A model generated the notes under the pieces. It was not told the DNA's origin. It was given only the letters and a program-made list of their open reading frames with translations, and made no database searches. From the IMG/VR virus record IMGVR_UViG_3300042888_002296, positions 1 through 38,139 of that record: a stretch of DNA of 38,139 nt. One strand, given 5' to 3'. The stretch's first letter is position 1. The number at the start of each line of letters is the position of its first letter. The stretch comes from a virus. The translations under genes were made by a program, and so were the position numbers. Shown one piece after another: positions 1 to 38,139 of this stretch.

Positions 1-737
1 ATATAGTTTGATACTTGTTTAACTATAGGTGCAGTAGATAGTGCCCTAATAGTAAATGATGCAGGATACGTTCCTAAAACTGTAGTATTATTCGAATACT
101 TAGCCGTAAAAGTTGAGCTCGAAAACGGAGCCAATATTAATACTGTCCTATTTAACGTGAATGTAACTGTTCCACCGGGCGTGGGCGTGCTAGTCGGCGG
201 CCCACTCATTATGATATAATTAGTACTGGAAAGACCTGATGATGTTTGTCCAGTATAGCCGTTACCATTAGCTTCCCATCCTACCCCTACTCCCGAATTA
301 CTAGTTACCCGGAGTAAGTACTGAGGCGGACTGAACTGGATGTTTTCCCCAACCAGAGGCGTCCCGTTGGGCGCCGCACTGGTTATTACTGTGGATGATG
401 TAAATCCTGCAATTGTCTGCCCTGCTGTGTATCCATTACCAAATAGACTGTAGCCCACTACTAAACTGGCAGTGGAATTAACAGTTAGACTAGTGCCAGT
501 ATGAGAAACATATTGTTTTAGTTCGTCGCCTATGTCGTCGGCATAGGTAACTGCCTGAGTTTCGACGGTAGTATTAGCAGTGTAGTCGGTCTGCCCTGCA
601 AAAGGACTTTCCCATGTGCCCGGAAAGGACACACTATGAGATACTCCAGCATCGTTAGTGAAGTCTATGCCTGTAATATAGGTAGTAACCGAATCACGGT
701 TCCATATCAAATAGGTTCTTGTTTCGCTGTCAGCCAT
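1..737 (-). CDS. Putative virion structural protein, partial
   Basis: The minus strand is open from an ATG at 737 to the window edge (about 245 codons, 3' end missing). The translation starts MADSETRTYLIWNRDSV and is rich in Thr, Ser, Gly and Asn, with repeated Gly-Tyr-Thr-Gly-Gln-type turns (FGNGYTAGQT, NGNGYTGQTSS). This composition is typical of beta-rich tail, neck or fibre proteins. A CATAAATA late promoter lies just upstream, inside the end of the preceding gene, which fits late virion expression. I do not recognise the exact family. Being a structural protein is inference from composition and promoter type. Confidence 0.7.
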   Translation of the reverse strand, partial: MADSETRTYLIWNRDSVTTYITGIDFTNDAGVSHSVSFPGTWESPFAGQTDYTANTTVETQAVTYADDIGDELKQYVSHTGTSLTVNSTASLVVGYSLFGNGYTAGQTIAGFTSSTVITSAAPNGTPLVGENIQFSPPQYLLRVTSNSGVGVGWEANGNGYTGQTSSGLSSTNYIIMSGPPTSTPTPGGTVTFTLNRTVLILAPFSSSTFTAKYSNNTTVLGTYPASFTIRALSTAPIVKQVSNY

Positions 738-761
738 GCCGGGTAGTGTCCTGTGTTGTTT

Positions 762-1544
762 TTAGATATTTATGGTAAATCCAGCTACCGTTGGACTCAC
801 TACCAATAGGGTTGTTGCTTCATTTGCATAGGTTATGCTAAAGTCAATATTCTTTTCATCAAATCGTTTAGTTGCAACCACCGTGATGTTGAGTGTGCCG
901 CTGGTATATACCCTAGTATAGTCTGTGGTATTAATGTACTGATCTCTAGTGTATCTAAATTCCTGAGCGGGACTATTGTTGATCCAGTTAATCCAACGTA
1001 TCCATTCTAGATCTAGATCGTTATTGGCCACGTCCGGTGGCTGGTATGCCGGTTTCCACACCAGATAGTTGCCCACATTAAAATAGTAACGGGCCTCTAG
1101 TCGAGTAATGAATTCTGCAGTAGCTTCGTGGGTAATAGTTGTGGGGTTCAACCCCCATGATAAAGTTCGGGTACTTGAACTGGCAAATACCTTGGGACCG
1201 GTACCCGCATCATTGAGCACAAACTGCTGGGGGTGACATGTATATCTCGTGGGTTCAACTGTCAATAGATCTGCTACTGCTGCTAACGCTGTACCACGAT
1301 CTAGGGTAACCAACTGGGTGCTTGTGCCCAAGTATGCAGTAGATGTAGTAGTGTTGAGAATATGCAGGCTGATGGAATTTATGTCATAGACTAACGAGTC
1401 CCACTGTAGTGCGGTAACCCGAGTGTTGGTAGTAACCGGTAAGCTGTCAATAGCCGGTGACCCCCACCCATTTTCACCTAGACCCAGAACGTCGGCTACC
1501 TTGCTCTGTATAACGTTGTAATCGGATGCTAGTATTTGGGTCAT
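762..1544 (-). CDS. Putative virion structural protein
   Basis: This is a 260-residue protein starting MTQILASDYNVIQSKVADVLG. It begins with a helical segment and continues as Thr/Asn/Ser-rich beta-type sequence. The start has a good ribosome site (AAGGAAC) and a late promoter ACTAAATA 36 bp upstream, so late expression is well supported. The N-terminal pattern (ILASDYN.IQ.KV...LG) resembles structural proteins I associate with marine T4-like phages, but I cannot name a T4 counterpart. It is followed by another structural-looking gene on the same strand and diverges from the glycosyltransferase gene at 1688. Confidence 0.75.
   Translation of the reverse strand: MTQILASDYNVIQSKVADVLGLGENGWGSPAIDSLPVTTNTRVTALQWDSLVYDINSISLHILNTTTSTAYLGTSTQLVTLDRGTALAAVADLLTVEPTRYTCHPQQFVLNDAGTGPKVFASSSTRTLSWGLNPTTITHEATAEFITRLEARYYFNVGNYLVWKPAYQPPDVANNDLDLEWIRWINWINNSPAQEFRYTRDQYINTTDYTRVYTSGTLNITVVATKRFDEKNIDFSITYANEATTLLVVSPTVAGFTINI
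767..774 (-). promoter_or_regulatory. Late promoter (CATAAATA)
   Basis: On the minus strand this reads CATAAATA, one base from the T4 late consensus TATAAATA. It lies 29 bp upstream of the ATG at 737 and overlaps the last codons of the gene ending at 762. Confidence 0.55.
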
Positions 1545-1580
1545 AGTGGTCAGTTCCTTGCAGGGTCTAATGTATCAGCA

Positions 1581-1588
1581 TATTTAGT
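1581..1588 (-). promoter_or_regulatory. Late promoter (ACTAAATA)
   Basis: The minus strand reads ACTAAATA, the CTAAATA late motif seen in T4-like cyanophages. It precedes the AAGGAAC ribosome site and ATG of the structural gene starting at 1544. Confidence 0.65.
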
Positions 1589-1687
1589 TTTTTTAACAGC
1601 CCAAGACTAGAGCATTAAATACTGCTATAATAAAATATATACACACATGTACCTATAATATGTGCGTGAAAAGAGTAATCAACAAAT

Positions 1688-2449
1688 ATGTCAAAAAAAC
1701 TTGGAATTATACAAACTAGAGGCCTGGGTGACATCATGATCGCCCTGCCCATAGCCCTGAACTATCACGAGCAGGGCTATCATGTACATTGGCCCGTGGT
1801 CAGCACCTGGGTCGAACAGCTAGCAGCACAGGTACCCTGGGTCAAATGGATACCCATCGAACCCGATCCGGGAGCATTCTTCTATGATACGCCTCGAGAG
1901 CGGCTTAAGAACTTTGGCTGTGACGAGATCATATGTCTGTATCAAGCCCTGACCGGACATCCGGAATTCACCCAAGAACCTTGGTTCCAGCACACGGCCT
2001 TTGATCAGTACAAATACATTCGTGCGGGGGTGGCCTTCAAGGACAAGCTGCGTCTGGGCGAGTGCATCCAACGTGACCCCCAAAGAGAAGCTGATCTCTA
2101 CGCCAAGATCCTGGGCACTGACACAGCTCCTTATATAGTAACACATCTAACCTCCTCTGAGCAGACCGTGCGCTACGATCCCGCTATCATACCCCAAGGT
2201 TGGCGTGTGATCGATATTACCACAGAAGGTCGCATATTTGATTGGCTCAAGATAATCGAAGGTGCAGAAGCGGTAATCATGACTGACTCAGTTATGGTGA
2301 ATCTAGTGGATGGCATGGATATCCAGGGCCCGGAACGCTACTTCATCCCCCAGCATCACATACAGCTATCAGCTACGCTCTTGGGCGCCTGGACCTACCT
2401 GCCCAATCCGGAACTAAAGCCACAAGCACAGATATTCCGTGCGGGTTAA
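1688..2449 (+). CDS. GT9-like (heptosyltransferase-type) glycosyltransferase
   Basis: This 253-residue protein opens with a beta-strand/glycine-turn/helix (GIIQTRGLGDIMIALPIA) like the N-terminal Rossmann half of family 9 GT-B glycosyltransferases, which include the ADP-heptose:LPS heptosyltransferases. A later segment (WLKIIEGAEAVIMTDSVMVN) resembles their second nucleotide-sugar-binding half. It is shorter than typical bacterial heptosyltransferases (about 320-350 residues). Two TATAAT boxes (1626-1631 and 1654-1659) lie upstream; the ribosome site is weak. The next gene is a DUF6165 protein, a family I recall near GT9 genes in bacteria. It may glycosylate a virion or host surface component, possibly using a sugar made by the HldE-like genes near 24-25 kb. 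That link is inference. Confidence 0.6.
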   Translation: MSKKLGIIQTRGLGDIMIALPIALNYHEQGYHVHWPVVSTWVEQLAAQVPWVKWIPIEPDPGAFFYDTPRERLKNFGCDEIICLYQALTGHPEFTQEPWFQHTAFDQYKYIRAGVAFKDKLRLGECIQRDPQREADLYAKILGTDTAPYIVTHLTSSEQTVRYDPAIIPQGWRVIDITTEGRIFDWLKIIEGAEAVIMTDSVMVNLVDGMDIQGPERYFIPQHHIQLSATLLGAWTYLPNPELKPQAQIFRAG

Positions 2450-2474
2450 TATACTACATAAAGAACAAAACACA

Positions 2475-2861
2475 ATGACCATAACCGTACTAACACCCAT
2501 TTCAGTAGGCGAATTGCTGGACAAGATCACCATACTGGAACTGAAACAGGATCGTATCCAAGACCCAGCCAAGCGCTCAAACATCCTAGAAGAACTGGTC
2601 CAGCTGACCCGGATACTTGACCAACTAACTCTGCCCAATACTCAAGAGATCGACACGCTGAGAGTTGAACTGAGCCAGATCAATGCAGACCTCTGGTGGA
2701 TAGAAGATCACAAACGTGCATGTGAAAAGACTCAACAGTTTGACGCTGCCTTCTTGCGATCAGCCCGCCAGGTATATCTAAAGAACGATCAACGTGCCCG
2801 GATCAAACGACAAATTAACCTGTTATCAGGTTCAACTATAGTAGAAGAAAAGAGTTATTGA
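2475..2861 (+). CDS. DUF6165 family protein
   Basis: This protein of 128 residues begins MTITVLTPISVGELLDKITI. The segment VGELLDKITILELKQDRI is the hallmark I associate with DUF6165, a short helical family of unknown function often found with glycosyltransferases. The rest is mostly charged helix with coiled-coil character. The ATG at 2475 is preferred over a GTG at 2439 because the conserved domain starts there. The gene follows the GT9-like gene by 25 bp and is probably co-transcribed with it. Confidence 0.65.
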   Translation: MTITVLTPISVGELLDKITILELKQDRIQDPAKRSNILEELVQLTRILDQLTLPNTQEIDTLRVELSQINADLWWIEDHKRACEKTQQFDAAFLRSARQVYLKNDQRARIKRQINLLSGSTIVEEKSY

Positions 2862-3052
2862 ACTAACAGTAACAACATACCGTACAGTCTAGGGTCCAAA
2901 CGATAGTAATCAAAACCCAAGCTGAACCACATAGAAGGATCTTGCTGTGCAATAAAACTGTGCAGTAAAGATCCTTTTACTATATATACAGGCCAGTCAG
3001 GATCAGCCGAATCCGTGTGCATTAGATTGGTCTTGTGTATTGAGTTAGAAGT
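2855..3052 (-). CDS. Possible small hypothetical protein
   Basis: A minus-strand reading frame of 65 residues from MTSNSIHKTNLMHTDSADPD. The segment DPDWPVYIVKGSLLHSFIAQ looks protein-like. No ribosome site is visible before the ATG at 3052 or the alternative at 3019, and the stop overlaps the end of the plus-strand DUF6165 gene. A real gene and a chance frame are about equally likely. Confidence 0.3.
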   Translation of the reverse strand, partial: TSNSIHKTNLMHTDSADPDWPVYIVKGSLLHSFIAQQDPSMWFSLGFDYYRLDPRLYGMLLLLVQ

Positions 3053-3086
3053 CATAATATATAGTAGTATAGAGTATAGCATAAAA

Positions 3087-3212
3087 CCCCGCTGTAGCCA
3101 TATAGGTATTAGCACTCTTAGCACATACACATACACCCAAATGCCCCGCTGTAGCACTATTAGGATATAGTCATATAGCGCATATACATATAGTCAAATA
3201 CCCCGCTGTGGT
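3087..3212 (+). repeat. 57-bp period direct repeat (CCCCGCTGTRG core)
   Basis: The core CCCCGCTGT(A/G)G occurs at 3087, 3144 and 3201, exactly 57 bp apart. The first two units stay similar along their full length (ATA-rich with GCACATACACATA / GCGCATATACATA). The third diverges after the core. Confidence 0.7.
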
Positions 3213-3278
3213 GGCCTTACTATATAGAAGAACTCAAACTTGTCTAGTGATTAGCCTGAGGGGCAGGGTGGGAGAACT

Positions 3279-3320
3279 GTGGAAAGAACCTGAGAGAAAG
3301 GTGGAAAGAACCTGAGAGAA
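3279..3320 (+). repeat. 20-bp direct repeat, two copies
   Basis: GTGGAAAGAACCTGAGAGAA occurs at 3279-3298 and 3301-3320 without a mismatch, separated by 2 bp. A degenerate partial copy (GTTGAAAACC) follows. Confidence 0.8.
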
Positions 3321-3842
3321 TGTTGAAAACCATTTGAGCATAGCCTCTCTTCCCCACCCTGACCCCACCGTAGGCCACTATAGAAACCGCACCAGGCTAC
3401 CGTAGAAACACAGCATCTTATGCTGGAAAACAGTCAAAAATGTGGCAAAAATGCTGCCAAATGCCCGGTTATTAGCAGGGTTTTTGCCCCTAGACTTGCC
3501 CAAACTACTCTACTGTGTTATACTATATACACTAAGTGAAAAACCGTAACAGTATAGCTAGTGTATGAGTCTGCCCTACAGTCGCTTACCAGATGGGAGT
3601 AGGGACCAAGTACATGAGCAGTAGTCTTAGACTCTGTGTACTATATAGTGAAAGACCGGCCGGTATTTGGTAAGCGGCAAAGGCTAGCCCTTGGGCAGGA
3701 ACAAGGTCTGCGGGCCCGTATAATGAAACTTGCGTATATACGGGATATATAATGACTATACTAGTATATAGTGGGATAATACCTTTATATACAGTATAGT
3801 CTATTATGTAGATAATCATTAACTGATTATCTGGATTATGCT

Positions 3843-4094
3843 TTAAACAAACTCAATATTATCTGTACGCATAGTTTGTTTTGCAGTAGAGATAATACGC
3901 TCTTTATCTTTTTGTATAGTTTCCCAAACAAAATCTCCGCTAACAAAATCGCATTTAGCACGAGTAGGGAACTTCCAAGCGCCTTTATCTGTTTGTTCTG
4001 TAACATTAAAAGCGCAGATAATAGTATAAACTTCTTTATCTTTATTATATACAATTTTAGCTTTTGCAGTGTTTGCAGTGTATACTTTAGACAT
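3843..4094 (-). CDS. Small hypothetical protein
   Basis: An 83-residue protein starting MSKVYTANTAKAKIVYNKDK. It alternates short beta-strand and charged stretches. The start is well supported by an AAGGAAG ribosome site and by a TATAAT box at 4121-4126 (minus strand) with the same ACATACTT leader type used by the plus-strand early genes. It is therefore very likely an early gene, divergent from the gene at 4223. I do not recognise the family. Confidence 0.7.
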   Translation of the reverse strand: MSKVYTANTAKAKIVYNKDKEVYTIICAFNVTEQTDKGAWKFPTRAKCDFVSGDFVWETIQKDKERIISTAKQTMRTDNIEFV

Positions 4095-4120
4095 GTGCTT
4101 CCTTTGTTGTTTAAGTATGT

Positions 4121-4150
4121 ATTATAGCATCTTTTTGGAGTGCCTGTCTT
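4121..4150 (-). promoter_or_regulatory. Sigma-70-type early promoter (minus strand)
   Basis: On the minus strand AAGACA (4150-4145) is followed after 18 bp by TATAAT (4126-4121) and the leader ACATACTT. It is the only copy of the early promoter type seen pointing left, and it drives the gene at 4094-3843. Confidence 0.65.
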
Positions 4151-4187
4151 GTTGTATTTTGAACACAGATCGTTTGGAGGGTCTTTG

Positions 4188-4216
4188 TTGACAGGGGGAA
4201 CATTTGAGCTTATAAT
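4188..4216 (+). promoter_or_regulatory. Early promoter, first of the plus-strand array
   Basis: TTGACA-17-TATAAT, a perfect consensus. The ATG of the GIY-YIG-like gene begins 7 bases after the -10 box, at the expected transcription start. Confidence 0.9.
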
Positions 4217-4222
4217 ACACAC

Positions 4223-4561
4223 ATGACACAGACACTTACACAACGCAAAAAGAGAGTTGACCGCAATCATATAATCTATGAGCTTGTGGTCAATGGCAAG
4301 AACTACATTGGAGTCACTGCCAAGACTGAGAGCACTGTGAACAAGAGCGTGCTGTCGCGTGCCGCAAAGCACTTCTATCGTGCTAAGACTGAGACTAAGA
4401 ACTGGCTTCTGTGTGCAGAGCTTCGTACACTGAGCGACAAGAGTGAGATCGAAGTCTATGTGCATGAAGTGATTCGCGGCAAAGTGGCTGCTCATAAGCG
4501 GGAAGTTGAGATCCGTCGTATGGTAAAGCCTGTATTGAACACTGATGTTAGAGGAGATTGA
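4223..4561 (+). CDS. GIY-YIG-like small protein (putative nuclease)
   Basis: A 112-residue protein. Residues 18-32 (IIYELVVNGKNYIGV) match the GIY...YIG signature: a strand, a short NGK turn and YIG. A helix with Arg and His (SRAAKHFYRA) and a C-terminal segment with Glu and P.LN (KREVEIRRMVKPVLN) follow in the order seen in GIY-YIG nucleases. It could be a stand-alone homing or nicking enzyme. The ATG lies directly at the predicted transcription start with no ribosome site, and no better internal start exists, so the mRNA appears leaderless. It heads the early array. Confidence 0.55.
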   Translation: MTQTLTQRKKRVDRNHIIYELVVNGKNYIGVTAKTESTVNKSVLSRAAKHFYRAKTETKNWLLCAELRTLSDKSEIEVYVHEVIRGKVAAHKREVEIRRMVKPVLNTDVRGD

Positions 4562-4562
4562 T

Positions 4563-4697
4563 ATGAGTATGCTTAGAGGCGGGAAGACAGGTGCTGAGCC
4601 AGGACTCTTGCAGGACGACTCTAGGGCTCTGTTCCGCTGGTTTGCTTCGCGGATAGATGCTCGCTGGACACTCCGCAGGGTCTTGACAAGTTGGTAA
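4563..4697 (+). CDS. 44-residue hypothetical protein
   Basis: A short frame starting MSMLRGGKTGAEPGLLQ, with an excellent ribosome site (AGAGGAGATTGAT). It begins one base after the stop of the GIY-YIG-like gene, so translation may be coupled. It is Arg/Trp-rich at the C terminus. Its TAA stop lies inside the -35/-10 spacer of the next promoter. Confidence 0.5.
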   Translation: MSMLRGGKTGAEPGLLQDDSRALFRWFASRIDARWTLRRVLTSW

Positions 4698-4711
4698 AAC
4701 CGTGTTATAAT
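4683..4711 (+). promoter_or_regulatory. Early promoter
   Basis: TTGACA-17-TATAAT. The spacer begins AGTTGGTAAAACC, a recurrent spacer type, and holds the stop codon of the upstream gene. It drives the gene at 4733. Confidence 0.9.
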
Positions 4712-4732
4712 ACACACTTACAAGGAGCAGAC

Positions 4733-5014
4733 ATGAAGCAGAACTGGACTATGTATATATACAAGCGGGATCAACGCTACAAGTCAGGTGAGCGACTGTT
4801 CAGTACCACAGTGTGGCAGGGCAGGGATGCTGAGGGCATGAAGCGCGAGTGCAACGATCTCTACAACCTGTACCCTGCAACGGCGGGGTGGCGCATGGAG
4901 TACTTCCCAACTACCAAGATCGTGAAGAACTTGATGACTGGGCAGGACGTTGAGATCGCATACGACACTCCCCGTTCATGCGATCCATCAAGCGAACTCT
5001 ACTGGAGCATGTAA
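4733..5014 (+). CDS. Early hypothetical protein
   Basis: A 93-residue protein (MKQNWTMYIYKRDQRYKSGE...). It looks like a small alpha/beta domain with many aromatic and basic residues. The ATG at 4733 is chosen because CAAGGAGCAGAC precedes it and the promoter at 4683 sets the mRNA start; a longer frame upstream would begin inside the promoter. No family recognised. Presumably expressed immediately after infection. Confidence 0.75.
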   Translation: MKQNWTMYIYKRDQRYKSGERLFSTTVWQGRDAEGMKRECNDLYNLYPATAGWRMEYFPTTKIVKNLMTGQDVEIAYDTPRSCDPSSELYWSM

Positions 5015-5025
5015 AGCCCTTAGAC

Positions 5026-5054
5026 TTGACAGGGTTTTGGTTTTACCATATAAT
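5026..5054 (+). promoter_or_regulatory. Early promoter
   Basis: TTGACA-17-TATAAT, directly after the gene ending at 5014. It drives the gene at 5080. Confidence 0.9.
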
Positions 5055-5079
5055 TGACACTTACACACAAAGGAGCACT

Positions 5080-5373
5080 ATGTCTATTCAAACTGTTAAT
5101 GCAGAGATCCTCGCAGGCAACTTCACTAACGATCAACTGACGTCTATCATCGACGCTGTGAAGTTTGCCCGAGCACGTATGGCCGAGAAGAACAAGCGCT
5201 CGATCACACTGGGCTCTAACGTTAATTTCACCAGCACCAAAACTGGGCAGAACTACACGGGTGTGGTCACAAAGATCGCGATCAAGTACGTTACAGTCAA
5301 GACGATCAGCGGTCTGTGGAGAGTGCCTGCCAACATGCTTACAGTCGTAGCAGACGAGCGCGAGTACGCTTAA
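5080..5373 (+). CDS. Early protein with SH3-like beta barrel
   Basis: A 97-residue protein. After a helical N-terminal part (MSIQTVNAEILAGNFTNDQL), the second half (LGSNVNFTSTKTGQNYTGVV ... VKTISGLWRVPANMLTVV) has the strand-turn-strand pattern of a small SH3/KOW-like barrel ending in a W.V....L motif. Such barrels often bind nucleic acid or protein. The ATG follows AAGGAGCACT. Function unknown. Confidence 0.75.
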   Translation: MSIQTVNAEILAGNFTNDQLTSIIDAVKFARARMAEKNKRSITLGSNVNFTSTKTGQNYTGVVTKIAIKYVTVKTISGLWRVPANMLTVVADEREYA

Positions 5374-5394
5374 CCCTATGCTTGAAAGGGTCTT
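5373..5394 (+). terminator. Weak terminator-like hairpin
   Basis: ACCCT (5373-5377) pairs with AGGGT (5387-5391) across a 9-base loop, followed by CTTT. It starts at the stop codon of the gene ending at 5373 and abuts the next -35 box. Confidence 0.4.
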
Positions 5395-5397
5395 TGG

Positions 5398-5426
5398 TTG
5401 ACCCTTTTGGAGATCGGTGTTATAAT
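5398..5426 (+). promoter_or_regulatory. Early promoter
   Basis: TTGACC-17-TATAAT, one mismatch from consensus. It drives the gene at 5453. Confidence 0.85.
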
Positions 5427-5452
5427 ACATACTTGTTCAACAGGAGAAGCAA

Positions 5453-5809
5453 ATGACAGTCGTATATAAAGCAGGTGAGCAGACCTTTAAGGCCGTTGAA
5501 TTGCTGTTTGGCAAGCGCGAACTGGTCAATGCCGTTGTAGAGCAAGTACTGATCAGCCAAACAGAAGCGTTCATTGAGATGATCATGGACGGGCAAGAGG
5601 ACATGTCGCGTAACGGGATAAACGAGACCCTGCGTGGCGTTAAAGACAGTGCCACTGATTTTATCGGCGACATGATGGGCGATCTCGAAAGCATGATTCG
5701 CGAGCGCCTCAAGGCTGTTAATTACGGCGCGGCTGTTACTGGGATCAAGTACGATCTCGCTGGGGACGTTATAGACATTGAGGTCGATGTGTCTGTGGGC
5801 GTTGAATAA
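5453..5809 (+). CDS. Early hypothetical protein
   Basis: A 118-residue acidic, largely helical protein (MTVVYKAGEQTFKAVELLFG...). Long amphipathic helices in the middle (VVEQVLISQTEAFIEMIMDG) are followed by a beta-rich C terminus (VIDIEVDVSVGVE). The start has AGGAGAAGC. No recognised family. Confidence 0.75.
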   Translation: MTVVYKAGEQTFKAVELLFGKRELVNAVVEQVLISQTEAFIEMIMDGQEDMSRNGINETLRGVKDSATDFIGDMMGDLESMIRERLKAVNYGAAVTGIKYDLAGDVIDIEVDVSVGVE

Positions 5810-5817
5810 CCCTTCGG

Positions 5818-5846
5818 TTGACAGGGACTTTGATCCCTGTTATAAT
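5818..5846 (+). promoter_or_regulatory. Early promoter with spacer inverted repeat
   Basis: TTGACA-17-TATAAT. ACAGGGA (5821-5827) and TCCCTGT (5834-5840) form a perfect 7-bp inverted repeat from the -35 box to the -10 box. It is followed by the leader ACATACATCGCAACAAGGAG. Confidence 0.9.
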
Positions 5847-5871
5847 ACATACATCGCAACAAGGAGCTGAT

Positions 5872-6117
5872 ATGTTTAATTCGTACGCAAAGATTCGCCC
5901 AGAGACTACACGACTTATTGACATGATGGATAGCGGCGAGATTGATGCTCGTGCTGTGGCAGACATGGCACTGAGCTGGCTTAGCGAGAGCGATGTTAAA
6001 GGCATGATGCAGGCTAACGACATCCCTACAACTGACCAAGCAGAGGACGAGGAAGAGGAGGAGTGGACTCCCGACAATGCAGACTTTAACGATCCCGGCT
6101 CACGTCATCACTATTAA
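5872..6117 (+). CDS. Early acidic hypothetical protein
   Basis: An 81-residue protein starting MFNSYAKIRPETTRLIDMMD. The first two thirds are helical; the C-terminal third is very acidic (AEDEEEEEWTPDNADFNDP). Its acidity recalls small phage proteins that mimic nucleic acid or bind host enzymes, but this is only compositional. The ATG follows AAGGAGCTGAT. Confidence 0.75.
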   Translation: MFNSYAKIRPETTRLIDMMDSGEIDARAVADMALSWLSESDVKGMMQANDIPTTDQAEDEEEEEWTPDNADFNDPGSRHHY

Positions 6118-6130
6118 TTAAGGACTGAAC

Positions 6131-6511
6131 ATGCGAGATTACTTCGAACTGGCGACTTACGAGCGCGATGGCTTTACTGTTATCGTAGACCAGACCTGGG
6201 AAGACTTGAGCCCTCGAGACTGTTTCGATGACGAGTGCCACGACATTGCGCAAATCTGCAAGGACATCGACTCGGGCAACCTGGATTGGTTCATGCTGCG
6301 GGTGCGTGTAATGGTAGAAGGTCTTGAGATGGGCAGTCACTACCTGGGCGGGTGCCTGTACAAAGATGCTCGTGAAGTACTTACAGATGGTACCGCAGAG
6401 GACTGCATCGGCGAAGCACTGCATGAAGCCAAGTCGCAAGTCTACAAGTACAAGCAGAAGTTCGCTGAGTTGAGCGACATGGTTGACAGAGAAGGGATTG
6501 TTAGTGTCTAA
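6131..6511 (+). CDS. Early conserved-type hypothetical protein
   Basis: A 126-residue protein (MRDYFELATYERDGFTVIVD...). The pattern DQTWEDLSPRDCFDD, the strand DWFMLRVRVMVEG and GGCLYKDAREVLTDG are well formed and look like a folded domain found in many phages, but I cannot name it. It follows the acidic gene by 13 bp with TTAAGGACTGAAC as ribosome site and shares its promoter. Confidence 0.75.
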   Translation: MRDYFELATYERDGFTVIVDQTWEDLSPRDCFDDECHDIAQICKDIDSGNLDWFMLRVRVMVEGLEMGSHYLGGCLYKDAREVLTDGTAEDCIGEALHEAKSQVYKYKQKFAELSDMVDREGIVSV

Positions 6512-6737
6512 TATTAATAAGAATGAAGTACTACAGTGGGCAGGGACTGCCTGCATCTTGACAATGTACGTGCTCATGAACTTCTTCCGGGAGTTGGGAC
6601 TAGACCCGTTGTTCGGACTCCTGGGAGGTCTTTGCTATGCTACCTGGGCATACCGTGTGGCAAATAAGCCACAGATGATTGTTAACGTTGTAGCGATATC
6701 CGTATGTGCTCTAGGGTTATTCAAGGTGATCGGTTGA
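6504..6737 (+). CDS. Small inner-membrane protein
   Basis: A 77-residue protein with three hydrophobic segments: around WAGTACILTMYVLMNFF, LFGLLGGLCYATWAYRV and IVNVVAISVCALGLF. A GTG start at 6504, 7 bases after AGAAGGG, is preferred over a TTG at 6483; it overlaps the stop of the previous gene. The protein ends VIG, and its TGA stop lies inside the next TTGACA box. It may alter the host membrane or exclude other phages; no direct evidence. Confidence 0.7.
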   Translation: MSNINKNEVLQWAGTACILTMYVLMNFFRELGLDPLFGLLGGLCYATWAYRVANKPQMIVNVVAISVCALGLFKVIG

Positions 6738-6762
6738 CAGAATGGTAAAACCTCTATATAAT
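6734..6762 (+). promoter_or_regulatory. Early promoter overlapping a stop codon
   Basis: TTGACA-17-TATAAT. The TGA stop of the membrane-protein gene (6735-6737) is part of the -35 box. The spacer contains GGTAAAAC. Confidence 0.9.
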
Positions 6763-6788
6763 TAAGGCTTACACACTAAGGAGCAGAG

Positions 6789-7046
6789 ATGAAAGCACTT
6801 CAAGCGTATGTGGATCAGAAGAACAAGTGGGCCGCACTGTTCAAAGGAGCACAGATGGAACTGACAACTGCCAAAGGTCGCCAGCGTGTCGCAGATGCAC
6901 TGGACGCAGACTTGAGTCCAGAGAACTTGACCTGCGATGGCGAACTGCCTCGCTCACAAGTGCAGGCTCGCTACAAGGCACTGACCACTGCCGCTAACCA
7001 ACTCAAGCAGTTGGATCCCACTGTTAAGATGTACGAATTCGCTTAA
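6789..7046 (+). CDS. Early hypothetical helical protein
   Basis: An 85-residue helical, Ala/Gln/Lys-rich protein (MKALQAYVDQKNKWAALFKG...). It has a central acidic turn (DADLSPENLTCDGELPRS) between two helices. AAGGAGCAGAG precedes the ATG. First gene of a three-gene unit continuing to 7791. Function unknown. Confidence 0.75.
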   Translation: MKALQAYVDQKNKWAALFKGAQMELTTAKGRQRVADALDADLSPENLTCDGELPRSQVQARYKALTTAANQLKQLDPTVKMYEFA

Positions 7047-7055
7047 GGAGCTGAT

Positions 7056-7268
7056 ATGAGAGCAATGATTACCACAGTCCTCCGTCAGGAGATCGAAGTG
7101 CCAGAAGGCACGGACCGTCAAGGTGTGCTGGAGTTCCTGGCAGAGCACCAAAGCTTCTCTGAGGCCTTTATCGGCGTCAGCGATCCATTCCAACAGTTCC
7201 GCATCCTGGACATCAGTGTTGTGGAAGAAACTATTACAGAACTCGGCGAGGAGAGCTACGATGCCTAA
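7056..7268 (+). CDS. Early hypothetical protein
   Basis: A 70-residue acidic protein (MRAMITTVLRQEIEVPEGTD...). It alternates strands and a helix (GVLEFLAEHQSFSEAFIGVS) in a small alpha/beta pattern. Start follows AAGGAGCTGAT; the stop overlaps the ATG of the next gene by 8 bp, indicating translational coupling. Confidence 0.75.
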   Translation: MRAMITTVLRQEIEVPEGTDRQGVLEFLAEHQSFSEAFIGVSDPFQQFRILDISVVEETITELGEESYDA

Positions 7269-7791
7269 TTGGTGCTCAAACGGTATTACCCTGCGACACG
7301 CAGACCCTACAATGATCCAGCGAGCCGCAAAAGCTCTACAAGTGGGTCAGTTCTTTCAGGAGTTCATTCCTTGTCCTGAAGAACTGCTCGATGCTGTGGC
7401 TAACTTAAAAACGAACGATGACATGGTGGCCAAGCACGGCTATTCCAGTTGGTATGACTTCAACATTGCCAACTGGGGCACCAAGTGGGATGTAGAGTCT
7501 AGCAATGTAGAGATCGAGGATGCTAACACTGTCACCGCCGGCTTTGATTCAGCGTGGAGCCCACCCGTTACCGCATACGAGCGATTGATGGATTTGGGCT
7601 TTGAGGTTGAGGCATTCTACTACGAGCCTGGCATGCAGTTCGTAGGCAAGTGGGACAACGGTAGTGACTACTGTGTTGAGTACGGTGGGCAGACCTCTGA
7701 GACTGTGCGTGACATGATCGGTGAGGAGCTGGACGAGTACTTTGGTATCTCAGAGAGTATGGCTGAGTGGGAAGAAGAGAACCAAGAGTAA
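7261..7791 (+). CDS. Api92-like ferredoxin-fold protein
   Basis: A 176-residue protein beginning MPNWCSNGITLRH. The MPNWCSN start, the central WGTKWD segment, and SAWSPPVTAYERLMDLGF followed by Y.EPGMQFVG are the recognisable pattern of the ferredoxin-like domain named after phage protein Api92. The family is widespread on phages and plasmids and its role is unknown. The ATG at 7261 overlaps the previous stop; a longer upstream frame is not used. A terminator hairpin follows the stop. Confidence 0.8.
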   Translation: MPNWCSNGITLRHADPTMIQRAAKALQVGQFFQEFIPCPEELLDAVANLKTNDDMVAKHGYSSWYDFNIANWGTKWDVESSNVEIEDANTVTAGFDSAWSPPVTAYERLMDLGFEVEAFYYEPGMQFVGKWDNGSDYCVEYGGQTSETVRDMIGEELDEYFGISESMAEWEEENQE

Positions 7792-7813
7792 CCCTACAGC
7801 GCACAGGGTTTTT
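7791..7813 (+). terminator. Intrinsic terminator
   Basis: ACCCT (7791-7795) and AGGGT (7805-7809) form a stem around a 9-base loop and are followed by a T run ending at 7813. It sits directly after the Api92-like gene and before the next promoter. Confidence 0.6.
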
Positions 7814-7815
7814 GG

Positions 7816-7844
7816 TTGCTCTGTGTGCCCTTTTGCGTTATAAT
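7816..7844 (+). promoter_or_regulatory. Early promoter
   Basis: TTGCTC-17-TATAAT, a weaker -35 than its neighbours. It drives the gene at 7881. Confidence 0.75.
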
Positions 7845-7880
7845 ACACACATGTTAAACAGCAAAGCAAAAGGAAGCAAA

Positions 7881-8306
7881 ATGCAAAACGTTACACGCAC
7901 AGAAGACGGCTACATGCTAAACATTACTGTAAACAAAATGTTTACTACATGCGGCGATGGCTATTGGAGCAACATTGCAAAAGAAGTGTTTGTAGAAAGC
8001 ATTAACATGTCTATTAGCACAGAGAACATTAATGATGAGGGTGAGGAAGCAGAGTACTGCGACGGCGACTTGCAGGCTTACTTTACAGAGGAAACGTGGA
8101 ATGACAGCTACGGCTTAATTTACACAGACAGCGAGTTTTTGGCCTGTGTACGCACTGCGCTAATTGAGGCGGGTATTAGCATAGAGGTAGCAGAGGACGT
8201 TTGCTACAGCGAACAAGGCATGCAGGGAGACGAGTATGTTAGCATGGACGCTTATGCGCTAGGGGACTATGTGCGAGCACGTATGCAAAATACTGTACAA
8301 GTGTAA
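7881..8306 (+). CDS. Early acidic hypothetical protein
   Basis: A 141-residue acidic protein (MQNVTRTEDGYMLNITVNKM...). The ATG at 7881 follows AAAGGAAGC and is preferred, although an in-frame ATG at 7851 lies at the expected transcription start and would add ten residues. The centre holds NINDEGEEAEYCDGD. It contains four Cys at varied spacing with no clear metal motif. Its composition (many Asn and Ile) differs from the Ala/Leu-rich neighbours. Confidence 0.75.
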   Translation: MQNVTRTEDGYMLNITVNKMFTTCGDGYWSNIAKEVFVESINMSISTENINDEGEEAEYCDGDLQAYFTEETWNDSYGLIYTDSEFLACVRTALIEAGISIEVAEDVCYSEQGMQGDEYVSMDAYALGDYVRARMQNTVQV

Positions 8307-8317
8307 AGGGTCTTTGA

Positions 8318-8346
8318 TTGACAGGGAGGCAACTCCCTGTTATAAT
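8318..8346 (+). promoter_or_regulatory. Early promoter with perfect spacer hairpin
   Basis: TTGACA-17-TATAAT. ACAGGGAG (8321-8328) and CTCCCTGT (8333-8340) form an 8-bp perfect inverted repeat with a GCAA loop filling the spacer. Followed by the leader ACATACATCGCAACAAGGAG. Confidence 0.9.
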
Positions 8347-8371
8347 ACATACATCGCAACAAGGAGCAGAC

Positions 8372-8524
8372 ATGAAACGTGTAGAAGTTGAGGAACTATT
8401 GCAACAGATGGAACAGTTTGCAGACTTCCTGTTTGCACAGGGCAAGGCCGGAGCAGGCAATGCAGTGTTGGACGCTGTGGGCTCTGTGGATGCTGCGTTG
8501 GAAGACCACGTGTTGGAGGACTGA
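8372..8524 (+). CDS. 50-residue early hypothetical protein
   Basis: A short helical acidic protein (MKRVEVEELLQQMEQFADFL...). Likely one amphipathic helix, an Ala/Gly hinge (GKAGAGNAV) and a second helix. AAGGAGCAGAC precedes the ATG. Function unknown. Confidence 0.7.
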   Translation: MKRVEVEELLQQMEQFADFLFAQGKAGAGNAVLDAVGSVDAALEDHVLED

Positions 8525-8525
8525 A

Positions 8526-8750
8526 ATGATTACAGCAGACAAGCTGACCCTACTGATCAACATGCCCACAGCCATGCTGGAGCAGGCACTGCCCAAAAAG
8601 AATCGCCCTAAGCTACAGACTCGCCGCTTCCTGGGCATTACTAACGGCGGAGAGTTCTGCTACAACGTGATAGATGAAGCGGGCACCCACAGCAAAGTAT
8701 TCCTCAAGTATGACCCTACAGCGGATAAGGTTTCTGCAACAATTGGTTGA
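8526..8750 (+). CDS. Early hypothetical protein
   Basis: A 74-residue basic protein (MITADKLTLLINMPTAMLEQ...). A helical N-terminal half is followed by beta-type sequence (RFLGITNGGEFCYNVIDEAG). It starts one base after the previous stop (TGAAATG) with GGAGGACTGAA. It ends TIG with the TGA stop inside the next -35 box. Confidence 0.7.
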   Translation: MITADKLTLLINMPTAMLEQALPKKNRPKLQTRRFLGITNGGEFCYNVIDEAGTHSKVFLKYDPTADKVSATIG

Positions 8751-8775
8751 CAGGTTGTCCAAACCCTGTTATAAT
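8747..8775 (+). promoter_or_regulatory. Early promoter overlapping a stop codon
   Basis: TTGACA-17-TATAAT. The upstream stop TGA (8748-8750) is within the -35 box. ACAGG (8750-8754) and CCTGT (8765-8769) form a 5-bp inverted repeat. Confidence 0.9.
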
Positions 8776-8806
8776 ACACACATCAACAACGTAATAAGGA
8801 AACACT

Positions 8807-9025
8807 ATGTTTGCATTTGGAGCACGTCAGATTGTGGGCAATGTCCAGCTCGAGGACATTCGCAAGGGCAGCATTGTTATTGTGCGGGGTAACTTTGGCA
8901 GCGGCCCCGAGGAGCGTGTGAAGGTTGAAGAAGTAGATAGCGACATTAAAAACGGCATGCCCGGCATCGACTACGACGGTCACTGGGCTTACCTGTCGCA
9001 AGTGCAGCGAGTGGTATCCTACTAA
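8807..9025 (+). CDS. Small SH3/KOW-like early protein
   Basis: A 72-residue protein (MFAFGARQIVGNVQLEDIRK...). The pattern KGSIVIVRGNFGSGPEERVK, then EVDSDIKNGMPGIDYDG and a terminal WAYLSQVQRVV is that of a small SH3-like barrel of the kind seen in many phages. No nucleic-acid partner can be inferred. Start follows AAGGAAACAC. Confidence 0.75.
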   Translation: MFAFGARQIVGNVQLEDIRKGSIVIVRGNFGSGPEERVKVEEVDSDIKNGMPGIDYDGHWAYLSQVQRVVSY

Positions 9026-9041
9026 ACTGTAGGGTCTTTGG

Positions 9042-9070
9042 TTGACAAGGCTTCAAAACCCTGTTATAAT
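9042..9070 (+). promoter_or_regulatory. Early promoter
   Basis: TTGACA-17-TATAAT. A longer inverted repeat AGGGT (9031-9035) / ACCCT (9058-9062) places the -35 box in the loop. The leader ACATACATCAACAACGCACT is shared with three other genes. Confidence 0.9.
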
Positions 9071-9101
9071 ACATACATCAACAACGCACTAAGGAACAAA
9101 G

Positions 9102-9368
9102 ATGAGCAACTATCCTAACATGAGCTACTGCATGAACGAGAACACCCTGGCTGCACTGAAGCAGGTGCTGGACGCTATGCAAGAGGAAGGCCCGCAGTTC
9201 CTGCGTGAGCTGAACCGTACGGAGCGCCGTGCGTTTGAGGAACTGTTCCACTACTGCGAGAGCTTCCTTACAATGAGCGAGGAACTGCAGGAGGAGTACG
9301 AGCAGGAGCAGCGTGACGGACAGCCCGATGAAGCACAAGAGTGGGCGGACTTTGACCCTGAGTGCTAA
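9102..9368 (+). CDS. Early hypothetical acidic protein
   Basis: An 88-residue, highly acidic helical protein (MSNYPNMSYCMNENTLAALK...). Its C-terminal half is Glu/Gln-rich (EELQEEYEQEQRDGQPDEAQ) and may form a coiled coil. Start has CTAAGGAACAAAG. No family recognised. Confidence 0.75.
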   Translation: MSNYPNMSYCMNENTLAALKQVLDAMQEEGPQFLRELNRTERRAFEELFHYCESFLTMSEELQEEYEQEQRDGQPDEAQEWADFDPEC

Positions 9369-9379
9369 AGGGTCTTTGG

Positions 9380-9408
9380 TTGACAAGGCACCAAAAGCCT
9401 TGTATAAT
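9380..9408 (+). promoter_or_regulatory. Early promoter with spacer inverted repeat
   Basis: TTGACA-17-TATAAT. ACAAGGC (9383-9389) and GCCTTGT (9397-9403) form a perfect 7-bp inverted repeat whose second arm reaches the -10 box. Confidence 0.9.
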
Positions 9409-9439
9409 ACATACATCAACAACGCACTAAGGAACTAAA

Positions 9440-9580
9440 ATGCAAAAGACTATCACTTCAAGCACTGGCGGCACTATTACTTTCACTAAGACTGGCCTGA
9501 TACACAAGGCCGGCACTGCTTACTCAGGCAAGATCGCTGCTGTTGAAGCTAAACAGAAGCCCGCCAAGAAGAAGGGTTAA
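9440..9580 (+). CDS. 46-residue basic early protein
   Basis: A short basic protein starting MQKTITSSTGGTITFTKTGL and ending AKQKPAKKKG. The N-terminal half looks like a beta hairpin; the tail is Lys-rich and could bind nucleic acid. Supported by its own promoter and AAGGAACTAAA ribosome site. Confidence 0.65.
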   Translation: MQKTITSSTGGTITFTKTGLIHKAGTAYSGKIAAVEAKQKPAKKKG

Positions 9581-9583
9581 TGG

Positions 9584-9612
9584 TTGCCCAAAAGGCAATT
9601 TGGGGTTATAAT
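9584..9612 (+). promoter_or_regulatory. Early promoter
   Basis: TTGCCC-17-TATAAT. TTGCC (9584-9588) and GGCAA (9594-9598) form an inverted repeat that includes the -35 box. It drives the gene at 9645. Confidence 0.75.
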
Positions 9613-9644
9613 AGATACATACTGAAACACACTAGGAGCTGAAA

Positions 9645-10031
9645 ATGGGTACACGAAGCATGATCGCACTGGAATACGCAGACGGCACAGTTGGGCAAGT
9701 TTATTGCCACTGGGACGGCTACTTGGATCACAACGGTCAAATCCTGTTTGTCAACTACACAGACCCTTTCAAAGTGCGTGAGCTGATGGACGGCGGCGAT
9801 ATGTCTAGCTTGAGCGACACTGTTGCAGGTTGCAGCTTCTACTCAGAGCGAGGCGAGAGCTGCCCTCAGCGTATGTACAAGGACTACGCAGAGTTCCGCA
9901 AGGAAGCACAAGGCGAGGAATATAACTACATCCTCCGCAAGGACGGCAAGTGGTATGTAGAGTTCTACGGCGAGTTTGACGGCTTGCTGAATGAGGCGTT
10001 TGCCTTTCAATCAGAAGAGGAAATGGAATGA
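9645..10031 (+). CDS. Conserved phage hypothetical protein (MGTRSMI type)
   Basis: A 128-residue protein starting MGTRSMIALEYADGTV. The opening, followed by the CHWDGY segment and then KVRELMDGGDMSSL, is a pattern I know from many phages and some plasmids, without known function. The fold appears beta-rich at the N terminus. Start follows AGGAGCTGAAA; the stop overlaps the next ATG (ATGA). Confidence 0.8.
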   Translation: MGTRSMIALEYADGTVGQVYCHWDGYLDHNGQILFVNYTDPFKVRELMDGGDMSSLSDTVAGCSFYSERGESCPQRMYKDYAEFRKEAQGEEYNYILRKDGKWYVEFYGEFDGLLNEAFAFQSEEEME

Positions 10032-10210
10032 GTAAAATGGCAGAACTGAGCTACGACATTGAGCAACTGTATATCGACGGGCTGAGTGCCAAGCGGATTG
10101 CGGTTGAACTAGATTGCCCGATCGAGATTGTATTGGCTGCACTAGAAGAAATGGGTGTGGCGGATACGCCACAAGACGAGGAGGTCTATAGTCCCTACTA
10201 CGGCGCCTAA
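10028..10210 (+). CDS. Small HTH-like protein
   Basis: A 60-residue protein. Residues 9-43 (from YDIEQLYIDGLSAKRIAVEL through CPIEIVLAALEEMGV) fit a homeodomain-like helix-turn-helix: helix, short turn, AKRIAVEL, turn, recognition-type helix. It could be a small DNA-binding regulator. It overlaps the previous stop by 4 bp (ATGA), so it is translationally coupled. Confidence 0.7.
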   Translation: MSKMAELSYDIEQLYIDGLSAKRIAVELDCPIEIVLAALEEMGVADTPQDEEVYSPYYGA

Positions 10211-10223
10211 ATCAACAAAACGG

Positions 10224-10253
10224 TTGACACCTCCGTCCAAACGGTGTTATAAT
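10224..10253 (+). promoter_or_regulatory. Early promoter
   Basis: TTGACA-18-TATAAT. ACACC (10227-10231) and GGTGT (10243-10247) form an inverted repeat, with a second CCG/CGG pair inside. The leader is unusually long (56 bp to the ATG). Confidence 0.85.
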
Positions 10254-10309
10254 TTAATTAATGCGAAATAGTTCGCAGTTACACACAGACATTCACATAA
10301 GGAGATACT

Positions 10310-10738
10310 ATGTCTAAATCTTTTACCCATGCTGGCGTTTCTAAACTGGACGGCGAGTTCAAAGTCCGTTTCGCCAATGACGCACTGCGTACCAAAGTGC
10401 TGATCAAGAACGGTCATACCGATATTGATATTATCGAGCTGAAACACGCTATGACCAAAGAGGACGCGGTTGCCTATCTCATGGAGATTGACTTTGCCAC
10501 TACTAACGGCGTGACCAATGCCGATGTGTTGGCTGCACTGGCTGCTGAGATCGACAAGCGTAGCGAAGTGCCTGCCAAAGAGCCCAAAGTCAAGGCTGAG
10601 AAGGCGCCTAAGGCCAAGCCCACTATGAAGGCCATTGAAGCCAAGGTGGCTGCAAAGAAGGCCGCTGCTCCTAAGAGCACTGTGAGCAAGGCAGAAGTCA
10701 TTGCCCAGCTGGCTGACATGGAAGACGCCCCTTACTAA
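10310..10738 (+). CDS. Early protein with Lys/Ala/Pro-rich tail
   Basis: A 142-residue protein. Residues 1-80 form a small alpha/beta domain (SKLDGEFKVRFANDALRTKV...). Residues 86-125 are a histone-H1-like linker (EVPAKEPKVKAEKAPKAKP...) that suggests nucleic-acid contact, and a short helix (VSKAEVIAQLADME) ends the chain. Start has AAGGAGATACT. Possibly an abundant early DNA-binding protein; inference from composition. Confidence 0.75.
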   Translation: MSKSFTHAGVSKLDGEFKVRFANDALRTKVLIKNGHTDIDIIELKHAMTKEDAVAYLMEIDFATTNGVTNADVLAALAAEIDKRSEVPAKEPKVKAEKAPKAKPTMKAIEAKVAAKKAAAPKSTVSKAEVIAQLADMEDAPY

Positions 10739-10801
10739 GAATAACCCCTGCAGTGTGCGTAGAGGCAATGTCAATAAGTCCTCTTCGATAAAGGATAATA
10801 A

Positions 10802-11020
10802 ATGAGTCGATTGTATTTGAACGCCCGTCCATTTGTTGTGTTTGATGCCAAGAACCGGCAGCACCGCAAATGGTTTGCTGACTTTAATAAGTCTGGCGCT
10901 TGGGGCCGTTGCCCTGTGAGGTTTATGTTAGACGAATCAGCTGGTGATCTGATTACTCAGATGCAACGTGGTTTGATTCAGCATTATGTCGATCGTGAGT
11001 TTGGCAAAATTAGTGCTTGA
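10802..11020 (+). CDS. Early conserved-type hypothetical protein
   Basis: A 72-residue basic protein (MSRLYLNARPFVVFDAKNRQ...). The RPFVVFDAKNRQHRKWF opening followed by an aromatic/glycine stretch is reminiscent of small proteins in T4-like marine phages. Ribosome site AAAGGATAATAA. It is 63 bp downstream of the previous gene with no clear promoter. Its TGA stop is within the following -35 box. Confidence 0.7.
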   Translation: MSRLYLNARPFVVFDAKNRQHRKWFADFNKSGAWGRCPVRFMLDESAGDLITQMQRGLIQHYVDREFGKISA

Positions 11021-11045
11021 TTTACCAGAATGTCTTCTCTATAAT
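11017..11045 (+). promoter_or_regulatory. Early promoter overlapping a stop codon
   Basis: TTGATT-17-TATAAT. TGA of the upstream gene (11018-11020) is part of the -35 box. It drives the HTH gene at 11086. Confidence 0.75.
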
Positions 11046-11085
11046 AGTTAATAACTGCACAGCAGTAACTATTAAGGAAGACAAA

Positions 11086-11355
11086 ATGAAAACGATTAAT
11101 CCAGAAACCAAAGCCGGCAAACTATTCACAGCATTGAAAGCAGGAGAGAAACTAACTCCAGCACAGGCTGCAAAGCGTTTCGGTATCAAGAATGTCACCG
11201 CTGAAGTCAGCCGCATTCGTCAAAGTGGTTTCGCAGTGTATGCAAACAGCCGCAAAGCCGGTAACGGTGTTGAAGTGACTGAGTATGTTATGGGCCAACC
11301 AAGCCGCAAGATCATTGCCGCAGGTTATAAGGCTATGGCTCTCGGCCTTGCGTAA
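11086..11355 (+). CDS. Helix-turn-helix DNA-binding protein
   Basis: An 89-residue basic protein. Residues 9-45 (GKLFTALKAGEKLTPAQAAK, then RFGIKNVTAEVSRIRQSG) fit a winged helix-turn-helix, followed by a wing-like hairpin (FAVYANSRKAGNGVEVTEY) and a C-terminal helix. This type is common in T4-like marine phages. It probably regulates transcription, perhaps of the early array itself (inference). The ATG follows TTAAGGAAGACAAA. Confidence 0.8.
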   Translation: MKTINPETKAGKLFTALKAGEKLTPAQAAKRFGIKNVTAEVSRIRQSGFAVYANSRKAGNGVEVTEYVMGQPSRKIIAAGYKAMALGLA

Positions 11356-11569
11356 GTAGAGAGTTCGCTCCGAAGTCCTGGGGGTAGTGTCCCAGGCAAA
11401 CATAGGGCCCTGCCACGCTGTGAAGCTGTTGCAGGGTCCGCCTTTTGTGTACTTCTGTTTGCTGTTTAGATATACTTTAGTACACATTTTTCAGGTCTCG
11501 AACCGCGTACAGCAATTCTTTTCTGCAGACTGCACATAGGCCCATAACGAGACGATTTTAGCACTCTGG
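11356..11569 (+). ncRNA. Structured noncoding stretch, possible small RNA
   Basis: About 210 bp without a gene. It has a hairpin CCTGGG/CCCAGG (11377-11382 and 11391-11396), then the terminator at 11405-11446. Transcribed from the promoter at 11017 past the HTH gene, this would give a structured 3' tail. Whether it is a separate RNA cannot be told from the sequence. Confidence 0.3.
11405..11446 (+). terminator. Intrinsic terminator
   Basis: GGGCCCTGC (11405-11413) pairs with GCAGGGTCC (11431-11439), nine pairs with one G-T, followed by CTTTT. It is the strongest terminator of the early array and ends the HTH unit. Confidence 0.7.
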
Positions 11570-11598
11570 TTGACAATTTGGTAAAACGGCCTTATAAT
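11570..11598 (+). promoter_or_regulatory. Early promoter
   Basis: TTGACA-17-TATAAT with the recurrent TTGGTAAAAC spacer. It drives the gene at 11623. Confidence 0.9.
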
Positions 11599-11622
11599 AA
11601 AGTTACACAGAAGGAGAAGTGT

Positions 11623-11814
11623 ATGGCAGAAGTCAAACTGAATGGACTGTACAAAGTCACAGTGACCGAATATGACTGTGGTGCGCAACGAGTTGATCCT
11701 AACGACACCCGCTTCTACACCACACTGGAAGAAGCAAAGGCCTACAAAGCACATTGGGAAACAGGCGGCGATCGTGAGTGCTACTGGCGGGCAGAGATCC
11801 AACATATTGGTTGA
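11623..11814 (+). CDS. 63-residue early hypothetical protein
   Basis: A small alpha/beta protein (MAEVKLNGLYKVTVTEYDCG...). A beta hairpin is followed by a helix (TTLEEAKAYKAHWETGG) and a final strand. It ends QHIG with TGA inside the next -35 box. AAGGAGAAGTGT precedes the ATG. Confidence 0.7.
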   Translation: MAEVKLNGLYKVTVTEYDCGAQRVDPNDTRFYTTLEEAKAYKAHWETGGDRECYWRAEIQHIG

Positions 11815-11839
11815 CAAGGCTTTGATTTGGTGTTATAAT
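11811..11839 (+). promoter_or_regulatory. Early promoter overlapping a stop codon
   Basis: TTGACA-17-TATAAT. The upstream TGA is at 11812-11814. The leader ACATACATAGACAGCAAGGA is nearly repeated at the next promoter. Confidence 0.9.
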
Positions 11840-11866
11840 ACATACATAGACAGCAAGGAGCACACA

Positions 11867-12115
11867 ATGACAGCAACATACATCGTCCAAATGAACATGG
11901 CAGACAAGGGTCAAGCAACCCAGTGGACAGACTGCCTAGACGCAAAATTTGCAACTCAAGAACAGGCACTGGCTCGCATCGAATGGATGAAGGGCGAATA
12001 CGGCGATCAAATCGAATACCGTGTCCGCACTGAAGTTCCTGCTACTCCTGCCTACTACCACAGCGAAGGTGGATCAATGTGGAACGGTGTTGGCCGCTCT
12101 TACACTGGCTGGTAA
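11867..12115 (+). CDS. Early hypothetical protein
   Basis: An 82-residue protein (MTATYIVQMNMADKGQATQW...). The strand-helix pattern (TYIVQMN ... TQEQALARIEWMKGEYGDQI) matches the helix-hairpin layout of the 11623 protein, so both may be the same small fold. It ends in a Gly/Ser/Tyr-rich tail. CAAGGAGCACACA precedes the ATG. Confidence 0.75.
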   Translation: MTATYIVQMNMADKGQATQWTDCLDAKFATQEQALARIEWMKGEYGDQIEYRVRTEVPATPAYYHSEGGSMWNGVGRSYTGW

Positions 12116-12127
12116 AGACCCTTTTGG

Positions 12128-12156
12128 TTGACAGGTCTTTGGTTTGGCAGTATAAT
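12128..12156 (+). promoter_or_regulatory. Early promoter inside a hairpin loop
   Basis: TTGACA-17-TATAAT. AAAGACC (12114-12120) and GGTCTTT (12134-12140) form a 7-bp inverted repeat with the -35 box in its loop. Confidence 0.9.
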
Positions 12157-12189
12157 ACATACATAGACAGCAACAAACAGGAGCACACC

Positions 12190-12414
12190 ATGTTTTACAG
12201 TCAAGAAGAGTTTGAAGCACAGATGGCAGAGTTGACTGCAAAAGGCTATGCTGACGATGTGGCCTACGACATTGTGCGACAGCGTGAAGAAGATGCTGCC
12301 GCTAGCGTCCAGGATCGCAAGACTGGTGAGTTCTACAACCCACAAGAAGCCTTTGACGCTATGATGAACAAGCCAGAGATCCTGGCAGTGTTCAAGCGTT
12401 TGGCCGTTCGTTAA
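12190..12414 (+). CDS. Early hypothetical helical protein
   Basis: A 74-residue acidic helical protein (MFYSQEEFEAQMAELTAKGY...). The segment GYADDVAYDIVRQREEDAAA is a clear amphipathic helix. AGGAGCACACC precedes the ATG. It shares its mRNA with the next gene (12427). Confidence 0.75.
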   Translation: MFYSQEEFEAQMAELTAKGYADDVAYDIVRQREEDAAASVQDRKTGEFYNPQEAFDAMMNKPEILAVFKRLAVR

Positions 12415-12426
12415 AAGGAGATTGAT

Positions 12427-12585
12427 ATGATGACACTGCGTGAAATGATGACTGAGCGTATTCTGTTTGCTGTTGATGAAGTCATTCTGGCCACAGAGTT
12501 CGACATCAGCCCGGACGAGATTGCCGAACTGAGCGACCTGGACTTCCTGGAACTGTATGAAGAAGTCAATGGATTTATTGGTTGA
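12427..12585 (+). CDS. 52-residue early acidic protein
   Basis: Starts MMTLREMMTERILFAVDEVI and ends EVNGFIG, with the TGA stop inside the next TTGACA. Strongly acidic two-helix pattern (ISPDEIAELSDLDFLELYEE). Ribosome site AAGGAGATTGAT directly after the previous stop. Confidence 0.7.
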   Translation: MMTLREMMTERILFAVDEVILATEFDISPDEIAELSDLDFLELYEEVNGFIG

Positions 12586-12610
12586 CAAGTTGGCAAAACC
12601 TTGTTATAAT
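12582..12610 (+). promoter_or_regulatory. Early promoter overlapping a stop codon
   Basis: TTGACA-17-TATAAT. TGA stop at 12583-12585. ACAAG (12585-12589) and CTTGT (12600-12604) form an inverted repeat. Leader ACATACATCGCAACAAGGAG. Confidence 0.9.
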
Positions 12611-12636
12611 ACATACATCGCAACAAGGAGTTGATC

Positions 12637-12849
12637 ATGGCTTACAAGGTTTTGGGACGCACAGAGGAACTGCTGGCAGGTTATGGCCCACGCAAAGGGC
12701 TCGAAGGACCGTTTATCTTCGGTGGCGGGCGTGTGCTCTACTATGATAAGAAGGAAGGCAGCTACTGGGATCCTAAGACTGACTTCTATGTGGAGCAGGA
12801 TGAGATGAACCAGTTGCACAACGAACTATTGAGGATGATGAATGTCTGA
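12637..12849 (+). CDS. Early hypothetical protein
   Basis: A 70-residue protein (MAYKVLGRTEELLAGYGPRK...). Glycine- and aromatic-rich first half (GPFIFGGGRVLYYD), helical end. The ATG at 12637 follows AAGGAGTTGATC. The stop overlaps the next start by 8 bp, so the two are coupled. Confidence 0.75.
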   Translation: MAYKVLGRTEELLAGYGPRKGLEGPFIFGGGRVLYYDKKEGSYWDPKTDFYVEQDEMNQLHNELLRMMNV

Positions 12850-13039
12850 TATTACAATCAACCCTGCACTCAACCCACTGGAAGTGATCATGGTTGAGGA
12901 CTGGATGAAGCAGAACAAGGCCACAGTCACAGCCTATACCATGACCCGGGGCAACGACTGCATCTGGGTCTATTGGTCCTATATGAACTACTATTTTATC
13001 TTCCGTGGTGGTAAAATCGTTGACATCCAGATTGATTGA
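12842..13039 (+). CDS. Early hypothetical protein
   Basis: A 65-residue protein (MSDITINPALNPLEVIMVED...). Helical first half, then an aromatic strand region (WVYWSYMNYYFIFRGGKIVD). Translationally coupled to the gene before it. The next promoter starts inside its 3' end. Confidence 0.75.
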   Translation: MSDITINPALNPLEVIMVEDWMKQNKATVTAYTMTRGNDCIWVYWSYMNYYFIFRGGKIVDIQID

Positions 13040-13048
13040 TTGTATAAT
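13020..13048 (+). promoter_or_regulatory. Early promoter inside a gene end
   Basis: TTGACA-17-TATAAT, lying within the last codons of the 12842 gene. The next ATG starts 7 bases after the -10 box. Confidence 0.85.
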
Positions 13049-13054
13049 ACATAC

Positions 13055-13258
13055 ATGACCAAACACTACATCTATCTGGAAACAACTGTGTGGCAAGAGC
13101 CCACACAGGCTAACCATGTCTATATCTTTACAGAGCCCCCAAAGACCCGGACTGTCAAATGCATCGGTTATGTGCAGGCAGGCACCAAAGAGGTGTTCAA
13201 GTTCAAGAAGCCCATGACCCTGGACCTCAAAGATCGCAAGTTCGAGGCCTTGACCTAA
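13055..13258 (+). CDS. Early hypothetical protein with leaderless start
   Basis: A 67-residue basic beta-rich protein (MTKHYIYLETTVWQEPTQAN...). The ATG at 13055 follows TATAATACATAC directly, so transcription should start at or next to the start codon and there is no room for a ribosome site. No downstream ATG would preserve the protein-like part. Function unknown. Confidence 0.7.
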   Translation: MTKHYIYLETTVWQEPTQANHVYIFTEPPKTRTVKCIGYVQAGTKEVFKFKKPMTLDLKDRKFEALT

Positions 13259-13278
13259 TAAATATTTGACTGTATAAT
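13250..13278 (+). promoter_or_regulatory. Early promoter with overlapping late-type motif
   Basis: TTGACC-17-TATAAT. The -35 box lies in the last codons of the upstream gene. The spacer contains AATAAATA (13257-13264), a late-promoter-like motif. The next ATG lies 7 bases after the -10 box. Confidence 0.75.
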
Positions 13279-13284
13279 AACACT

Positions 13285-13596
13285 ATGAACAAAACAATTG
13301 CACTGATCGCCGCAGCCTGTATTGCAACTCCTGCCCTTGCATGGGGCGATCGCGAACAAGGCGCCCTTGCTGGTATCGCGGCCACACTGATCTTCCAACA
13401 TATCCAGCGTGATGCACAGGCCCAGCAACCTCCTGTGGTTTACCAACAACCGCAAGTCATCTACGCACCTGCTCCTCAACCGCAGGTTATCATCCAGAAT
13501 CAATCCATCGTCTGCCCACAAGGGTTGGCACCCTTCTACAACCAACGATTCGACCGCTTCGGTCGTCCATTCTACATCTTCGACGGTTGCAGATAA
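13285..13596 (+). CDS. Secreted/periplasmic Pro/Gln-rich protein
   Basis: A 103-residue protein. Residues 1-19 (MNKTIALIAAACIATPALA) are a standard signal peptide with an ALA cleavage site before WGDREQ. The mature part has a Gly/Ala helix, then a Pro/Gln/Val-rich stretch (PPVVYQQPQVIYAPAPQPQV) and two Cys in the C-terminal half that could pair in the periplasm. The start codon lies at the predicted transcription start. A phage protein sent to the periplasm early may act on the envelope or on superinfection; this is inference. Confidence 0.75.
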   Translation: MNKTIALIAAACIATPALAWGDREQGALAGIAATLIFQHIQRDAQAQQPPVVYQQPQVIYAPAPQPQVIIQNQSIVCPQGLAPFYNQRFDRFGRPFYIFDGCR

Positions 13597-13602
13597 GGAT
13601 TC

Positions 13603-13677
13603 CTGGCCATAGTTCAATGGACAGAACATCTGCCTTCTAAGCAGTCAATCCAGGTTCGATTCCTGGTGGCCGGACCA
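13603..13677 (+). tRNA. tRNA-Arg (UCU anticodon)
   Basis: A full cloverleaf can be drawn: acceptor 13603-13609 with 13667-13673 (seven pairs, one G-T); D stem GTTC/GAAC; anticodon stem with a T-T mismatch at its base; loop CTTCTAA with anticodon TCT at 13636-13638; T stem CCAGG/CCTGG with loop TTCGATT. CCA is encoded (13675-13677). It reads AGA codons and is a tRNA commonly carried by T4-like phages. It is the only tRNA found here. Confidence 0.93.
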
Positions 13678-13691
13678 AATAACCCTGCACT

Positions 13692-13720
13692 TGACATGGT
13701 TTCTTTTTGGTGTTATAATA
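13692..13720 (+). promoter_or_regulatory. Early promoter
   Basis: TTGACA-17-TATAAT just after the tRNA. Leader ACATACATCGCAACAAGGAG. Confidence 0.9.
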
Positions 13721-13744
13721 CATACATCGCAACAAGGAGCTGAT

Positions 13745-13858
13745 ATGCTGAAACTGATCGGAATGATTACTGTAGTGTACCTGCTGTTCCATTTTGGTAT
13801 CGTGCAGGTCTTGGCAATCTGGGGCATGGCTATGCTGGCAATGGTTGCTAGCATCTAA
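13745..13858 (+). CDS. 37-residue membrane peptide
   Basis: MLKLIGMITVVYLLFHFGIV followed by a second hydrophobic stretch. Almost entirely hydrophobic, so an inner-membrane peptide is expected. Own promoter and AAGGAGCTGAT ribosome site. Confidence 0.65.
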   Translation: MLKLIGMITVVYLLFHFGIVQVLAIWGMAMLAMVASI

Positions 13859-13871
13859 ACAAGGAGTTAAT

Positions 13872-13955
13872 ATGCAAGCAATCATCAACCTAGCTATTGT
13901 AATGATGCCCATTGGTGTCATGGGATTGGCCTTACTCATCATGGGAGAATTCTAA
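13872..13955 (+). CDS. 27-residue membrane peptide
   Basis: MQAIINLAIVMMPIGVMGLA plus seven residues; one transmembrane helix. AAGGAGTTAAT precedes the ATG. The stop overlaps the next start (TAATG). It forms a three-gene unit with its neighbours. Confidence 0.6.
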   Translation: MQAIINLAIVMMPIGVMGLALLIMGEF

Positions 13956-14182
13956 TGATCCAGATCAACGGCCTTACGCCCTATCAGGTCAGTCTCCTGG
14001 ACGAGATGTGGGCCTGTGACTCGATGGAAGACTTCGAAGAGTTCCTGGAAGCCCTGGATCCTGAAGATCGTGCCGAAGCCATGCGACTCCAGCGCATGAT
14101 CCTGTTGGCGGAACTGGACGAAGTTGTGGCAAGATCGCCCATGAAAGAAGCCAAAGAACTTCTTGACAAATTTCGTCTTTGA
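13955..14182 (+). CDS. Early acidic helical protein
   Basis: A 75-residue protein (MIQINGLTPYQVSLLDEMWA...). The segment CDSMEDFEEFLEALDPEDRA and the following LQRMILLAELDEVV form acidic amphipathic helices. The start overlaps the previous stop by one base. The next promoter begins inside its 3' end. Confidence 0.75.
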   Translation: MIQINGLTPYQVSLLDEMWACDSMEDFEEFLEALDPEDRAEAMRLQRMILLAELDEVVARSPMKEAKELLDKFRL

Positions 14183-14192
14183 AGTGTATAAT
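14163..14192 (+). promoter_or_regulatory. Early promoter inside a gene end
   Basis: TTGACA-18-TATAAT, overlapping the last codons and stop of the 13955 gene. It drives the gene at 14217. Confidence 0.8.
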
Positions 14193-14216
14193 ACCTCTTT
14201 GAAATAAGGAAACAAA

Positions 14217-14441
14217 ATGACTCCCAAACAAACCGCCCTGATTAATGTAGCCAAGATGGTTGGACTGGCTCTACTCGCTGGCGCTGTAACCAGCCTCCTG
14301 TTGATGCATGTGCCCTTGCCCTACTTGGGTATTGGAGCCTGTGTGATAGTACTGCTCTACTTGGTCCATATGATCTATGAGTTGGAACTGAGCAAGGCAG
14401 AGCACCTCGAAGCACTGAACACCTTGAACAAAATGAAATAA
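14217..14441 (+). CDS. Small membrane protein
   Basis: A 74-residue protein with two transmembrane segments (VGLALLAGAVTSLLLM and IGACVIVLLYLVHMIY) and a charged C-terminal helix (ELSKAEHLEALNTLNKMK) likely in the cytoplasm. AAGGAAACAAA precedes the ATG. Confidence 0.75.
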   Translation: MTPKQTALINVAKMVGLALLAGAVTSLLLMHVPLPYLGIGACVIVLLYLVHMIYELELSKAEHLEALNTLNKMK

Positions 14442-14449
14442 CCCATCGG

Positions 14450-14478
14450 TTGACAGTGTCTTTGAAAGACGCTATAAT
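14450..14478 (+). promoter_or_regulatory. Early promoter with spacer inverted repeat
   Basis: TTGACA-17-TATAAT. From 14455 to 14473, AGTGTCTT pairs with AAGACGCT (one G-T) across a three-base turn. Leader ACATACATCGCAACAAGGAG. Confidence 0.9.
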
Positions 14479-14504
14479 ACATACATCGCAACAAGGAGCA
14501 CACT

Positions 14505-14705
14505 ATGCAAGTAATCGGAACTATTGTAGCAGCCGTTGCCTTTCTAGTTGGTCTCAGTTTGATCATGGCCCTGCCCACTATGCTCCTGTGGGACTGGCTC
14601 ATGCCCGAACTGTTTGGGTTGAAGACCATCACTCTGTTCCAAGCATGGGGTTTGAACTTCCTCTGCGGCCTGTTGTTTAAAAGCCACACAAATAACAGCA
14701 AATAA
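14505..14705 (+). CDS. Small membrane protein
   Basis: A 66-residue protein (MQVIGTIVAAVAFLVGLSLI...). Hydrophobic first half, then MLLWDWLMPELFGLKTITLF and a second hydrophobic stretch (AWGLNFLCGLLF). The pattern is one I associate with small phage membrane proteins of unknown role. Confidence 0.75.
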   Translation: MQVIGTIVAAVAFLVGLSLIMALPTMLLWDWLMPELFGLKTITLFQAWGLNFLCGLLFKSHTNNSK

Positions 14706-14708
14706 CAG

Positions 14709-14737
14709 TTGACAAGTTGGTAAAACCTTGTTATAAT
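14709..14737 (+). promoter_or_regulatory. Early promoter with spacer inverted repeat
   Basis: TTGACA-17-TATAAT. ACAAG (14712-14716) and CTTGT (14727-14731) pair. Spacer TTGGTAAAAC and leader ACATACATCAACAACGCACT. Confidence 0.9.
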
Positions 14738-14770
14738 ACATACATCAACAACGCACTAAGGAGCTTTTAA

Positions 14771-15121
14771 ATGAACGCAAAAGACTTTAACCTGGACGCC
14801 GTGCAAGACGCAACTAACGAAGCCGCACTGGCTGCTCGCTCAGCTGTTAAGCAGGCCTATGCCGCACTGGGCGGTGACCGTGGTGCATGTGGCTTTGCCT
14901 GGGTCAATGTGTGGGGCGTCCGTAGCAACTCAAAGTTGGGCAAGGCCCTGCAGGCCGCTGGCTTCCGCAAAGACTACACAGGCTCCTTGCAATTGTGGAA
15001 TCCAGGCAAGGCGGCTGCTCAGAGCTTGGACATCCTGGAAGCGGGTGCATACGCCTACGCAGAGGTGCTGAAGCAGAAGCTGGGTTTGGACAAGGTCTAC
15101 GCTGGCTCGCGCATGGACTAA
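14771..15121 (+). CDS. Early conserved-type hypothetical protein
   Basis: A 116-residue protein (MNAKDFNLDAVQDATNEAAL...). The segment GACGFAWVNVWGVRSNSKLG followed by GFRKDYTGSLQLWNPGKAAA looks like a compact domain recurrent in phages; its function is not known to me. The C terminus is an Ala-rich helix. AAGGAGCTTTTAA precedes the ATG. Confidence 0.75.
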   Translation: MNAKDFNLDAVQDATNEAALAARSAVKQAYAALGGDRGACGFAWVNVWGVRSNSKLGKALQAAGFRKDYTGSLQLWNPGKAAAQSLDILEAGAYAYAEVLKQKLGLDKVYAGSRMD

Positions 15122-15140
15122 TAAGTAAGAGTGAAAGCGG

Positions 15141-15169
15141 TTGACAACAGCCGCTTTTGCTGTTATAAT
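15141..15169 (+). promoter_or_regulatory. Early promoter overlapping a terminator-like hairpin
   Basis: TTGACA-17-TATAAT. AAAGCGG (15134-15140) pairs with CCGCTTT (15151-15157) followed by a T, a terminator-like hairpin for the upstream gene with the -35 box in the loop. AACAGC (15145-15150) can instead pair with GCTGTT (15159-15164). Confidence 0.9.
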
Positions 15170-15201
15170 ACATACATCAACAACGCACTAAAGGAAACAA
15201 A

Positions 15202-16080
15202 ATGGCTACAGCAAAGAAGGCTTCCGCTAAACCCAGCAAGGGCGCAACCGTACTGGAATTCGACACCGACAAGATCAAGGCACTTGAGAACAAGGTTGCC
15301 AAAGAAACAGACGCAGAGATCCTGGCACGATTGGGCGAGCGCTTTGAGATCCTGGACGAGATGACCAAGGCTGTGAAGTCAGGTGATGTCCGTGCTATGA
15401 TTGTCAGCGGCCCTCCAGGTGTTGGCAAGAGCTTTGGTGTTGAAAAGGTTCTGCAAAAGGACGGCCTGTTTGACACATTGGCTGAGAAGAAGCCCAAGTT
15501 TGAGATTGTCAAAGGTGCTATGAGTGCCTTGGGTCTCTACGCTAAACTCTACGAGTTCTCCGATGCAAAGAATGTGATCGTGTTCGACGACTGCGACAGT
15601 ATCCTAATGGAAGACCTCAGCTTGAACATCTTGAAAGGTGCCTTGGACAGTTCAGAGCGTCGTTTCATTGCTTGGAACACTGACAGCCGACTGCTACGTT
15701 CAGAAGGCATTCCAGATCGTTTCGAGTTCAAAGGTGCGGCCATCTTTATTACCAACATCAAGTTTGAGCACGTTAAGAGCAAGCGACTCAGAGATCACCT
15801 TGACGCATTGGAAAGCCGTTGCCACTACATTGATCTGCAGATGGACACCCAACGTGAGAAGATTCTCCGTATCAAGCAGGTGGTCAATGACGCAGGCATG
15901 TTGGACCGCTATGAGTTCGATGCCAAGGTCAAAGCAGAGATCGTAAGCTTCGTGGAGACTAACCAGGACAAGCTGCGTGAGCTGAGCCTGCGTATGGTAC
16001 TCAAGCTGGCCGATCTGCGCAAGAGCTTTCCTAAGAGCTGGACTGCTATGGCTAAAACAACCTGCATGAAGCGAGTATGA
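15202..16080 (+). CDS. AAA-type ATPase
   Basis: A 292-residue protein. Walker A is GPPGVGKS at residues 70-77; the Walker B strand is VIVFDDCD at 125-132, with Asp where AAA proteins more often have Glu. A sensor-1-like Asn follows in FITNIKF. The N-terminal 60 residues are Lys/Ala-rich and helical. It is the largest gene of the early array and the only clear enzyme apart from the GIY-YIG-like protein. Similar stand-alone AAA proteins occur in many T4-like phages; the substrate is unknown. AAAGGAAACAAA precedes the ATG, and the stop overlaps the next start (ATGA). Confidence 0.85.
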   Translation: MATAKKASAKPSKGATVLEFDTDKIKALENKVAKETDAEILARLGERFEILDEMTKAVKSGDVRAMIVSGPPGVGKSFGVEKVLQKDGLFDTLAEKKPKFEIVKGAMSALGLYAKLYEFSDAKNVIVFDDCDSILMEDLSLNILKGALDSSERRFIAWNTDSRLLRSEGIPDRFEFKGAAIFITNIKFEHVKSKRLRDHLDALESRCHYIDLQMDTQREKILRIKQVVNDAGMLDRYEFDAKVKAEIVSFVETNQDKLRELSLRMVLKLADLRKSFPKSWTAMAKTTCMKRV

Positions 16081-16304
16081 TACAGCGTATTGCACTCTAC
16101 ACAGTGTTGGGCCTAGTGCTCAATGCTGTGGGAGTTCTGTTCAACACATGGGGCTTCTGGAGTATCTTAGCCTTGTTCTGGGCAGCAGAGACACTAACAC
16201 GCCGTGAAGGCTACGAAGCGGGTATGGTGTTCATTGCTACACTGCCACAGGAACACTTGGATAAGATCAAGCAAGAGATTAAGAAGCTAGAAGCTAAGGA
16301 CTAA
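16077..16304 (+). CDS. Small membrane protein
   Basis: A 75-residue protein with two hydrophobic segments (LYTVLGLVLNAVGVLF and FWSILALFWAAETL) and a charged C-terminal helix (EHLDKIKQEIKKLEAKD). Coupled to the AAA ATPase by a 4-bp ATGA overlap, so the two may act together; that is inference. Confidence 0.75.
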   Translation: MIQRIALYTVLGLVLNAVGVLFNTWGFWSILALFWAAETLTRREGYEAGMVFIATLPQEHLDKIKQEIKKLEAKD

Positions 16305-16308
16305 CACT

Positions 16309-16593
16309 ATGACACACACTACACAACACACAGCATCAGGGTGCCTATACATAGGGGGCGAAGGCTACAAGCCAACATGTAAGCACACAGCCCTAGCAGG
16401 GCACAGCTACTGTGGTGTGCATCTAGCTGTAGTCTACCAAGCAGGTACAGCACGAGCCAAGCGTAAGAAGGACATTCGTGTGGCGGCCGCCGTGTGGGAC
16501 TTGGAGTCAGAGTTCAATGCCGCTGTAGAAGAATTGGTGTTGGAAGGATATGACTTCGACGAGCCACGGTGGGAGGCCGAGGCGGTGGCCTGA
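16309..16593 (+). CDS. Zinc-knuckle-like protein
   Basis: A 94-residue protein. Cys12, Cys24, Cys35 and His38 (C-x11-C-x10-C-x2-H) lie in a Gly/aromatic-rich segment ending in HSYCGVHLAVVYQAGTARAK, a likely single zinc site. A basic stretch (ARAKRKKDIR) follows, then an acidic C terminus. This could bind nucleic acid. It is the last gene of the plus-strand array and precedes the tandem repeats. Confidence 0.7.
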   Translation: MTHTTQHTASGCLYIGGEGYKPTCKHTALAGHSYCGVHLAVVYQAGTARAKRKKDIRVAAAVWDLESEFNAAVEELVLEGYDFDEPRWEAEAVA

Positions 16594-16649
16594 GGTGGGG
16601 TGGTCAGGTAGTGCTTGCACAAGTTAGTTAGCACTAGCTTGCAAGCATG

Positions 16650-16789
16650 CCAAATGATTCAAACCTTCCCCAAATGATTCAAACCTTCCCCAAATGATTC
16701 AAACCTTCCCCAAATGATTCAAACCTTCCCCAAATGATTCAAACCTTCCCCAAATGATTCAAACCTTCCCCAAATGATTCAAACCTTCC
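16650..16789 (+). repeat. Seven identical 20-bp tandem repeats
   Basis: CCAAATGATTCAAACCTTCC is repeated seven times head to tail with no mismatch. Each unit contains TGATTCA, a 7-base near-palindrome, and a pyrimidine tract. The array is outside any gene, between converging transcription units (16593 plus, 16854 minus), and follows a palindrome GCTTGCAAGC. It could be an iteron-like protein-binding array, an origin or a recombination site. Confidence 0.97.
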
Positions 16790-16853
16790 CCCACTCTAAA
16801 CCACCACACCAGTTAGACTGTATCACCAGGGGCCGAGATCTCTTGACCTATTT

Positions 16854-17111
16854 TTAACTGCGCGGCAATTTTTTAGCCCTAGTAGGCCCCGCCTGCTGCT
16901 CTGGCTCACCGTTTAACTCTGCTACCACACTGAGGAAACTGTTACTAGCTTCCCAAGTACCGTGTGGCGGGCAGTGTAAAAACGTTACCAGTTCTACCAG
17001 TCCATCTTCTCTAGTGACCGTACTATTATGCACACTCACTATTAGATCTTTGCGTATGGCCAGTTCTGTGCCCCTATGTGCCGGGCTAGCGTTGATTAAT
17101 TTAATATACAT
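16854..17111 (-). CDS. Small hypothetical protein
   Basis: An 85-residue protein (MYIKLINASPAHRGTELAIR...). Beta-rich with VELVTFLHCPPHGTWEASNS, a pattern seen in small phage proteins; ends in a basic tail. A TATACT box at 17121-17126 (minus strand) lies 9 bases before the ATG and no ribosome site is visible. It converges on the tandem repeats. Confidence 0.65.
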   Translation of the reverse strand: MYIKLINASPAHRGTELAIRKDLIVSVHNSTVTREDGLVELVTFLHCPPHGTWEASNSFLSVVAELNGEPEQQAGPTRAKKLPRS

Positions 17112-17300
17112 ATGTTCTACAGTATAGCACAGTAAAACTCACCCAGTCTAGTGTTTTCGGTCATTTAAAATTTTTTTGCGCAATTTTTTTGGGCTGTGCG
17201 GGGTCAATTCAATTCTGTGCGTAGATAATAGGGTGGGAAAATCTTTTTACCGCTGTGCGCTTCGCGCTTGGGTTTCTGGCTCTGTGCCGGGTCTTGGGCC

Positions 17301-17308
17301 ACTAAATA
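17301..17308 (+). promoter_or_regulatory. Late promoter (ACTAAATA)
   Basis: ACTAAATA lies only 7 bases before the ATG at 17316, so the mRNA would start at or near the start codon. Confidence 0.55.
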
Positions 17309-17315
17309 GACGCAT

Positions 17316-17939
17316 ATGCGAACCGATATAACACTAGATCCCAACAACTATTACTATGCACTCAATCAACCCTGTACTGTGGCTCAACAACTTTGGCAGT
17401 ATGTACAGAGTGTAGATGACTGGGACGGAGTTGATTGGCATACCTTTTATCTAAATATTCCCGGACCCGCTGCTAGAGAACAGTTCAAGGCGGATCCAGT
17501 TATTGCATGGTTTTTGAATCAGGGGTGGGGTTTGAATTTTACCTGTATGCCCCCAAAGAGTCACTATCGCTGGCACATTGACAACAATGGCAATAGACAA
17601 ACTGCCATAAATCTAGCGCTCAATGAGTTTGACACTTGTAAAAATATTTGGCGTGCGCCCGTACCTTGGGTGCGACGCTATAATACGGAAATAATAGATC
17701 TCAACTACCGTCCTTTGACCTATTATCTGTTCAATACGCAAGAAGAACACTGTGTCTATAACTTTGGCACCAGCAATAGATATCTGCTGACACTGACACC
17801 TGCTGAACGATTTGCCGTGCCCGAGTACAATGAGGGGCGATATACCCTGCCCAGTCATGATCGCTATAAAGAAATCCTGCAGGGCTACAAGCGGGCATTT
17901 GGGGAAGTATTGGGCGAAATCAAGGCGCATGGATGGTAG
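17316..17939 (+). CDS. 2OG-Fe(II) (AspH-like) hydroxylase-like protein
   Basis: A 207-residue protein. His87 and Asp89 (RWHID) form the HxD iron motif, Arg94 follows in NRQTAINLAL, His145 lies in EEHCVYNFG, and Arg155 in SNRYLLTL can bind 2-oxoglutarate. This is the double-stranded beta-helix layout of aspartyl/asparaginyl hydroxylase-like dioxygenases, which are frequent in marine T4-like phages. The substrate is unknown: a phage or host protein is more likely than DNA, but this is inference. Late-type promoter immediately upstream; the next gene is a nucleotidase. Confidence 0.7.
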   Translation: MRTDITLDPNNYYYALNQPCTVAQQLWQYVQSVDDWDGVDWHTFYLNIPGPAAREQFKADPVIAWFLNQGWGLNFTCMPPKSHYRWHIDNNGNRQTAINLALNEFDTCKNIWRAPVPWVRRYNTEIIDLNYRPLTYYLFNTQEEHCVYNFGTSNRYLLTLTPAERFAVPEYNEGRYTLPSHDRYKEILQGYKRAFGEVLGEIKAHGW

Positions 17940-17959
17940 TATTTTGTCGTCAAAGACTG

Positions 17960-17965
17960 TATAAT
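17960..17965 (+). promoter_or_regulatory. -10 box only
   Basis: A TATAAT box 8 bases before the ATG of the nucleotidase gene; no acceptable -35 box at the right spacing (TTGTCG is too close). Confidence 0.35.
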
Positions 17966-17973
17966 AAGAGTAT

Positions 17974-18507
17974 ATGACAAATACTCTTTATCTAGACATG
18001 GACGGCGTGGTTGCCGATTGGGAAGCTGGTGCTGCCATTGTGCTGGGCACTCCCATTAAAACCGAATACGTAACCGACCACTATAGGCACACTGCCACAG
18101 AATGGTCTCGACTGCGAACTGCACATCGCATGTATCGATCCTTGCCCATTATGGCACATGCCCAGGATCTTGTGGCTCTGGCACGCCAGTATAGAGATCG
18201 ACTGGGCTGGGAACTCAAGTTTCTCACTGCTGTGCCCAAGAATGACGATGTGCCATGGGCATTCTACGACAAGGTTTTATGGGCACAGGATCATTGGGCC
18301 GATATTCCCGTTATGTTTGGACCTCACAGTACGGACAAATGGCGGCACTGTCAGCTCGGGGATATATTGGTAGATGATCGTGCGGACAACTGTGCAGCTT
18401 GGACTGCGGCTGGGGGCATTGCTGTGAGGGTTAGTACTAGAGACATTAGACCCCAGATACAACAGCTTCAAGAGGACTTTGATCGCAGGCTTGCTGCTCG
18501 GGGTTGA
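17974..18507 (+). CDS. 5'(3')-deoxyribonucleotidase-like HAD protein
   Basis: A 177-residue protein. Asp8 and Asp10 (LYLDMDGVVADW) are the HAD nucleophile and acid/base. A cap-type helix region (WSRLRTAHRMYRSLPIMAHA) follows, and the late motif LVDDRADNCAAWTAAGGIAV holds the DD of motif IV. This fits the NT5C type, which removes phosphate from deoxynucleotides. In a phage it could tune the dNTP pool. Length matches small family members. Confidence 0.8.
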   Translation: MTNTLYLDMDGVVADWEAGAAIVLGTPIKTEYVTDHYRHTATEWSRLRTAHRMYRSLPIMAHAQDLVALARQYRDRLGWELKFLTAVPKNDDVPWAFYDKVLWAQDHWADIPVMFGPHSTDKWRHCQLGDILVDDRADNCAAWTAAGGIAVRVSTRDIRPQIQQLQEDFDRRLAARG

Positions 18508-18514
18508 TATATAC

Positions 18515-18540
18515 AAAAAGGACTGTAACAAGTTCTTTTT
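18515..18540. terminator. Bidirectional terminator
   Basis: AAAAAGGACT (18515-18524) pairs with AGTTCTTTTT (18531-18540), ten pairs with one G-T and a 6-base loop. A/T runs on both ends serve the converging genes ending at 18507 and 18540. Confidence 0.8.
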
Positions 18541-19232
18541 TATTGGCCAATGCTCAACTGACGCTGGTGTTGGTCGTCGATGAAATTCTGGAGCTTTTCC
18601 ACAATTTTGCTGTTTCTCAGTGTTTTATACACTATGTTAGCGACCCCATATTCACCGGTCTTTTTTAGGCCTATTTTGCGATAATTCCGCAACATTTCCA
18701 TAGTTTTTTTGGCAGTTTCGATATCGTTTGACGCCAGAACAGCCCCAATTACTCTGTGCCAACGATCAGTCATTCTTTCAACTTCTTCTAGATCTATTTG
18801 ATCCGCTGCTCGCTTGGGCTTGACCAACCACGTGTCCTGCAGGATGCTGTAGCTGGCGCTGACCGCGGGGAAATTTTTGTCTTCTACGTAGAGCTCAACT
18901 GGTATGCCGTTCACTGTGATAGTGTAGCGATTCTTGTACAACAGTCTTTTGGTATCAAACAATTCAGCAGCTTCTCGATCGCAATCAACACTGTCAAAAT
19001 CCACTATAAGGTGTAGATCCAGGTCACTGTGATCTGTATAGTAGTAGCTGACCTGCCCCCCGGTAATGGTAACGTCCTCTACTTCAAATGGGATATCAAT
19101 ATACTTTTTAAAATCTTCAGCTATCTTAATCAGGGCGCTCTTGACATCGGGCAAGAGGTCGTTGTCTTTCCACAGCTTAGGGTTCAGTTGAGCATTTTGA
19201 TTTATGCCCAGATCAAATTCAAGTAATCGCAT
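18540..19232 (-). CDS. Nucleotidyltransferase-like protein
   Basis: A 230-residue protein from MRLLEFDLGINQNAQ. YYYTDHSDLDLHLIVDF holds the paired Asp70/Asp72 of the Pol-beta nucleotidyltransferase fold, and Glu113 in PVELYVED may be the third metal ligand; the usual Gly-Ser of the family is weak (SYYY). The C-terminal half is helical. The ATG at 19232 is chosen over one at 19307 because the longer form would overlap the divergent YqgE gene and its late promoter. Target unknown. Confidence 0.65.
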   Translation of the reverse strand: MRLLEFDLGINQNAQLNPKLWKDNDLLPDVKSALIKIAEDFKKYIDIPFEVEDVTITGGQVSYYYTDHSDLDLHLIVDFDSVDCDREAAELFDTKRLLYKNRYTITVNGIPVELYVEDKNFPAVSASYSILQDTWLVKPKRAADQIDLEEVERMTDRWHRVIGAVLASNDIETAKKTMEMLRNYRKIGLKKTGEYGVANIVYKTLRNSKIVEKLQNFIDDQHQRQLSIGQ

Positions 19233-19239
19233 ATGAGAA

Positions 19240-19247
19240 TATTTATC
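19240..19247 (-). promoter_or_regulatory. Late promoter (GATAAATA)
   Basis: Minus strand GATAAATA, 7 bases before the ATG at 19232. Confidence 0.55.
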
Positions 19248-19248
19248 A

Positions 19249-19256
19249 GTTAAATA
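19249..19256 (+). promoter_or_regulatory. Possible late promoter (GTTAAATA)
   Basis: GTTAAATA, 5 bases before the ATG at 19262 and back to back with the minus-strand late motif. Confidence 0.4.
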
Positions 19257-19261
19257 TTCGT

Positions 19262-19822
19262 ATGATTGAACAGAATTATCGAGGGTACTTGTTAGCCGCT
19301 CATCCAAGAAGAATTGATCCCTATCTGCGTAGAAGTGTCATGTTGGTTATTGACCATGATCGAGATGGTGCGATTGGACTACAGATTAATAAACCATTTA
19401 CCAGTGATGTAACATTCGATACAGTTATGCAAAATGTAGGTATGCACTGCGATCGAGATCAACCCTTGTACAACGGCGGCATCGAAAGCAACAACAGAAT
19501 ACATGTTATACACAGCCTAGACTGGTATAGCCCCACTACTATCAAAGTAACTGATCAGATTGGTGTCAGCAACGACATGAGCATATTAGCTGCACTGAGT
19601 GAGAATCAAGGACCCGAATACTTCAGGGTAATAGCAGGATACAGTCAATGGGCAGCTGGCCAGTTAGACGGGGAGATACAGGGCAAGGCACCCTGGAATA
19701 TCACGCACACATGGACTCCCCTAAAGGCTGACCCCGAAATACTATTTGGTATGGACGACATCGATCAATGGCATAGAATCATTGATGAAAGCGGTCGTAT
19801 TCAAGTGGCCAACTGGTTTTAA
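19262..19822 (+). CDS. YqgE/AlgH (DUF179) family protein
   Basis: A 186-residue protein. The opening NYRGYLLAAHPRRIDPYLRR, then SVMLVIDHDRDGAIGLQINK, is the YqgE/AlgH signature; YNGGIESNNRIHVIHS and IAGYSQWAAGQLDGEI match the later conserved blocks (GGPV and GYaGW.pGQLe.E in bacteria). Full family length. The bacterial role is unclear (linked to transcriptional control in Pseudomonas). A phage copy is unusual and was probably acquired from a host. Its stop overlaps that of gp41. Confidence 0.88.
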   Translation: MIEQNYRGYLLAAHPRRIDPYLRRSVMLVIDHDRDGAIGLQINKPFTSDVTFDTVMQNVGMHCDRDQPLYNGGIESNNRIHVIHSLDWYSPTTIKVTDQIGVSNDMSILAALSENQGPEYFRVIAGYSQWAAGQLDGEIQGKAPWNITHTWTPLKADPEILFGMDDIDQWHRIIDESGRIQVANWF

Positions 19823-21291
19823 TCTTTTTCGGGATTTAAGTTAGCCAACATACTTCTAATGTCGGCTACGCCCTTGGCATGTCGATTTTTACTGACAGGG
19901 GCGCCTTTTGTAGGATCAATTGGAGTAATCTCCCCAGTCTCAGGGTCAGTGGTAGTTGATACTGAGCTAGTTCGTTTGAGCCCTGCATAGACACTGCTAC
20001 CACCGCTTTGTTGCCGTTGTTGGCTAAAGCTACCTTCTTGCTCATCCTCACCTAGATCACTGATACGCAGTGTATCCACATTAAACTCTAGATCAACTTT
20101 CTGTCCAACACCACTTGAACTACGTGTCTTCATAAACTGGATTTGATAACGTCCACGTTCCTTCATAGCACGTGACGTAAAGATACCAATCACGTTATCT
20201 GCTGTCATAATCTTTGACAGACCACCCGAGATGTGACTGTGATCAAATTCGATTTCCTCAACAGCACTACGGTTCAGCTGACTTGCTGTAACTGTGATAC
20301 ATTGTGTTTCCATCGCCAAGTTACGAATCTCTTCCGACACATACTTGTCTTTAACAAACAGGTCACTTGGGCTAACTTTAACACTGAGCGGCATCATCAA
20401 GTCCAAATAGTCAATAAGAATAACGTCGGGCTTGCAACCTTTCTTAACTTGATACTCTTTCAAGTAAGCACGAATATCGTTACAGTTCTTGCCTGATGGC
20501 ATATACTTAACCTGCATGTTGCCACTCTTCTTGCCCAACATCTTGACCTTGAGTTCAACATCATCAATGTTCTTAAAGATCTCTCGAGTTGTAATACCTG
20601 TCATCATACTATCGAGTCGCATACCTACGAGGCCTTCGGCTAATTCAAATGTAAGATATAAGACATTAAGTCCAGCTAGTGCCCAGTTCACTCCTAAGTT
20701 GGCTAAGAACAAACTCTTGCCGCCACCTGATCCAGCACAGAAGATATTCAGTTCACCTCGGTTAAATCCGCCGTATAATTTCTTATCAATGCTGGGCCAT
20801 CCTGTGCTGATCTGTCCATTGCCATCTTTAAGTTTAGTCAGACGTGCTCTGGGATCTTCAAAGTAATCAGTACCCATATCCTTGTTCAAACTGATCTGAA
20901 TAGCGTCTTTGATCAGCTTTTCAACTGGACCGTAGTCTCCAGACTCTAACAAATCACTGGACTCGATAATCGCTCTTTCTAGTCCTTTGTGTCTGCTAAA
21001 GTTTTCAAACTCATTCATCAACCATTCATAGTTTTCTCTGGGCAATGCAACTGGGTTATACTGACTTCTTGTAGATGCGTTGACAATATTAGCCTCGGGC
21101 ATTACTTTATATTCGTCTACGTATTTTGTAATGAACTCCGCACTTTCTTGCAGTCGCTGATCAAAGTTCTTAGGATCAAAAATATTTTGACAACGTACAA
21201 AAGTCTCAGCATCACTTAGAAACATTTCTAAGTATAGTTTTTGTACTTCAAAGTCATAATTGGGTTTTTGTGGTTTTTCTTTTTTATTCAT
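19819..21291 (-). CDS. 41: Replicative DNA helicase, T4 gp41-like (DnaB type)
   Basis: A 490-residue protein (T4 gp41 is about 475). An N-terminal helical domain is followed by the RecA-like core: Walker A AGSGGGKS at 186-193, a catalytic Glu in LYLTFELAEG (216), Walker B ILIDYLDLMM (Asp294), then a conserved Gln-containing strand (TVTASQLNRSA). It unwinds DNA ahead of the polymerase and works with gp61. The C terminus is Ser/Gly/Thr-rich. It overlaps the primase gene by 8 bp. Confidence 0.95.
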   Translation of the reverse strand: MNKKEKPQKPNYDFEVQKLYLEMFLSDAETFVRCQNIFDPKNFDQRLQESAEFITKYVDEYKVMPEANIVNASTRSQYNPVALPRENYEWLMNEFENFSRHKGLERAIIESSDLLESGDYGPVEKLIKDAIQISLNKDMGTDYFEDPRARLTKLKDGNGQISTGWPSIDKKLYGGFNRGELNIFCAGSGGGKSLFLANLGVNWALAGLNVLYLTFELAEGLVGMRLDSMMTGITTREIFKNIDDVELKVKMLGKKSGNMQVKYMPSGKNCNDIRAYLKEYQVKKGCKPDVILIDYLDLMMPLSVKVSPSDLFVKDKYVSEEIRNLAMETQCITVTASQLNRSAVEEIEFDHSHISGGLSKIMTADNVIGIFTSRAMKERGRYQIQFMKTRSSSGVGQKVDLEFNVDTLRISDLGEDEQEGSFSQQRQQSGGSSVYAGLKRTSSVSTTTDPETGEITPIDPTKGAPVSKNRHAKGVADIRSMLANLNPEKD

Positions 21292-22288
21292 CTCTTAACG
21301 CTTCTAGTTTCTTCTTCATTAGATTTATTTTTATCTCGCCCGATACCTTGTAGTGCAAGATTGTGGCTAGCACATACAGTCGTCCATATTTTTTTACAGC
21401 ATCTGCTACATCTTTAACGTCATCGCCCCATGGAGGCAAACTAGCACTCCAGCCATTGGTCATTGCTGACTTGAGCATCTTGGCACCGGGACGATCTCTG
21501 TCTGGTACTACTATAATTTCTTTGTTCAATGCAGTCAATCTTGCAATCTGGGCATCGTTAGGCTCGTTCGTCATAATGGCTACGCCATCTATAGCTATAG
21601 CATCAAATTGTCCTTCTACGACTATGACGTATTGACGATTCCAACCTTGACGATCTAGATTAAAAACATATCCACTTTGACTATCTGTCAAATACTTAGG
21701 GTTGCCGGGATTAATTTTTCTACCAGTGTATCCCACTACCTTTCCATCTTGATAAAACGGTATTAGTACTCTATCTACATATCCCGAGGCAGGACTCCAC
21801 ATCCAGTTGTACCAATCGAGCTCCATACCCCTACTTAAAATGTATTCTACTATCTTGCCAATGTCTTCCGCTACATCGGGCAGGTATCCAGTATTAATCC
21901 ATTCCATCACAGACATTGTGCCATCAGGCAAGGGTTTTTCTAATAATACTAAATTTAGTGCTTTCTTGAGAACAGGCTGGTCATCTTTGATCTTGAGTGC
22001 TGCAAGATTAAGTTTGCCTATGTCTATCTCGTTCATGCCTATCCACTGAAATAGGCTTTTGGTATTCTTGCTTAGGATTTTGCCAGGAGTCCATCCTGCG
22101 GCAAACCCGCAGTTAAAACAGTGATATACAAATCCATCATTCTCTACTCTAATGCCGCCACGTAGTTTTTCATCTTGACGTTCACCTCTATGATGACAGC
22201 AAGGGGCATTGAAACTGGTCCATCCACCGGATGTGAGTTTCCTCTTAGAGGGTAGTAATGTCAGTAATGCAGATTGTATATCGTTCAC
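21284..22288 (-). CDS. 61: DNA primase, T4 gp61-like
   Basis: A 334-residue protein (T4 gp61 is about 342). The N-terminal zinc-binding region has CCHHRGE (30-36) and CFNC (57-60). The TOPRIM core includes the strand and Glu of VIVVEGQFDAIAIDG and the DRD of IVVPDRDRPGAK. It synthesises RNA primers for the lagging strand and pairs with gp41, encoded directly downstream with an 8-bp overlap. Confidence 0.95.
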   Translation of the reverse strand: MNDIQSALLTLLPSKRKLTSGGWTSFNAPCCHHRGERQDEKLRGGIRVENDGFVYHCFNCGFAAGWTPGKILSKNTKSLFQWIGMNEIDIGKLNLAALKIKDDQPVLKKALNLVLLEKPLPDGTMSVMEWINTGYLPDVAEDIGKIVEYILSRGMELDWYNWMWSPASGYVDRVLIPFYQDGKVVGYTGRKINPGNPKYLTDSQSGYVFNLDRQGWNRQYVIVVEGQFDAIAIDGVAIMTNEPNDAQIARLTALNKEIIVVPDRDRPGAKMLKSAMTNGWSASLPPWGDDVKDVADAVKKYGRLYVLATILHYKVSGEIKINLMKKKLEALRDE

Positions 22289-22297
22289 ATATACAGT

Positions 22298-23134
22298 TTA
22301 GCTTCTGTACAACACCTTGTCAACAGTTCCGGAAAATGCAGTATTTCGATTATCGACATCAGTCGGGCCTTTTGTAGGTATATACCTAACCCTCACATAA
22401 GAATAGACACCGTTAAAATTTATATAATCAATTCCGGAAAATCCAGTGTAGATTCTACTACTGACTACAGAATAATTATTGCTTGATCCTGGACTATTGT
22501 CTAAAGTGGCTTCAATATATACACTGCCTTTAAAATTAGTTAGATATATTGCAGCGGTATGTAATGCAGAGTTTCCATTAAATTCCGGATTAGCATATAA
22601 ATTACCGCTATCAAATTCGTATAGATTAATATTGTCGTTCCATGTTGCGCTAAATGCTGTTACCGCAGTGCTATCTTTGAGAACAGGATAAGCATCATTC
22701 TTTAAATGCAATGTACCAGCTACCTGGTAGTAGGTATTTGAGTAGGCAGGCGTATAGCTACCATCTGTATCTAACATCTTAATAACATATTGATAACTAG
22801 ATCTATCTAGATCCAATGTATCGCTTTCTGTTAGCGTTAATAATGCTAGTCCCCTAGTAGAAGTTGTTCCTTGGTCGAGCACAGTTAGGTCTTTTTCAAT
22901 AATCAATCGTTGATTGATCGCATCGAACATGTTAAATACAAAAGTCTGTGTATTAGAAATGTTGATTCTTTTTTGATCACTATTTTTAAATTGAACCCGA
23001 ATTTGATTCTTTAGTCCTTTTTGTATTGTTAAATCGCGTTGATACATAACCTGATTGACTCCCCGTGTAGTGGCTTCCGAATCTAATATAACATCGAGAG
23101 TATTTGGGTATAAATAGACTGGTAAATTTTGCAT
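22298..23134 (-). CDS. Putative virion structural protein
   Basis: A 278-residue protein (MQNLPVYLYPNTLDVILDSE...). Beta-rich, Asn/Ser/Tyr-rich, with repeated strand-turn patterns typical of T4-like neck or tail accessory proteins. An AATAAATA late promoter lies five bases before the ATG. It stands between the replication genes and the sugar operon, so it is a late gene embedded in an early/middle region. Confidence 0.7.
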   Translation of the reverse strand: MQNLPVYLYPNTLDVILDSEATTRGVNQVMYQRDLTIQKGLKNQIRVQFKNSDQKRINISNTQTFVFNMFDAINQRLIIEKDLTVLDQGTTSTRGLALLTLTESDTLDLDRSSYQYVIKMLDTDGSYTPAYSNTYYQVAGTLHLKNDAYPVLKDSTAVTAFSATWNDNINLYEFDSGNLYANPEFNGNSALHTAAIYLTNFKGSVYIEATLDNSPGSSNNYSVVSSRIYTGFSGIDYINFNGVYSYVRVRYIPTKGPTDVDNRNTAFSGTVDKVLYRS

Positions 23135-23139
23135 AAGAG

Positions 23140-23147
23140 TATTTATT
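23140..23147 (-). promoter_or_regulatory. Late promoter (AATAAATA)
   Basis: Minus strand AATAAATA, five bases before the ATG at 23134. Confidence 0.6.
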
Positions 23148-23156
23148 TTAAAACTG

Positions 23157-23525
23157 ATGAGTGATCAATTCCAAGAAAATTTTCCTTTTATTTCCTGTCT
23201 AAAATCTAACGACAAGGAATATGTAGGTATTGTTATCAACTTTGATGACTACGTTGCTAGTATATATGATTTATCTATGATATTAGGAGAATCAGAGAGG
23301 GCACTGTTCCTGGAAATGGGGGAAACGTGGTGGTGGGAAAGTAATCGAAAAATCCCAATCAACATATTTCTTAAAACCGAAATGCAGTTATTCAGACCGT
23401 TTATAAAAACTTTTAATGCAAAAGATGTAGAACTAGTGTTCGGACCAAGCGTAAATCTTAGCGAAATTGCTGAAAAGCGTGTCAAACGTAAATCTATTCA
23501 GCTAGTTAGGAGCGTTCGGAAATAA
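23157..23525 (+). CDS. Hypothetical protein
   Basis: A 122-residue protein (MSDQFQENFPFISCLKSNDK...). An N-terminal beta hairpin (EYVGIVINFDDYVASIYDLS) is followed by WWWESNRKIPINIFLKTEMQ and a basic tail. The style is that of conserved T4-like proteins of unknown role. It is the only plus-strand gene between 19.8 and 38 kb; its 3' end overlaps the mini-DnaE gene by 20 bp. Confidence 0.7.
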   Translation: MSDQFQENFPFISCLKSNDKEYVGIVINFDDYVASIYDLSMILGESERALFLEMGETWWWESNRKIPINIFLKTEMQLFRPFIKTFNAKDVELVFGPSVNLSEIAEKRVKRKSIQLVRSVRK

Positions 23526-24084
23526 GATTTTCGCACAGTAGATTCATATGAACTGCTACCAAAGCTGCGTAACTATGAGCGTGACTCTTCTTAAAATAGT
23601 AGTCGTTAGTAGTCGGTTTAACCCAAACTTCATTCATCACAGTAGCCCAATCGCTACCGATTAAGTATCTTTTAGCAGGCCTGATCATAGCCAACACTGC
23701 GGCTAACTGCCCAATATTCCTTGGTTTCATTTGTCTTAAAATAGGCCCGTGCCCATTGATATGAAACAAGTTGTCAGTAAAGTCGTCCTCTAACAATAAA
23801 TCCCATAACGGTTCAGTGTTTAGCAATCGAACTAGATGCTCTTCATCTTTAACATCCTTATAAACATTTACATTAAGGAAGTCAATCTTAAAATAACCCC
23901 GACTATCAGCAATTTTATAATCAATGCTTGCAGTATCAGTTATGGGATTGTACGGGATAGAATGACAATATACTCCAGTATTGTGCTTTTTAAAAGTTCC
24001 ATTATCTTTAATAGCCGCAGGGATATGCTTGATAATATCAAGGACTTGCTTTCTGTCTGGAAAATCTAAATCAATATCCGGCAT
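23506..24084 (-). CDS. Miniature DnaE/PolIII-alpha-like polymerase core
   Basis: A 192-residue protein whose blocks follow the DnaE catalytic core in order. PDIDLDF (2-8) matches PDxDxDF with two catalytic Asp. KKHNTGV (32-38) with ITDTASI corresponds to the KHAGGV...ITD region. YFKIDFL (64-70) matches VKFDFLG, the third catalytic Asp. FHINGHGPILRQMKPRN through LAMIRPAKR (107-139) matches FQLESRGM...LIALVALFRPGP. YYFKKSHAHSYAAL (162-175) matches the fingers motif GFNKSHSAAYALVSY. Bacterial DnaE exceeds 1,100 residues; PHP, tau-binding and most finger sequence is absent. It ends an operon with sugar genes. Activity is uncertain. Confidence 0.75.
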   Translation of the reverse strand: MPDIDLDFPDRKQVLDIIKHIPAAIKDNGTFKKHNTGVYCHSIPYNPITDTASIDYKIADSRGYFKIDFLNVNVYKDVKDEEHLVRLLNTEPLWDLLLEDDFTDNLFHINGHGPILRQMKPRNIGQLAAVLAMIRPAKRYLIGSDWATVMNEVWVKPTTNDYYFKKSHAHSYAALVAVHMNLLCENLISERS

Positions 24085-24844
24085 GTATAATCTCGTCGTA
24101 GCTAGGTGCGTAGTTTCCGCGATGCTGGACGGTTAATCCCGCCGCCACGTTAGCAAATAGTATAGCTTTTTCTATATCTTTTGTAAAGAGATACTGAGCA
24201 GTTAATGCAGCAAGGAATGTATCCCCACAGCCGCATACGTCCATAACTTCTACTGATTTAGTTGGAAAAATCTTTCCATTATAGACAGCGCCGTCTCCGC
24301 CTTTGGTTATAATTAAATTAGTCGGTTTGCTTGTAGCAAGTTTAGATTCCGCCTCGTTAATCTTAATATAAACTCTGCTATCTTCTCCAAAGAATACTAG
24401 GTCTTTTTTCTTAGTATCTATGAATACAGGACACCTTGACATCTCGACTAGATATCTAATAGATTCGTATGTTAAGAAACCTTTATCGTAATCCGATACT
24501 ACAATTGCATCATACTCATGGAGTGGAACAGTAGGTCTTCCACTCCATGGCACGATACCGTCGTCTAAATCGACTCTGAGTAAGTGCTGTCCTGACCGCG
24601 TATCTATAAATCTAGTTTTAGTGATAGTGTTATCGTTATGAACAAAATCTGCATCTATGTTTAAATTTTTTAGATTAAGATGTACGTTTGCACTCATCCC
24701 GGGCAACTGGTATGTATTAATAATTTTTAATATAGGTACCGGAGCTTCTGGACTTATTCTGTCCACAGTACCTATGTTGTAGATATCAGTACAACTATCA
24801 CCGATCAGTAATACGTTGAATGATGTTTGTTGTTGAGTATCCAT
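24071..24844 (-). CDS. HldE-type heptose-phosphate kinase (PfkB fold)
   Basis: A 257-residue ribokinase-family protein. LIGDSCTDIYNIGTVDRISP with EAPVPILK (to residue 40) is the RfaE/HldE N-terminal signature. VVSDYDKGFLT lies mid-chain, and DVCGCGDTFLAAL (202-214) is the PfkB motif with Asp208 as base and Cys in place of the usual Ala. HldE phosphorylates D-glycero-D-manno-heptose 7-phosphate on the route to ADP-heptose. The gene overlaps the transferase gene (47 bp) and the mini-DnaE gene (14 bp). It is shorter than HldE kinase domains (about 315), so the exact sugar is uncertain. Confidence 0.8.
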   Translation of the reverse strand: MDTQQQTSFNVLLIGDSCTDIYNIGTVDRISPEAPVPILKIINTYQLPGMSANVHLNLKNLNIDADFVHNDNTITKTRFIDTRSGQHLLRVDLDDGIVPWSGRPTVPLHEYDAIVVSDYDKGFLTYESIRYLVEMSRCPVFIDTKKKDLVFFGEDSRVYIKINEAESKLATSKPTNLIITKGGDGAVYNGKIFPTKSVEVMDVCGCGDTFLAALTAQYLFTKDIEKAILFANVAAGLTVQHRGNYAPSYDEIIHAGY

Positions 24845-25193
24845 CTACCAGTTCCACAAATATAATTTCTTTACAATATTCACTGCCTACAATAGGTTTG
24901 TTTCTATAATCGCTACCCTTGACCATTATATCTGGACCAAATAATTTTATTTGATCTATTAGTTCTCGGTCGCTGTCAAATACCCAAACTAAGTCTACAG
25001 ATTTTAGTGCAGTGAGCATGTATGCTCTATCATATTGATGATTGATCGGTCGAGCATTTCCTTTTAATTCTTTTACACGCCGGTCACTATCGATACAAAC
25101 TAGTAATGTTGTTCCGAGGCTTTTAGCATATTCTAATAATACAATATGACCTTTATGCAACACATCAAATGTTCCATTGACAATAATTTTCAT
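24798..25193 (-). CDS. HldE C-terminal-type sugar-phosphate nucleotidyltransferase
   Basis: A 131-residue cytidylyltransferase-fold protein. NGTFDVLHKGHIVLLEYAKS has the HxGH motif (13-16); GPDIMVKGSDYRNKPIVGSE and VDGYSTTNII match the RfaE domain II blocks that bind nucleotide and phosphate. It is predicted to add AMP (or CMP) to a sugar 1-phosphate made by the neighbouring kinase. In most bacteria the two domains are fused in HldE with the kinase first; here they are separate genes with the transferase first. Confidence 0.83.
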   Translation of the reverse strand: MKIIVNGTFDVLHKGHIVLLEYAKSLGTTLLVCIDSDRRVKELKGNARPINHQYDRAYMLTALKSVDLVWVFDSDRELIDQIKLFGPDIMVKGSDYRNKPIVGSEYCKEIIFVELVDGYSTTNIIQRITDR

Positions 25194-25549
25194 TTCTGAC
25201 TATCCCCTTTACCTACTCGATAATTGTCCTCTATTGAATCAGGGGTACTAACTTCGATCAATGTGCCTTCTTCAATACAGATAACCTGATGAGGCAACAG
25301 AGGCGGGTTATGCCAAATATCTCCAACAACTAATTCTGTTTCATATTGTGATGCGTCTTTGGTATTGATACAGATAACTTTAAATTTACCACTAAGGACA
25401 AACCAAGTCTCATCTTTCCCACTGTGGAAGTGCATACTGAATCTTGCACCTTCATTAAAGTTTAGAAACTTTCCGCAGTACTTGTCATTGGATGCAAAAA
25501 TTAATTCACTGCCCCACCCTTTTTCGACCGATCCTTTTAATCTTGTCAT
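25190..25549 (-). CDS. Cupin (sugar isomerase-like)
   Basis: A 119-residue single-domain cupin. The entry VEKGWGSELIF resembles the EKPWG.E start of type II mannose-6-phosphate isomerase cupins. Metal ligands are His40, His42 and Glu47 (SMHFHSGKDETWFVLSG) and His87 (LLPHQVICIEEGTL). It may isomerise or bind a sugar phosphate for the two genes after it. ATGA-type 4-bp overlaps link it to both neighbours. Confidence 0.8.
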   Translation of the reverse strand: MTRLKGSVEKGWGSELIFASNDKYCGKFLNFNEGARFSMHFHSGKDETWFVLSGKFKVICINTKDASQYETELVVGDIWHNPPLLPHQVICIEEGTLIEVSTPDSIEDNYRVGKGDSQK

Positions 25550-25731
25550 TCTGGTAACTCCCTAAATCTTTGTAAGAAACTTTCAACATAGCAACTATAT
25601 TCTTTAGATTCTTTTTTATCTTCTCTGACATAATGTACCCATGTATGTCCTTCTAACTCGATAGTATGCAACACATGAAATCTTTCACCTGCATTGCTGG
25701 TCCATTTACTTCCGTCTTTTGGTATTTTCAT
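25546..25731 (-). CDS. 61-residue hypothetical protein
   Basis: A small beta-rich protein (MKIPKDGSKWTSNAGERFHV...) with HTWVHYVREDKKESKEYSCY and a short helix at the end. It is linked by 4-bp overlaps to the cupin and to the gene before it, so it belongs to the same operon. Layout is that of small SH3-like phage proteins. Confidence 0.7.
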   Translation of the reverse strand: MKIPKDGSKWTSNAGERFHVLHTIELEGHTWVHYVREDKKESKEYSCYVESFLQRFRELPE

Positions 25732-26114
25732 AATTCTCCACTTTCAGCCAATTTTAACATTAGGCTATATTGTTCATATGCTTTACGCACCGCCGGATAT
25801 TTACTCCGTAGATATTGTTCTTGTTCTTTTTGATCCATAAGCACTTCGAATAGATTATAATGCCCAGTCTGCTTCATGTTGTTAAACACTTGATTTTCAA
25901 ACTCGGCAATTCTTTCTAATTCACTTTCGGCTATCTCAACAGTGTAAAGAATTTCTGTTTCAAAATGAATGGGTTCGTTTAAAAACTTATTATAGTCATC
26001 GGCATAACGAAATAAAGATACATTAGCTTTAGTATGTTTGTGTGCCCGCTTGCTCGAGTCAATTACTCTTATTCCGTGTTCATTACAGAACTTTTTTGTT
26101 GTTATATTTGTCAT
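25728..26114 (-). CDS. Hypothetical protein
   Basis: A 128-residue charged protein (MTNITTKKFCNEHGIRVIDS...). A short N-terminal alpha/beta part is followed by a helix (ELERIAEFENQVFNNMKQTG) and a C-terminal helical bundle (VRKAYEQYSLMLKLAESGEL). Coupled to its neighbours by overlap. No family recognised. Confidence 0.7.
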   Translation of the reverse strand: MTNITTKKFCNEHGIRVIDSSKRAHKHTKANVSLFRYADDYNKFLNEPIHFETEILYTVEIAESELERIAEFENQVFNNMKQTGHYNLFEVLMDQKEQEQYLRSKYPAVRKAYEQYSLMLKLAESGEL

Positions 26115-26115
26115 G

Positions 26116-26319
26116 TTATTCTATCAGCATTAGCATAGCCATTGTAGCCTTCTTATCATCCTCTAAACATAGTAAAACTTCAGAGGAGGAGTTATGCCTT
26201 CGCATAATGCGCCAACCTTCTCCACCTATTCTATCATGAATGTAATAGAGACGAGGCCCAACATGCTTCATGCACCAGGCCTCTGCTTTACCTATACTGG
26301 GAACTTTAAACTCAATCAT
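26116..26319 (-). CDS. WC/LRW-type family member, divergent
   Basis: A 67-residue protein (MIEFKVPSIGKAEAWCMKHV...). It shares the tail plan of the array behind it: helix with AWC, then W, a strand, and an Asp-containing loop before the last strand (LCLEDDKKATMAMLMLIE), although the final RW is lost. Ends two bases before the next start. Confidence 0.65.
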   Translation of the reverse strand: MIEFKVPSIGKAEAWCMKHVGPRLYYIHDRIGGEGWRIMRRHNSSSEVLLCLEDDKKATMAMLMLIE

Positions 26320-26339
26320 GTTCTATAGTATATATCACT

Positions 26340-26750
26340 TTATGTGCCCCACCTCAACAAAAACCATTCGTAGTCTTTGGCATCACGGAATCTAAACGTT
26401 CTATCAACATTGAAATACCATCGTGTCCATGCGTCAGTAATCGTAGGCTCAGGACCAAATTGTTTTACACACCAGGCAAATGCTGCCTGTTGGTCTCTGG
26501 GCAGTTTTGCTTCATACCATTTGGCACGACTGAATCGATATTTGGACGCCGGCTTCATAGGTAACATAATTTCGTTGCAAAGGTTGTTTTGGAACCAAGT
26601 ATTTAGAGTACTCTTGCCAGTCTGCTGCACCGCACTATAATACAAAGTCATTTGGCCCTTTTTCAATCCACCCTGATTCATCCGGTGCCAGAGTACTTGT
26701 TGGTACGACAAAGGTTCTATGCCCTCGGGTACGTCTCTAAGTATTCCCAT
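26340..26750 (-). CDS. WC/LRW-type family member
   Basis: A 136-residue protein. Its N-terminal half (MGILRDVPEGIEPLSYQQVL...) is unique; the C-terminal half has the family plan: AFAWCVKQFGPEPT, a Trp-rich strand pair (WTRWYFNVDRTFRFRD) and DYEWFLLRWGT. The ATG at 26750 forms a TAATG overlap with the previous stop. Function unknown. Confidence 0.75.
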   Translation of the reverse strand: MGILRDVPEGIEPLSYQQVLWHRMNQGGLKKGQMTLYYSAVQQTGKSTLNTWFQNNLCNEIMLPMKPASKYRFSRAKWYEAKLPRDQQAAFAWCVKQFGPEPTITDAWTRWYFNVDRTFRFRDAKDYEWFLLRWGT

Positions 26751-26971
26751 TATGCCCACCTTAACAAAAACATAGATAGATGTTTTGCTTCTTTAAACGC
26801 AAATGTAGTATTACCAAACATACTGTCTATGGACCAAATTCTGTCTCCCATACCTTCCCAGGTTTTAGGAGTAGCATAGGTCCAACTGCCTTTGCCTATG
26901 TTAGCATGACACCACTGTTCCATCTCAGGGTGTAGGTGGTATCGGTCTTTGCCAAATGTATAAAAATTCAT
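26750..26971 (-). CDS. WC/LRW-type family member
   Basis: A 73-residue protein (MNFYTFGKDRYHLHPEMEQW...). Family plan: MEQWCHANIG, then TTFAFKEAKHLSMFLLRWA at the end. The ATG overlaps the previous TGA (ATGA); an in-frame ATG two codons earlier is also possible. Confidence 0.75.
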   Translation of the reverse strand: MNFYTFGKDRYHLHPEMEQWCHANIGKGSWTYATPKTWEGMGDRIWSIDSMFGNTTFAFKEAKHLSMFLLRWA

Positions 26972-27198
26972 GACCATCTCAACACAGTCATCAAATACTC
27001 GTTTTTTGTTGGCCAGGTTACCCACTGAAGATTGTCATCAACTGGAAAACCATTGTTTCTCAAAAATTCAATAGCCTCTTTGCGAACGGCAAGACGTGTG
27101 TCGGTGTCGTCAGTAGTCAAACCTGGAATGAATTTGTCAGTCAGTACATCTCGCAGCCTGTGAAATTCATTGAGTTTATAAAACTGAATTTTTTTCAT
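26968..27198 (-). CDS. WC/LRW-type family member, divergent
   Basis: A 76-residue protein (MKKIQFYKLNEFHRLRDVLT...). The WC helix is replaced by AIEFLRNNGF; the end (WVTWPTKNEYLMTVLRWS) keeps the LRWS tail. Start and stop overlap both neighbours through ATGA. Confidence 0.75.
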   Translation of the reverse strand: MKKIQFYKLNEFHRLRDVLTDKFIPGLTTDDTDTRLAVRKEAIEFLRNNGFPVDDNLQWVTWPTKNEYLMTVLRWS

Positions 27199-27470
27199 GA
27201 CCACCTCAGAATGAATAATGTCAAATCCTTTTCATCTTTAAAATAGAATTTGTCTTTCTTTTCAAACCAACGACTGCCACTATTTCCGAATCGTTCCTTG
27301 CACCAAGCCTGTGCCTGTTCATTTAGATCCAAGGGAGTGCTTTCTGTTCGAGCCATTTCAATCCAGGTATATTTCATACCCCATCCGCCAGCTTCACCCG
27401 TTTTCATAGGTCGCAGTTCGTTTTCGGAACCGATGTTTAGTCCGCCAATGATAGAACTAATACTGGTCAT
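27195..27470 (-). CDS. WC/LRW-type family member
   Basis: A 91-residue protein (MTSISSIIGGLNIGSENELR...). Family plan complete: AQAWCKERFG, SRWFEKKDKFYFKDEKDLTL and final FILRWS. ATG at 27470 chosen because GTGGAG lies six bases upstream; a GTG at 27482 is an alternative. Confidence 0.75.
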   Translation of the reverse strand: MTSISSIIGGLNIGSENELRPMKTGEAGGWGMKYTWIEMARTESTPLDLNEQAQAWCKERFGNSGSRWFEKKDKFYFKDEKDLTLFILRWS

Positions 27471-27472
27471 TT

Positions 27473-27676
27473 CTAACTCCACTTTAATGAAAATAATACT
27501 GCATCTTTTTCTGTTAGCAACACCAAATAATTTAAGTCATCAATTCCATCATGCCAATTGTTTTTAAAGGTTTCATTACACCATTGTTTGATTTTGTCTT
27601 CTTGTCCAGTATCTCCCGGGCCCCATGACACAAAGAAACCTTCCCATACATCGCTGTATCCTATATCAAATTTCAT
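27473..27676 (-). CDS. WC/LRW-type family member
   Basis: A 67-residue protein (MKFDIGYSDVWEGFFVSWGP...). Family plan: IKQWCNETFKNNW, then LVLLTEKDAVLFSLKWS. Start overlaps the previous stop (ATGA). Confidence 0.75.
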   Translation of the reverse strand: MKFDIGYSDVWEGFFVSWGPGDTGQEDKIKQWCNETFKNNWHDGIDDLNYLVLLTEKDAVLFSLKWS

Positions 27677-27873
27677 GACCACCTCAACATAAACATAGTA
27701 AGATCTCGATCTTGTTTAAAATAATATTCAATGCAGGTACTCTGCTGTACTACATTCCACTTGCCTTTAAATGCGCCCAAGGTCTTATCTAACCATTCTT
27801 CGACTTCTCTGGTACTGTGCAAAAGATTAACTTTGGTCTTATGTGGCCACAATTCTTTTTTAAGTCGTCTCAT
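27673..27873 (-). CDS. WC/LRW-type family member
   Basis: A 66-residue protein (MRRLKKELWPHKTKVNLLHS...). Family plan: VEEWLDKTLG (Leu replaces Cys), W, then YYFKQDRDLTMFMLRWS. Start overlaps the previous stop (ATGA). Confidence 0.75.
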   Translation of the reverse strand: MRRLKKELWPHKTKVNLLHSTREVEEWLDKTLGAFKGKWNVVQQSTCIEYYFKQDRDLTMFMLRWS

Positions 27874-28220
27874 GTTAGTGCCTTCACGATTTCATATTGA
27901 CGCAGTGCTTCTTGGACATTGTTCCAAGCAATAGCCAATGCTGGATTAGACTTTGGTGCTTTTCTATATCTCACAGGAGGATCACTATCAACCCACTGCT
28001 CGGGATCATCGGCTGTCCAGTAATAGACATTAGCCCAATGACTATGACAAGTGCTGTCAGTACGCCATTCTCCCTTGCCGTTCATGCCCCCAGTGTGATT
28101 CCAGTAAAAATAATCTACACCACAAGTATCGTCAGCTAGGGTTACGGTCCTAAAGCCCATGTAGTAGCCGCTTTTATCGGGTTGCCGATCTGCTGTATGG
28201 TGCCATATAGAAGTCTTCAT
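27870..28220 (-). CDS. DUF551-like small protein
   Basis: A 116-residue protein from MKTSIWHHTADRQPDKSGYY. The W......P..SGYY opening and the later WANVYYWTADDPEQW resemble DUF551-type phage proteins (W...P..G.Y ... YW.P). Trp/Tyr-rich. The N terminus overlaps the preceding frame by about 47 bp; an ATG at 28259 would overlap more. Function unknown. Confidence 0.65.
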   Translation of the reverse strand: MKTSIWHHTADRQPDKSGYYMGFRTVTLADDTCGVDYFYWNHTGGMNGKGEWRTDSTCHSHWANVYYWTADDPEQWVDSDPPVRYRKAPKSNPALAIAWNNVQEALRQYEIVKALT

Positions 28221-28386
28221 TTGAAAAAGATTTAGTGGTTTCTGATAGAAGGAGTGCATCCCCGTACTTTAATTTTAACATCATTTCCTGTTTTTCGCAA
28301 GTGGTTGTTATCTTGATGTAGGGATTTTCGTTTTGATATTGCCAGCGTGTTCCGTTTAAGGTTTCAAAATCCTGCCATTCGGGCAT
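28174..28386 (-). CDS. Possible WC/LRW-type family relative
   Basis: A 70-residue frame from MPEWQDFETLNGTRWQYQNE. It has W residues, a strand pair (YIKITTTCEKQEMMLKLKYG) resembling the array tail, then an extra C terminus that overlaps the next gene. AAGTGGAAG precedes the ATG. It may be a member whose stop was lost, or the end may be a read-on frame. Confidence 0.5.
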   Translation of the reverse strand: MPEWQDFETLNGTRWQYQNENPYIKITTTCEKQEMMLKLKYGDALLLSETTKSFSNEDFYMAPYSRSATR

Positions 28387-28470
28387 AACGACTTCCACTT
28401 CGCATCCTAATCCAAATAGGAATGTTGCGTCAATTTATCAGGCTTACTCAGTGTCCAAAGTTTTTAGTAA

Positions 28471-28722
28471 TCATACTCCATTACCGCTCCCAAACTTTAG
28501 TGCAAACATAGTTGAGTATTTCTCACCCTTGTTCATAAACTTAAATGTCACATATTCGTCAGCTTGAAATACTGCCCATTCGAAGTCTAGTCCCATAATC
28601 AATCCCTGATCTTTACACCATTCTGCTAACTGGATAGCGTGATTACTGGCATGGTGCAGTTTCATAAAGTCAAGATGCCTATACTGGACTATGGTGTCGA
28701 ACGGTATTTGAATCTCAATCAT
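28471..28722 (-). CDS. WC/LRW-type family member, first of the array
   Basis: An 83-residue protein (MIEIQIPFDTIVQYRHLDFM...). Family plan: LAEWCKDQG, FEWAVFQADEYVTFKF, then a lysine-rich turn and MFALKFGSGNGV, in which LKF stands for LRW. Start overlaps the previous stop by 8 bp. An 84-bp gap follows. Confidence 0.7.
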   Translation of the reverse strand: MIEIQIPFDTIVQYRHLDFMKLHHASNHAIQLAEWCKDQGLIMGLDFEWAVFQADEYVTFKFMNKGEKYSTMFALKFGSGNGV

Positions 28723-28972
28723 CCTTTGTAATTTCTTCTATAACTGGATCTTCGTTAGGAAAATAATGCACATGATATTCTTGCTGGTTAAATTTATACA
28801 CTTCAGAAATGCTGTGTTGATTATTGCTAAACTCGTCGGGTTCGTCTTGCAGTTGTATCATCAACCAAATGTTATCTCGCTCCTGCCCCTCGAGTACGCG
28901 ACGAGGAGGACCCATAACTTTTCGAATAAAAGCCTTGGCTTCTTCCGGAGTCATGTTTAATATATTGGTCAT
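28715..28972 (-). CDS. Hypothetical protein
   Basis: An 85-residue acidic protein (MTNILNMTPEEAKAFIRKVM...). An N-terminal helix with MTPEEAKAFIRKVMGPP, then strands (VYKFNQQEYHVHYFPNEDPV). Overlaps both neighbours (4 and 8 bp). Confidence 0.7.
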   Translation of the reverse strand: MTNILNMTPEEAKAFIRKVMGPPRRVLEGQERDNIWLMIQLQDEPDEFSNNQHSISEVYKFNQQEYHVHYFPNEDPVIEEITKDD

Positions 28973-29664
28973 TTTATGCCTGCTTCGTTTAGGATTTCTT
29001 TAACTAATGCAACATCTGCAGGAAACTCTTTAAATTTTTTCAACCAATATTTAATTTCAAATGCAGGGGTAATCATTGCCAGCTGTTCATCATTCATCTT
29101 GCCTACCATATCTTTACCGGTGTTACAATTTAACAAGACCCAGCAACTAATCTTTCCATTAATAATGTCATGTACTGCTTTGTTTAAACTCACATAGCTA
29201 AAGTAATGTGCAAAATTTGCATTGTGCTCATCACCCCATTCCATCATAGTTTGCAGTGTTCTTTGTACCGCAGATTCGACAGGTTCTACTTTAACTATGT
29301 CAAAAAGATATTGCTCATACAGTTCATCTCTGCACCAATGATCTAATTTAACACCACTCTTAATAACAAAGTCTATAAACTTGCTAGGGTATAATGGATT
29401 TACATTATTAACAAAACTACCAAATTTTACAAAGGCATTATAGTAAGCACTATTGCAAAAATGATCATAATTCTTAGGAACTTTAGCACCTTGCGTAAGT
29501 TGATAAAAACGGTTATAGGCCATGAATCCTGCTTGGACACGTTTTTCAGTTTCTTGCAATGCACGGCGTTTTCTTTCGCACATATGAGCAACTAGAGTTT
29601 TCTCTTTCATAAAACTCTTACTGCAATGTACACAAATAAAAGGCTGTTCCACTAATGCAATCAT
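28969..29664 (-). CDS. C2HC zinc-finger protein
   Basis: A 231-residue protein. Cys11, Cys14, His27 and Cys29 (FICVHCSKSFMKEKTLVAHM) make a C2H2-like finger with Cys as last ligand. A basic helix (ERKRRALQETEKRVQAGFMA) follows, then a helical domain rich in Phe and Tyr. I associate this layout with a conserved protein of T4-like marine phages, function unknown; DNA or RNA binding is likely. Overlaps both neighbours by 4 bp. Confidence 0.7.
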   Translation of the reverse strand: MIALVEQPFICVHCSKSFMKEKTLVAHMCERKRRALQETEKRVQAGFMAYNRFYQLTQGAKVPKNYDHFCNSAYYNAFVKFGSFVNNVNPLYPSKFIDFVIKSGVKLDHWCRDELYEQYLFDIVKVEPVESAVQRTLQTMMEWGDEHNANFAHYFSYVSLNKAVHDIINGKISCWVLLNCNTGKDMVGKMNDEQLAMITPAFEIKYWLKKFKEFPADVALVKEILNEAGIK

Positions 29665-30152
29665 TCGTATGCTTTTCTATCTTTTTTATCAAACCCCATT
29701 GCGTCGAACAATTCTTTTTTATCTTTATCAGTCATTAAACTGGCTAACAGTTTAACATCTTCAATTTTATAAGTTGGATGTATCTCCGCCAACAATTTTT
29801 CAATCTTGTTTAATTCTTTTTTGAGTGCTGGAAGGTACGGGTGAAAACTCTTAATTCCAGCTCCTACTGCGGAATAAAGCAACCAATGTAATTTTTCATG
29901 ACTCTTGCTGAGGTCCCAATGATTCTTATTGACTAATTCGTTAGTCATCTCAATGAACCATTCTTGTATATCTCTATCTCTAGAATCAACATTACTAACA
30001 AATCTCATTAATACATATGGGCTAAACTCTTTTAATTCAGCTTCAGTTAAGCCGTCATAAAAGTTATAGTCTTTATTATCAACTGCTGCAAGCACTCGAG
30101 CTATGTCAAGTTCTCGCTTCTTAGGAGTTTTTTTAGGTTTTGTTGTTGCCAT
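29661..30152 (-). CDS. Possible clamp-loader small subunit (gp62-like)
   Basis: A 163-residue protein. After a Lys-rich N terminus, FSPYVLMRFVSNVDSRDRDI (43-62), FIEMTNELVNKNHWDLSKSH (66-85) and LHWLLYSAVGAG...FHPYLP (88-108) match the pattern I recall for phage clamp-loader A (gp62) proteins. Those pair with gp44 to load the gp45 clamp. gp44 is not in this window, and the C-terminal helical part (IEDVKLLASLMTDKDKKELF) is not something I can assign, so the call is tentative. Confidence 0.45.
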   Translation of the reverse strand: MATTKPKKTPKKRELDIARVLAAVDNKDYNFYDGLTEAELKEFSPYVLMRFVSNVDSRDRDIQEWFIEMTNELVNKNHWDLSKSHEKLHWLLYSAVGAGIKSFHPYLPALKKELNKIEKLLAEIHPTYKIEDVKLLASLMTDKDKKELFDAMGFDKKDRKAYE

Positions 30153-30155
30153 GAT

Positions 30156-30452
30156 TTAGACTGGATGCCATGCTACTGTTTCTTTGTCTTTGCTTAGATG
30201 ATGTATTATTATACACTGTTCTAGAGCTTTTTGCAAGGCGGGATTGTCCTTTGCAGCACGGCGTATTTCGCCCCAAAGTTTGTCCTCTAACATGTGATCG
30301 TGTAGAGGACGACCATCAGAAGTTCTTGGATCTGTTTTATTTTCATACTGGTATCCAACTAATTTCTTTTCAGTTTTACCAGCTTCTCTAGCGTATATTT
30401 CTTCGCCGTTACGCTCGTATATGTAGGTGGTGCCCGGAGTTAGTGTTCCCAT
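30156..30452 (-). CDS. Hypothetical protein
   Basis: A 98-residue protein (MGTLTPGTTYIYERNGEEIY...). Beta-rich start (TYIYERNGEEIYAREAG) then helices ending in His-rich CIIIHHLSKDKETVAWHPV. The style recurs in marine T4-like phages. It lies in the same run of genes as the possible gp62. Confidence 0.7.
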   Translation of the reverse strand: MGTLTPGTTYIYERNGEEIYAREAGKTEKKLVGYQYENKTDPRTSDGRPLHDHMLEDKLWGEIRRAAKDNPALQKALEQCIIIHHLSKDKETVAWHPV

Positions 30453-30455
30453 ATT

Positions 30456-30959
30456 TCACCAACATTTAGTATAATCTACAATTTCACTCTGGCGACTTAC
30501 TTCTTTTACAAAATATGCACAAAGTGGATCTTTCCCGGCATGAAGAGGAGTAGTCAATAACTGTCCTTGTTTCATTTTGGGAAAATACCATTTAACATCT
30601 TGATAAACATCGATGATGTCAATATCATGGAATTCAGGTCTAAAGCTAGATATTGGATTAAAACAAAAAGTTCTAAATCCTCGATCATTTAGGCTTGTTA
30701 GCGGCAACACTTCCATGTCCGGGCCTTCCGGGTCGCCAACAATGGCACACCAATCAAGAGGCATCGTAAGTTCATGTGGTCCAATTTTTAATACTGCCGC
30801 AGGCCCCGTAAAACTTTCCAAGAAAATTAAGGGAATAAAAAAATAGTCAGGATTTTGATTATCACTATTGTCTAGCACACTGAATCTCAAATCGTCATCT
30901 ACCTCCTCTGGTAAATCATTGAGAAAGAATGTTTTGTTTTCTAAGGTTAGTATTTGCAT
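30456..30959 (-). CDS. Hypothetical protein next to UvsW
   Basis: A 167-residue protein (MQILTLENKTFFLNDLPEEV...). Beta-rich with many Phe, Pro and Asp (FIPLIFLESFTGPAAVLKIG, VKWYFPKMKQGQLL). It starts on the last base of the UvsW gene, suggesting coupled translation. No family recognised. Confidence 0.7.
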   Translation of the reverse strand: MQILTLENKTFFLNDLPEEVDDDLRFSVLDNSDNQNPDYFFIPLIFLESFTGPAAVLKIGPHELTMPLDWCAIVGDPEGPDMEVLPLTSLNDRGFRTFCFNPISSFRPEFHDIDIIDVYQDVKWYFPKMKQGQLLTTPLHAGKDPLCAYFVKEVSRQSEIVDYTKCW

Positions 30960-32452
30960 TATTTGTTATATTTCACTTTCTGAATTTCGAACGGATATTT
31001 TGCATCCTTGTAGAACTTCTTTCGTTCAGTAAGGTGTCTCTTTGCATACTTCGTTGACGCTGTAATATCCCAGATTTGTACGAAGTCTTTGTCGTCTGCT
31101 TTTCTAATGCCTCGCCCAATGCTTTGTATAACTCTTGTAAAGCTCTTTCCGGACTCCAGCATAACCAGATTAAAAATACGAGGGATATTAATACCCACAG
31201 CGGCCACACCGTAAGTCGCCACAATAATCTTGTTAGTAGCAGTTTTAACTTCGTCATACTCGGTCTTTCTATCTTTGGTTTTTACTCTACCAGATATAAA
31301 AGCAACATCTGGTTCTTCTTTCAAAACACTGAATAAGCCACTAAGATGAGTTTGTAGGAATTCTCCGCACTCAATTCTATCAACTAACACAAGGGTGTTG
31401 CCAGTGTTTGCAATCTCTTTAATTAGCGTAGATATGTAACTCATCCTATCACTATCGGTTACAAGGAATTTTAACTCCTCGGGATATCCGCTAAACTCTT
31501 TCCATTCTGCTGTCTGAATAATGTTTACGTGACAGTCACTTAGCACACCTTTTTCTTGTAATTCGTGAGCACGAACTTGATGCACTACTTCTCCTAAACT
31601 TGCACGTATGCTTTGAAATTCATGATCTGCCTTGGGTACAGTACCGGTCAGGCCCCAGCGAATAGGTGCATTGGCAAGATTTCTTGTAAGTAAGTTTTTC
31701 AACACTTCTGCCTTGGCCATATGTACTTCATCGACCATAACTGTAGCAACTCCTTCGAGCAACTCTGCTAAAGTTAATACTTCTTCATCAGTAGTATCTT
31801 TGGATTTTTTGTCTAAAATATTCAAACTTTGCCAGGTACAAATCGTATGAGTTTTATCAAGGTTTTTTCTGTCGCCGTAATATACACCTACGTCTAAACC
31901 GCAGTTAATGAAGTCTTCTTCAGTTTGTTCGACGAGACTTTTGTTAGGAACAATGGTTACAGTTCGACCGTATTTTTCACAGATTTTCGCCAAAGTTGCA
32001 GTGGTAATTGTCTTACCAAATCCAGTGGCGATTTCCTGAATACATTGAGGATTTTTAAGAAACATATTAACTGCTTCGACTTGATCGTCACGCAGTCTAA
32101 TAGGTTGTCCGGCAAATCTGTGCCCTTCGGGCCATGTTTGCTCACCCCAAAAATCTTCAAAAATCTCAGGAAAATCTAAGGTTATAGGAATGCGTAAATC
32201 ATCTACTTCAACATAGTAATTCTTGCTTTCTAAATAGTCTAGAACCTGCGGCAGCATTGACAGATATGTTGTTCCGCCTAGACCGAAAAAACTCACGGTA
32301 CCGTCCCATCGACCTAATTTATAGGCTGGTCGATACCGTGCAGTTGGGTCTTCGTATTTGAATTTTTTGACCAATGCCTTGCGAGTATCGAGATCTAAAT
32401 TTTCAATCTTGATATTAACCTCGTCTTTAATTATAACTTTACAAGTTGGCAA
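30959..32452 (-). CDS. uvsW: UvsW recombination DNA/RNA helicase
   Basis: A 497-residue SF2 helicase (T4 UvsW about 503). An N-terminal domain with GRWDGTVSFFGLGG is followed by the Q region IRLRDDQVEAVNMFLK, Walker A ATGFGKT (142-148), DEVH box (241-244), motif III GLTGT (267-271) and motif VI QSIGRGIR (443-450). In T4 it remodels forks and removes R-loops, switching origin-dependent to recombination-dependent replication. It overlaps the preceding gene by 14 bp. Confidence 0.95.
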   Translation of the reverse strand: MPTCKVIIKDEVNIKIENLDLDTRKALVKKFKYEDPTARYRPAYKLGRWDGTVSFFGLGGTTYLSMLPQVLDYLESKNYYVEVDDLRIPITLDFPEIFEDFWGEQTWPEGHRFAGQPIRLRDDQVEAVNMFLKNPQCIQEIATGFGKTITTATLAKICEKYGRTVTIVPNKSLVEQTEEDFINCGLDVGVYYGDRKNLDKTHTICTWQSLNILDKKSKDTTDEEVLTLAELLEGVATVMVDEVHMAKAEVLKNLLTRNLANAPIRWGLTGTVPKADHEFQSIRASLGEVVHQVRAHELQEKGVLSDCHVNIIQTAEWKEFSGYPEELKFLVTDSDRMSYISTLIKEIANTGNTLVLVDRIECGEFLQTHLSGLFSVLKEEPDVAFISGRVKTKDRKTEYDEVKTATNKIIVATYGVAAVGINIPRIFNLVMLESGKSFTRVIQSIGRGIRKADDKDFVQIWDITASTKYAKRHLTERKKFYKDAKYPFEIQKVKYNK

Positions 32453-33623
32453 AATTTAATTTCCTTTGTTGAGTTTTTTCTGATATGTGTATTACATTAT
32501 GTTTCCATTTTAACAGATTTTTGATGGAATAGTGAATATTGTAGAAATTAAAATTTACAACAGAATTGAAAAACAAGTTTGATTCTATAACTGGTTTAGG
32601 AACTTTACTGCTGATAAAAACTGCCTTAGTTGTTTGACCAATAGGATTATTCAATCCGTGTTCTTTGACAAAATTATTGAAATTTTCACCAGTTTCTTTA
32701 GGTAATCTAAACAATACACTAATGTCTTCGTTGGCTACATCAATAGATTTTAAAAAATCATAACATAGCTGCATTTTCTCTATTTCAGTTCCTCCCGGAA
32801 TTATAAAAAGAGTCGGAGACAAGTGTTTCACAATATCAGTTAATGCAGAAATTAGTATATTTTCCAGATTTACTGAAAATTCTTCGTCGGGTGCAACTTG
32901 CAAAAATTGCCTAGTTACACTGTTTGCATTTTTTAGCTCAGGTGAATCTTGTATAGAGTCATCCCATGTAAAAATTCCTAATTTTCTGGCCAAGAATAAA
33001 TTTTCTAGAATATTTGAATTCGCAGGCTGACCAATTTTTTCCGAAATATTCAAAAATTTCAGATTTTCTCCGTCATACGATAACATAGGAATATGCTTTT
33101 CGACATTTTGTTCAATTACAAAAATTTGATTTTGATAATTTTCAAATTCTTCATCAACAACAAAATTTTCCTCAATCGCAATCGTGCCCAGGAAACGCAA
33201 TGACCTCTCATCGAGTGAAAAAATCCATGATTTTTGCTCAGGATCCCAATTTGCCAAGTTAAGACTTGTTTTTTCTTTTCTAATTTTTGTTAGTAACGGT
33301 TCGTTGTATGGAAATTCCATTTTGATCAGTTTTCCGTGAGTTTGATCAGGAACGATTGATAACCGTTTGACATAAGACACTGTTCTTCTACCCAATCTAA
33401 AGGTGGGATTTTCTAGAAAACCCGAAACATCTTTACCGAGTACTAAATTTACCTTGGGCATATATCGTTTTAATATCCTTACAGATAGCAACTCTTGTTT
33501 TTCTGTAAAACCGTACCCTTTAATGATCTGATTGAACAAACTGTCAATGATTTGAAAATCAGAAGATACGGCAGATGCCGAACTACTAGTGGCTAGGGCA
33601 ATAATTAAGTCTTCAATATGCAT
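32439..33623 (-). CDS. UvsW-companion protein, unknown function
   Basis: A 394-residue protein. The early segment PYNEPLLTKIRKEKTSLNLA then NWDPEQKSWIFSLDERSLRF resembles the HARP-like region (WDP..K.W.F) found before some SF2 helicase cores, but there is no Walker motif. Asn/Phe/Ile-rich. The ATG lies six bases after a TATAAT box (33634-33629, minus strand) with TTGTTC 17 bp upstream, so the mRNA may be leaderless. It overlaps uvsW by 14 bp and could be its partner. Confidence 0.65.
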   Translation of the reverse strand: MHIEDLIIALATSSSASAVSSDFQIIDSLFNQIIKGYGFTEKQELLSVRILKRYMPKVNLVLGKDVSGFLENPTFRLGRRTVSYVKRLSIVPDQTHGKLIKMEFPYNEPLLTKIRKEKTSLNLANWDPEQKSWIFSLDERSLRFLGTIAIEENFVVDEEFENYQNQIFVIEQNVEKHIPMLSYDGENLKFLNISEKIGQPANSNILENLFLARKLGIFTWDDSIQDSPELKNANSVTRQFLQVAPDEEFSVNLENILISALTDIVKHLSPTLFIIPGGTEIEKMQLCYDFLKSIDVANEDISVLFRLPKETGENFNNFVKEHGLNNPIGQTTKAVFISSKVPKPVIESNLFFNSVVNFNFYNIHYSIKNLLKWKHNVIHISEKTQQRKLNFANL

Positions 33624-33628
33624 GATTT

Positions 33629-33657
33629 ATTATAACATAATGTAAAAAGGAGAACAA
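33629..33657 (-). promoter_or_regulatory. Sigma-70-like promoter before the UvsW unit
   Basis: Minus strand TTGTTC-17-TATAAT; the -10 box ends six bases before the ATG at 33623. It lies just after the UvsX/UvsY terminator. Confidence 0.5.
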
Positions 33658-33670
33658 GTCTCCTTTTTAC
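33642..33670. terminator. Strong bidirectional-type terminator
   Basis: GTAAAAAGGAG (33642-33652) and CTCCTTTTTAC (33660-33670) form a perfect 11-bp stem with a 7-base loop. On the minus strand it lies directly after uvsY. Confidence 0.88.
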
Positions 33671-33672
33671 TT

Positions 33673-34128
33673 TTACAAAACAACATCTTCCAAGCCAGCA
33701 GTTCGAAGTTTGATAATATTACTTAATTGCCACTGCTTTATGTCCAATGCCTTGACTATACCTAGCCATTGATTTCTTAACATGGCGAATTCATTGATAA
33801 TTTTTTCCATATCAACTACGTCTGCCTCACCATCGACGTATTTTTCAACATCTCGACTGCTTAGTGCTCTTTGATAATTCTCTAGATATTTCTTAAAGGC
33901 CTTACTTCGGGTTCGGCGTAGTTCAATGTTAAGATATTCAAGAACAGCTTCAATTTCTTGAAGCTGGTTGAATCGTTGTTCGACAATACCTGGCAATTGG
34001 GATGAAGATTTTTCCACATTTCCGTGAATTTTAACTTCACTCTTTGCTGCATTGAGTTCCTTATAAAAGTACTCAATGCAATCAGGCAAGTAAGAAATAT
34101 CTTTACTTACTTTAGAATACCATGACAT
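33673..34128 (-). CDS. uvsY: UvsY recombination mediator
   Basis: A 151-residue helical protein (T4 UvsY is 137). The conserved middle (IELRRTRSKAFKKYLENYQR, residues 68-87, then DVEKYVDGEADVV) and MLRNQWLGIVKALDIKQWQL are typical of marine T4-like UvsY. It loads UvsX on gp32-covered DNA. The gene starts on the last base of the small acidic gene and ends just before a strong terminator. Confidence 0.9.
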   Translation of the reverse strand: MSWYSKVSKDISYLPDCIEYFYKELNAAKSEVKIHGNVEKSSSQLPGIVEQRFNQLQEIEAVLEYLNIELRRTRSKAFKKYLENYQRALSSRDVEKYVDGEADVVDMEKIINEFAMLRNQWLGIVKALDIKQWQLSNIIKLRTAGLEDVVL

Positions 34129-34376
34129 TAATAATCCTCGTCGTCGGGATCATTATACTCATCTTCATCTATCTCATCTTCTTTGAACTCATCTAATACA
34201 ATCGTAATTGCCGTATCAAGATGTGGATCATATCCCATGAGACCTTCTAAAGTAGCTACTTCAACATCTTTACCTACTAAGAAATCAACGAATTGGTTTG
34301 CAGCCGTTTCGCGACTTTTTTCTGGGATATAATCTCTAAATGTGTCCCAAACTTCAATAATTAGTTGTTCTTCCAT
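34128..34376 (-). CDS. Small acidic protein between uvsX and uvsY
   Basis: An 82-residue protein from MEEQLIIEVWDTFRDYIPEK. A helical core is followed by a tail of almost only Asp/Glu (EFKEDEIDEDEYNDPDDEDY). The ATG lies one base after the uvsX stop, so they are coupled. The acidic end recalls gp32 or gp33 C termini that bind protein partners, but I see no clear match to either. Confidence 0.75.
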   Translation of the reverse strand: MEEQLIIEVWDTFRDYIPEKSRETAANQFVDFLVGKDVEVATLEGLMGYDPHLDTAITIVLDEFKEDEIDEDEYNDPDDEDY

Positions 34377-34377
34377 G

Positions 34378-35442
34378 TTATGCTTCCTCAGAATCTTCAG
34401 TAATAGTTGCTTCAACTTTATCAGTATGAGAAGCAATTTCTGCCATCATTGTAGTCAGTCCATCTTTCTCGTTTTTCTCCCAAGCCTTACGGAATTGTTT
34501 GATAATTTCACCGTCAGCAGTTGTATAAACAAGACTATTGCCTTCTTTCTTCAACATACCTTTAGCTTCAAATAAATCAACCAGTCCGCTGTAAGGACTC
34601 ATGCCTGTTGAGTATGGAATTTCAACTTGTACTGATTCAAATGGCTTTGCATAACGTGTTTTCATGATCTTACAAGCTGAACGAATACCATTTACAGTGG
34701 TAGTTTTATTACCATCTGCGTCTGTTTTCAATTTCAGCTTACGCATAGCAACTACAATAGAACTTGCATAGATGAAACCTTGGCCACCTGAAATCTTATC
34801 ATCGGGATCAAACATATCCTGTGAAGCATATGTGTGATTTGTACAAACCATGCCTACATTCCACGAGCCAAACATATTAACACAGTTGCGAACTAAAGAT
34901 GTAAGTGCTTTGGGCTTACGGCCCATGTCACCTTTCATTTCACCTGCTTCGAACTGATTAACATCTGTAGGAGTTAACAACATACCCAACGAGTCGATTA
35001 CAAACAATACCTTAGGACGAGATTCCTCGGGCATAACTTTGTATTCTTTCATGAATTCACTAATGGTTTTAGCCACATCGTCAATCATCGCCATGTTAAG
35101 TTTAAGAAGTTTTTCTTCACTTGTATCAACACCTAAATCAAGCAACCACTTTTCATCAAGGGCGTTTTCGCTATCGACTAGAACAACAAAAATGCCTTGT
35201 TCTTGTGCCGCTTTAATAATGTTACCTGAACAGATATACGATTTACCTGCACCAGATTCGCCAGCAAAAACTGTTACTTTACCTAAAGGGACTCCCCTAA
35301 AGAAGTCCCCCGAGATAAGATAGTTTAGGGCGTAGTTACCGGTTGAAATCCAATCGGTGGGGTCGTTAAACCCGATTCCCAAGCCATCAATACTTTTAGT
35401 AATAGACTTGCGGAACTTCGAAATATCGAAGGCCTTTGCCAT
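34378..35442 (-). CDS. uvsX: UvsX RecA-like recombinase
   Basis: A 354-residue protein (T4 UvsX is 391). Walker A GESGAGKS (61-68), Walker B VLFVIDS (Asp150), and the DNA-binding loop region around DDKISGGQGFIYASSIVVAM are all present. It forms the filament for strand invasion in recombination-dependent replication and repair, with UvsY and gp32 encoded beside it. CTAAGGAGTAAT precedes the ATG. Confidence 0.95.
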   Translation of the reverse strand: MAKAFDISKFRKSITKSIDGLGIGFNDPTDWISTGNYALNYLISGDFFRGVPLGKVTVFAGESGAGKSYICSGNIIKAAQEQGIFVVLVDSENALDEKWLLDLGVDTSEEKLLKLNMAMIDDVAKTISEFMKEYKVMPEESRPKVLFVIDSLGMLLTPTDVNQFEAGEMKGDMGRKPKALTSLVRNCVNMFGSWNVGMVCTNHTYASQDMFDPDDKISGGQGFIYASSIVVAMRKLKLKTDADGNKTTTVNGIRSACKIMKTRYAKPFESVQVEIPYSTGMSPYSGLVDLFEAKGMLKKEGNSLVYTTADGEIIKQFRKAWEKNEKDGLTTMMAEIASHTDKVEATITEDSEEA

Positions 35443-35455
35443 AGTCTATTACTCC

Positions 35456-36466
35456 TTAGTCTTTCTGACGGTTACGAATCATTGCGATGATATCGGCTGC
35501 ACGACTAGATGCTTCACCACCTGCGCTCTCAGCTTTTGGAGCAGGTGCAGTAAATGACTTCTCTGCTGTTGCAACATCTTCATCCCATGGAGCAGGTTCT
35601 TCTGCTACTGGAGCAGGTGCTGGACGAGCTGCTGGTGCTGCGGCTGGTTTAGCTGCTCCACCTTCTGCATTGTCGCGACCACCGTAGCCTGCTGGCTTGA
35701 AGTATTGACCCCAACGATCCATGTCAAATGCTTCACCATCTACTGATGCTTCAAACATTTCTTTCATAACCTTGAGCTCAACTTCGCCTGGCTTCTTGGG
35801 CAAGAAGTCTTTTAGATTGAACAAACCGTGTTGTGCAATTGCTGCATTTTCTGCCTCGCTTAGAGCACGCTCACGACGAGCCCAAGTAGAAGTAGAATAG
35901 TCAGCATAACCACCTTTGCTCGTTTTTGCAATCTTGAAATCAAGACCACGAACCAAGTCTGTTGGTAGTTCTTCAATCTCACTATCCATCAAAGCATTCT
36001 TAACAATGTTAAAAATTTGTGAGCCGATGATGAATCGACGGATTGGATTTTCAGGAGTCTTATCTTCCTGTAGTTTGCTTTCGCCCACAAAACCTTGGAA
36101 CAGGTATGACTTCTTCTTCCAGTACTTACGACCCATATCTTCCAAAGACTTGTCTTTGAACCATGGACGAACTTCTGTTAGAATTGGACATGTCTCACCC
36201 CACATTTCCATACATGGGACTTGCACAGTCACAGGCTTGGAATTAGTTTCACCTTTAACTCCGGCGAAAGGCAATTTGATCATTGCTCGTTCAATCCAGA
36301 AAAAAGTATTTGAGCTGTCACCGTCAGGAAGGAAGCGGACTGTAGTAGTCGAACCTTCTGGCATGTTCCAGTGAGGGTAAATTGCATTATCACCGCCGCC
36401 GGATTGCCCGCCGCCTTGTTGTGAAGATGCTTGTAGTTTTGCGCGAATTTCTGCTAATGTTGCCAT
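35456..36466 (-). CDS. 32: gp32 single-stranded DNA-binding protein
   Basis: A 336-residue protein (T4 gp32 is 301). The N-terminal basic helix (MATLAEIRAKLQAS) for cooperative binding is followed by an OB-fold core (YPHWNMPEGSTTTVRFLPDG). A Cys pair lies in VQVPCMEMWGETCPIL, with less of the T4 zinc site visible. An Ala/Pro-rich linker leads to an acidic and basic tail (AEEPAPWDEDVATAEKSF). Start follows TTAAGGAAAAAC. Confidence 0.93.
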   Translation of the reverse strand: MATLAEIRAKLQASSQQGGGQSGGGDNAIYPHWNMPEGSTTTVRFLPDGDSSNTFFWIERAMIKLPFAGVKGETNSKPVTVQVPCMEMWGETCPILTEVRPWFKDKSLEDMGRKYWKKKSYLFQGFVGESKLQEDKTPENPIRRFIIGSQIFNIVKNALMDSEIEELPTDLVRGLDFKIAKTSKGGYADYSTSTWARRERALSEAENAAIAQHGLFNLKDFLPKKPGEVELKVMKEMFEASVDGEAFDMDRWGQYFKPAGYGGRDNAEGGAAKPAAAPAARPAPAPVAEEPAPWDEDVATAEKSFTAPAPKAESAGGEASSRAADIIAMIRNRQKD

Positions 36467-36527
36467 AATGTTTTTCCTTAATGTTGATTTATTATGCCTC
36501 TTCTTTAAAGCCTACTGACTAAAAAGA

Positions 36528-36560
36528 AAAACTGTGCATGTGTTTAGTATGCACAGTTTT
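36528..36560. terminator. Strong bidirectional terminator
   Basis: AAAACTGTGCAT (36528-36539) and ATGCACAGTTTT (36549-36560), a perfect 12-bp stem with a 9-base loop, with A and T runs on both ends. It separates the gene at 36611 from gp32. Confidence 0.88.
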
Positions 36561-36567
36561 ATTTATT
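36560..36567 (-). promoter_or_regulatory. Possible late promoter (AATAAATA)
   Basis: Minus strand AATAAATA at the edge of the terminator, 94 bp before the gp32 start. Confidence 0.3.
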
Positions 36568-36610
36568 ATCGCAACCTATTAGGCTACGAAAATATGGTTA
36601 TTTTTGCCAA

Positions 36611-38139
36611 TTATTTTCTGTAGTTGGCAATTCTCATAATGGCTTCTAGTGCTGCTGATTCGTTCTGTCCTAGTCCTAGTTCTGCCTTTTTACGGGCTAA
36701 ACCTGCTGAGCTTGTTGGGCTATTGGTTTTTTCTTTTTCTAAATCTTTGGTAGACATTTTCCAATCGCCGCCTTGTTCCTTGCGCTTGTATGCAGGAACT
36801 TGACTCTTATCTGGACCACTTTCGTTTGGACCACGGTCATCTGGAACACCAGCGGCTTTCAATGCGTCTGCCCTGTCACCATAACCTTTAACGCCTGGTT
36901 TGATATCTTTAGATGCTTGTCTAATTGCTGACTTTTCTGTGTCAGAGGCGTTGCTAGCATCAACGTGCTTCATTGTTGTAGAAGCTTGATGACTCTCTCT
37001 ACCTTCAACTTTTGCTTTGATGTTGCCCACTAATTCTTTTAGACGAGCTAGTCCATCGTCACTGGATACTTGAGCAGCACCATGACGCTGTTGCCATTCC
37101 GTAGTTAGTTTTTCCATAAATTGTTCTGCCATTTGTCTTGCCTGTTGTCCGGCTTGCTCGCCAAACTTTTCGCTAATTTGTTTTTCAACGTCTAGTGCAA
37201 TGCCTTCGCCGCCACGGAATGGTCCAACTTCCGGATTGTCACGATTGTAAAAACTCTTAACAATCTTAGCAACTTCTTGAACCATATTACCTTCTTTACC
37301 CTCAGCTACTGGAAGCTGTGCAGGAGGAGCTTCCGGTGCAGCTGGTGCTTGAGCTGCTGGATCTACAGCAGGAGCTTCAGTTCCACTTAGGCCCAATGCT
37401 ACTAATAGTTCTGGATAACTTTCCTGCGCCCAGACTTGTAATACTTCCATAGGATCAGTTGTAGGATCTAAGTCGTATGCACCTTTTAATTTTGCTTCAA
37501 GGTCGCTATCTTCAAGACCGAAGCTACTAAAGAATTGCCATGCAGTTTGCCCATCTACTCCTAGTTCTATCTCACCGTTAGGTAATTCATCCATTGCCTG
37601 CTTTAGAGAAGCAATTTGATCATTAGTTAGCTTGCCCTGCTCTACCGCTTCTGCCCATTCTGTAAATTCGTCAAATGCGCTTTCTTTAACTTCTTTGTCG
37701 TCGTCGCACTCGCACGGGGAGCAATCGCATTTGGGACAAGTTCCTTCATTAACAAAATCTTCTAAATCTACAGTATTGGCTTCTTGCATAATGCTGTGAA
37801 TTAGAGGAAAAAATGCTGCTAGGTCTTCTTTGAAATTTGTTTCTGTAAATTTTTGTTTGTATGTTTCCATCGTGACAGGATCTAGGTCTGCCATTAGTGT
37901 ATCATCTTGTTCTACAAAACTTGCTGTCCATGCTTCATAATGGTGACGCTTGCTCAATGATTCAATTTGTGCTTTTAATTCTTGTAGTCGGCCTACGGCC
38001 CTTTCTTTAATTCCCATAGCATCATCATGGAGCTGTGTGTGCTGTACTTGTCTGCTGAATTCTTGTAGCTGTGCAATCTGCTCACTCATACGTACAATGG
38101 CCTTGCCGGCTGGATCGTGTGGTACGCCGCCATGGTCAA
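36611..38139 (-). CDS. Large Ala/Pro/Gln-rich phage protein, partial
   Basis: The frame ends at 36611 and stays open to the window edge; upstream of the first Met (38089) it reads DHGGVPHDPAGKAIVR, so the true start is probably outside. At least 508 residues are visible. It has a coiled coil (AVGRLQELKAQIESLSKRHH), a Cys cluster CPKCDCSPCECD (118-129 from that Met), an Ala/Pro linker, a helical segment around EKFGEQAGQQARQMAEQFME and a charged tail. A conserved T4-like protein of this style exists in marine phages; its role is unknown. Confidence 0.75.
   Translation of the reverse strand, partial: DHGGVPHDPAGKAIVRMSEQIAQLQEFSRQVQHTQLHDDAMGIKERAVGRLQELKAQIESLSKRHHYEAWTASFVEQDDTLMADLDPVTMETYKQKFTETNFKEDLAAFFPLIHSIMQEANTVDLEDFVNEGTCPKCDCSPCECDDDKEVKESAFDEFTEWAEAVEQGKLTNDQIASLKQAMDELPNGEIELGVDGQTAWQFFSSFGLEDSDLEAKLKGAYDLDPTTDPMEVLQVWAQESYPELLVALGLSGTEAPAVDPAAQAPAAPEAPPAQLPVAEGKEGNMVQEVAKIVKSFYNRDNPEVGPFRGGEGIALDVEKQISEKFGEQAGQQARQMAEQFMEKLTTEWQQRHGAAQVSSDDGLARLKELVGNIKAKVEGRESHQASTTMKHVDASNASDTEKSAIRQASKDIKPGVKGYGDRADALKAAGVPDDRGPNESGPDKSQVPAYKRKEQGGDWKMSTKDLEKEKTNSPTSSAGLARKKAELGLGQNESAALEAIMRIANYRK

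Follow-up and report, generated by a model that had tools for sequence, protein, structure and literature searches.

The minus strand of the window (the whole 38,139-nucleotide stretch of virus DNA analysed here) carries, between positions 26116 and 28722, eight small genes with a recurring tail, seven of which firmly and one probably belong to a single protein family that is previously undescribed. We propose that they form a combinatorial accessory array of this one family, encoding exchangeable small non-enzyme binders that would have different targets and would be expressed as middle genes; we consider the case for this reading to be about evenly balanced. The genome of the phage is known from this 38-kb record alone. 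All eight genes had been listed, by their start positions, in an original prediction made for this DNA, and their coordinates and strand proved correct, with ATG at each named start. The genes of the array and the two that interrupt it are given below, where L numbers denote loci used for comparison and letters denote clusters of orthologues.

28471-28722, minus strand: cluster K member, 83 aa; independent profile E 6.7e-4, 0 of 300 shuffles as high; orthologues in L003 and L018
28174-28398, minus strand: interrupting gene, a possible degenerate member (YIKITTTCEKQEMMLKLKYG); borderline tail, E 0.67, 1 of 300 shuffles as high
27870-28259, minus strand: interrupting gene, non-member; family profile E 63
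27673-27873, minus strand: cluster F member, 66 aa; independent profile E 3.6e-9; cluster F also in L003, L018, L011, L139 and L142
27473-27676, minus strand: cluster L member, 67 aa; independent profile E 1.2e-6
27195-27470, minus strand: cluster B member, 91 aa; E 5.5e-16; AlphaFold model m3fbe2ac2027a, pLDDT 76.6
26968-27198, minus strand: probable member, 76 aa; E 0.24, 0 of 300 shuffles as high; the recognisable part is the tail only
26750-26971, minus strand: cluster E member, 73 aa; E 2.6e-8
26340-26750, minus strand: member, 136 aa, with a long unique N-terminal part; E 2.8e-10
26116-26319, minus strand: cluster O member, 67 aa; E 1.6e-4; orthologue in L003

The tandem arrangement that had been claimed for the whole run holds for the six genes from 27873 to 26340, which are consecutive and either overlap or nearly touch, but not for the stretch between 28722 and 27873, where the genes at 28174-28398 and 27870-28259 interrupt the series. 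The second of these has text like 'KSGYYMGF...YYWTADDPEQW' and no Pfam match, and we take it to be reminiscent of DUF551-type proteins.

The C-terminal domain and its family

Family membership was assessed using two kinds of profile. In the first test, leave-one-out profiles were built from window members only, and these recovered 27873, 27470, 26971 and 26750 at E 5e-7 to 4e-10 and 27676 at E 0.002; 28722 (E 0.012) and 26319 (E 0.042) were marginal, and 27198 was not recovered. The stricter test used profiles from other phages only, with L003, L018 and each gene's own orthologues excluded. Seven of the eight listed genes were then significant (E 5e-16 to 7e-4, bearing in mind that E-values within iterated profiles are not independent of each other) and 27198 was weak (E 0.24); the scores of all eight were unreached by any of 300 shuffles, and three neighbouring non-member genes gave only noise. 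For 27198, hhalign aligns just the last 17 C-terminal residues. On the basis of the stricter E-values and this short match, we regard seven members as firm and 27198 as probable. A profile search of phages, which had been suggested as a check on the shared motif, thus recovers it in seven of eight genes, and the stricter profiles support the existence of one family with a common C-terminal domain and different N-terminal parts.

Relatives were gathered from uncultured viral contigs, most of which are fragments, and we count ~100 distinct members at roughly 30 loci on contigs of uncultured jumbo phages. The domain comprises ~44 residues at the C-terminus: a helix containing W(C/L), one strand containing a Trp and another containing F.F, and a second helix containing (D/A).(T/L)(M/L)F.L(R/K)W. 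W, F, F, L and W occupy the columns that come closest to invariance, and an Asp is frequent as well. Most conserved residues are hydrophobic or aromatic, which suits the core of a fold, and no catalytic residue pattern is seen among the conserved columns of the domain; the missing conserved polar residues argue weakly against catalysis.

Structure prediction, also proposed earlier as a check on whether the members have one fold, gives a common predicted core topology for clusters A and B. The AlphaFold model of cluster A (the GKDFDFAY cluster, 71 aa) reaches a pLDDT of 93.1, its elements following one another as beta-alpha-beta-(hairpin)-beta-alpha, and that of 27470, from cluster B (11 members among the loci compared), has the same beta-alpha-beta-beta-alpha core behind an extra N-terminal strand, at a lower confidence (pLDDT 76.6). 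Cluster A and the WC-type members have the last strand and helix in common, with a profile-profile probability of 94.6%. The domain is therefore predicted to be part of a beta-alpha-beta-beta-alpha core resembling an incomplete ferredoxin-like plait. The first five elements of ferredoxin-like (alpha/beta-plait) folds match the cluster A model (pLDDT 93) in order, but the fourth core strand of that fold (beta-alpha-beta-beta-alpha-beta) is not predicted in cluster A. The top weak PDB matches of the cluster A model include the alpha/beta-plait proteins CutA1, PII and an ACT domain, at E values of at least 0.15 and a TM of ~0.5, and a sequence search of the PDB gave no match to the domain. For cluster B, the closest structures in BFVD are the uncultured Caudovirales proteins A0A6J5L6V8, A0A6J5KVW6, A0A6J7WGK8 and A0A6J5T1G0 (E 1.8e-5 to 1.6e-4, probability 1.0), all of them uncharacterised and without name or function.

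The domain is missing from Pfam, PHROGs, NCBIfam and PADLOC, and scans of these libraries gave scattered weak matches, none of which was common to two members. PC4, DHH_CID and a PHROG 'DNA binding protein' were each matched by one member at E ~0.003-0.006, and were rejected as chance hits after multiple testing. Among 39 members, none matched the anti-phage defence components in PADLOC, and our search of the literature found no description of the domain family.

Distant relatives are found in cultured phages. A whole-genome profile search of Sinorhizobium phage Phosso (PV764938) gave 29 places at E<=0.1, with a best value of 1e-7, and about 35 after iteration. In Pseudomonas phage PA5oct, the same kind of search gave firm matches for gp237 and gp210 (E 4-8e-6) and a further match for gp209 (E 6e-4), and Atu_ph07 showed weak matches to the domain. 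Whole-record profile searches of T4, EcS1, the cyanophages S-SM2 and P-SSM2, CBB, XaC1 and SCTP-2 gave no domain match, tblastn of a phage collection using one window member and one cluster A member gave none either, and no family match was seen in plasmids or bacterial genome contigs. In Phosso, and in PA5oct gp237 and gp210, the domain is the same by profile, with tails such as WCTDN...IHFKLRPDAMIFKLAWS. Unlike the window genes, however, the Phosso and PA5oct members lie dispersed through the genome or in short runs, all annotated as hypothetical, and the Phosso tails mostly lack an AGG-based ribosome-binding site. At 404675-405685 of PV764938 (L126:234-1283), the tail domain closes an uncharacterised open frame of 350 residues; this may be a domain fusion, and as such it could offer a clue to function.

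Gene ends as translation signals

Four junctions within the array are listed here to show how gene ends meet the next gene.

27673-27687, minus strand: junction at LRWS-stop, TTGAGGTGGTCATGA, with a Shine-Dalgarno-like GAGGTG and the overlapping start (ATGA) of the next gene
27195-27209, minus strand: junction to gene 27198, CTGAGGTGGTCATGA
26968-26982, minus strand: junction to gene 26971, TTGAGATGGTCATGA
26748-26764, minus strand: junction to gene 26750, TTAAGGTGGGCATAATG

Of the 62 family junctions, 33 have a site of the form [AG]AGGTG/GAGATG, against 6 of 147 overlapping junctions outside the family. In LR[WYF], Arg is encoded by AGG in 20 of 27 cases, by AGA in the other 7 and by CGN in none, and the Arg codons in long open reading frames of the family loci are 8.5% AGG and 60% CGN. 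It could be argued from such data that the signature merely reflects a ribosome-binding site written into the gene ends, with no protein family behind it: in the window lineage LRWS itself encodes GAGGTG together with the next gene's overlapping start, and once amino-acid identity is allowed for, codon identity is in clear excess in the last ~six codons only. We judge this to be extremely improbable, as the homology spans ~44 residues and codon divergence is ordinary further upstream, LRW-type ends are rare at ordinary overlapping junctions (6 of 147), and in Phosso the FKLxW end is conserved although it is mostly encoded without a GAGGTG-type site. Because Phosso keeps its end in this way, we see the domain as conserved at the protein level, with its last codons serving additionally as a ribosome-binding site in the window lineage. 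A role for the tail as a translation signal only is ruled out for the whole domain, and holds for the last ~six codons.

As many of the gene ends in the window lineage carry a ribosome-binding site and often an overlapping start, an inserted gene could be translated without a control region of its own. In this simple layout, translation signals that overlap can at the same time mark the limits of a cassette. A bolder version is that the conserved end (tail, ribosome-binding site and overlapping start) is a universal connector for an interchangeable operon, built by recombination with no dedicated integrase, that retargets host inhibition; this we consider rather unlikely.

Gene turnover at two conserved hotspots

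The array lies in a variable interval bordered by two core genes.

28969-29664, minus strand: left hotspot border, zinc-finger protein, phrog_11058 (PHROG E 5.9e-57); beside the hotspot in syntenic loci
23506-24084, minus strand: right hotspot border, DnaE-like polymerase fragment, phrog_11778 (PHROG E 4.8e-63); assigned by synteny

The DnaE-like gene is too short for a polymerase; it is conserved beside replication genes in jumbo phages. The interval between the two genes, hotspot 1, holds 1 to 8 family members in the syntenic array loci and often also a cupin gene and a CTP_transf_like/PfkB pair. In the window, the cupin, CTP_transf_like and PfkB-kinase genes occupy 24071-25549 within the hotspot, and they are absent there in PA5oct, L049 and L052; as a group they resemble a split HldE-type (ADP-heptose) module. 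Across related genomes, the number of family members between the same two core genes ranges from 0 to 8. In PA5oct the zinc-finger and DnaE-like genes are adjacent, with no family member between them. The 355-kb contig G009 encodes a helicase with 79% identity to the one in the window phage; in this contig a single unrelated gene separates the two border genes, and the array is found at hotspot 2, a site beside a metallophosphoesterase that is common to ten loci.

Some fifteen orthologue clusters recur in differing subsets and orders among the 30 loci at these two hotspots, and several of them, including A, B, C, E, F, H and L, occur at both. The window has the order K-F-L-B-(27198)-E-(26750)-O, L011 has M-C-I-L-H-B-F-A, L133 has C-I-B-A, L139 has C-I-F-B and L142 has C-G-H-F-I-J. 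Cluster A adjoins the zinc-finger gene in most syntenic loci. The junction between F and B is occupied by a cluster L gene in the window and by a different LRW-ending gene (MKVEPTSYPG...FMLRWL) in L018, and F is directly followed by B in L003. The F genes of these three loci share 90-92% DNA identity, and the exchange occurs exactly at the ATG after the LRW end, the exchange junctions showing the short ribosome-binding site/start motif only. Content is altered one gene at a time at stop/start junctions of this kind and, judging by the pattern of exchange, we suggest that recombination at the short repeated gene ends would drive the gain and loss of cassettes.

The family had been described as rapidly diversifying, which the substitution rates do not support in that form. 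Simple pairwise estimates of dN/dS between orthologues, with high dS in several pairs and the pair p27870 left out due to an apparent codon-mapping error, are ~0.02-0.26, and the neighbouring core genes are similar or modestly lower at 0.06-0.12; no positive selection was found by this pairwise comparison of orthologues. The low values indicate that turnover proceeds by gain and loss of whole genes, rather than by fast change within genes, so that the variation is one of gene presence and order. The divergence among clusters is old.

Timing, candidate functions and nearest analogues

Between 4188 and 15169, the plus strand of the window has 22 consensus sigma-70 promoters that are nearly identical to each other; chance alone would give 0.15. 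They take the form TTGAC-N17-19-TATAAT, many continuing ACATACATC, and stand ahead of many small genes, so that the stretch of 4.2-15.2 kb looks like the early region, in which each gene or small set of genes would have its own promoter. A tandem repeat at its edge (16650-16800) comprises about 7-8 copies of a 20-nt unit (AAATGATTCAAACCTTCCCC). The array contains no consensus sigma-70 promoter; it reads opposite to the promoter-rich region and forms one co-directional block with the UvsW, primase and helicase genes. As it lies outside the promoter-rich early region and with the replication genes, we infer middle expression, meaning that the array would be expressed together with the replication genes and not immediately after infection.

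The small size of the proteins, their lack of a catalytic signature, the coexistence of many types, gene-wise turnover at the hotspots and purifying selection within each type fit binders with different targets. Such proteins would be small binders and not enzymes, and their variable N-termini and loops would contact different host or rival-element proteins. The net charge of window members spreads from -6 to +7 and so suggests no single ligand type; a uniform charge, hinting at nucleic-acid binding or DNA mimicry, was not seen among them. Judged from sequence, the likeliest class of function would be inhibitors of host functions, including defence systems, followed by regulators of the phage's own replication.

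A narrower form of the first of these makes the locus an anti-defence islet in which every protein would block another of the bacterial immune systems. In its small proteins, hypervariable position, gene-by-gene turnover and differing N-termini, the array agrees with published descriptions of phage accessory genes directed against host defences (PMC12373910). Its position outside the early region is, however, mild evidence against an early inhibitor role, and the low dN/dS and the lack of a match to named families also speak against the islet, which we see as possible but not favoured.

Alternatively, the proteins may be modulators of the phage machinery for replication, recombination or transcription, with the array acting alongside the neighbouring replication genes. 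Its place in the co-directional block agrees with this, as does the near-constant position of cluster A beside the zinc-finger gene in different lineages, a placement that would suit a fixed core role of at least this cluster. The interval without a member in PA5oct and the array found elsewhere in G009 imply, though, that no member is essential at hotspot 1, and presence and order are too variable for core machinery; we find this explanation unlikely.

For the preferred reading of exchangeable binders, as for its alternatives, the cultured relatives PA5oct and Phosso make function directly testable. Jumbo phages carry this family, which is new to current libraries, in abundance, with about 35 copies in a single cultured phage, and a profile of the domain can be searched against many hypothetical genes.

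Finally, the proteins might be internal virion proteins like the T4 Ip, with the shared tail as a packaging signal. T-even Ips are polymorphic small accessory proteins with one terminal module in common and at least 10 types in related phages; the module is an N-terminal capsid-targeting signal, and the proteins are packaged and injected (PMC12373910). A shared terminal module, a variable remainder and a polymorphic set of small genes do resemble these proteins (PMC12373910). The T4 signal is N-terminal, however, and here a folded C-terminal domain makes up most of many members, none of the array members showing a shared N-terminal capsid-targeting signal. In PA5oct, moreover, gp237, gp210 and gp209 carry no ESI-MS/MS note in the deposited annotation and many other genes do, although small proteins can be missed. 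A packaging role is in our view very unlikely. The array differs from the T-even Ips in that its shared module is a C-terminal folded domain and it is the N-termini that vary; in sharing one terminal module and differing elsewhere, its proteins find in the T-even Ips their nearest described analogue.
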